IMG/VR virus record: IMGVR_UViG_3300028392_000166
Coordinates: 1-35,482 of that record
Direction: 5' to 3' (one strand)
From: a virus
DNA: 35,482 nucleotides
This document shows positions 1 through 35,482 of this stretch, one piece after another. The notes below the pieces were generated by a model. That model was not told the DNA's origin, did not search any database, and worked only from the letters and a program-made list of their open reading frames with translations. Made by a program: the position numbers and the translations under genes. Numbering within the stretch: the stretch's first letter is position 1; each line of letters opens with the position of its first letter.

Positions 1-1
1 T

Positions 2-487
2 ATATATAATACTAGTGGAATTTTTAATGTATTTGGAATTGCAAAAACATTTTCACCAACGTCAGGAACAGCAACTTTTACTGGATTAAATTTTGCAACC
101 ACAATTAACCAAACTGGTGGTGCAAATGGTATAACAAGAGGTATTTATATTAACCCAACTCTTACATCAGCAGCTGATTTTAGAGCAATAGAATCAACAT
201 CAGGAAGTATAGTACTTCCATATACTCCAGCATCAGCAACATATTCAATAAAAACATCCGATTATTTAGTTAACTTTACTACAGGAACATTTACAGCTAC
301 TTTACCAACAGCAGTTGGTTGTGTTGGTAAAACTTATGTATTAAAAAATAGTGGAGCTGGGATTATAGCAATAGCCACTACTTCATCACAAACAATAGAT
401 GGAACTACCCCACCAACTTTAATAGCAAACAAATACATTCAAATTGTTTCAACTGGTGCTAACTGGATAATAACAGGAAATAACTAG
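2..487 (+). CDS. Tail fibre / adhesin protein, C-terminal part (5' end outside window)
   Basis: This frame is open from the window edge and ends at TAG 485-487, so only the last ~161 codons are visible. The product is rich in Thr, Ser, Gly and Ala with alternating hydrophobic residues, as in beta-structured phage fibres. The last ~75 residues follow the pattern DYLVNFTTGTFTATLPTA, then YVLKNSGAG, TIDG and a final NWIITGNN. That pattern is common in the C-terminal domains of tail-fibre and virion adhesin proteins. It lies upstream of a second fibre-like gene (745-1932) and the tail operon, which fits a receptor-binding or fibre-shaft role. No enzymatic motif is visible. The family assignment rests on the C-terminal pattern and context only; receptor and partner proteins cannot be inferred. 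Confidence 0.6.
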   Translation: MYNTSGIFNVFGIAKTFSPTSGTATFTGLNFATTINQTGGANGITRGIYINPTLTSAADFRAIESTSGSIVLPYTPASATYSIKTSDYLVNFTTGTFTATLPTAVGCVGKTYVLKNSGAGIIAIATTSSQTIDGTTPPTLIANKYIQIVSTGANWIITGNN

Positions 488-502
488 AAGACTCACTATA
501 AT

Positions 503-739
503 ATGAAACTACCACTCCTACCACAAGATAAAGCAAATCATTTTGTATATGGATCAATCATATGCTTTTTAGCATCTCTATTATTTACACCCTTAGCATC
601 ATTGCTAATTACAATAATAATAGGTATATTAAAAGAAGTGTACGATAAAATATCCAAAAAAGGTAATCCTGAAATACTAGATGCAGTTGCTACAACTATA
701 GGAGCATTGCCTATATTTATAATAAACATAATAAAATAA
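503..739 (+). CDS. Small phage membrane protein (KANHFVYG / KEVYDK family)
   Basis: The product has 78 residues. It starts with a short polar stretch (LPQDKANHFVYGS), followed by a long hydrophobic segment (about residues 18-42), a conserved-looking central motif KEVYDKISKKGNPEILDAVA, and a second hydrophobic segment at the C-terminus. The pattern DKxNHF...KExYDK...G.PE..D.vAT..G is one I associate with a family of short phage membrane proteins related in pattern to YfiM-like lipoproteins; the function is not established. Here it sits between two fibre genes. A role in lysis or in the host envelope is possible, but nothing in the sequence shows it. The start at 503 is the first ATG after the upstream stop, with no Shine-Dalgarno. 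Confidence 0.6.
   Translation: MKLPLLPQDKANHFVYGSIICFLASLLFTPLASLLITIIIGILKEVYDKISKKGNPEILDAVATTIGALPIFIINIIK
713..722 (+). promoter_or_regulatory. Candidate phage promoter element (TATATTTATA)
   Basis: This copy of the recurrent TATTTATA-type element lies in the last codons of the preceding gene, 22 nt before the ATG at 745. It matches the motif found in true intergenic gaps elsewhere, but an A/T-rich coding stretch could produce it by chance. Confidence 0.3.
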
Positions 740-744
740 AGTAA

Positions 745-1932
745 ATGGCTACATTAATAGTACTAAAAAATAGTAAAATCTCCGGTGATAATCCTACAAA
801 ATTATACCCTGGAGAATTAGCTATTAATATAGCTGATGGAAAACTTTACTATGGAGATGCTAATAGTGTAGCACACCTACTAAGCTCAGGAGGCGGTGGG
901 GGTGTAACACAAATAATAGCAGGAACTAATGTTACTATTTCCCCTATAGGAGGAACAGGTAACGTTACTATCAATGCTACTGGTGGTGGAGGGTCAACTC
1001 CACCTGGTGGGAGTAACACACAAATTCAGTATAATAATGCGGGGGCTTTTGGCGGAGTATCTAACCTAACATGGAACGGAACCACATTAAGCGCTACCGG
1101 TTCTTTCACAGGTTCTTTCACAGGTTCATTACAAGGAACATCATCCTATGCTTTAACAGCCTCTTATGCTTTAAATGGAGGTGGTGGAGTAACAGGTGGA
1201 ACTGCAAACTATATCCCATTATGGACTTCTCCAACCACTTTAGCAAGTAGTGCACTTTATCAAGATGGTTCGGGTAATATAGGACTAGGAACAGTTACAC
1301 CCAATGCTTTATTAGATATTGGTGGTGATGTTTTAATAAACGGTCTAACTGTAGGTAGAGGAGGAGGTAATGTAGAACCCAACACCGTTATAGGGCAAGG
1401 AGCATTGCCAATTAATTCAGAGAGTCAGTTTAACGTAGTAATAGGGGATGGGGCCGCTAGATATCTAGTAAATAGAGGTAGTAATACTATTATAGGAAGT
1501 AATAATAATATGAAACCCGATGCTGTAACTCAATTTACAGACGAAAATACTCTAAGTATTAGTCAAGGGGGAGCAGGAGAATATGGACCAGGTTTACCTC
1601 ATATTTGGGCTCCTAAACGTATAAAAATTAATACAAGTGAAAAAATTAATATTATTAAATTAAATCCCCTATACTATGCAGGCATATCAGCTGAATGGGT
1701 TACTGATGATGGTAATGGTAACCAAGAAGTAGGAAATATTATAGGAACATGGGATAATACTATATCAAATCTTATAGTAAAATACCCCAATAGATACTAT
1801 ATAGGTTCTCCATCTAATGATTTTACTGAAGGTGAAGATGGAGGTAATATGGTAATATCTATAAAAAATAATGGTCCAAATAACTTATACGTTCAAATAA
1901 CTTGCAGATTACTTTACAGACCTTTCGTCTAG
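745..1932 (+). CDS. Tail fibre protein with N-terminal MTD-like module
   Basis: The product has 395 residues. Residues ~1-48 (LKNSKISGDNPTKLYPGELA then LYYGD) match the pattern of the small N-terminal module of phage tropism and fibre proteins, in which 'GELAINxxDGKLYYGD' precedes a glycine-rich linker. Two Gly-rich linkers follow (about residues 50-56 and 78-90), then TGSFTGSFTGSL repeats. Next comes a region with GSGNIGLGTVTP and NTVIGQGAL segments, which resemble the repeated head motifs of trimeric adhesins and fibres. The C-terminal ~100 residues may form a receptor-binding tip. The gene is followed at once by another repeat-rich fibre-like gene (1962). I infer a trimeric fibre; receptor and oligomeric state are not visible in sequence. 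Confidence 0.7.
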   Translation: MATLIVLKNSKISGDNPTKLYPGELAINIADGKLYYGDANSVAHLLSSGGGGGVTQIIAGTNVTISPIGGTGNVTINATGGGGSTPPGGSNTQIQYNNAGAFGGVSNLTWNGTTLSATGSFTGSFTGSLQGTSSYALTASYALNGGGGVTGGTANYIPLWTSPTTLASSALYQDGSGNIGLGTVTPNALLDIGGDVLINGLTVGRGGGNVEPNTVIGQGALPINSESQFNVVIGDGAARYLVNRGSNTIIGSNNNMKPDAVTQFTDENTLSISQGGAGEYGPGLPHIWAPKRIKINTSEKINIIKLNPLYYAGISAEWVTDDGNGNQEVGNIIGTWDNTISNLIVKYPNRYYIGSPSNDFTEGEDGGNMVISIKNNGPNNLYVQITCRLLYRPFV

Positions 1933-1935
1933 TAT

Positions 1936-1946
1936 AATATTTATTA
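1936..1946 (+). promoter_or_regulatory. Candidate phage promoter element (AATATTTATTA)
   Basis: A copy of the recurrent element in the 29-nt gap between two fibre genes, 15 nt before ATG 1962. Confidence 0.4.
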
Positions 1947-1961
1947 CAAAATACAAACCCA

Positions 1962-2549
1962 ATGGCTACAATAAGCACTTCAGGAATAGGTACTCAACAA
2001 ATAATACGCTCAGAACATTTATTACGAATAATAAATGCTTTGAACGGAACCGTCCCTTCAGATATTATAGTAAGTGGGTATTTAAGATCAAACGGAGGCT
2101 TAACAATATCTGGGTCTAGTACTGTAACAGGATCCTTTTCAATATCCGGTTCAAATACTGTAACCGGCTCTCTAACAATAACTGGGTCAAATACTTTAAT
2201 TGGAACCAAAACCGTAACAGGGTCTGTCTTTATTTTAGGTCCTAAAACTATAATAGGAACAAACACAATAACTGGTTCATTACTAGTAACAGGATCACAA
2301 ACTTTTATAGGAACCAAAACTGTAACAGGATCTGTCTTTATCTCGGGTTCAAAAACCATTATAGGGAATAACACAATAACTGGCTCATTAAACGTATCAG
2401 GATCAACAACCCTAAATAATATATTAACACTAATCCCAACAGGTTCTCTACCAACAGGGCAACCAACCGGATCATTCATAGTCTCAGGCTCAGGTGCAAA
2501 CTGTAAACCATATTTTTACAATGGTACTACATGGACCGCTTTATTCTAA
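1962..2549 (+). CDS. Repeat-built beta-structured virion protein (putative fibre/adhesin)
   Basis: The product has 195 residues. Its centre (residues ~45-145) is a regular array of six-residue steps: GS-x-x-I-x-GSxTxTGS units first every 12 and then every 18 residues, with GTKTVTGSVFI occurring twice (near 80-90 and 116-126). Such GS/T/V/I steps suit a left- or right-handed beta-helix or triple-stranded beta-spiral. The repeat is also visible at DNA level (around 2200-2235 versus 2308-2341). The C-terminal ~35 residues (TGSFIVSGSG, YFYNGTTWTA) resemble the terminal domain of phage fibre and virion proteins. It sits between a fibre gene and the tail genes, with its own promoter-like element. 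No enzymatic motif is seen. Confidence 0.6.
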   Translation: MATISTSGIGTQQIIRSEHLLRIINALNGTVPSDIIVSGYLRSNGGLTISGSSTVTGSFSISGSNTVTGSLTITGSNTLIGTKTVTGSVFILGPKTIIGTNTITGSLLVTGSQTFIGTKTVTGSVFISGSKTIIGNNTITGSLNVSGSTTLNNILTLIPTGSLPTGQPTGSFIVSGSGANCKPYFYNGTTWTALF

Positions 2550-2579
2550 AATTAAACAAAAACCCATAAAAACAACGTT

Positions 2580-2831
2580 ATGATTAAACCAACAAAGTTA
2601 CAAGAAACAGAATTACAAGAATTAAAACAATTCCAAGAAACCTCAGAAAATCTGATAGCACAATTAGGTCAATTAGGATTCAGAAAATTCCAACTTGAAA
2701 AAGAAGAACTATTCTTAAAACAACAACACGATAAAATCTCAACATCAGAGATTGAATTAAGTCAAAGACTTAAAGAGACTTATGGAGACGTTTCAATTAA
2801 TCTTCAAACAGGAGAGATAACATACCCCTAA
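2580..2831 (+). CDS. Small coiled-coil phage protein, function unknown
   Basis: The product has 83 residues and is largely helical and highly charged. It is Leu/Glu/Lys/Gln-rich with heptad-like spacing across residues ~6-66 (a probable coiled coil), and ends in YGDVSINLQTGEITYP. The ending pattern 'YG.g.inl.tGe..' is one I recognise from short uncharacterised proteins of marine T4-like phages. The ATG follows AACGTTATG, one of the recurrent start contexts here. Its place just ahead of the sheath gene suggests a virion or assembly role, but no function can be assigned. Confidence 0.6.
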   Translation: MIKPTKLQETELQELKQFQETSENLIAQLGQLGFRKFQLEKEELFLKQQHDKISTSEIELSQRLKETYGDVSINLQTGEITYP

Positions 2832-2854
2832 AATATAGGTTTTGAGCCCCCTTG

Positions 2855-2867
2855 TAATATTTATTAT
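2855..2867 (+). promoter_or_regulatory. Candidate phage promoter upstream of sheath gene
   Basis: TAATATTTATTAT sits in the 75-nt gap before the sheath gene, 39 nt from its ATG. It is a good copy of the recurrent element and directly precedes a strongly expressed structural gene. Confidence 0.5.
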
Positions 2868-2906
2868 CAAATGATTAACATTTAAAACTAAATAAAAACT
2901 TAAAAC

Positions 2907-4982
2907 ATGGAAACAATATTATCTCCCGGCGTTCTAACCAGAGAAAATGACCAATCCCAAATAACACAAGGTCCTATTACTGCTGGAGCAGCTATTATAG
3001 GACCAACTGTGTCGGGTCCTGTTAGGATACCAACTTTAGTTACTTCTTATAGTGACTATTTAAATAAGTTCGGTGGTTCTTTCATTAGTGGGGGAGCTTC
3101 ATACGAATATTTAACATCAATCTCTGCTTACAACTACTTCCAACAAGGTGGAACTACTTTATTAGTACAAAGAGCAGTAAGTGGAACTTTTTCACCTGCA
3201 ACTTCTAGTATAACTAATAATATAGCTTCAGTAGTTGGGGGGTATGCTTCTGCTTCATTCACCGTAATAAACTCTAGTACGGCTTCATGGAATCAAATTA
3301 GAATAAATGCTACAACAGCTTTAGGTAATATAAGTTACCAAGTTTATAACTATCCATATATTGCAACAGGATCATTTATTGATCAAGGAGACACTTTATA
3401 TATTGGAGTAGGTAATGGAACTTATGATGGAGTCAATTATGTATCATCTAATGCTAACTGGGCAGGATATGTACTAAATGCTATTAATACTGGGGTAAGT
3501 AATGTAGCAAACTATTTTACAGCTTCATATGCTGCTACCACACTTACTATTAAATCAGATTCACCAGGTGTAGTATATAATAGTTATTCTCTTACAAGTA
3601 GCTTTGGTGTAGGAACCCCAATAAGTGTTCCATTTACAGGTGGTTCAGATAGTACTCCAAATACAGCATTTGTATTAGAAACTTTATCACAAGGTAATAT
3701 AAACAATAGTTTTAGTACTGAAGGAGCTAACGGTGTATTGCCTTCAGGATCTGCAAGTAATATTAGAATTGAATTAGTAAACTCTAACACAGGAAGTGGT
3801 ACATTTGATTTACTAATCAGAAGAGGTAACGATAATATTAACTCCAAAGTAGTACTAGAACAATGGTTAGGTCTATCTTTAGATCCAAACTCAACAAGGT
3901 ATCTTGAAGCCGTAATAGGTAACCAATATACTACTACTGCAAACGGGTATACACAAGTAATTGGAGATTATACTAATAAATCAAGATATGTAAGAGTAAA
4001 ATCAGTTACATATACTACTCCAAACTATTTTGATGGTAATGGTACCCCAATATCTTCATATACCGCATCTTTACCAACAGCTCAAAGTAGCTCATTTGGT
4101 GGAGCTTTAGGAACAAACTGTGGAGTATATGGTTTATCAAATAGTGATTATGCTTCTTCAATTTCATTACTAAACAATAAAGACGAATTTAAATTCAATA
4201 TAATAACTACCCCAGGTGTAACAGCACCCTCAGGAAACTCCGTTATTACTTCATTAACTAACTTAGCAGTTAATAGAGGTGATTGTATTGCTATTGTTGA
4301 CATGTCTAATCTTGGAGATAACGTTGCTACTGTAATATCTAATGCTACTGCAATTGATAGCTCATATGCTGCAACTTACTATCCATGGGTTCAAATTAGC
4401 GCTCCTAATACCGGAAAATTAACATGGGTTCCATCTTCAACTATTATGCCTAGTGTTTACGCTTATAATGATAGAGTAGGTGCTCCATGGTTTGCTCCTG
4501 CAGGATTTACAAGAGGTGGATTAAGTGTAATCCAAGCCGAAAGAAAATTAGCTCCAACAGACAGAGATACACTATATGCAGGTAAAGTTAACTCATTAGC
4601 TACATTCCCAGGACAAGGTGTTGTTGCTTACGGTCAGAAAACATTACAGAAAAAAGCATCTGCTTTAGACAGAATTAATGTTAGAAGATTATTGATCGAA
4701 ACTAAATCATTTATTGGTCAAATTGCTAACGGATTAGTATTTGAACAAAACACTACATCTACAAGAAATAGATTCTTAAGACAAGTAAACCCATACCTTG
4801 AATCAATTCAACAAAGACAAGGTTTATATTCTTACAAAGTAGTAATGGATGAATCAAATAATACAGCAGATGTAATTGATAGAAATCAATTATTAGGTCA
4901 AATTTGGCTTCAACCTACCAAAACTGCTGAGTTTATTATATTAGACTTTAATGTAACACCAACCGGTGCTACTTTCGCATAA
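2907..4982 (+). CDS. Contractile tail sheath protein (gp18-like)
   Basis: The product has 691 residues, close to T4 gp18 (659). The N-terminus ILSPGVLTREND is the typical sheath start (SPGV.. followed by an acidic position). The adjoining GPITAGAAIIGPTVSGPV and the phrase 'YLNKFGG' are also typical. The central region (about 130-430) is Ser/Thr/Gly-rich and variable, as in the protruding sheath domains. The C-terminal third is the conserved contractile core: AERKLAPTDRDTLY begins at residue 544, followed by NSLATFPGQGVVAYGQKTL, INVRRLLI and FEQNTTSTRNRFLRQV. The protein polymerises around the tail tube and contracts on infection. It is followed by a terminator and then the tube gene. Confidence 0.95.
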   Translation: METILSPGVLTRENDQSQITQGPITAGAAIIGPTVSGPVRIPTLVTSYSDYLNKFGGSFISGGASYEYLTSISAYNYFQQGGTTLLVQRAVSGTFSPATSSITNNIASVVGGYASASFTVINSSTASWNQIRINATTALGNISYQVYNYPYIATGSFIDQGDTLYIGVGNGTYDGVNYVSSNANWAGYVLNAINTGVSNVANYFTASYAATTLTIKSDSPGVVYNSYSLTSSFGVGTPISVPFTGGSDSTPNTAFVLETLSQGNINNSFSTEGANGVLPSGSASNIRIELVNSNTGSGTFDLLIRRGNDNINSKVVLEQWLGLSLDPNSTRYLEAVIGNQYTTTANGYTQVIGDYTNKSRYVRVKSVTYTTPNYFDGNGTPISSYTASLPTAQSSSFGGALGTNCGVYGLSNSDYASSISLLNNKDEFKFNIITTPGVTAPSGNSVITSLTNLAVNRGDCIAIVDMSNLGDNVATVISNATAIDSSYAATYYPWVQISAPNTGKLTWVPSSTIMPSVYAYNDRVGAPWFAPAGFTRGGLSVIQAERKLAPTDRDTLYAGKVNSLATFPGQGVVAYGQKTLQKKASALDRINVRRLLIETKSFIGQIANGLVFEQNTTSTRNRFLRQVNPYLESIQQRQGLYSYKVVMDESNNTADVIDRNQLLGQIWLQPTKTAEFIILDFNVTPTGATFA

Positions 4983-4998
4983 AGAAAATTTAGGATTA

Positions 4999-5025
4999 AA
5001 GCCCTGATATAAAGGGCTTTTTTTC
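4999..5025 (+). terminator. Intrinsic terminator after sheath gene
   Basis: Stem AAAGCCC / GGGCTTT (4999-5005 with 5015-5021) is followed by a run of T. It lies 16 nt after the sheath stop and touches the next promoter-like element. Confidence 0.8.
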
Positions 5026-5026
5026 T

Positions 5027-5039
5027 AATATTTATTATA
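5027..5039 (+). promoter_or_regulatory. Candidate phage promoter upstream of tube gene
   Basis: TAATATTTATTAT begins two nucleotides after the T-run of the sheath terminator and lies 32 nt before the tube ATG. The terminator-then-element order recurs across the window. Confidence 0.55.
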
Positions 5040-5071
5040 AACAACAATAACAATAATATACAAAATATAAC

Positions 5072-5560
5072 ATGGCAGTACTAAATCCTAATGAGATAAT
5101 GTTTACCGCATTTGAACCTAAAGTTTCAAATAGATTCATAATGTACATTGAAGGAATCCCAGCGTATATGATCAAGAAAGCTTCGGCTCCTGGATTCGAT
5201 GCTGGTGAAATTACACTTGATCACATTAATGTTTACCGTAAAATTAAAGGTAAAGTAAAATGGAATGATATAACTTTATCACTATACGATCCAATTGCTC
5301 CGGCAGGATCTCAAGTAGTAATGGAATGGTTACGTCTATCTCACGAATCCGTAACAGGTAGAGATGGGTACTCAGATTTCTACAAAAAAGATATCACAAT
5401 GAACGTTCTAGGTCCAGTAGGTGACGTAGTGGGTGAATGGATTATCAAAGGTGCATTTATTAAAACAGCAACATTTGGTGATTACGACTGGTCACAAGGT
5501 GAATCAGCAGCTGAAATCACAATGACTTTAGCTATGGATTATTGCATTTTGAATTTCTAA
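5072..5560 (+). CDS. Tail tube protein (gp19-like)
   Basis: The product has 162 residues, the usual length for T4 gp19-type tube subunits (163). The beta-rich fold is recognisable from NRFIMYIEGIPAYMIKKASAPG near the N-terminus, then VKWNDITLSLYDPIAP and VMEWLRL, and a C-terminal EITMTLAMDYCIL. The pattern 'nrf.v.i.giP.ylik....P' plus 'W..i.i.lyDp..p' is typical of myovirus tube proteins. It forms the inner hexameric tube inside the sheath, through which DNA is ejected. It is monocistronic between two terminators with its own promoter-like element, which fits high expression. Confidence 0.93.
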   Translation: MAVLNPNEIMFTAFEPKVSNRFIMYIEGIPAYMIKKASAPGFDAGEITLDHINVYRKIKGKVKWNDITLSLYDPIAPAGSQVVMEWLRLSHESVTGRDGYSDFYKKDITMNVLGPVGDVVGEWIIKGAFIKTATFGDYDWSQGESAAEITMTLAMDYCILNF

Positions 5561-5599
5561 TTTAGAACACAATTATCCATTACCATATTTAATAAAATC

Positions 5600-5625
5600 A
5601 ACCCACCAAATGGTGGGTTTTTTTT
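5600..5625 (+). terminator. Intrinsic terminator after tail tube gene
   Basis: A strong hairpin (ACCCACC / GGTGGGT with a short AAAT loop, extendable by one A-T pair) is followed by eight T residues. Confidence 0.85.
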
Positions 5626-5633
5626 ATCTTTGC

Positions 5634-5644
5634 TATATTTATAT
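5634..5644 (+). promoter_or_regulatory. Candidate phage promoter upstream of gp26-like gene
   Basis: TATATTTATAT sits just downstream of the tube terminator, 21 nt before ATG 5666. Confidence 0.5.
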
Positions 5645-5665
5645 ACACAAACATTAAAATAATTT

Positions 5666-6412
5666 ATGGAAAATCAAGTTACAAAACCAAAATTCCCTAC
5701 AGAAATTGTAGAATTACCTTCAAAAGGTTTACTTTACTCAAAAGATAATCCTCTATCAAGCGGTCAAATTGAAATGAAATATATGACAGCTAGAGAAGAA
5801 GATATCTTAACCAATTCAAATTACATCCAACAAGGTACAGTTTTAGACAAATTATTAGAATCATTAATCATTTCTAAAGTAGAATTGAAAGATATTTTAA
5901 TTGGGGATAAAAATGCTATCTTAATTGCTTCTCGTATTTTAGGATACGGTCAAGATTATGAGTTTGAACATAAAGGTCAAGTTCACCAAGTAGATTTAAC
6001 TACTCTAAAAGATAAAGAACTTCCTGAAGACGTAGATTATACTAAAGGTAATGAATTTTACTTTACTCTACCTGCTTCTGGAATCGAAGTTGGATTCAAG
6101 TTACTAACTCATGGCGATGAAGCAGCTATTGAAGCTGAATTAAAAGGATTAAAAAAATTATACCCAAATGGTGGTGCACCTGAGTTATCTACTAGACTAA
6201 AATACTTAATAACAACAGTTGGGGGAACTACTGATAGAAAAACAGTAAGAGAATTTATTGATAATGAATTACTAGCAAGAGATTCAAGATCCCTACGACA
6301 AGAAATACAAAGAATATCCCCTGATATTAATTTAACTATTAAAGGTGATGAAGGGGAGGACATCGCTGTACCAATCAGCCTTAACTTTTTTTGGCCTGAC
6401 CTCAACATATAG
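5666..6412 (+). CDS. Baseplate/tail assembly protein, T4 gp26-like
   Basis: The product has 248 residues. PTEIVELPSKGLLY is the characteristic opening of the T4 gp26-type family, followed by IEMKYMTAREEDILT, LDKLLESLI and a C-terminal ISLNFFWPDLNI. In T4, gp26 is a hub-assembly protein acting with gp51 before the tape measure is loaded. Here the gene lies directly upstream of a gp51-like frame and the tape-measure gene, as expected for a tail-assembly chaperone pair. The last 68 nt overlap the next frame, and a run of seven T (6386-6392) lies 18 nt before its stop codon. I am confident of the family from the N-terminal and FFWP patterns; the biochemical role is inferred from T4. Confidence 0.8.
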   Translation: MENQVTKPKFPTEIVELPSKGLLYSKDNPLSSGQIEMKYMTAREEDILTNSNYIQQGTVLDKLLESLIISKVELKDILIGDKNAILIASRILGYGQDYEFEHKGQVHQVDLTTLKDKELPEDVDYTKGNEFYFTLPASGIEVGFKLLTHGDEAAIEAELKGLKKLYPNGGAPELSTRLKYLITTVGGTTDRKTVREFIDNELLARDSRSLRQEIQRISPDINLTIKGDEGEDIAVPISLNFFWPDLNI

Positions 6413-6668
6413 AATAAATTTATTCTCCCAAATGAATGAAATAGTATTTCATGGAAAGGGAGGGTATACTTGGGATACAGTTTACGAGATGCCTATCTGG
6501 CTTAGAAACTTTACATTCAAAAAATTAAAAGAATGGTATGATAAAGAACAAGAACAAGCAGATGCTCAAAACCAACAATTGACCAACAAAAATGTAGCTA
6601 ATCAAGTAGCTAGACCCAATATACCACAAGCAATTACATATAATGCAACAGTGCCTACTAAACAGTAG
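6345..6668 (+). CDS. gp51-like baseplate hub assembly protein (start uncertain; possible frameshift product)
   Basis: The recognisable domain is NEIVFHGKGGYTWDTVYEMP followed by IWLRNFTFKKLKEWYDKE, a pattern typical of small T4 gp51-like proteins. The domain appears to begin upstream at YRINLFSQ, before the internal ATG at 6432. That leaves three options: start at the GTG/ATG pair at 6345/6348 (68-nt overlap with the gp26-like gene), ATG 6432 with a clipped domain, or fusion to the gp26-like protein by a +1 or -2 shift at the T7 run. No Shine-Dalgarno marks any start. The C-terminus is polar and Gln/Asn-rich. The stop codon lies inside the stem of the terminator. Confidence 0.65.
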   Translation: MMKGRTSLYQSALTFFGLTSTYRINLFSQMNEIVFHGKGGYTWDTVYEMPIWLRNFTFKKLKEWYDKEQEQADAQNQQLTNKNVANQVARPNIPQAITYNATVPTKQ

Positions 6669-6677
6669 GCATTTTTT
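6652..6677 (+). terminator. Intrinsic terminator overlapping the gp51-like stop codon
   Basis: Stem TGCCTACT / AGTAGGCA (loop AAAC) is followed by six T. The stop TAG (6666-6668) is within the 3' arm. Confidence 0.85.
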
Positions 6678-6683
6678 GTCCTT

Positions 6684-6696
6684 TACATATTTATAT
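6684..6696 (+). promoter_or_regulatory. Candidate phage promoter upstream of tape measure gene
   Basis: TACATATTTATAT preceded by CCTTT. The wider CTTTACATATTTATA is nearly identical to the copies at 11625 and 25973. It lies 17 nt before ATG 6713. Confidence 0.55.
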
Positions 6697-6712
6697 TATA
6701 TATAAAGTTACT

Positions 6713-9157
6713 ATGGCTGATATTAAAAATATTAATAATGAAATCAAAGATCTTAATAGAGAGTTAGGTAACATCCCATCAACTCCTTTTAAGGCAGCAG
6801 ATATGCAAAAAGCATTAGATACTGTAAAAGCATTAAGAGCAGAATTTAAAGCTATGAATAGTGATTTAAGCTTTATAGCATCATCTTTTAGAGATAGTGT
6901 AGCTGAGCTTTCTAAACAAAATGTTGAATTAAATAATGTTAAATCATCTTTAAAAGGTATATCTAATATAGCATCACAACTCTCAGCTTATAAAAAGGGC
7001 GACATTGATTTAGGTAAAAAAGAAATTCAAAATTTAGAAAAACAAGCTAAATTAAAATTTTTAAACTTACAATATAGTATTAATAGTGGTAGATTAAAAG
7101 AGAAAGAATTAGCTGAAGCTAAAGATTCCCTTAAATATCAACAACAGTTTATTAACGGGCTTAAGGATATTAAACAAATTGAAGAACAAATATCTAATAC
7201 TAAAGGAACATCTTTTTTCTCTAACCTAGAAAAAATAACTAAATCCATTCCAGGATTAGGTAAATTCTCATCATCATTTGAAAATGCGGCTAAAGCTTCT
7301 AAAGAGCAAGCTAAATATAACCTTCAAAATTTTGGTAGTGTTGACGGAATGTCTAAAACTAATTTAAAAGCTTTGCAAACTGGTAAAGGTTTAACAGCTG
7401 AAAAAATAAAAGAATTAGGATTAGAAAAACAATTAGTAGATTATCAAGGTAAAGGACTAAGTGGAACTGCGGCCTCCATGAAAGCTAAATCCTTAGGAAT
7501 AACAGGAGCCGCTGAAAATGCTAAGAGCCCCTTCCAAGCTGGAGTATCCAATTTGAAATCCGGATTAGCTGAGGGGGCTACTGAAGCTCTTTCATTTGGG
7601 GCTATTATAACCCAAATAGTACAAGCTTTCTTAGGTTTAGATGCTATGATAGGAACTACTGCCAAACAATTAGGAGTTTCTTATAATACTGCTGCAGGGT
7701 TAAGTCAGGAATTTAACACGATGGCTAACTCTAGTGGCAATATTTTTGTTACTACTAAGGGAATAAATGAATCCTTTAACCAAATTAATGCTGCTTTAGG
7801 TACTAATGGTAGAATTAGTGAAGAAATCTTAATTACTCAAACCGAATTAGTAAAACAAGCTGGGTATAGTGTTGAAGCAGCAACAATGATTTCTAAATTA
7901 TCATTAGCCACAGGTAAACCTGCTAAAGAAATTACTACTGCATTTTTAGGTCAAGCTAAAGCCTTAAATTTAGTTAATGGTACTGCTATTAATGAAAAAG
8001 AATTAATAGAAGATATATCAAAAGCATCTAAATCCATTTTAATTTCATTTGCTGATCAACCTGGTAAATTAATGGCTGCTGCTTATGCAGCCAAAAAATT
8101 AGGTTTATCTTTAAATGATATAAAAGGAATACAAGACAGTTTATTAAATGTTGAATCTTCAATTGCTTCTGAATTTGAAGCTGAAGTATTAACTGGTAAA
8201 CAATTAAATCTAGAAAAAGCTAGATATTATGCTTTAACTAATAATATCGCAGGTATAGCACAAGAACTCTCAGCTCAAGGTATTACTCAAACTAGTTTTG
8301 GTCATATGAATGTTATCCAACAAGAAGCTGTAGCTAAAGCAATGGGTATGTCTAGAGACCAGATGTCTGAAATGTTGATGAATCAAACTGCAATAAGTAA
8401 ACTTACAGGAGTTGATGGAGCTACTGCTAAAGAAAGATATAATAATGCTGTTAAAAAGTATGGAGTAGAAAAAGCTAATGCTATGTTGGGAGACGATACA
8501 CTGGCTCAACAACTCCAATCAGCTTCTATACAAGATAGATTTAATGCTTCTATTGAAAAATTAAAAGAGTTATTTGTTACTTTAATAGAACCCTTAATGC
8601 CAGTATTAGATGTATTTACAAGTATATTTGATATAGTAGGCTTAATTATGAAGCCTATTGGATGGTTAAGTGAAACCTTTGGGGGATGGGGAGAAAAAAT
8701 TTCAAGTATAATAGGCCCTTTAGGGGCAGCTGGTAAAATCTTAAAAGGTATAGCAATGATAGCTGTAGGGTACGCAGCTTATTCAGCATTTGCTTCACTA
8801 TCAGCTATACCTGTTATTGGGGCCGGTTTAGGAGTTATAGCAGCTGCTTCTATTACAGCAGCCGGTATGGGATTCTTAGGTTCAATTAAAGATGGTGTAA
8901 TTGACCCTAAAAAAGGACCAGTAGTATCAGGTGAATTTGGGTCAGTTCAATTACACCCAAATGATCAAATTGTAGCAGGAACCAACTTAATGCCTAATGG
9001 TAAGTCTTCAAACTCATCATCTGGAATTGACTATGAAAGACTAGGTACCCACCTAGCTAACGCCGTATCTAAAGTTCAAATCCAAACCAACCTAGACGGA
9101 GTATCAGTATCAAGAGGATTACAAGCTCCAATGGGTCAAGCTACACGTAAAATATAA
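6713..9157 (+). CDS. Tail tape measure protein
   Basis: The product has 814 residues. The N-terminal half is Lys/Glu/Leu-rich and helical with coiled-coil character (about residues 1-240). It is followed by Ala/Gly-rich helical segments and a hydrophobic stretch near residues 660-740 (IAMIAVGYAAYSAFA and GAGLGVIAAASITAAG) that can form membrane-spanning helices. The C-terminus (PKKGPVVSGEFGSVQLHPND, then VQIQTNLDGVSVSR) is a pattern often found at tape-measure C-termini. Its length, its place just after the gp26/gp51-like pair and the residue composition together identify it. It sets tail length and is ejected during infection. By the usual ~0.15 nm per residue rule, a tail near 120 nm is expected; this is an estimate, not a measurement. 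Confidence 0.88.
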   Translation: MADIKNINNEIKDLNRELGNIPSTPFKAADMQKALDTVKALRAEFKAMNSDLSFIASSFRDSVAELSKQNVELNNVKSSLKGISNIASQLSAYKKGDIDLGKKEIQNLEKQAKLKFLNLQYSINSGRLKEKELAEAKDSLKYQQQFINGLKDIKQIEEQISNTKGTSFFSNLEKITKSIPGLGKFSSSFENAAKASKEQAKYNLQNFGSVDGMSKTNLKALQTGKGLTAEKIKELGLEKQLVDYQGKGLSGTAASMKAKSLGITGAAENAKSPFQAGVSNLKSGLAEGATEALSFGAIITQIVQAFLGLDAMIGTTAKQLGVSYNTAAGLSQEFNTMANSSGNIFVTTKGINESFNQINAALGTNGRISEEILITQTELVKQAGYSVEAATMISKLSLATGKPAKEITTAFLGQAKALNLVNGTAINEKELIEDISKASKSILISFADQPGKLMAAAYAAKKLGLSLNDIKGIQDSLLNVESSIASEFEAEVLTGKQLNLEKARYYALTNNIAGIAQELSAQGITQTSFGHMNVIQQEAVAKAMGMSRDQMSEMLMNQTAISKLTGVDGATAKERYNNAVKKYGVEKANAMLGDDTLAQQLQSASIQDRFNASIEKLKELFVTLIEPLMPVLDVFTSIFDIVGLIMKPIGWLSETFGGWGEKISSIIGPLGAAGKILKGIAMIAVGYAAYSAFASLSAIPVIGAGLGVIAAASITAAGMGFLGSIKDGVIDPKKGPVVSGEFGSVQLHPNDQIVAGTNLMPNGKSSNSSSGIDYERLGTHLANAVSKVQIQTNLDGVSVSRGLQAPMGQATRKI

Positions 9158-9161
9158 TCTT

Positions 9162-9174
9162 ACAATATTTATTA
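9162..9174 (+). promoter_or_regulatory. Candidate phage promoter after tape measure gene
   Basis: ACAATATTTATTA in a 41-nt gap, 24 nt before ATG 9199. No hairpin terminator precedes this copy. Confidence 0.45.
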
Positions 9175-9198
9175 TAAACACTAAAAATACAACATAAA

Positions 9199-9486
9199 AT
9201 GGGATTACTAACATTATTAAACTCAGGAATAGGTAACTTAGGATACGATGGAGCAACAGTTCCTTCAACAGTGAACTCTAACCCACCCGGATTTACACGC
9301 CACAATTTATTCTCTACTACAGGACAACCTAACCAAGCTTCTCACATTATAGTAGGTGGGGTAAACGGGTTACAAGCACCACCAAGAAATTACATTCCTT
9401 CTAGATTAGAAGAAACAGACCCCTTAAACACTAGTCATTACAACAGTGCTGCTGGAAATCATTATACTGATCATTTACCTTTGTAA
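9199..9486 (+). CDS. Hypothetical virion-region protein
   Basis: The product has 95 residues and I do not recognise it. It is Gly/Asn/Pro/Thr-rich (NSGIGNLGYDGATVPS, NSNPPGFTRHN), with no membrane segment or catalytic motif and a His/Asp-rich C-terminus (NHYTDHLPL). The next gene starts 6 nt after its stop, so the two are probably co-expressed from the element at 9162. The composition and place between the tape-measure and baseplate genes suggest a small structural component. Confidence 0.55.
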   Translation: MGLLTLLNSGIGNLGYDGATVPSTVNSNPPGFTRHNLFSTTGQPNQASHIIVGGVNGLQAPPRNYIPSRLEETDPLNTSHYNSAAGNHYTDHLPL

Positions 9487-9492
9487 ATAAAC

Positions 9493-11592
9493 ATGTTAAT
9501 CAATCTAAAAACCAACCTAAAGTCTCTACAATTTGGACATGATGTTCAAGGTGGAGGCTCTAGTGGTCTTCCTTACATCAAAACTGGCTTACCTGAAGAT
9601 TCACCTGCGGGTGAATATCTTGCTGGTATCGCGAGAAACAGCGCGGATTGGCCGTTGAGAGGTGGGGTATACTCAACTGTGGCGGCTACAACAGATACTG
9701 TTAGAATCTCGCGTTTTTTAACCGACTTTCCACGCGGTTCAATATTCACTGCTAAACAAGTAGGTTTACAAAAATCTAATCCACAAATTGAAACCGGAGG
9801 TAAGACCTCAAGATTAAATACCCAAACATACAATTTAAACGCTAATTTATTAGCACAAGTTTTATTAGAAGGAGATGGTACTCATATCCCAAGAGCTGGA
9901 GCCAATACAAATGAGCTAGGACCTAACGGGCAAAAAAATAAATACGAGTACGTTGTATCACATAAAGATTCTTATAGTAATAGATTAGTTACTTTATATA
10001 ATCTAAAAATAGATCCTGAATCATTAGCATTTAATGCTACTACAGGGCCAGGTAGTACTCAAGTTTCATTAGGAACTGTAATAACCATAGCTGATAAACT
10101 AGGAATTAGTTCAGATAAAGATAATATTCTATTTGACTACCCAGGTGGGCCCGATTCATTATACGGAGACGGTAATACAACTATTTTTAAAGCAACTGAT
10201 TTTAAAGGTGTTTCTATAAATACATCAACATCTTTTGATACTTTTAAAAAAGGACCATTTACTAATACTAAATATAATCCTAATTTTAAAATATTATCTG
10301 AAAAAACCCCATTTAACTTTGTTACTGACAAATTTAATACTATATTAAAGTCAGATATAACTCCTAAGAACCTTAATGATAATATAGCTTCGGCACAAAA
10401 TACAGAGTACCAACAATCCAACTCAGATTATATAAGACCTGATTCGGTTCCTTCAGATATTAAGAAAAATGCTCCTATAAATTCTTTTGGGAATACCTTA
10501 TCATATAGAAGTCTATTAGAATCTAAAGGTGATGATTTAGCAGCAAAACCTATACTTCAAGATTTTAGATCTAAAACAATAGACCCAGATGATCCTGCTC
10601 GTTTTCAAGCACGTAATTATACTAGTTCTTTAGTTAATATAGAAACTAGAGTTGGTATAGGGAACCCTGGAGGTAGACTTAAAAAAGATAGAAAATGGGT
10701 AAATCAAGTTAATTATAATGGTCAAGATCAGGTAAATATGATACCATTATATTCGGATGCCGCAGATCCTTTTTTACATAAACCTGAAGCTAGAGATTTA
10801 ATTAAATTTGCTTTCGAAGTAATAAGCAATGATACTACTGGCACCTCTGAACGATATGATAAAACTGGTAAGATTACAAATGTAACAGACGCTATTACTA
10901 CTAAAGTACATTTTAGAGCATTTTTAACTAATTTTTCAGATAACCATGGAGCTGAATGGAGTAGTCAAAAATATATGGGTAGAGGTGAAAATTTTTACAC
11001 CTATCAAGGTTTTGATAGAGAGGTAAGTTTTCAATTTAAAGTAGCAGCTCAATCAAAACAAGAAATGTTACCTTTATGGCAAAAATTAAATTATTTAGCT
11101 TCCTCACTTTATCCTGATTATCAAACCGGTACAAGTTTTATGAGAGGTAACTTACATAGACTAACTATAGGAGAATACTTTTACAGAACACCAGGTATTA
11201 TAAAATCAATGAATATATCAGTTGATGATAATTATCCTTGGGAAATCAAATATTCAGAACCTGAAACACAAAAAGTATTTGCAACTGAAGATTTTACTAA
11301 TATTAATAACAAAGGAAAGAAAGACTTCACAGAGTCTAACTCAGATGCTGATATGATGGAGTTACCACAAGTATTAAATGTGTCTGTAACATTTACTCCT
11401 ATATTAAATGAATTACCTTCATTATCAAAACTAACTGAAAATGGTGGTGGTAAACATATATTAATAAGTGACCATGGTTTCCAAGAAAATTTCATAGACC
11501 GTATTCCTAATCTAACCGATACAGTCCCATTAAATAAAGGTGGATCATTTAATTCTGTGCTTTTTAATATTAATGCTCCTCCAACTAAATAA
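9493..11592 (+). CDS. Putative baseplate / tail-tube initiator-type structural protein
   Basis: The product has 699 residues. The opening LNLKNL-like stretch (NLKTNLKSLQFGHDVQGGGS, SGLPYI) and LRGGVYSTVAATTDTVRI form a conserved-looking block. Near residue 480-580 is a tube-like module: RAFLTNFSDNHGAEWSS, YMGRGENFYTYQGFDREVSF and LPLWQKLNYLASSLYP. That pattern recalls tube-cap/initiator proteins (T4 gp48/gp54) and related baseplate proteins. In T4 the order is also tape measure, 48, 54. A terminator follows, and the LysM-like gp53 relative comes next. The exact T4 equivalent is uncertain. The segment around 9600-9760 is noticeably richer in G+C than the rest of the gene. Confidence 0.6.
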   Translation: MLINLKTNLKSLQFGHDVQGGGSSGLPYIKTGLPEDSPAGEYLAGIARNSADWPLRGGVYSTVAATTDTVRISRFLTDFPRGSIFTAKQVGLQKSNPQIETGGKTSRLNTQTYNLNANLLAQVLLEGDGTHIPRAGANTNELGPNGQKNKYEYVVSHKDSYSNRLVTLYNLKIDPESLAFNATTGPGSTQVSLGTVITIADKLGISSDKDNILFDYPGGPDSLYGDGNTTIFKATDFKGVSINTSTSFDTFKKGPFTNTKYNPNFKILSEKTPFNFVTDKFNTILKSDITPKNLNDNIASAQNTEYQQSNSDYIRPDSVPSDIKKNAPINSFGNTLSYRSLLESKGDDLAAKPILQDFRSKTIDPDDPARFQARNYTSSLVNIETRVGIGNPGGRLKKDRKWVNQVNYNGQDQVNMIPLYSDAADPFLHKPEARDLIKFAFEVISNDTTGTSERYDKTGKITNVTDAITTKVHFRAFLTNFSDNHGAEWSSQKYMGRGENFYTYQGFDREVSFQFKVAAQSKQEMLPLWQKLNYLASSLYPDYQTGTSFMRGNLHRLTIGEYFYRTPGIIKSMNISVDDNYPWEIKYSEPETQKVFATEDFTNINNKGKKDFTESNSDADMMELPQVLNVSVTFTPILNELPSLSKLTENGGGKHILISDHGFQENFIDRIPNLTDTVPLNKGGSFNSVLFNINAPPTK

Positions 11593-11597
11593 AAATT

Positions 11598-11620
11598 AGG
11601 CTCCATCAGGAGCCTTTTTT
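11598..11620 (+). terminator. Intrinsic terminator
   Basis: Stem AGGCTCC / GGAGCCT with loop ATCA is followed by six T. Confidence 0.85.
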
Positions 11621-11624
11621 ATCT

Positions 11625-11637
11625 TACATATTTATAT
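11625..11637 (+). promoter_or_regulatory. Candidate phage promoter upstream of LysM-like gene
   Basis: TACATATTTATAT follows the terminator directly, 14 nt before ATG 11651. Confidence 0.55.
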
Positions 11638-11650
11638 TAAAATACAAAAT

Positions 11651-11971
11651 ATGCCAAGTAGATACCAAATTATCTCTGTAATGAAATCTGATACAGGTAT
11701 ACCCTCAACATCAGGTAAAGACATGTATAAACCAACATACTACCCTAGCATTTACGCTAAATCAGATGATACTTATATTATAGCAGGTACTACTGACAGA
11801 TTAGATAATATTGCATTAGATTTTTATAACGATGCTACTTTATGGTGGGTTGTAGCTATGGTAAACGATTTACCAGGTGATTCAATTTACCCTACTCCGG
11901 GACAATATTTAAGAATACCCAAAGATTTATCCTCAATTTTATCCCAATACACACAACAAAATAATATATAA
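11651..11971 (+). CDS. Baseplate LysM-like protein (gp53-type)
   Basis: The product has 106 residues. The central part, TYIIAGTTDRLDNIALDFYN followed by DATLWWVVAMVNDLPGDSIY and PTPGQYLRIP, matches the LysM-like fold used in tail hub and wedge proteins. The motif 'RLDxLAxxFYxDxxLWWxIaxxN' and the terminal 'P.G..LrIP' are typical of T4 gp53-like and gpX-like proteins. In virions this small domain clamps tube, hub or wedge components. It lies upstream of the two large hub genes and precedes them by only 6 nt, so it is probably transcribed with them. Confidence 0.75.
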   Translation: MPSRYQIISVMKSDTGIPSTSGKDMYKPTYYPSIYAKSDDTYIIAGTTDRLDNIALDFYNDATLWWVVAMVNDLPGDSIYPTPGQYLRIPKDLSSILSQYTQQNNI

Positions 11972-11977
11972 TACGTT

Positions 11978-14443
11978 ATGGCTGATTTAGATTATACTAA
12001 CATCTGCGGTTCTGCTTTTCAACCTTATGTTCACGATCAAATAGAGAAACGAAAAAGCTTAGTTTATAATGAACTAAGAAGCTCAGACCAACTCCAATGG
12101 TTAACCAATAAAAACTTATGGCTAAGAGTAAGCTCAGGAACCAACGTTCAGTATGGTAACAAAAGTTATGATGGGTTAGAAGGAGATGCTTTATCAAAAA
12201 AGTACATACTACAAGGTGGAGTATTAAGTCACCCAACAGATAAAGAATACAACTTACGTTACGGAGTAGGTGATGATGGAGCCTATGGGCTAAAAAATAA
12301 ATCAAGTGATCCGTCAAGGCCTGGTAATTTTGGCCAAATACCAATGCCTGGTATTACAAATATCTCTATTAAAACCGGTGGTAAGTTAGGTACATTAAAA
12401 GAAACAACAATTGATTTTGTTTGTTATGGTATGGAGCAACTTAATATAATGGAAGCTCTTTACATGAAACTAGGCTTTAGCCTATTAGTAGAATGGGGTC
12501 ATACTTTCTTTATAGATAATAAAACCGGGAAAATAGAATCTAACGTTCAACCATTACCTTTTTACGGAATCCATACCAAAGAAGATTTAATGGAAAAGAT
12601 TACTTCTAATAGAATACTTCATAGTGGAAACTATGATGCTACTTGGGGTACTATAAAAAACTTCACATACACCTTATCTGAAAATGGGATGTTCAAATGC
12701 CAGGTACAACTAGTAGGGGCTGGAGACGTTTTAGAATCACTAAAGATAAACGTATCAGGGAATTTTAAAAATGTTGATGTAGTTCCGGGCTATGTAGATT
12801 CAACTACTACAACTGATGCTTCATCTACACCACCAAAATCCCCATATCCTATAATAGCTGATGCCAATGAATCCTTATTGAACAACGCATTATATGGGAT
12901 TTATACACATACCCCAGCATTATCACAAGAAGAAAGTGGCTATTCTATAGAAGGTGGAGGTGATACCTATAAATCATTATTGGATCCGTTTTTTGAAAAT
13001 CTAAACTTATCAATCACAAACTGGAACTCTAATACTGAACTGCAGAAAAAAGGATATAACTTTAGATTAATTAATACCCCAGGTATGAATAACCCCCATA
13101 CTGAACCTATTGATAATAAAGTTTCTGAAATAGATCCAACCTCTTTTTTTGGTAAACTATCCATTGATTTTGAATCCACAGAAGACCAAGAAAAAGAACA
13201 AGGTACCCAACAAAACTATATTACTTTAGGACATTTACTTCTATTAATAATGTCTACGGGTATGTTATACCAAAAAAATACAGGAGCCGATAAAACCCAA
13301 CAAAAACCTTACATTTACATAGACGTTAACCCAGAAACTAACAGATGTTATACATTCCCCGGCCATTGCTCTTTAGATCCTACAATATGTTTAATAGGAT
13401 CTGAAACACTACCCTTTGGAATAACTTCTACTATGTTTGACAGCATTAAAACAAATTTCAATTGGTTTGATCCTGATGGGTTAGGAGGACGATTTATGTA
13501 TACTTTAGTAAACGTAGATTTTATAGCAAGTACTATGAAAAAATTTAGAGGGGGTAGTACTAAAGGAGATGTTAATTTTGTAGATTTAGTTAAAGATATA
13601 TTAGATGGGATATCTAAAGCTTGTGGTGGTTACAATGAATTTAGAATAGTACCTGATGATGATACAAGATGTGTAAGAATATTTGATGATAGAAGAACAA
13701 TTAATTCCAAAACCCAAATCCCCACTTATACAGAAATACCTGTTTTAGGGGCTAAAAGTATTGTGTATAACTTTAGTTATACATCCAAAATATCCCCAAA
13801 TACCGCAGCTATGGTGGTAGTAGCAGCACAAGCCGTACCCACCGGAGTACAAGGTGCTGAAAATGCATTAGCTTTTTCCCATCTAAACAAAGGACTATAC
13901 AATAGACTAGGAGCAGTAACAGTAGACTCAGCTACTGATTTAAATGCTACTGCTTCCCCTACAGATAATGCCGAACAAAGGTATATAGAATTATCTTCTT
14001 ATATAGAAAGTATCTATAATGGAGTAGGAGCAGCATCCCCTTCATCTCCTGCAGTGATACCAACCTCCACCTCCGATAAGGTCAAAATAGAAGTTACTAA
14101 AGAAAATCTTAATTCTCAAATTGTAAAAGTATTTAGTGGGTTAAAAAATATTTTAAATAAAGACCCCAATAAAAATAATTATACTAATGAATCCCAAAAA
14201 CTTAATGAGGCTTATGATGCTTTAAAGAAAGAAGCAGATTCATTAGATACTAATGGGTTAGGGCAATTTGATAAAGGAGCTAATGGGAAATCTTATACCA
14301 ACGAGTTTTATATTAATGCGTGGATATCTGTTAGATTCACTAGCCTTTATGACTCACCTAACAATACTGATAGTGATATAGAAAAAAAATGGCAACAATA
14401 CTTAGATAGTCTAACCCGTAACCAAATCTCCTCTAATTTCTAA
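11978..14443 (+). CDS. Large baseplate hub-region structural protein
   Basis: The product has 821 residues. The N-terminal third carries PMPGITNISIKTGGKLGTLK, ETTIDFVCYG, then LNIMEALYMKLGFSLLVEWG. This pattern occurs in large hub proteins of marine T4-like phages, with the tube-like beta domain of gp27/gpD-type hubs as a plausible relative. Later segments include GHLLLLIMSTGMLYQK, a SYTSKISPNTAAMVVVAAQA strand-turn region, and a C-terminal charged helical stretch. The next gene, 4 nt downstream, encodes a lysozyme-bearing spike-type protein. This recalls the gp27-gp5 hub/spike pair of T4. Exact equivalence to gp27 is inference; I see no enzymatic site. Confidence 0.6.
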   Translation: MADLDYTNICGSAFQPYVHDQIEKRKSLVYNELRSSDQLQWLTNKNLWLRVSSGTNVQYGNKSYDGLEGDALSKKYILQGGVLSHPTDKEYNLRYGVGDDGAYGLKNKSSDPSRPGNFGQIPMPGITNISIKTGGKLGTLKETTIDFVCYGMEQLNIMEALYMKLGFSLLVEWGHTFFIDNKTGKIESNVQPLPFYGIHTKEDLMEKITSNRILHSGNYDATWGTIKNFTYTLSENGMFKCQVQLVGAGDVLESLKINVSGNFKNVDVVPGYVDSTTTTDASSTPPKSPYPIIADANESLLNNALYGIYTHTPALSQEESGYSIEGGGDTYKSLLDPFFENLNLSITNWNSNTELQKKGYNFRLINTPGMNNPHTEPIDNKVSEIDPTSFFGKLSIDFESTEDQEKEQGTQQNYITLGHLLLLIMSTGMLYQKNTGADKTQQKPYIYIDVNPETNRCYTFPGHCSLDPTICLIGSETLPFGITSTMFDSIKTNFNWFDPDGLGGRFMYTLVNVDFIASTMKKFRGGSTKGDVNFVDLVKDILDGISKACGGYNEFRIVPDDDTRCVRIFDDRRTINSKTQIPTYTEIPVLGAKSIVYNFSYTSKISPNTAAMVVVAAQAVPTGVQGAENALAFSHLNKGLYNRLGAVTVDSATDLNATASPTDNAEQRYIELSSYIESIYNGVGAASPSSPAVIPTSTSDKVKIEVTKENLNSQIVKVFSGLKNILNKDPNKNNYTNESQKLNEAYDALKKEADSLDTNGLGQFDKGANGKSYTNEFYINAWISVRFTSLYDSPNNTDSDIEKKWQQYLDSLTRNQISSNF

Positions 14444-14447
14444 AACC

Positions 14448-15524
14448 ATGTCAATAACCTTAGATAAATCAAAAACAGACGGGTGCCTAAACTCATATAG
14501 AGAAGTATTCTCAGACCCTTATAAATCAGGAGATGATGATTCTTTTAATGCAGGAGTACTTCTCCCATTAGACTTTAGCCTAGAAATGGATGGATTGAGT
14601 GGAATAATACCTAACTCAGCTTTTGTAATACCTTCAAACTCCTTACCCAACTCATATTTAATACAAACCGGAGTTGATGTAAACAAACCAAAAATAGCAT
14701 TTATTTTACATACACTAGATCAAAACTTTGGTAACAATAAATGGACTACTAAAATGACAGGTCAAGTACTTAACATTAGGTTTGAACCATTAACTGAAGC
14801 TGAAAAAGCAGCCATTGCTGCTGCTAAATTAAATCACCAATCTACAGTATTATCTGATTATAAAGACATAGGTAATAAAGTAAACCAAAATCCACCAATG
14901 CCTCCAGTTAAAGTTACTAAGGAAATGAATACTTTTGCACAAGCAGCTAAAGCGGTTATTTCCAACCTTGAAGGGGGTTATTATAATGGTGGTGGTAACG
15001 GAGACCCTAGATATAATACTAGTGGTGAAACTATGTTTGGTATAGATAGATTAAGAAATGGTAACTGTGGTCCATGTACTAGATTTTGGGGAATTATGGA
15101 TAGTAATAGTGCTAGAACTAAATGGCCTTGGTTATACGTCCCTAAAGACCCAATTAAAACTCAATTATTTGATTTAGTAGTAGAAATACAAAAACCTAAT
15201 TATAATAAATGGAGTAAATCCTATCTAGATAAAGATGTACAAACTTTAGTAGAATCTGATGGGAGATTATACTACAACATGGTTTACGCTTCATGGAATG
15301 GAATAGGATGGTTTAAAGGATTTGCTACATTACTTAATAATGCCTATCATAGAGGTTTCAAAACATCAGATGCTTTATTAGATGTTATAACAAAAGAAAG
15401 AATAAATGGTGGTAAAATAGCTTATACGTTAGGAACCGGGAAGAACTTAGGACCTACAGGGGCATCATTAATTAGTCAAACAGGATATAAAATAGCAAAA
15501 GCTACAGGAGTAACAGTAAAATAA
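14448..15524 (+). CDS. Tail spike/hub protein with GH108-like muramidase domain
   Basis: The product has 358 residues. Residues ~1-115 form a beta-rich N-terminal part ending NKWTTKMTGQVLNIRFEPLT, consistent with a hub or OB-like attachment domain. After an Ala/Lys linker comes an N-acetylmuramidase-type domain. ISNLEGGYYN, with candidate catalytic Glu175 in the EGGY motif, is followed by GETMFGIDR (residues 193-201); this pairing is the hallmark of glycoside hydrolase family 108. Further on are LYYNMVYASWNGIGWFKGFA and AYHRGF. I infer that it is the cell-wall-piercing enzyme of the tail tip, analogous to T4 gp5, acting in the periplasm at infection. The free endolysin (28752) is a different enzyme family. 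Confidence 0.72.
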   Translation: MSITLDKSKTDGCLNSYREVFSDPYKSGDDDSFNAGVLLPLDFSLEMDGLSGIIPNSAFVIPSNSLPNSYLIQTGVDVNKPKIAFILHTLDQNFGNNKWTTKMTGQVLNIRFEPLTEAEKAAIAAAKLNHQSTVLSDYKDIGNKVNQNPPMPPVKVTKEMNTFAQAAKAVISNLEGGYYNGGGNGDPRYNTSGETMFGIDRLRNGNCGPCTRFWGIMDSNSARTKWPWLYVPKDPIKTQLFDLVVEIQKPNYNKWSKSYLDKDVQTLVESDGRLYYNMVYASWNGIGWFKGFATLLNNAYHRGFKTSDALLDVITKERINGGKIAYTLGTGKNLGPTGASLISQTGYKIAKATGVTVK

Positions 15525-15525
15525 A

Positions 15526-16137
15526 ATGAAATACTTTCCAAAATCAAGAGTACTTACCAACCAAAAATCAACCCCCGGCCAATTTATATCAGCTAATGGG
15601 GTAGAATACAATGGTCCATATTATACTACATTTACAGGAGAATCATTTACAGGAGTTAGTCCTACCTCTGGTAATTCTTACCCTTTAACTTCAACTCCTA
15701 TAACACAAACTGGATTAACTTTAGGTATAGATGGGATATCTCAAGCTCAATATAATAAATTAATCCCAATTCCTATTAATTTGGTTGATCCAACCCCATT
15801 TACTCCACGTCCTACTGAAGCAGATTATACCGCAGGAAAAATCACAAGATATTTTGCTAGACAAAGAAATGGTACTACATTTAGATTAATGGAAATTGAT
15901 CAACCAACCTATGAAGCTTTTACTACTAGTAAAGGAAACTCAAATACCTCCTTATGGAAAGTAGTATCGGTGTTCTGGCAAATCTCAGGCCCACTACATA
16001 ACGAAAAAGTAAACGGAATACAAACCAGAGCAGGTGTGATTGATACTAACCAAAGAATACTAGATAAAACAGAACCTAATTTTATAGGAATAAAACAATA
16101 TCTAACCGATCTAACTCAATTTAGAAGACCTTTTTAA
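15526..16137 (+). CDS. Putative baseplate-associated structural protein
   Basis: The product has 203 residues. The N-terminal ANGVEYNGPYYTTFTGESFTG is a pattern I know from uncharacterised baseplate-region proteins of marine phages ('Y.GpYh...G..m.G'). The rest includes KITRYFARQRNGTTFRLMEI, a Tyr/Trp-rich stretch LWKVVSVFWQISGPL, and a basic end. There are no membrane segments or catalytic motifs. The gene begins one base after the stop of the spike gene, so the two are surely co-transcribed. A wedge or linker role is guessed from position only. Confidence 0.6.
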   Translation: MKYFPKSRVLTNQKSTPGQFISANGVEYNGPYYTTFTGESFTGVSPTSGNSYPLTSTPITQTGLTLGIDGISQAQYNKLIPIPINLVDPTPFTPRPTEADYTAGKITRYFARQRNGTTFRLMEIDQPTYEAFTTSKGNSNTSLWKVVSVFWQISGPLHNEKVNGIQTRAGVIDTNQRILDKTEPNFIGIKQYLTDLTQFRRPF

Positions 16138-16145
16138 TATTTATA
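16135..16145 (+). promoter_or_regulatory. Candidate phage promoter overlapping a stop codon
   Basis: TAATATTTATA includes the stop TAA (16135-16137) of the preceding gene. It lies 18 nt before the small GTG-started frame at 16164. Confidence 0.45.
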
Positions 16146-16163
16146 ACATATAATCAAAAACAA

Positions 16164-16259
16164 GTGGAAGAAAATATTGTTACTGGAATTATAATATTTG
16201 GAATTATCCTTATAATAATTGAGTCCTGGGACCTTATAAAAATCAAAAACAAACTATGA
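16164..16259 (+). CDS. Putative 31-residue membrane peptide
   Basis: A short frame opens with GTG and encodes a polar start (VEENIVTG), a hydrophobic stretch rich in Ile (IIIFGIILIII) and a basic end (LIKIKNKL). That is a good single transmembrane helix with a positively charged C-terminal tail. It fills most of the gap between the promoter-like element at 16135 and the next gene. Its stop overlaps the next start as ATGA, a sign of translational coupling. The GTG start and lack of recognisable homologues keep confidence modest. Confidence 0.4.
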   Translation: MEENIVTGIIIFGIILIIIESWDLIKIKNKL

Positions 16260-16474
16260 GCATTAAACTAAAAACAATACTAGTTCAAATTCTAAAAGAA
16301 AGTACTGAAGAAAAAACATACACAGTTGATTATTGGTATAGATACGGAGACGAAAAAGAAATGGATGATATCGAAGTAAAAGCAACTTCCGAAGCTGAAG
16401 CAATTAAAAAAGCTAAAGATAAAGCAAGAAAAGGTGCTATTGATTCTTCATTTGAAGCTAAAGTAAAAAAATAA
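16256..16474 (+). CDS. Small hypothetical protein with possible capsid-targeting N-terminus
   Basis: The product has 72 residues. The first 16 (MSIKLKTILVQILKES) form a short amphipathic stretch ending LKE-S. This resembles T4 capsid-targeting sequences, which are cut by the prohead protease after an (L/I)xE motif. The remainder (YTVDYWYRYGDEKEMDDIEV, then EAEAIKKAKDKARKGAID) is charged and probably alpha/beta, like small dodecin- or DUF-type domains with 'ATSEAEAIKKAK'. It overlaps its downstream neighbour by one base, and that neighbour carries a similar N-terminal tag. Packaging in the head is a hypothesis; no protease gene is in this window. Confidence 0.6.
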   Translation: MSIKLKTILVQILKESTEEKTYTVDYWYRYGDEKEMDDIEVKATSEAEAIKKAKDKARKGAIDSSFEAKVKK

Positions 16475-17070
16475 TGGAAAACTTTAACTTAAGAAAATTC
16501 CTTGCTGAGGGAAGGTTATTTGAAGATGAAATCTTACCCGACGATCCTATAGCAAATAAAGATGCTGAAGTAGGATTAACCCAAGCTTTAAATATACTAA
16601 AACAAGGAGCAAGTACAATAAAACCATCCCCTAAAGATGGAGAATTAGACGAGTCAATGACTCTTGGATTAATAGTAGGGGCACCAGGACTTATATCTCT
16701 ATTAGGGAAAGGGGTGAATGGAATCTCTTCATTATTTCAAAAAGATAAAAAAAGTGGTACTGTAGTTGGGAACGCCTTAAAAAAGGTAGGACACAAACTA
16801 GAACATACCTATATAGAATCATTAGGAGGGTATCTTAAAATAGCTTTCCCAAAAAGATACGGACAACAAGACCCTCATGACGAGTCTACTGAATTATACA
16901 AAATGGCCCATGGTGTGTACGCAGCAATGTTAGTCGCAGCAGCATTATCAAGTGGAGCTGAAGCATTAGAGGCTCATAATATAATAGGAAAAGGATTAGA
17001 AGGGGGATTATCTGCTTTTAAATCCGCAGAAGTAGTAATGCTAGCTAATAAAATCTCAGCTGCAGCTTAA
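16474..17070 (+). CDS. Hypothetical protein, possibly head-packaged
   Basis: The product has 198 residues. The N-terminus ENFNLRKFLAEGRLFEDE recalls the T4 internal-protein targeting sequence (MKTYQEFIAEA type), with FLAE-G as a candidate cleavage site. Residues ~60-85 are Gly/Leu-rich and hydrophobic (GLIVGAPGLISLLGKGVNGI). Residues ~145-165 contain YKMAHGVYAAMLVAAALSSG, and the C-terminus is Ala-rich helical. The overall look is of a protein with amphipathic or membrane-active helices. If packaged, it could be ejected with the DNA. I do not recognise the family. It is followed by a terminator that closes this operon. Confidence 0.6.
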   Translation: MENFNLRKFLAEGRLFEDEILPDDPIANKDAEVGLTQALNILKQGASTIKPSPKDGELDESMTLGLIVGAPGLISLLGKGVNGISSLFQKDKKSGTVVGNALKKVGHKLEHTYIESLGGYLKIAFPKRYGQQDPHDESTELYKMAHGVYAAMLVAAALSSGAEALEAHNIIGKGLEGGLSAFKSAEVVMLANKISAAA

Positions 17071-17096
17071 AACTTAAAATAAAACAACAAAATACT

Positions 17097-17117
17097 AGGC
17101 TCCGTAAGGGGCCTTTC
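17097..17117 (+). terminator. Probable terminator closing the structural operon
   Basis: Stem AGGCTCC / GGGGCCT (one G-T pair, loop GTAA) is followed by a short TT-C run. It is weaker in its T tract than others here. Confidence 0.6.
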
Positions 17118-17147
17118 GTATACTTCGTTAAATAAAAGTTATATTAA

Positions 17148-18479
17148 ATGTTTTATATAGTAGAAACCCAAGATCAATTATCCCAACTTCTTATATCGGA
17201 AGAATGTTATATTAATGTAATACCATTAAGTAACAATTATCATCCTTTATTAACAGAAGTGTCCTTAATTTATTATAAACCAAAATGTGGTAAAGGATTA
17301 ATACTAACTATAAATCATAGTGAAGGGTTCTATTTAAATTTTAAAAATGTAAAAGATTTTATCTTAAAACATGAAAAGGTTTTTGTATTAGATAAAAAAA
17401 CAACAGCGCAATTATTAGGAGAAGAATTTTTAGATAGTAAAGTAAAGGATTTACAACTTTTGTCACTGTCCATGTCCACTACCCCTCCGTATATACACGA
17501 TTTTGATACTCATATACACACTCATTTCAAACAACTTTATGGAGACAAACCTTATTTAAACTCCATTATTCCTATTCCGAAACATTATGAGACCCAAGAA
17601 GCTATATTTAGTGTTGTTAAACATTTAATGATTTATCCCGACTTAAATCGGTATTATAACGACGAGTATATTAAAGTGTACTATGGTATTGAAAAACAAG
17701 GGGTAACGTTAAATTTGCCACTTTTTAGCGAGCATTTTAACCCGACTAACCCTAATTTCTCAATAAAAGATGAAAAAATCTATACTCAATATAACCTATA
17801 TAATTTTACTTCTCGTCCGACAAATTCTTTTAATAATATTAATTTTGCAGCATTAAATAAAACAAACGGGTCTCGTGAGGCAATTATTTGCCAAAACGAT
17901 ATGTTATTTGAATTTGATTACGAGGCGTATCACCCACGTATTTTAGGTAAATTAATTGGGTACGAATTTGATAAAGGATCTATTCATACCCATTTAGGTC
18001 AAATGTATTTTAAAACCCAAGTATTAACTCCCGAACAATATCAAGCCTCTAAAGAATTAACATTCAAACAACTATACGGAGGAGTTTTTAAGCAGTATGA
18101 AGATATACCATTCTTTAAAAAAGTAGCAGCCTATGTAGATGATTTATGGGATACTTTTAATTATGGAGGATATATTACTTTAGTAGGAGGGAGACAATTA
18201 TTTGTAAAAGACGTTGTAAACCCAACCCCACAAAAGTTATTGAATTACCTGATACAATCAGGAGAAACTTTTTATAATGTAACTTCCATTAAAGGTGTGC
18301 AAGAGTATTTGGCTACACGGAAAAGTAATATTATCTTATATACCTATGACTCAATATTAATAGATTATCATAGAGATGATGGGAAGGAGGTATTAATAGA
18401 GATAAAAAGGTTATTAGAAGAACCGTTTGGGTTCAAAGTTACCGTAAAATACGGCACAAATTACAATAAATTAAAATAA
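17148..18479 (+). CDS. Divergent family A (Pol I-type) DNA polymerase
   Basis: The product has 443 residues, much shorter than bacterial Pol I or T7 polymerase. Residues ~1-130 have no intact 3'-5' exonuclease motif. The polymerase core is recognisable. TSRPTNSFNNINFAALNK corresponds to the TGRLS...LQNIP region. Motif A is FDYEAYHPR with catalytic Asp257 and Arg264. Motif B aligns as SKELTFKQLYGG, with Lys302, Phe306 and Tyr310 at the places of Pol I K758, F762 and Y766. Motif C is TYDSILIDY with Asp401. Odd features: the usual Glu after motif A is His262, the O-helix Arg is Tyr298, and HDE is YDS. It heads the replication cluster and is the likely replicase or an accessory polymerase. Confidence 0.78.
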   Translation: MFYIVETQDQLSQLLISEECYINVIPLSNNYHPLLTEVSLIYYKPKCGKGLILTINHSEGFYLNFKNVKDFILKHEKVFVLDKKTTAQLLGEEFLDSKVKDLQLLSLSMSTTPPYIHDFDTHIHTHFKQLYGDKPYLNSIIPIPKHYETQEAIFSVVKHLMIYPDLNRYYNDEYIKVYYGIEKQGVTLNLPLFSEHFNPTNPNFSIKDEKIYTQYNLYNFTSRPTNSFNNINFAALNKTNGSREAIICQNDMLFEFDYEAYHPRILGKLIGYEFDKGSIHTHLGQMYFKTQVLTPEQYQASKELTFKQLYGGVFKQYEDIPFFKKVAAYVDDLWDTFNYGGYITLVGGRQLFVKDVVNPTPQKLLNYLIQSGETFYNVTSIKGVQEYLATRKSNIILYTYDSILIDYHRDDGKEVLIEIKRLLEEPFGFKVTVKYGTNYNKLK

Positions 18480-18482
18480 GTT

Positions 18483-18956
18483 ATGATTAATACACATCCA
18501 ACTGTCCCCTCACATATTTATTTGCAACAATCATATGAAAATTCATATGAATATTCAGATTATACAATGTCAAATAAATTATTTTGTACTTTTTCTAGTA
18601 AAGAAGATCTAGAGAATACATTAACTACTATACAAAACCAATATAAAATTTTATTTAATAAGATATTTATATTATATATTACATCTACTGAAGAATATGT
18701 TTGTACTTACAATATAGACCATAATAATATGTCTAATAGTTTATTAGGGAATACTATTCTGCTTCATAGAAAAAAGGAAAGTAATACCCTCTATACTATA
18801 AATGCCTTAAATGATTTAATTAAGTCTTTAAATGGAGGGCAATTAGATGCCTCATTTGCTATTAATTGGATTGATTATAAAAATTGTATTTTATTAACTC
18901 ATGCTGGGGATTTAAAACGTCTTGATACTAAGATTTACAAAATAATTACTTTATGA
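18483..18956 (+). CDS. Hypothetical protein of the replication cluster
   Basis: The product has 157 residues. A Tyr/Ser-rich N-terminus precedes a mixed alpha/beta region. The C-terminal part, NTLYTINALNDLIKSLNGGQ followed by INWIDYKNCILLTH, is a pattern I recognise from uncharacterised proteins of flavobacterial phages. No catalytic or membrane motif is visible. It starts 3 nt after the polymerase stop in a GTTATG context and is followed by a terminator, so it shares the polymerase transcript. A replication accessory role is possible from position only. Confidence 0.55.
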   Translation: MINTHPTVPSHIYLQQSYENSYEYSDYTMSNKLFCTFSSKEDLENTLTTIQNQYKILFNKIFILYITSTEEYVCTYNIDHNNMSNSLLGNTILLHRKKESNTLYTINALNDLIKSLNGGQLDASFAINWIDYKNCILLTHAGDLKRLDTKIYKIITL

Positions 18957-18984
18957 GAGATTTAACAACAATATAAAAATATTT

Positions 18985-19003
18985 GGCTTCCTTAGGAAGC
19001 CTT
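18985..19003 (+). terminator. Probable terminator before SSB gene
   Basis: Perfect stem GGCTTCC / GGAAGCC with a 3-nt loop, followed by TTATTAT. The hairpin and the 13 nt after it are nearly the same as the copy at 30457. Confidence 0.7.
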
Positions 19004-19005
19004 AT

Positions 19006-19013
19006 TATATTTA
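19006..19013 (+). promoter_or_regulatory. Variant promoter-like element (TATATTTA)
   Basis: TATATTTA followed by C, within TTATTATATTTA shared with 30478. It lies 37 nt before the SSB ATG and lacks the final T of the main element. It may be a different promoter class or the host-type TAnnTTTG -7 box with the last G changed. Confidence 0.4.
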
Positions 19014-19050
19014 CGATTATAAATTAGTTTTAACATTAAAATCAAAAGTT

Positions 19051-19887
19051 ATGAATTTAGACTTGATCCAAAACAAGCTTAGTGAACTTTCAGCTCCTAA
19101 AGCTGGAGGTCAGAAAAACAACGATAAAGCTTTAAGCTTTTGGAAACCAACTGTTGGAAAGGCCTTAGTAAGGTTTGTACCATCAAAAAACAATCCTGAA
19201 AACCCATTTACGGAATTATATTTCCATTATGGTATAGGAAAAAGAACAATTATTTCACCTACAAACTTCGGTGAAAAAGATCCAATTATTGAATTTGCAA
19301 AGGAATTACGCAAAACTAAAGAACCTGAAAACTGGAAAATGGCTAAGAAATTAGAGCCTAAAATGAGAGTTTTTGCTCCTGTTATCATCAGAGGTGAAGA
19401 GGAAAAAGGAGTACGTCTTTGGGAATTTGGTAAAGAAGTTTATCAATCATTATTATCATTAGCTGCTGATGAAGATATTGGAGATTTTACTGATATTATG
19501 GAAGGTAGAGACATGAAAGTAGAAACAGTAGGACCAGAAACTACAGGTACAGATTATAATAAATCTCGTATTATGCCTGCCCTTAAAACTACACCATTAT
19601 GTAATGATAATGATGAATTAACTAAATGGTTAGAGATCCAACCTGATCCGGCTTCATTTAGTAAAAAATATACTTTTGATGAGATTAAACAATTCTTAAC
19701 CGAATGGTTAAACCCAGAAGAAGCAGAAAAAACTGAAGAGGCTGGTGATCAATTCTTAGCATTACCAAAAACTGAATCTACACCTAAAGGTCCATTTACT
19801 CCAACTGCACCTCAAGCTAATAAAGCATTTGCTTTAAAACCTAAAGAAACAATCGCCGAAGACGAATTCGAAGATTTATTTAAATAA
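19051..19887 (+). CDS. Single-stranded DNA-binding protein (gp32-like)
   Basis: The product has 278 residues (T4 gp32: 301). It starts with a basic N-terminus (LIQNKLSELSAPKAGGQKNN), then has an OB-like core. WKPTVGKALVRFVP, TELYFHYGIGKRTIISP and KMRVFAPVIIRGEEEKGVRL match the 'w.p..g...ir.lP' to 'fapV..r..e.kGv.l.efGk.vy..l' pattern of the family. It ends in an acidic tail, EDEFEDLFK, the tail that in T4 contacts replication and recombination partners. The zinc-binding His/Cys cluster of T4 gp32 is absent: the only Cys lies in PLCND. It coats single strands at the fork and in recombination, upstream of uvsX with a 3-nt gap. Confidence 0.85.
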   Translation: MNLDLIQNKLSELSAPKAGGQKNNDKALSFWKPTVGKALVRFVPSKNNPENPFTELYFHYGIGKRTIISPTNFGEKDPIIEFAKELRKTKEPENWKMAKKLEPKMRVFAPVIIRGEEEKGVRLWEFGKEVYQSLLSLAADEDIGDFTDIMEGRDMKVETVGPETTGTDYNKSRIMPALKTTPLCNDNDELTKWLEIQPDPASFSKKYTFDEIKQFLTEWLNPEEAEKTEEAGDQFLALPKTESTPKGPFTPTAPQANKAFALKPKETIAEDEFEDLFK

Positions 19888-19890
19888 TCT

Positions 19891-20961
19891 ATGGCCAAAC
19901 AAAAAACAGATAGCCTTTCCGGTAAAGTCGGAAAGGCCATTACTGGCACTTTTTCCCTTGATAAATTTAAAGCTGGGAAGAATCTAGGACAAAGTTCATC
20001 TAATTTTAAACCTCAAGCTTGGATTAACTTTACTGAACCTGTTAAAGAAATGCTGGAAATGCAAGGTATTCCTAAAGGTCATATTACTCTAGTAAGAGGG
20101 CATAGTAATACAGGTAAAACCACTCTATTAATTGAAGCCGCTATTGAAGCTCAAAAAACTGGGGTATTACCAATTATTATCATCACGGAGATGAAACATA
20201 GTTGGGAGCACTGGTCAGCAATGGGATTTGATTTAGGTGAAACTATTGATGAAGATGGTAATAAAGACTATAAAGGTTTCTTTATTTATGCTGATAGAGA
20301 GTCTTTACAATGTATTGAAGATGTAGCTGCTTTTATTGCTGATTTATTAGACGAGCAAAAGAAAGGTAATTTACCTTACGATCTATTATTTTTATGGGAT
20401 TCAATTGGGTCTATTCCATGTAGAATGAGTATTGAAAAAAACTCTAACTCACCAATGTGGAATGCAGGAGCAATGTCTCAACAATTTGCTAACTTTATTA
20501 ATCAAAGGTTGATTATGTCTCGTAAAGAATCGCAATCCTACACTAATACAATGCTTTGTGTAAACAAGGTATGGGTAGAACCAGCTTTAATGCCGATGGC
20601 TCAGCCAAAATTGCGGAATAAAGGCGGCGACAGTATGTTTTTCGATGCTTCATTCATTATCACTTTTGGTAACGTGACTAGTCCTGGTACTCAAAAAGTA
20701 AAAGCTACTAAAAATGGTAAAGAAATTGAATTTGCTCTAAAAACTAAAGTATCTTGTGATAAAAATCACGTGACAGGTGTAACAGCCAAAGGTATTATAG
20801 TTAGTACAGCTCATGGGTTTATTAAAAATTCACCTAATGAAATAAATAAGTATAAAAAAGAACACTCTAAAGAATGGGCTAGTATCTTAGGAAGCGATGA
20901 TTTTGATATCGTTGAAGAAGAAAATACTGACTTTGTAGGAGTAGATTTATCTGAAATTTAA
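19891..20961 (+). CDS. uvsX: RecA-like recombinase UvsX
   Basis: The product has 356 residues, close to T4 UvsX (391). Walker A is GHSNTGKTT (residues 70-78). The Walker B strand LLFLWDSIG has its Asp at 170. MSQQFANFINQRLIMSRKES and LRNKGGDSMFFDASFIITFG are typical of UvsX rather than bacterial RecA. The C-terminus is acidic (DDFDIVEEENTDFVG). It promotes ATP-dependent strand exchange and recombination-dependent replication together with the gp32-like protein encoded just upstream. UvsY and UvsW are not seen in this window. A hairpin terminator and then a homing endonuclease gene follow. Confidence 0.9.
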   Translation: MAKQKTDSLSGKVGKAITGTFSLDKFKAGKNLGQSSSNFKPQAWINFTEPVKEMLEMQGIPKGHITLVRGHSNTGKTTLLIEAAIEAQKTGVLPIIIITEMKHSWEHWSAMGFDLGETIDEDGNKDYKGFFIYADRESLQCIEDVAAFIADLLDEQKKGNLPYDLLFLWDSIGSIPCRMSIEKNSNSPMWNAGAMSQQFANFINQRLIMSRKESQSYTNTMLCVNKVWVEPALMPMAQPKLRNKGGDSMFFDASFIITFGNVTSPGTQKVKATKNGKEIEFALKTKVSCDKNHVTGVTAKGIIVSTAHGFIKNSPNEINKYKKEHSKEWASILGSDDFDIVEEENTDFVGVDLSEI

Positions 20962-20971
20962 AATGGAAAAA

Positions 20972-20991
20972 AAGCCTCTGGGTAGAGGCTT
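20972..20991 (+). terminator. Hairpin terminator after uvsX
   Basis: Perfect 8-bp stem AAGCCTCT / AGAGGCTT, loop GGGT, no strong T tract afterwards. It may act as a processing or attenuating hairpin rather than a full terminator. Confidence 0.55.
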
Positions 20992-20998
20992 AAGGAAG

Positions 20999-21009
20999 TA
21001 ATATTTATC
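20999..21009 (+). promoter_or_regulatory. Candidate phage promoter upstream of homing endonuclease gene
   Basis: TAATATTTATC, 26 nt before ATG 21036 and just after the uvsX hairpin. Confidence 0.45.
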
Positions 21010-21035
21010 GTCGCCAAACAATTAAATATTTAACG

Positions 21036-21821
21036 ATGATAAATATTACCCCTCCCTCAAATAATTGCAAAATCTTTATTGAAAAATCCACTAAAAAGCA
21101 TAATAGTTATTATGATTATTCTTTAGTTGATTATGTTGGGTCTTTAACCTCCGTAAAAATAATTTGCCCAAAACATGGTGAATTTAATCAACAACCTAAT
21201 ATGCATGTTTTTGGTATTGGTTGTAAAAAATGTGGGGGAGATAGAATTGCAAAATCCAAATTTTCCAATAAAGATAAATTTATAGAAAAGTCCCAAAAGA
21301 TTTATGGGGACTTATATGACTATTCTTTAGTTGATTATAAACATAGTAAGGTTAAAGTTAAGATATTATGTTCTAAGCATGGTGAATTTGAAAAAAAACC
21401 ATGTCAACATACTAATATGAAACAAGGATGCCCTCGATGTAAATCCTCTAAAGGGGAAACTATAATAGAGAATTTTTTTAAAAGTAATAATATTAATTTT
21501 GTCACTGAAAAGAGATTCCCAGATTGTAAAGATAAAAGATCCTTACCATTTGATTTTTATTTACAAGAATTAAACCTTATTATAGAATTTCAAGGAGAAC
21601 AACATTATACCCCAATAAAATGTTTTGGTGGTGAGAAAAGTTTTGAAAAAATTAAATTTCATGATAAAATAAAAAAAGAATACTGCATAAATAATAATAT
21701 TAATTTTATAGAATTAAACACTTTTAATATAAATGAGTTACAAACAATTATTAGATTCTATACAGGAGGATACAACAACTCTTCCCTTGCATCTAAACAG
21801 CAGGGTCTTGTTAGTAGATAG
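21036..21821 (+). CDS. Homing endonuclease with tandem DUF723-like zinc repeats and PD-(D/E)XK-like nuclease domain
   Basis: The product has 261 residues. Two tandem repeats of a ~60-residue module (about 12-67 and 78-137) share FIEKS...YDYSLVDY...K.IC/LC..HGEF....H...GC..C. Each has paired Cys and His residues suited to zinc and DNA binding. The C-terminal part holds KGETIIENFF, then LPFDFYLQELNLIIEFQGEQ, with the Asp and Glu of a PD-(D/E)XK or Vsr-like nuclease core followed by HY. Free-standing genes of this type are common in T4-like phages. It lies between uvsX and the exonuclease gene, and its last 89 nt overlap the start of the latter in another frame. Confidence 0.75.
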   Translation: MINITPPSNNCKIFIEKSTKKHNSYYDYSLVDYVGSLTSVKIICPKHGEFNQQPNMHVFGIGCKKCGGDRIAKSKFSNKDKFIEKSQKIYGDLYDYSLVDYKHSKVKVKILCSKHGEFEKKPCQHTNMKQGCPRCKSSKGETIIENFFKSNNINFVTEKRFPDCKDKRSLPFDFYLQELNLIIEFQGEQHYTPIKCFGGEKSFEKIKFHDKIKKEYCINNNINFIELNTFNINELQTIIRFYTGGYNNSSLASKQQGLVSR

Positions 21822-22761
21822 TATGAATATGTTCTTAAGATCATTTGCTGTTATTAATAGTACAAATACTCAAGGGGTTCATATTGGTGGAATGGTAGGG
21901 TTTTTAAGGTCTCTAGCCTACACAGTTAATTTAATACAACCTACAAGGATTATATGTGTTTTTGATGGGCAAGGGAATACTGTAAATAGAAAAAATTTAT
22001 ACCCTGAATACAAAGCTAATCGTAAATTAAAACGTATTACTAATTGGAATTCATTTGACGATCTAGCAGATGAATCAGCCTCAATGGGTCAACAGATGGT
22101 AAGATTAATTGATTACTTACAACAGTTACCTGTTTCTATTATTACTTTAGATAAACTAGAAGCTGATGATATGATCGGTTATTTAGCTCCTAAATTTGAT
22201 AGTACAGTTATAGTATCAGCTGATCAGGATTTCCTTCAGTTATGTAATGATAAAATTCAAGTATACTCACCTATAAAGAAGAAATTCTATGGTCCAAAAG
22301 AAGTATTTGATGAAATGGGTCTTTGGCCTCAAAATTATATCAATTATAAGGTATTAATGGGTGATAAATCAGATAATGTTCCTGGTATTAAAGGTTTAGG
22401 TGATAAAAAACTTAATAAATTATACCCTGAAATTGCAGGAGATAAAAAAGTTACATTAAAGGAAATTATTCAAAAGAGTTACGACAAACATGAGGAACAT
22501 GGTTTGTATGGAGATGTTTATAATTTTAGAAAACAATTAGAAATCAATTTTAAATTGATGACTTTAGAAGAATTAAATATACCTGAATATGATAAAGTAG
22601 TTTTAGATGGATTAATCCATGATAAACCCTCTACTTTAAATAATGCTCGTTTCTTACAATTACATAAGTCAGATTATTTAGAGAATCAAATTTCCCCTAA
22701 CGTAGAGTTTTGGCTCTCGAATAATTTTTCATACTTAACTCAATATAAACACAAAAAATAA
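21733..22761 (+). CDS. 5'-3' exonuclease, FEN / T4 RNase H-type
   Basis: The product has 342 residues (T4 RNase H: 305). The N-terminal metal-binding motif RVLLVDSMNMFLRSF has Asp29. IICVFDGQGNTVNRKNLYPE and YKANRK are next. The second metal cluster is KLEADDMIGYLA followed by VIVSADQDFLQL. The helix-hairpin-helix region is LMGDKSDNVPGIKGLGDKKL. The enzyme removes RNA primers and flaps on the lagging strand. Starting at 21733 gives the complete Asp29 motif but overlaps the upstream homing endonuclease gene by 89 nt; no later Met keeps the motif. It is followed 11 nt later by the helicase gene. Confidence 0.87.
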   Translation: MSYKQLLDSIQEDTTTLPLHLNSRVLLVDSMNMFLRSFAVINSTNTQGVHIGGMVGFLRSLAYTVNLIQPTRIICVFDGQGNTVNRKNLYPEYKANRKLKRITNWNSFDDLADESASMGQQMVRLIDYLQQLPVSIITLDKLEADDMIGYLAPKFDSTVIVSADQDFLQLCNDKIQVYSPIKKKFYGPKEVFDEMGLWPQNYINYKVLMGDKSDNVPGIKGLGDKKLNKLYPEIAGDKKVTLKEIIQKSYDKHEEHGLYGDVYNFRKQLEINFKLMTLEELNIPEYDKVVLDGLIHDKPSTLNNARFLQLHKSDYLENQISPNVEFWLSNNFSYLTQYKHKK

Positions 22762-22772
22762 AAGTTATATAA

Positions 22773-24152
22773 ATGGTTGCATTTGCGTCCCTTAAGGATT
22801 ACGGTCCTACATTCCAAATCAAAGTAATAAGTTCTTTATTAAAAAATAAAGCATTCTTACTAAATGTAAGAGATATTATTGATGATAATTACTTTGAGCA
22901 CCCCGGTCATAAATGGGTTTTAACAGAAACTCTAAAGTACTTTGATAAATTTCATACAACACCTACACTTGATACATTAAAAATTGAAGTTAAAAAAATC
23001 GATAATGATATTTTACAAACAGCAGTAAAAGAACAATTAAAACTTATCTATACCACTCAATATGATGATCAAGAATATGTTGAGGAAGAATTTGCTAACT
23101 TTTGTAAAAATCAATTACTAAAAAACGCATTAATAGACTCAGTAGATTTACTAAAAAGTGGTCATTATGATGATATCAGAATTTTAATCGATAATGCTTT
23201 AAAGGCAGGTGCTGACAAGAATTTAGGTCATGAGTATGTGAAGGATATTGAATCTCGTTATAGAGAATCAAGTAGAAAAACTGTACCTACACCTTGGGAA
23301 GTGTTAAATACTTTACTTCAAGGTGGATTAGGTGGTGGAGATTATGGTTTAATTTATGGTGGACCTGGTGGGGGTAAATCATGGGATTTAGTTGCTTTAG
23401 GGGCATTTGCTGGCCAAATGGGTTATAAAGTAATACATTATACTTTAGAATTAGGTGAAGATTATGTTGGTAAAAGATATGATGCTTACTATACAGGAAT
23501 TAATGTTAGTGAAATTCATAATTATCAGGATAAACTTAAAGAAATGTTAAGTGAATTTGAAGATAATATTATAATCAAAGAATATCCAGCTAAAGGAGCA
23601 TCATTAACTACTATTAAATCTCATATTCAGAAAACTATGGATTTAGGTTTTAAACCAGATCTAATTTTAATTGATTATGTAGATTTATTAAAACCACCTT
23701 CAAGACGTAAGGAAAAGAAAGAAGAAATTGATGATTTACATTATGGAACTAAAGGTTTAGCAAAAGAATTAAATCTACCTATTTGGTCTGTTTCACAAGT
23801 AAATAGAGCAGGTGCAAAAGATGAGATAGTAGAAGGTGACAAATCAGCAGGCTCATATGAAAAACAAGCTATTGTAGATTTTGGGATGTCTCAATCTAGA
23901 TTGAAGAAAGATAAAACAGAAGGTACTGGAAGATGGCATATTCAAAAGAACCGTTACGGTCCTGATGGTATGACTTATAACGTTAATATTGATACTTCTT
24001 GTGGTCATATTGAAGTACTAGGAGAATACGATGACACTGAGGATTACAAAAACCAACAATCATCACAACCTAGTACATTTGGAGGTATTTCTAATAGCGA
24101 AAAAGGTAACCTTAAGAATTTATTTCAGAATTTTAGCTTAGAAAATAATTAG
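22773..24152 (+). CDS. Replicative DNA helicase, gp41/DnaB-type
   Basis: The product has 459 residues, about the length of T4 gp41 (475). The N-terminal domain (1-150) resembles the gp41/DnaB helical hairpin region. The RecA-like core has Walker A GGPGGGKS (residues 196-203). VIHYTLELGEDYVGKRYDAY follows, then Walker B LILIDYVDLL with Asp301, then LPIWSVSQVNRAGAKDEIVE and GSYEKQAIVDFGMSQSR. The core ends with the arginine-finger-type stretch FHIQKNRYG-like (WHIQKNRYGPDGM). The C-terminus is polar. It unwinds the fork as a hexamer. No primase or helicase loader is visible in the window. Confidence 0.9.
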   Translation: MVAFASLKDYGPTFQIKVISSLLKNKAFLLNVRDIIDDNYFEHPGHKWVLTETLKYFDKFHTTPTLDTLKIEVKKIDNDILQTAVKEQLKLIYTTQYDDQEYVEEEFANFCKNQLLKNALIDSVDLLKSGHYDDIRILIDNALKAGADKNLGHEYVKDIESRYRESSRKTVPTPWEVLNTLLQGGLGGGDYGLIYGGPGGGKSWDLVALGAFAGQMGYKVIHYTLELGEDYVGKRYDAYYTGINVSEIHNYQDKLKEMLSEFEDNIIIKEYPAKGASLTTIKSHIQKTMDLGFKPDLILIDYVDLLKPPSRRKEKKEEIDDLHYGTKGLAKELNLPIWSVSQVNRAGAKDEIVEGDKSAGSYEKQAIVDFGMSQSRLKKDKTEGTGRWHIQKNRYGPDGMTYNVNIDTSCGHIEVLGEYDDTEDYKNQQSSQPSTFGGISNSEKGNLKNLFQNFSLENN

Positions 24153-24163
24153 TAATATTTATA
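24153..24163 (+). promoter_or_regulatory. Candidate phage promoter upstream of ART-like gene
   Basis: TAATATTTATA starts right after the helicase stop codon and lies 25 nt before ATG 24189, making the next gene an independent unit inside the replication region. Confidence 0.5.
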
Positions 24164-24188
24164 GACCCGTTTTTAAAATTTAAAACAT

Positions 24189-24989
24189 ATGATAAAACTA
24201 AAAGATTTAATTCCTAATAATATACATGACCCATTTACTGGAGAAATCCACGAGGGGTTAATTCAAACTGTGGAGATAAATAAAGCTTTAGATATAATAA
24301 AAAAACAATTTAAAGACCTACAAGAATTTTCAGCCTTTGATGATGGGAGAGGGTCAATTTCTATAGAATTTAGACCTAAATATGTTGATACTAAAACACA
24401 AAATTATACAGGAAATTATCCTGATCCTAATATTTCTAAAATATTGGTACTATTGAATAATTTAGGATATTTCCCTTCATTAATACAATATAGACTTAAT
24501 AACTCAAGTCAAAAACCCAAATCCTCATTCTTTCCTTCTCTTAATAAGGATGTTCAACAATATTCAATGAAGTATAATTCTTCAAAATTTAGAGATTTAG
24601 TAAAAGATGAGGAACCCCCATTATTGATTTTTGATTTTGAAACTAAATATGATCCTACAGTTATTCCTCCTCAATTTATATACCATATAACAAATTCTAA
24701 TTATGTAGATAATATTAAAAAGATAGGTTTAAAACCTAAATCTTTAAATAAAAGATCTACTCATACTGAAAGGATATACTTTTCATTAGATGAAAGTAAG
24801 TCTAAAGCCTTATGGAATAATCTTAAATATGATTTGCCTAAAGGTAAAGGAGTATTATTAACTATAGATACTGAAGGTTTAACTAATACCTTTTATAATG
24901 ATCCTAATTTTAGTGGTAAAGGGATTTATACCTATGAAAATATACCACCCCAAAATGTAATTAAATACGAACCTATAACAGAAAATTAA
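24189..24989 (+). CDS. Putative ADP-ribosyltransferase-fold protein
   Basis: The product has 266 residues. The C-terminal ~105 residues read FIYHITNSNYVDNIKKIGLK, PKS, then a short loop and ERIYFSLDES, a strand LLTIDTEGL, and GIYTYENIPPQNVIKYEPI. The order 'YHxT...v..Ik..GLkPks...RIYfs...YT..nIPp..I' is that of a PARP/KptA-like ADP-ribosyltransferase fold, with His166 and Tyr197 as candidate NAD-site residues. The N-terminal ~150 residues are unrecognised. The opening MIKLKDLIPNN and the GEIHE-G site near residue 20 resemble a capsid-targeting peptide, so an injected Alt-like role is conceivable. It has its own promoter-like element. Activity is unproven. Confidence 0.45.
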   Translation: MIKLKDLIPNNIHDPFTGEIHEGLIQTVEINKALDIIKKQFKDLQEFSAFDDGRGSISIEFRPKYVDTKTQNYTGNYPDPNISKILVLLNNLGYFPSLIQYRLNNSSQKPKSSFFPSLNKDVQQYSMKYNSSKFRDLVKDEEPPLLIFDFETKYDPTVIPPQFIYHITNSNYVDNIKKIGLKPKSLNKRSTHTERIYFSLDESKSKALWNNLKYDLPKGKGVLLTIDTEGLTNTFYNDPNFSGKGIYTYENIPPQNVIKYEPITEN

Positions 24990-24992
24990 AAT

Positions 24993-25946
24993 ATGTCATT
25001 AATTGAAAGAAGAGATTTTTACAAACCATTCGAATACCAAGAAGCATTCGATTTTTACTTAGACCAACAACGCTCACATTGGTTAGCAGATGAGGTACCA
25101 TTAGCCTCAGATCTAAACGATTGGAAACAAAAACTTTCAGAAACTGAAAAAAACTTAATTGGTAATATTTTAAAATCTTTTGCTCAAACCGAAGTGCACG
25201 TAAACGATTATTGGTCATCAAAAGTATCACAATGGTTCCCAAAACCCGAAATAGTAGCTATGACTTCTACTTTTGGTTCATTTGAGGCTATTCATGCTCA
25301 TGCTTATGCTAGATTAAATGAAGCATTAGACTTAGAGGATTTTAAAGCCTTCTTAGAAGATGAGACAGCGGTAAATAAGATTGAGCGTTTATTAGATACT
25401 CCTATGGATACTCTAAATGAAAAAGCGCAGTCACTGGCTATTTTTTCTGCATTCACGGAGGGTGTTAACTTATTTTCTTCATTCGCAATTTTAATGTCTT
25501 TTCAATTAAGAAACTTAATGAAAGGTACAGGACAAATAGTGGCTTGGAGCGTAAGAGATGAGTCATTGCATTCAAAAGCAGGATGTTGGTTATTCAGAAC
25601 ACTGTTAGATGAAATGCCTGAATTAAACACAATTCAATTAAGAGACCAAGTAACAGAAGCATGCCATTTATCAGTACAATTAGAATTTGATTTTATAGAT
25701 AAGGCTTTTGAATTAGGTGAAGTAGAAGGTTTAAATATTTCTCAATTGAAAAATTTTATCAAAGCCCGAGCCAATGAAAAGATGGTAGAACTTGGATATT
25801 CTCCTGTGTATAATGATATTGACCCTAATCAACTCAAGCAGATGGATTGGTTCGGACACTTAACTAATGGGGTTGAACATCAAGATTTTTTTGCTGGAAG
25901 AAGTACTTCTTATGCTAAGTCTGTAGGAGATTGGAGCGATTTATAA
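24993..25946 (+). CDS. nrdB: Ribonucleotide reductase small subunit (class I, R2)
   Basis: The product has 317 residues. Metal ligands of a class I R2 are in place: Asp43 in LNDWKQ, Glu98 and His101 in FEAIHAHAY, Glu156 in FTEGVN, and Glu190/His193 in RDESLHS. Tyr105 sits four residues after His101, as the radical tyrosine (E. coli Tyr122) does after His118, so a tyrosyl-radical enzyme is expected. The C-terminus GRSTSYAKSVGDWSDL ends in an acidic/aromatic tail, as needed for binding the large subunit. It supplies dNTPs for phage DNA synthesis together with nrdA, from which it is separated only by an HNH endonuclease gene. Confidence 0.92.
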   Translation: MSLIERRDFYKPFEYQEAFDFYLDQQRSHWLADEVPLASDLNDWKQKLSETEKNLIGNILKSFAQTEVHVNDYWSSKVSQWFPKPEIVAMTSTFGSFEAIHAHAYARLNEALDLEDFKAFLEDETAVNKIERLLDTPMDTLNEKAQSLAIFSAFTEGVNLFSSFAILMSFQLRNLMKGTGQIVAWSVRDESLHSKAGCWLFRTLLDEMPELNTIQLRDQVTEACHLSVQLEFDFIDKAFELGEVEGLNISQLKNFIKARANEKMVELGYSPVYNDIDPNQLKQMDWFGHLTNGVEHQDFFAGRSTSYAKSVGDWSDL

Positions 25947-25972
25947 AAGAATCATGGGTAGTTTTTTCCCTT

Positions 25973-25984
25973 TACATATTTATA
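25973..25984 (+). promoter_or_regulatory. Candidate phage promoter upstream of HNH gene
   Basis: TACATATTTATA within CCCTTTACATATTTATA, 13 nt before ATG 25998; a near duplicate of the copy at 6684. Confidence 0.5.
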
Positions 25985-25997
25985 CTAAAACATAATT

Positions 25998-26669
25998 ATG
26001 GAAAGAGAATGTACTAAATGTAAAGAATTAAAAGGAATTGAGAATTATTATTGGGAAAACACAAGACAGCGTTACCAAAATATCTGTAAATCTTGTATAA
26101 AAATTAAATCTGAGATTCGATATATTGAAAAGAAAGATATAATTAATATTAAAAATAAAGAGTGGATAAATAATAATAAAGAAAAATTTAAAGCTCTTAT
26201 CAAAAAAAATAGAGGAAACTACAAAGAATATGATAAGGAATACGCTAGAAGTCATTGGGAAAATAAAAAAAATAATCCTGAATATCAATTAAAGCATAGA
26301 GAATATCAAAAAGAATATAAAAGATTAAAAAGACTAGATCCAATTTTTAGGTTAAAAGAAAATTTAAGAACCTATTTTTATAGAACTATTACTTTAAAAA
26401 GTAAATCTGTATTTAAGTATTTAGGTTGTACTTTAGATGAATTTAAAACCCACATTGAGATTAAATTTAATCATAAAATGAATTGGGAAAATTATGGAGA
26501 TTATTGGGAAGTAGACCATATAAGACCTATAGAAAGCTTTAATTTTAAAGACGAAAACGAAATAATAGAATGTTGGAACTATAAAAATCTTCAACCATTA
26601 ACAAAAAATAAAAACAGAATAAAATCAAATAAATATGAGCGTACAAGTAGACACCAGCCATTGGATTAA
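25998..26669 (+). CDS. HNH homing endonuclease between nrdB and nrdA
   Basis: The product has 223 residues. The N-terminus has two CxxC zinc knuckles (CTKC and CKSC). A long basic, Lys/Glu/Tyr-rich helical region follows (about 35-120), a likely DNA-binding extension. The nuclease core is YWEVDHIRPIESFNF with Asp173-His174, then CWNYKNLQPLTKNKNRIKSN, completing a His-Me/HNH finger. A free-standing HNH gene next to nrd genes is a familiar site of T-even-type homing. Its last 35 nt overlap the nrdA start in another frame. It has its own promoter-like element. Codon use is more A/T-rich than the flanking nrd genes. Confidence 0.82.
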   Translation: MERECTKCKELKGIENYYWENTRQRYQNICKSCIKIKSEIRYIEKKDIINIKNKEWINNNKEKFKALIKKNRGNYKEYDKEYARSHWENKKNNPEYQLKHREYQKEYKRLKRLDPIFRLKENLRTYFYRTITLKSKSVFKYLGCTLDEFKTHIEIKFNHKMNWENYGDYWEVDHIRPIESFNFKDENEIIECWNYKNLQPLTKNKNRIKSNKYERTSRHQPLD

Positions 26670-28362
26670 GGGCAAGAATTACCCAGAGTGGTTTGATCAA
26701 ATAGGATTAGATATAGTTTCAAACGGGTATCTTTTACCCGAAGAAGATGTATTTAAAGCATTTTTAAGAGTAAGTAAAGCATCTGCTAAAAGATTAAAAC
26801 GTAAAGACTTACAACCCTTATTTTATGAGGCATTAACCAAAAACTGGTTATGTTTAGCCTCTCCGGTATTAAGTAATCTAGGAACCGAAAGAGGAATGCC
26901 TATTTCATGTTTTGGAATTGATGTAGAAGATTCAATTGAAGGGATTGCAGGTTCTAATTCAGAATTAATGAGATTAACTTCACAAGGTGGTGGAGTAGGA
27001 ATTGGTTTATCTCGTATTAGAGGTAGAGGTAAACTTATTAAAGATAATGGTACTTCTGAAGGAATTGTGCCTTGGGCTAAAATGTTTGACTCAACTATCT
27101 TAGCTACAAATCAAGGATCAGTTCGTAGAGGAGCAGCATCAGTTAACTTATCTATTAATCACCCTGATATTGAAGAATTTTTAGGAATTAGAAGACCAAA
27201 AGGTGATGTTAATAGACAATGTTTAAACTTACACCAATGTGTTTCAATTGATGATTTCTTTATGAATAAACTTGAAGAAAGAGATCCAAAAGCTTTAAAA
27301 CTATGGGGTGAGATTTTAAAAACACGTTTAGAGACAGGTGAACCTTACATTATGTACGAAGATAACGTTAATAATGCTAATCCTCAAGCATATAAAAATA
27401 ATAACCTTAAAGTAACAATGACGAACATTTGTTCTGAAATTGCGCTTTACACAGATGAGTTACATTCATTTATTTGTTGTTTATCTTCATTGAATCTTGC
27501 GAGATGGGATGAATGGAAAGATTACAAATTTGAAAATGGAATGACTTTACCTGAAATATCTACATGGTTTTTAGAAGGAGCATTACAAGAATTCATTGAT
27601 CGTGCTAAAAACATTAAATTCTTTGAAAATACTGTAAGATCTGCAACAAAAGGTAGAGCAATTGGTTTAGGTGTATTAGGGTGGCATACATTCTTACAAT
27701 CTAAAAACTTACCATTTACTGGAATACCAGCAGACACTTACACTAGAATGATGTTTTCATTTATTGAAGAAGGAGCATTAAAAGCCTCTAAAGAACAAGC
27801 AGAAATGTACGGAGAACCAGAATGGTGTAAAGGAACAGGATTAAGACATTCACATCACTTAGCTATTGCACCAACAGTATCAAATGCTCATATTTCGGGT
27901 GGTGTTTCACCTTCAACTGAACCAATTCCTGCTAATGTTTTTAATTTAAAAACAGCAAAAGGTGTTTTTATTAAGAAAAATAGAATATTGGAAAAAGTAT
28001 TAGCTGAGAAAGGGTATAACATTGATAGTATTTGGGATCAGATATTAAAAGATAAAGGATCTGTATTAGGTTTACCTGATTATATTCTATCTCCTGAAGA
28101 GAAGGAAGTATTCCTAACATTTAAGGAGATTAATCAATTAGAATTAGTAAGACAAAATGGTATTAGACAAAAATATGTTGATCAAGCAATGTCTTTAAAT
28201 CTTTCATTCGATCCTAATGATACCCCTAAATTTATTAGTACCGTACATAAAGAAGCCCATAAACTAGGTATAAAAACTTTATACTATTTAAGAACCGAAT
28301 CAGTACTTCGAGGGGATAATTTACAAAGGACTGCAGATAGTTGCACTTCTTGTGAAGGATAG
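26635..28362 (+). CDS. nrdA: Ribonucleotide reductase large subunit (class I, R1)
   Basis: The product has 575 residues, shorter than E. coli NrdA (761). It starts directly with the catalytic part (PEWFDQIGLDIVSNGYLLPE), so there is no N-terminal ATP-cone for overall activity control. Active-site Cys92 is in PISCFG. Asn264, Cys266 and Glu268 lie in TNICSEI. The partner cysteine is Cys281 or Cys282. The radical-transfer pair Tyr550-Tyr551 is in TLYYLRTES. The C-terminal redox pair is CTSC (570 and 573). It reduces ribonucleoside diphosphates with NrdB. The start at 26635 overlaps the HNH gene; no closer Met gives a complete N-terminus. A terminator follows. Confidence 0.93.
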   Translation: MSVQVDTSHWIKGKNYPEWFDQIGLDIVSNGYLLPEEDVFKAFLRVSKASAKRLKRKDLQPLFYEALTKNWLCLASPVLSNLGTERGMPISCFGIDVEDSIEGIAGSNSELMRLTSQGGGVGIGLSRIRGRGKLIKDNGTSEGIVPWAKMFDSTILATNQGSVRRGAASVNLSINHPDIEEFLGIRRPKGDVNRQCLNLHQCVSIDDFFMNKLEERDPKALKLWGEILKTRLETGEPYIMYEDNVNNANPQAYKNNNLKVTMTNICSEIALYTDELHSFICCLSSLNLARWDEWKDYKFENGMTLPEISTWFLEGALQEFIDRAKNIKFFENTVRSATKGRAIGLGVLGWHTFLQSKNLPFTGIPADTYTRMMFSFIEEGALKASKEQAEMYGEPEWCKGTGLRHSHHLAIAPTVSNAHISGGVSPSTEPIPANVFNLKTAKGVFIKKNRILEKVLAEKGYNIDSIWDQILKDKGSVLGLPDYILSPEEKEVFLTFKEINQLELVRQNGIRQKYVDQAMSLNLSFDPNDTPKFISTVHKEAHKLGIKTLYYLRTESVLRGDNLQRTADSCTSCEG

Positions 28363-28386
28363 TGGGTCTTAACACTTTTTAAAATA

Positions 28387-28412
28387 AAGCCTCAATTAAC
28401 ATTGGGGCTTTT
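28387..28412 (+). terminator. Intrinsic terminator after nrdA
   Basis: A 10-bp stem AAGCCTCAAT / ATTGGGGCTT (one G-T pair), loop TAAC, followed by TT that merges into the next promoter-like element. Confidence 0.8.
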
Positions 28413-28422
28413 AATATTTATA
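28412..28422 (+). promoter_or_regulatory. Candidate phage promoter of the lysis cassette
   Basis: TAATATTTATA begins at the end of the nrdA terminator, 57 nt before the first lysis gene. The gap 28423-28479 is A/T-rich leader without other visible structure. Confidence 0.5.
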
Positions 28423-28479
28423 CCAAAATATAGTTCTATTAAATAAGTTATAGATTTATTAATTTTAATAAAAAGTACT

Positions 28480-28746
28480 ATGGCATTTAAAGACATTTTT
28501 AAAAAGTCAAATGATTATAACGAGAAGGTTGTAATAGGTTTTATGGCATTTATGGTCATGGTAATTGCCTTTGGAGTTAACATAGTAGCAAGTTGGTTAG
28601 GAAAAAAGTTTGAAATAAATGAATACATCTTTGATGCATTTATGTACATAACTTTAGGCTCATTCTTACCAGATGTTATAGAAAAATTCTCTCAATTTAG
28701 AAATAAAAAACAATCATCAAACCCTGAAGAGGAACCTAAAGAATAG
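28480..28746 (+). CDS. Putative holin-like small membrane protein
   Basis: The product has 88 residues. It has a short basic N-terminus (MAFKDIFKKSNDYNEK), a first transmembrane segment (about residues 18-41, VIGFMAFMVMVIAFGVNIV), and a second hydrophobic segment (about 50-67). The C-terminus is highly charged (NKKQSSNPEEEPKE). Two membrane spans plus a charged tail and a position 5 nt before the endolysin gene suggest a class II-type holin. A second holin candidate lies after the endolysin gene, so which of the two forms the lesion is open. It starts in an ACTATG context. Confidence 0.6.
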   Translation: MAFKDIFKKSNDYNEKVVIGFMAFMVMVIAFGVNIVASWLGKKFEINEYIFDAFMYITLGSFLPDVIEKFSQFRNKKQSSNPEEEPKE

Positions 28747-28751
28747 TTTAC

Positions 28752-29363
28752 ATGAGTTTAAAAAGTTTACAAGAAAAGCTAGGCTTAGTAGCAGATGGCA
28801 ATTTTGGGCCTGCTACAATGAAAGCAGCAATGGGGCATTACAAAATGACCCCAGCAAGAGCAGCACACTTCTTCGGGCAGACAGCACACGAGACAGGAGG
28901 ATTTACTATATTTACAGAAAATCTAAACTACTCAGCAGATGGATTAAAAAGTATATTTGGAAAATACTTTCCAGGTAACTTAAATGAGATATATGCTCGC
29001 AACCCTGAAAAAATAGCTAACCATGTGTATGCTAGTAGAATGGGTAATGGAAACGAAGCCTCGGGAGATGGATACAAATTCAGAGGAAGAGGTGCTTTGC
29101 AGATAACAGGTCATGATAATTATGTAGCATTTGCTCAGTCGTTATCTAAACCAGAGATAATAGAACATCCAGAATTAGTTGCAACAGTTTATTCATTCGA
29201 GTCAGCAATATTCTTTTTCGATAAAAATAAACTATGGTCAATATGTGATCAAGGAATTAATGATGTATCAATCCTAACTCTAACCAAAAAAATAAATGGA
29301 GGAGTAAATGGATTAGCAGATAGATCAGAGAGAACCAAAAAATACTACCAATACGTTAAGTAA
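28752..29363 (+). CDS. Endolysin, GH19 chitinase/lysozyme-type
   Basis: The product has 203 residues. An N-terminal half-repeat SLQEKLGLVADGNFGPATMK resembles a peptidoglycan-binding (PG_binding_1) unit. The GH19 domain follows: FFGQTAHETGGF with candidate catalytic Glu47, and ENLNYSADGL with Glu56. Next are ANHVYASRMGNG, YKFRGRGALQITGHDNY and INGGVNGLADRSERTKKYY, all typical of phage GH19 endolysins. It cleaves the glycan strands of peptidoglycan at the end of infection. No signal peptide is present, so export depends on a holin, in line with the two holin-like genes flanking it. Confidence 0.92.
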   Translation: MSLKSLQEKLGLVADGNFGPATMKAAMGHYKMTPARAAHFFGQTAHETGGFTIFTENLNYSADGLKSIFGKYFPGNLNEIYARNPEKIANHVYASRMGNGNEASGDGYKFRGRGALQITGHDNYVAFAQSLSKPEIIEHPELVATVYSFESAIFFFDKNKLWSICDQGINDVSILTLTKKINGGVNGLADRSERTKKYYQYVK

Positions 29364-29371
29364 GTTACTAT

Positions 29372-29818
29372 ATGAAAACAACAACTATTATATATCTATC
29401 ATTGACAACAGTATTATCATTTATCGTGTCTTATTTTACTCACATCGTTATTGATAATGTGTATCAATTTCTATCAATATGTGTAGTTATATTTGCCGAT
29501 GGATTCTTTGGAATGTGGGCAGGAACTAAAAGAGAAGGATTTAAAACGTATAAAGCAATTAAAGTAGTAAAGACTTTCATCTTTTGGATAATACTATTAT
29601 CAGTTGTTCTTTCAATCCAAAAAGGATTTACAGGAGTGGGATGGTTGAGTTCGACAATACTACCTCCATTCTTAATCTTCCAAGTAATTTCAATTCTTAA
29701 GAATGCTTCTAAGGTAGATTTAATTCATATTGACTTAATTACAAAATACTTAGATAAGATCGATCAACACAAGGACGAAGTCAAAGAACAATTAGAAAAA
29801 GTAAATGAGCGAAAATAA
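29372..29818 (+). CDS. Holin, Phage_holin_4-type membrane protein
   Basis: The product has 148 residues with four hydrophobic segments (about 5-22, 27-48, 66-86 and 93-112) and a charged coiled-coil C-terminal tail of ~30 residues (KYLDKIDQHKDEVKEQLEK). The central pattern FADGFFGMWAGTKREGFKTY, plus LPPFLIFQVISILKNAS, matches the Phage_holin_4 family, which controls timing of endolysin release. It lies 8 nt after the endolysin stop and overlaps the spanin-like gene by 14 nt, so the four genes form one lysis operon. Confidence 0.72.
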   Translation: MKTTTIIYLSLTTVLSFIVSYFTHIVIDNVYQFLSICVVIFADGFFGMWAGTKREGFKTYKAIKVVKTFIFWIILLSVVLSIQKGFTGVGWLSSTILPPFLIFQVISILKNASKVDLIHIDLITKYLDKIDQHKDEVKEQLEKVNERK

Positions 29819-30446
29819 AACATTATTTGAAAAAGTAGATTTAAAAACTCTACTAATAGCAGGACTAATGATAGCACTATTCCTTACTAATGTATTTAGT
29901 AACTGTAGTGGAGATAAGAATAAAGGAGACATCACATTAGATGGAAAAAAGTATGAAATAGTAAAGCATACAATAGATACTGTTACAGTAAATAAAGACA
30001 CCACGATATACAAACCAGGTAAAACTATTTATAAGGATAGAACTATCTATGTAAAAATACCTGTAATAGTAGACTCTGCTTTAGTTGTCAAGGAGTATTA
30101 TGCTGAAAATGTATATAAAGATAGTTTACTCTTAGGTAACGATCTAGGACAAGTATACATTACAGACACAATCTCTCAGAATAAGATTAAAGGTAGAAAG
30201 TTCGAAGCCAAACTAAAACAAACCACAATCCAAGATAAAACTATAGTAAAAGAACTCCCTAAATCTCAACTATACGTTGGAGGTGTAGCCGGATTCGATA
30301 AAAAAAATTTAGTCAACTTTGTAGGACCTTCTCTTATTTTTAAATCAAAAACAGATAAACTATATGCACTATCAGTTGGGTATGGCTTAGGAGGAGAATT
30401 TGTAGTACAAGGAGGACTATTTTGGAAAATAGTATTACATAGATAG
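29805..30446 (+). CDS. Spanin-like envelope protein of the lysis operon
   Basis: The product has 213 residues. The N-terminus is cytoplasmic and short, followed by one membrane segment (about 15-32, TLLIAGLMIALFLTNVFS) and Cys34. A long Lys/Asp/Thr-rich periplasmic region has repeated DTxTVNKDTTIYK-type strands. The last ~60 residues (LYVGGVAGFDKKNLVNFVGP, then YALSVGYGLGGEFVVQGGLF and WKI) look like outer-membrane beta-strands. I recognise this layout from lysis-adjacent proteins of flavobacterial phages. A single protein joining the inner membrane to the outer would act as a spanin. The lipobox around Cys34 (VFSNC) is poor, so an N-terminal anchor is more likely. Confidence 0.5.
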   Translation: MSENKTLFEKVDLKTLLIAGLMIALFLTNVFSNCSGDKNKGDITLDGKKYEIVKHTIDTVTVNKDTTIYKPGKTIYKDRTIYVKIPVIVDSALVVKEYYAENVYKDSLLLGNDLGQVYITDTISQNKIKGRKFEAKLKQTTIQDKTIVKELPKSQLYVGGVAGFDKKNLVNFVGPSLIFKSKTDKLYALSVGYGLGGEFVVQGGLFWKIVLHR

Positions 30447-30456
30447 AAATAAATTT

Positions 30457-30475
30457 GGCTCCCGCAGGGAGCCTT
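30457..30475 (+). terminator. Probable terminator after the lysis operon
   Basis: Perfect stem GGCTCCC / GGGAGCC with loop GCA, followed by TTATTATATTTA, as at 18985. Confidence 0.7.
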
Positions 30476-30477
30476 AT

Positions 30478-30485
30478 TATATTTA
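30478..30485 (+). promoter_or_regulatory. Variant promoter-like element (TATATTTA)
   Basis: TATATTTA followed by G, 24 nt before the DpdA-like gene. It is the same variant and the same hairpin context as at 19006. Confidence 0.4.
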
Positions 30486-30509
30486 GTTATTAAATTTAAA
30501 CATTAAGTT

Positions 30510-31304
30510 ATGAAGATTTCACATGAAGTTCCAATCTCTCTATTTGAGTACAATAATGAATGGTCAGATTTTGATTATTGTCTCCCTATTTTCATGGATA
30601 AATATCCAGAGTATAGACAACATTTTTTAGATCAAAAAGAAAGAGATAGATTTATTATTATGGATAACTCTTTATTTGAAGGGTATTCACATACAACTCA
30701 AGATTTATTAGAAAAAATAGATCTAATTCAACCTAATATATTCATTGTGCCTGATGAGTGGAATGAACGCGATCTTACGGCGAAAAACGCAAAACATTGG
30801 ACTCAATATAAAATGCCATTCAAAACTAAGTTAATGGTAGTATTGCAGGGAAAAACGGTAAGTGAAATTCATACTCTATATCAACAATGTGTTGATTTAG
30901 GTTATACTCATTTTGCTTTTAATCATTCTTCTGTTGTATATCAAGAATTAGGTGGATCTGAAAATGTATTAGCTAACCAATCTGTTGGTAGAGTATTATT
31001 AATTCAATTTTTATTATCTCAAAATGTAATAAAAGACCACCATTATATCCATTTATTAGGAGCTTCAACACCTCAAGAATTTACTTACTATAGAGATGCT
31101 CAGCCTAATTTAATTAATTCAGTTGATACTTCAAATCCAATTATTTGCGGTGCTTTAGGTAAAAGATATACTGATATAGGTTTATTAGAAAAACCATCAA
31201 ATAAAATTGAAGAGTTTATGGAAAAAGATTTGTCTTCTCAATTAGAAGATATTATATTTAATGTAAATAAATTTAAAGAATTTTGTAATAATGGTAAAAT
31301 ATAA
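30510..31304 (+). CDS. DpdA-like tRNA/DNA-guanine transglycosylase family protein
   Basis: The product has 264 residues. The TIM-barrel order of the TGT/DpdA superfamily can be followed. IIMDNSLFEG with Asp52 stands where TGT has DSGGF. IFIVPDEWNERDLTAKNA (PDE at 81-83) corresponds to the 'P.D' strand. LMVVLQGKTVSEIHTLY (LQG 112-114) matches the highly conserved V.QG strand. HYIHLLGAS follows, then NSVDTSNPI with Asp206 as the likely nucleophile position. The zinc-binding Cys cluster of tRNA-TGT is absent, as in DpdA. DpdA inserts preQ0 or a derivative in place of guanine in phage DNA to evade restriction. QueC is encoded ~400 nt downstream, which supports this call. Confidence 0.6.
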   Translation: MKISHEVPISLFEYNNEWSDFDYCLPIFMDKYPEYRQHFLDQKERDRFIIMDNSLFEGYSHTTQDLLEKIDLIQPNIFIVPDEWNERDLTAKNAKHWTQYKMPFKTKLMVVLQGKTVSEIHTLYQQCVDLGYTHFAFNHSSVVYQELGGSENVLANQSVGRVLLIQFLLSQNVIKDHHYIHLLGASTPQEFTYYRDAQPNLINSVDTSNPIICGALGKRYTDIGLLEKPSNKIEEFMEKDLSSQLEDIIFNVNKFKEFCNNGKI

Positions 31305-31434
31305 ATTAGTACAAATTGTAAACCCAATATTAAGAATATTTGGGTATGGGTTTCAAAGAATGGGTCAATTTGATTCCGAAAATTTTGAAATAATTTACCA
31401 TCCTTGGGAATTAAAAAAATTAAAACAAAAATAG
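31291..31434 (+). CDS. Small hypothetical protein (47 residues)
   Basis: A short frame fills the space between the DpdA-like gene, which it overlaps by 14 nt, and the next gene (4-nt gap). The product is basic and aromatic: MVKYKLVQIVNPILRIFG, then GYGFQRMGQFDSENFEIIYH, then PWELKKLKQK. Its codon pattern and tight fit suggest a real gene, but I do not recognise it. No membrane segment is convincing. Confidence 0.5.
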   Translation: MVKYKLVQIVNPILRIFGYGFQRMGQFDSENFEIIYHPWELKKLKQK

Positions 31435-31438
31435 AGTT

Positions 31439-31663
31439 ATGGAAGTACAAAAACCGCACATGATGTCTCTTTATGAGTATCTAGGTAGAGCAGCAGGGTC
31501 CGAATTAGGTAAACAAGTAGCAGAAGTTGCTGTTAAATTAAGAGAAACTATTCAAGAGCAAGAAGTTTCAAATCCTAAATATGCAGGTAAAGTAAAACTC
31601 TATCGTAGAGAATTTCTTGATGAATATTTTGGAAAGAAAATCTACGAAGGAGAGAAAAAATAA
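31439..31663 (+). CDS. Small conserved phage protein, function unknown
   Basis: The product has 74 residues. MSLYEYLGRAAGSELGKQVA followed by NPKYAGKVKLYRREFLDEYF is a pattern I know from short uncharacterised proteins of flavobacterial phages. It is helical in the first two-thirds and basic/aromatic at the end. It starts in a GTTATG context. It lies between the DpdA-like and QueC genes and probably shares their transcript; a link to DNA modification is unproven. Confidence 0.6.
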   Translation: MEVQKPHMMSLYEYLGRAAGSELGKQVAEVAVKLRETIQEQEVSNPKYAGKVKLYRREFLDEYFGKKIYEGEKK

Positions 31664-31664
31664 T

Positions 31665-31696
31665 AACGTTTGCCTATACGTTTTAAATACCTGGCA
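31665..31696 (+). promoter_or_regulatory. Possible H-type pseudoknot in the queC leader
   Basis: Stem AACGT (31665-31669) / ACGTT (31678-31682) closes an 8-nt loop. The loop's TGCC (31671-31674) is complementary to GGCA at 31693-31696, which would form a compact pseudoknot ending 18 nt before the queC ATG. The geometry resembles small preQ1-type riboswitches, but I cannot match their sequence consensus. It could simply be a leader structure or a chance pairing. Confidence 0.3.
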
Positions 31697-31714
31697 CAAA
31701 TTAAAAAATAAATT

Positions 31715-32551
31715 ATGTCTAAAAAACATGTTGTAGTATCACTTTCGGGTGGTATGGACTCAAGCACACTATTGCTTAGATGTCTAAAAGAGTATGATAG
31801 TGTAACAGCTATCTCATTTGACTATGGTCAAAAACACAAAATAGAGCTAGAGAGAGCTCAATCATTGGTAGAGTATATTAACCTATGCGGAGATGCTCAA
31901 GCTAAAGCAGATCACCCTACTCCTATTGTAGGAATTAAGTACCGTCAAATCCAACTAAACGGATTAGCAGACCTATTAGATTCAGCTTTAGTAACTGGAG
32001 GAGAAGATGTACCGGAAGGTCACTATGAGCAGTCTAATCAAAAAGAAACGGTTGTACCTAACCGTAACAAAATGTTCGCTTCAATTACTCAAGCTGTAGC
32101 ATTATCAATTGCGAATAGAACAAAAGAACAATGTGATATTGCGTTAGGTATTCATGCTGGAGATTTTGGAGTTTACCCAGATTGTAGACAAGAATTCAGA
32201 GATGCTGATGACCATGCTTTTAGAGCAGGTAACTGGGATGCTGATAGAGTAGGTTATTTTACTCCATATCTTGAAGGTATGAAGTATGATATTTTAGTTG
32301 ATGGTCAAATTTTATGTGAAGAATTAGGATTAGACTTTAACGAAGTATATAGTAGAACTAATACTTCTTATAAACCATATCCAAATGGGAATTCTGATTA
32401 TAAGAGTGCCTCATCAGTTGAAAGAGTAGAAGCGTTTATTAAATTAGGTCGTCCTGACCCTGTAATCTATGAAGATGAAGATGGTATAGCTTCTTGGGAT
32501 AAAGTAGTAGCTCATGTATCTAAAATACTAGCAGATCATCAAGCTTCTTAA
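31715..32551 (+). CDS. queC: QueC-like 7-cyano-7-deazaguanine (preQ0) synthase lacking the zinc-site cysteines
   Basis: The product has 278 residues (bacterial QueC ~220-230). The N-terminal ATP-pyrophosphatase loop SGGMDSS is at residues 11-17, and ISFDYGQKHKIELERAQ is the next QueC signature. VVPNRNKMFASI and IALGIHAGDFGVYPDCRQEF also match. QueC converts carboxy-deazaguanine to preQ0. In ordinary QueC the C-terminal TCY...C-G-x-C-x-x-C-x-x-R cysteines bind zinc. Here the region reads TNTSYKPYPNGNSDYKSASS then VER, with Ser218, Ser227, Ser231 and Ser234 at or next to the cysteine places. With the DpdA-like gene it suggests deazaguanine DNA modification. QueD, QueE and FolE are not in the window. 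Confidence 0.82.
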   Translation: MSKKHVVVSLSGGMDSSTLLLRCLKEYDSVTAISFDYGQKHKIELERAQSLVEYINLCGDAQAKADHPTPIVGIKYRQIQLNGLADLLDSALVTGGEDVPEGHYEQSNQKETVVPNRNKMFASITQAVALSIANRTKEQCDIALGIHAGDFGVYPDCRQEFRDADDHAFRAGNWDADRVGYFTPYLEGMKYDILVDGQILCEELGLDFNEVYSRTNTSYKPYPNGNSDYKSASSVERVEAFIKLGRPDPVIYEDEDGIASWDKVVAHVSKILADHQAS

Positions 32552-32568
32552 ATTTTTTTAAACTTTAT

Positions 32569-32578
32569 GATATTTATA
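32569..32578 (+). promoter_or_regulatory. Candidate phage promoter upstream of GIY-YIG gene
   Basis: GATATTTATA, 24 nt before ATG 32603, after a T-rich stretch (AATTTTTTTAAA) without a hairpin. Confidence 0.45.
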
Positions 32579-32602
32579 GTAGTACCACATAACTGCTAAA
32601 AT

Positions 32603-33340
32603 ATGAAAGTTTACATATATTGCCTTTTTGATGAAAATGAGATTCCTATTTACATAGGGAAAACTAAAAATTCCTTAATTAAAAGGGAATCTCAACATCA
32701 AAAAAGATTAAAACAAAAAGTAAATATCTTTGAATTAGATTTTGTAGATGAAATTGATTGGAAACGTTGGGAATGTTTTTGGATAGAACAATTTAAAATT
32801 TGGGGTTTTAATTTATATAATCAAAATAAAGGTGGTGGTGGTGTTGAATCACACTCTTTAGAAACCCGAAATAAAATGAGTTCATCTTTTAGACCTGGAA
32901 CTTCTAAAAAACTTAAAGGTGTAAAAAGGCCTGATGTTAGTAATAGAATGAAAGGTACTAAATTTAGTGAAGAAACATGCCAAAAAATAACTCAATCTAA
33001 AACAGGACATCAATGTTATTCAAATCCTAAGAGGGCGTTAAAAATCGTTGAATCTAATTTAATTCATTATCAAACTGAATCGAATAGGAATAAAAAAATT
33101 TCTGAGAAGTTAATAGGTAGAGAAGCATCTTGGGTTAAAGATAGTTTAAGTAAACCTATTTTACAATTTGATAAACAGAACGTTTTTATTAAAGAATGGG
33201 AAAGTGCAAGTGAAGCAGCTAAATTTTTAAATAAGTCTTCATCAGCAATTTCTGAATGTTGCTTAGGAAAAAGAAAAAGTATTTACGGTTTTATTTGGAA
33301 ATTTAAAAATTCATTATCAAGAAAAAAAACAAAACATTAA
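32603..33340 (+). CDS. GIY-YIG homing endonuclease with NUMOD modules
   Basis: The product has 245 residues. The GIY-YIG nuclease domain (1-90) shows VYIYCLF, PIYIGKT, the conserved Arg in IKRESQH, and the Glu in CFWIEQFKIWG. A Gly-rich turn (KGGGGVESHS) follows. DNA-binding modules come next: NUMOD3-type basic repeats (KKLKGVKRPDVSNRMKGTKF, then ITQSKTG). A C-terminal NUMOD1-type helix-turn-helix reads KPILQFDKQNVFIKEWESAS, then EAAKFLNKSSSAISECCLGK. It is a free-standing homing endonuclease after queC. Its target is probably a site near the queC 3' region, by analogy with other phage homing genes. Confidence 0.85.
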   Translation: MKVYIYCLFDENEIPIYIGKTKNSLIKRESQHQKRLKQKVNIFELDFVDEIDWKRWECFWIEQFKIWGFNLYNQNKGGGGVESHSLETRNKMSSSFRPGTSKKLKGVKRPDVSNRMKGTKFSEETCQKITQSKTGHQCYSNPKRALKIVESNLIHYQTESNRNKKISEKLIGREASWVKDSLSKPILQFDKQNVFIKEWESASEAAKFLNKSSSAISECCLGKRKSIYGFIWKFKNSLSRKKTKH

Positions 33341-33361
33341 TTTAAAAAACTACTTAAAATT

Positions 33362-33727
33362 ATGAACGAAACATCAACAACAGTAGGGTATGGAATTACA
33401 TCAACTACCCTAGAATATTCAGGAACAATAAATGGAGGAACAGGAGTATTTACAAATCCTAACAATACAACTATTACAACCACACCATCAAATTATTCAT
33501 CACTAACATTAACAAATAATAATCACATGAGTTATCAAGTAAAAGTAGCTGTATTTACAGTAGAAAGAAATGACAAGAATCAAGTAATATCTTCTAAATT
33601 TGTAAAAGAATTTTGGGTAGAAAACAAAGCAGGTGCCTCTGTAGTACTAGCAGCTTCTAAACAATTAGATAAAGACTTTGACCCTGACACCACTGTAATC
33701 AGAGAAGTACAGGTAATAAATTTCTAA
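33362..33727 (+). CDS. Hypothetical protein, Thr/Asn-rich N-terminus
   Basis: The product has 121 residues and I do not recognise it. The first ~55 residues are rich in Thr, Asn, Gly and Ser ([20 protein letters not shown]), suggesting surface-exposed beta-structure. The rest is a compact beta-like region ([29 protein letters not shown]) ending [13 protein letters not shown]. There is no signal peptide or membrane span. It shares one base with the next gene (TAATG), so both are translated together. Confidence 0.5.
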
Positions 33728-33990
33728 TGGCACAGTACAGAAAGAAACCAGTTGTAATTGAAGCAGTTCAATTAAGAGACTTAGAAATTCCTAATTTAAT
33801 GGAAATACAACAATTTGTTGGGTTAGGTAAAGATATTTTTAAAGTTGAAAAAGATGGTTTAATAATTAATACCTTAGAAGGAGACATGAAAGCTTCTGTA
33901 GGTGATTTTATTATAAAAGGGATACAAGGAGAATTTTATCCATGCAAACCAGATATTTTTGAAAAAACTTACGAAGAAGTTTGGGATTAA
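33727..33990 (+). CDS. Conserved phage protein ([11 protein letters not shown] family)
   Basis: The product has 87 residues. The opening [13 protein letters not shown] and the later [20 protein letters not shown], then [20 protein letters not shown], form the hallmark of a small protein family widely spread in phages and prophages ('y.kkPv.iea.q...tleG...a..GDyiI.Gv.GE.ypck.diF..tye'). Its function is unknown; a small beta-rich regulator or adaptor is imaginable. The ATG overlaps the stop of the preceding gene. Confidence 0.75.
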
Positions 33991-34003
33991 CAAATAAAGT
34001 TCG

Positions 34004-34011
34004 TATATTTA
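34004..34011 (+). promoter_or_regulatory. Variant promoter-like element upstream of lipoprotein gene
   Basis: TATATTTA followed by GG, 28 nt before ATG 34040. It matches the variant at 19006 and 30478, here without a preceding hairpin. An AAAGTTCG stretch lies just upstream. Confidence 0.4.
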
Positions 34012-34039
34012 GGTATAGAAATTAATAAAAAACAAAAAC

Positions 34040-34201
34040 ATGAAAAAAGTATTTTTAGCATTAGCATTAGTAGCATTAGTAGTAGCAAGCTGCAAGGACG
34101 TAACTCCACCAACGAAATTGACAACAATTGATTCAGTATCAGTTAAAGTTGATTCAGTACAAGTAGATACGACTGCAGCCGATACTACAGTAAAAAAATA
34201 A
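34040..34201 (+). CDS. Small outer-envelope lipoprotein
   Basis: The product has 53 residues. It begins with a classic lipoprotein signal: MKK, the hydrophobic run VFLALALVALVV, then the lipobox VASC, followed by KDVT. The mature part is short, rich in Asp, Ser, Thr and Val (DSVSVKVDSVQVDTTAADTT) and ends in VKK. That composition is very common in small lipoproteins of Bacteroidota, so the gene may be host-derived. Phage-encoded lipoproteins often block superinfection or take part in lysis as outer-membrane spanins; either is possible here. The gene is too short for many gene finders, but its A-rich leader and strong signal make it convincing. Confidence 0.78.
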   Translation: MKKVFLALALVALVVASCKDVTPPTKLTTIDSVSVKVDSVQVDTTAADTTVKK

Positions 34202-34445
34202 AACACACCCCAGTAGATACGTCGCCAACTATATCTTTAAACAACGTGGGAACTGCGGCTCTCCCAATGTGGCTGGAATGTTTTAAAAATCAAAAACTAC
34301 TTAAGTAAGTGGGAGTGGTCAATCAACAACCCAAAGAAGTTTCAGGTAAATCAATATGACAACGGGATGGGCGAGCCTAAATACGTAAGTAGCAAGTTAA
34401 TGTGTTTTTTCAAGGATTGAATAGTTTTTAACATTAGCGAAAATA
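34202..34445 (+). other. Stretch without a recognised gene; open frame lacking a start codon
   Basis: This stretch is less A/T-rich than the surroundings. One frame (34241-34420, closed by TGA) is open for 59 codons and reads like protein (CGWNVLKIKNYLSKWEWSIN, then FQVNQYDNGMGEPKYV), but it has no ATG, GTG or TTG near its beginning. A 5-bp hairpin TGGGA/TCCCA is also visible around 34247-34268. It may be a decayed gene or a structured RNA; I cannot decide. Confidence 0.3.
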
Positions 34446-34575
34446 GGGAAGGTGGCGGAATTGGCATACGCAGTGGTTGTGCTTAATAAGTAGGGAATAA
34501 TCATCAATCCCGAAAGCCTTAATGTAAGGTGTAGCCCGCTTGATTCTTGTACAGGTTCGACCCCTGTCCTTCCTA
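34446..34575 (+). tRNA. Aberrant tRNA-like element (Leu-type body, ~50-nt insertion in the anticodon loop)
   Basis: Acceptor GGGAAGG (34446-34452) pairs with CCTTCCT (34568-34574), with discriminator A at 34575. The D stem GCG/CGC (34455-34457 with 34469-34471) encloses GAATTGGCATA. The T arm ACAGG/CCTGT has loop TTCGACC (34551-34567). The body TGGCGGAATTGGCATACGC is typical of bacterial tRNA-Leu. The anticodon stem can form only between AGTGG (34472-34476) and CCGCT (34536-34540), leaving 59 nt where 7 are expected. Inside are two hairpins, GGGA/TCCC and CCTTA/TAAGG. CCA is not encoded. This could be an intron-bearing tRNA, a pseudo-tRNA or a tRNA-like RNA with another role; no anticodon can be assigned. 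Confidence 0.6.
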
Positions 34576-34760
34576 CAAATTACCAATGCTCGCTGTTAAT
34601 TGATGATGGTGCTAAACGGATGAAAAAGGGTTTATAGTAATCTAGAGTACAAGCAAATCATTAATCAGAAACCCTGATCTTGTACAAGCCCCTTAACTGA
34701 TAACTCGGAAGGCTACAAGAAAGACCAAGGTTGGTAATATACACAAGGTGGGCGTAATGA
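34576..34760 (+). ncRNA. Structured non-coding stretch between tRNA-like elements
   Basis: No protein frame is supported. There is a nested hairpin: outer stem GTACAAG / CTTGTAC (34647-34653 with 34679-34685) and inner stem ATCAG / CTGAT (34664-34668 with 34674-34678), with a one-sided 10-nt bulge. An ACCAA/TTGGT palindrome follows near 34726-34740. These pairings suggest a folded RNA, perhaps a spacer or intron-like piece of the tRNA-like cluster. I find no clear group I intron core. Confidence 0.3.
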
Positions 34761-34841
34761 GGTAAGGTAACCGAATCCAGTCAAATGGTTGTCTAGTCCG
34801 TTTTAAATGAAACGGTATCCGGTTCGAGTCCGGCCCTTAAA
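34761..34841 (+). tRNA. Possible degenerate tRNA-like element
   Basis: The 3' half looks like a tRNA. It has an anticodon-like hairpin CCGTTT/AAACGG (34798-34803 with 34810-34815, loop TAAATG) and a T arm CCGG/CCGG with the canonical loop TTCGAGT (34819-34833), followed by CCCTTAAA. A D-arm-like AAATGGTTG lies upstream. The acceptor 5' strand is not convincing: GGTAAGG at 34761 pairs with CCTTAAA over only 5 of 7 positions. It may be a pseudo-tRNA or a split element. Confidence 0.3.
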
Positions 34842-34915
34842 GAATTAGTTGGTGTAATGGTAACATGGGTGGCCTGGTGCTGCTCAGATAAGGGTTCGAC
34901 TCCCTTACTAATTCC
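34842..34915 (+). tRNA. tRNA-like gene, isotype uncertain
   Basis: Acceptor AATTAGT (34843-34849) pairs perfectly with ACTAATT (34907-34913). A G at -1 faces C73, a feature of tRNA-His. D stem GTG/CAT surrounds TAATGGTAA. The T arm is AAGGG/CCCTT with loop TTCGACT (34890-34906). The anticodon stem GGTGG/CTGCT is closed by three wobble pairs. The loop reads CCTGGTG, with C instead of T at position 33 and TGG in the anticodon place (Pro by position), which conflicts with the His-like end. Overall length and arms are those of a normal class I tRNA. Function and identity are open. Confidence 0.55.
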
Positions 34916-34918
34916 TAA

Positions 34919-34939
34919 ATTTAAGATTACCGTTCTTTG
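34919..34939 (+). repeat. Left arm of inverted repeat enclosing the 34957 gene
   Basis: The sequence runs ATTTAAG-ATTACCGTTCTTTG (21 nt). It is the reverse complement of 35267-35288 except for one extra A in the right arm. It starts 5 nt after the last tRNA-like element and ends 17 nt before the ATG. Confidence 0.85.
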
Positions 34940-34956
34940 AATTTAAAAACAAAACT

Positions 34957-35259
34957 ATGGAACAAATTTTAGGATTTGCTATAGGTGTTGGTGCAGTTGC
35001 CTTTGTATGGGCAGTTGTGGTAGCGTTTAAAGCAGTAAACAGATTAAATGAAGTAGAAGGTCTTCTAAAAGACCTTGAACAAGCCTATGATATCATGGAT
35101 AGGAGAATAGACGAAAGAGATCAATTAACTAATCGTAGAATTGACCAAGAAATCGATAGAACAGACAGGCTGATAGGAGATATTTACTCAGCTATAGATT
35201 CTAGATTAGACAAACTAGAAGCAAAGATTACAAAAGATAAACAATTAATAAAAGGATAA
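34957..35259 (+). CDS. Small membrane-anchored coiled-coil protein
   Basis: The product has 100 residues. Residues 1-27 form a single hydrophobic segment (ILGFAIGVGAVAFVWAVVVA). The rest is a long charged helix with heptad-like spacing (VNRLNEVEGLLKDLEQAYDI, then a run of RRID/DRTD units such as RRIDERDQ and RRIDQEID, then LDKLEAKITKDKQL), a probable coiled coil. I do not recognise the family. It is monocistronic and sits alone between the two arms of a near-perfect inverted repeat. A role at the inner membrane is likely; its partner is unknown. Confidence 0.65.
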   Translation: MEQILGFAIGVGAVAFVWAVVVAFKAVNRLNEVEGLLKDLEQAYDIMDRRIDERDQLTNRRIDQEIDRTDRLIGDIYSAIDSRLDKLEAKITKDKQLIKG

Positions 35260-35266
35260 ATTAACC

Positions 35267-35288
35267 CAAAGAACGGTAATTCTTAAAT
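35267..35288 (+). repeat. Right arm of inverted repeat enclosing the 34957 gene
   Basis: CAAAGAACGGTAATTCTTAAAT begins 8 nt after the stop codon. It matches the reverse complement of the left arm at 21 of 22 positions, the difference being one inserted A. It has no following T tract, so it is not an ordinary terminator by itself. Confidence 0.85.
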
Positions 35289-35291
35289 CAT

Positions 35292-35303
35292 TAATATTTA
35301 TTA
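35292..35303 (+). promoter_or_regulatory. Candidate phage promoter upstream of DUF1003-like gene
   Basis: TAATATTTATTA starts 3 nt after the right repeat arm and lies 10 nt before ATG 35314. Confidence 0.45.
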
Positions 35304-35313
35304 TGAAATAGAT

Positions 35314-35482
35314 ATGATGAACAAAATAAAAGAAATAGGTTTTATACTAGCCGAAGAAATAACCAACTTTATAGGATCTTGGACTTTTATTGTAATACAA
35401 ACCATAGTAGTATTAATATGGGTAGTTTTTAATATTTCACAACTACACCATTTTGATCCATATCCATTTATACTATTAAATT
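35314..35482 (+). CDS. DUF1003-like membrane protein, N-terminal part (3' end outside window)
   Basis: Fifty-six codons are visible. After MMNKIKEIGFILAEEITNFI comes GSWTFIVIQTIVVLIWVVFN, a membrane helix, then FDPYPFILLN. The pair 'GSWxFI...WxxxN' and 'FDPYPFILLN' is the signature of the DUF1003 membrane family, found in bacteria and in some T4-like phages. Its function is unknown. Two consecutive ATG codons (35314, 35317) could serve as start; an earlier ATG at 35303 hits a stop after two codons. Confidence 0.72.
   Translation, partial: MMNKIKEIGFILAEEITNFIGSWTFIVIQTIVVLIWVVFNISQLHHFDPYPFILLN

Follow-up and report, generated by a model that had tools for sequence, protein, structure and literature searches.

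The window analysed here is an entire phage record of 35.5 kb, whose genes include a tail sheath, a UvsX-like recombinase, a DnaB-like helicase, a ribonucleotide reductase and QueC. A homing-endonuclease-like gene is found immediately 3' of queC, at 32603–33340. From ~34200 to 34915 the window is largely non-coding. Three non-coding modules, A, B and C, occupy positions 34200–34445 and 34577–34737; they are conserved, have been recombined as units among relatives and gave no match to Rfam. Module A lies at 34200–34289. Module B (34577–34737, plus strand) is a structured RNA in which a helix clamp, TTACCAA/TTGGTAA, surrounds a core, GGGTTT/AAACCC, and an alignment of 12 sequences contains three pairs that have changed on both sides and are compensatory.

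The same region holds tRNA-like elements, all on the plus strand. TLS1 (34446–34575) lies directly upstream of module B and is our main subject. The second, TLS2 (34742–34840), has the D arm GGGCGTAATGAGG, the T arm CCGGTTCGAGTCCGG and a variable hairpin CCGTTTTAAATGAAACGG; its relatives in contigs L011, L042 and L066 have the full acceptor AGTCAGG/CCTGACT. The third, TLS3 (34843–34914), is the only tRNA that ARAGORN calls in the window without its intron option, as tRNA-Pro(tgg). The TLS3 orthologues in L011, L066 and L018 carry GAAA-type or 3-nt-loop hairpins at the anticodon place, together with D-loop extensions, and because of these small-loop hairpins we think that TLS3, despite the call, is probably without a real anticodon and non-decoding.

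TLS1 starts with the acceptor 5' strand GGGAAGG (34446–34452), which forms seven pairs, one of them G–U, with CCTTCCT at 34568–34574. T8 follows, and then a D arm of the tRNA-Leu type, GGCGGAATTGGCATACGC (34454–34471), the same as those of ordinary bacterial tRNA-Leu. At the 3' side the T arm, ACAGG TTCGACC CCTGT (34551–34567), leads into the acceptor 3' strand with the discriminator base A73 at 34575 (together 34568–34575). Between the two arms lie 79 nt (34472–34550), the insert or payload, which replaces the anticodon and variable arms. An earlier note on this DNA, the coordinates of which were right wherever checked, had described the acceptor, D and T arms as intact and laid out as in tRNA-Leu, with the anticodon arm absent; the three arms are indeed present at 34446–34575, and the 79 nt form no anticodon arm. 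Helix S1 (AGTGG at 34472–34476 with CCGCT at 34536–34540) encloses 59 nt with two hairpins, as had also been noted. These are H1 (34493–34511), with GGGA at 34493–34496 pairing with TCCC at 34508–34511, and H2 (CCTT/AAGG, 34517–34529), which varies in length among relatives. What had been overlooked in an otherwise correct structure is the predicted pseudoknot between AATCA in the H1 loop (34499–34503) and TGATT (34541–34545).

The Rfam tRNA model scores TLS1 at 31.2 bits, which is borderline (cut-off 29) and was seen only with a narrow search. ARAGORN, which had been proposed as a check with introns allowed, finds the element only in that mode, and as a 'tRNA-Tyr(gta)' with a 52-nt intron, that is, with a Tyr anticodon inside a Leu body; we regard this call as implausible. 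The minimum-energy folding of TLS1 alone is unremarkable and uninformative (z = 0.12), and the case for its structure rests on comparison.

For this comparison IMG/VR was scanned with a pattern made up of a tRNA-Leu D arm followed by a T loop after 65–95 nt, the usual spacing being 20–36; the acceptor was ignored. At least 119 contigs were found to have the same anatomy as TLS1, so that a whole family of such elements, often arrayed, exists that is not visible from the window alone. Among the matches listed, 101 elements were left after removal of duplicates; all seven acceptor pairs form in 80 of them and six of the seven in 6 more, and the T stem is completely paired in 93. The acceptor stems are of 64 distinct kinds, for which only 2.6 perfect stems would be expected with the partners shuffled. 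Of 78 non-redundant elements, 76 have U at position 48, compatible with the A15–U48 contact of the folded tRNA core, and 64 retain A73. The covariation of an acceptor that lay outside the selection pattern, together with the retention of U48 and A73, argues that the shell is under selection as a tRNA-like fold. A relaxed survey of all gathered loci, the sources of which are mostly metagenomic contigs, gave at least 183 distinct elements, 84 of them with the acceptor AGTCAGG; a minority of the set are matches to bacterial tRNA-Leu that are chimeric or were damaged in assembly.

A canonical anticodon arm after the D arm was found in none of 126 long elements, compared with 23 of 28 normal-length tRNA-Leu genes having the same D arm and subjected to the same test. 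Helices of 5 bp that flank the insert at the anticodon-stem offsets, such as would rebuild the stem if the insert were removed, were not above the level in shuffled inserts, and a universal helix closing the insert directly after the D arm was at chance level when sought. Thus, of the features of a functional tRNA-Leu, the 7-bp acceptor, the D and T arms and A73 are all found in TLS1, whilst the 5-bp anticodon stem, 7-nt loop and Leu anticodon are absent from it as from the 126 relatives. With the anticodon arm exchanged for a small RNA domain, the elements are non-decoding and probably have another job in infection.

The inserts comprise many mutually unrelated sequence families, and no 6-mer clearly exceeded shuffles as a motif common to the payloads. 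The folding energy of the 78 non-redundant inserts is lower than that of shuffled sequences (mean z = −0.95, t = −7.1). Pseudoknots were assessed by fixing the best helix that ends beside the T stem and comparing the crossing helix with that obtained in shuffled loops; the crossing helix, which creates an H-type pseudoknot, is better than composition predicts (mean z = −0.79, t = −5.0, n = 68). This enrichment at the level of the class is moderate: H-type pseudoknots are clear in L099, L194, L160 and L128, and many payloads have no clear pseudoknot.

The window insert belongs with one of these families, W, whose members related to it are found in L167, L181, L246, L254, L255, L270, L275 and L280. 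The architecture of W is that of the window, with S1 (AGTGG/CYGCT), H1 (GGGA/TCCC), an H2 of variable length and a pseudoknot that pairs the H1 loop with a strand 3' of S1. Within S1 the 3' strand changes between CTGCT and CCGCT, and H1 changes in a compensatory manner from GGGA/TCCC in the window to GGAA/TTCC in L181. At aligned positions the pseudoknot strands are AGACA/TGTCT in W and AATCA/TGATT in the window, two double compensatory changes that both depend on one comparison, since the window payload has distant relatives only. The earlier suggestion that relatives be compared for conserved pairing is thus answered by a family that keeps S1, the hairpins and the pseudoknot with compensatory changes instead of random mutation. 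When the W insert was sought by its own sequence, it was found in 17 contigs, in all 17 within a tRNA-like shell and with several different acceptors. A broadened pattern built on the window payload returned known W members only.

Exchange of these units can be followed in relatives found via QueC. The slot between modules A and B is empty in L070 and L011, holds another RNA in L050 and is filled by different tRNA-like elements in L073 and L047. The L047 locus (9270–9510) has a shell with a 35-nt D-loop insertion plus an insert of ~140 nt. The core of module B (GGTTAATAGTARG ... AGTAACCYYGAAAGACC) is itself the shell insert in L095, L099, L112 and L132, and is seen (read by eye) within another helical clamp in L063; one core can therefore be clamped either by a helix or by a tRNA shell. 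Elements are also arrayed, with five in L200, four in tandem with differing inserts in L027, and six in L127. The six adjoin true tRNA-Leu(taa) and tRNA-Leu(tag) genes, and are therefore no replacement for decoding tRNAs.

In a genome collection of 84,980 species there were 43 pattern matches, of which ~14 were judged to be of the shell-plus-insert type and the rest were ordinary or chimeric tRNA-Leu. Most of the ~14 come from Bacteroidota (Riemerella, Sphingobacterium, Bacteroides, Prevotella). Some of the genomic elements are visibly in prophages, and some (L240, L213) have genes for a phage terminase and portal in their vicinity. In the cyanobacterial genomes L208, L215 and L231 (Nostoc, Prochloron, Paraprochloron) a tRNA-Leu-like element is conserved whose insert, of 80 nt, belongs to another type. 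A BLAST search of named phages with the shell gave mostly ordinary tRNA-Leu or YrlA-like matches and one unannotated candidate, at ~604–709 of L292, in the cultured Leuconostoc phage phiLM33_01 (PV780767.1). An unannotated tRNA-like element in crAssphage cr4_1 (L289, ~1940–2026) has a 9-nt loop at the anticodon position. No conserved partner gene was found within 4 kb of the elements, the neighbours clustering only as ordinary phage genes, in at most five loci.

Three readings of TLS1 had been offered in the earlier note, a mini-intron, a decayed tRNA and a tRNA mimic, and only the last agrees with the data: the shell is kept, the anticodon arm lost and the inserts conserved. That TLS1 is a functional tRNA with a mini group I or bulge-helix-bulge intron might seem to follow from the 52-nt intron forced by ARAGORN, but the anticodon so produced is Tyr in a Leu body, an Rfam search of the window gave no intron family, and the lack of canonical arms in all 126 elements, with the flanking helix at the shuffle level, means that the reading fails for the whole class; we consider it extremely improbable. 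A decayed tRNA gene would be expected to lack its anticodon, as TLS1 does, but is ruled out by the covarying acceptors and the compensatory changes in the payloads, and with the element recurring in unrelated phages its probability is negligible. The shell could instead be mere RNA punctuation, an RNase P/RNase Z cut site between neighbouring phage transcripts. The elements inspected do sit between genes or RNA modules and on the same strand as the adjoining genes, but conserved pseudoknotted payloads, and tandem arrays in which the payloads differ, would be left unexplained, and this reading is very unlikely. The shell might also be the active part, along the lines of the decoy for host nucleases or synthetases that the earlier note suggested: a decoy or substrate for host enzymes that recognise the acceptor, D and T arms and are blind to the anticodon (LeuRS, tRNA-modifying toxins or toxins attacking the 3' end), with an insert that merely blocks decoding. 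The anticodon is dispensable for bacterial LeuRS, and a D loop of the Leu type has been preserved together with A73; against this, the payloads are structured and are conserved within families across different acceptors, which is unexpected for filler. We therefore view a decoy shell as unlikely.

The explanation that we favour, and consider probable, is that TLS1 is a phage-encoded, non-decoding RNA in which a tRNA-Leu shell serves to mature, protect or present an RNA payload that varies between elements. Its anatomy, the selection on the shell, the structure and conservation of the payloads, their modular exchange and the phage arrays are directly supported by the observations above. The shell would be kept whole, with its acceptor, D arm, T arm, elbow contacts and A73, for the sake of tRNA-like processing. 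A tRNA-like shell is expected to undergo maturation by RNase P and RNase Z, to receive CCA and to resist exonucleases, and the tRNA machinery of the host (RNase P, RNase Z, CCA enzyme and possibly LeuRS) may trim and stabilise the shell RNA in this way; the shell might even be leucylated, because bacterial LeuRS ignores the anticodon. The compact, partly pseudoknotted payload that replaces the anticodon and variable arms would then be the active part. We infer that it acts in trans as a regulatory or anti-defence RNA, by binding a partner of host or phage origin that is most likely a protein. More tentatively, the elements may represent a widespread class of phage RNA 'cassettes', in which a constant tRNA-Leu shell carries many unrelated pseudoknotted payloads that are exchanged and arrayed, each countering or steering a different host factor; this we regard as possible rather than likely.

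If the shell-plus-payload explanation is true, phages have evolved a natural counterpart to the 'tRNA scaffold' used in the laboratory, and would be a source of many new structured RNAs, of which some may have an anti-defence role. Annotators label such elements as missing, undetermined, suppressor or wrong-anticodon tRNAs, so that phage non-coding RNAs may have escaped notice in large numbers. No published description of such elements was found in a search that covered few subscription papers or preprints; the family is apparently undescribed, a tRNA-mimicking non-coding RNA that is possibly a class of its own.

Among known systems, YrlA (RF02553) is similar in being a non-decoding mimic that has acceptor, D and T arms and a different domain in the position of the anticodon arm, and in occurring in phages as well as bacteria. 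Y RNAs have been described as partners of Ro60/Rsr (PMC7790460, PMC12282133), and TLS1 might accordingly be imagined as tethering Ro60/Rsr through a Ro-binding stem at the anticodon position. In Caulobacter phage CcrColossus (L282, 600–1600) a TROVE-like gene is indeed closely preceded by several weak YrlA-like matches. YrlA is, however, circularly permuted, the Rfam model running from T arm through the acceptor hairpin to D arm, and has a closed acceptor, a Ro60-binding stem and a location near rsr (TROVE), whereas the shell elements are unpermuted, with an open acceptor bearing A73 and varied payloads. With TROVE in only 1 of 50 element-bearing contigs and no RF02553 match in the window, we reject membership of YrlA and give this reading only a very slim chance. 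In Klebsiella phage vB_KpM_FBKp24 (L281, 1500–1750) a permuted tRNA domain resembling YrlA comes after a Leu-type D arm, and an overlapping stretch carries the annotation tRNA-Sup-TTA.

The likeness to tmRNA lies in tRNA-like ends and a structured, pseudoknot-bearing insert instead of the anticodon arm. tmRNA is ~350 nt long and encodes a tag peptide, whereas the shell elements have an intact D stem, a D arm of the tRNA-Leu type and an insert of typically 50–100 nt; membership was rejected, there being no Rfam tmRNA among the window matches listed (one overlapping match of the same clan was not displayed). A phage contig, L050, has a tmRNA at 9554–9913 (Rfam 77.9 bits) adjoining the same RNA block as that of the window. 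GOLLD and ROOL are large structured phage RNAs, often beside tRNA arrays (PMC12286853); neither was matched by Rfam in the window, and the shell elements differ in being ~90–150 nt and tRNA-shaped. Finally, the Bacillus cereus pseudo-tRNA tRNAOther is reported to be a tRNA-like RNA without a translation function (PMC3399842). It is a single chromosomal case, whereas the shell elements are a phage family with swapped inserts.
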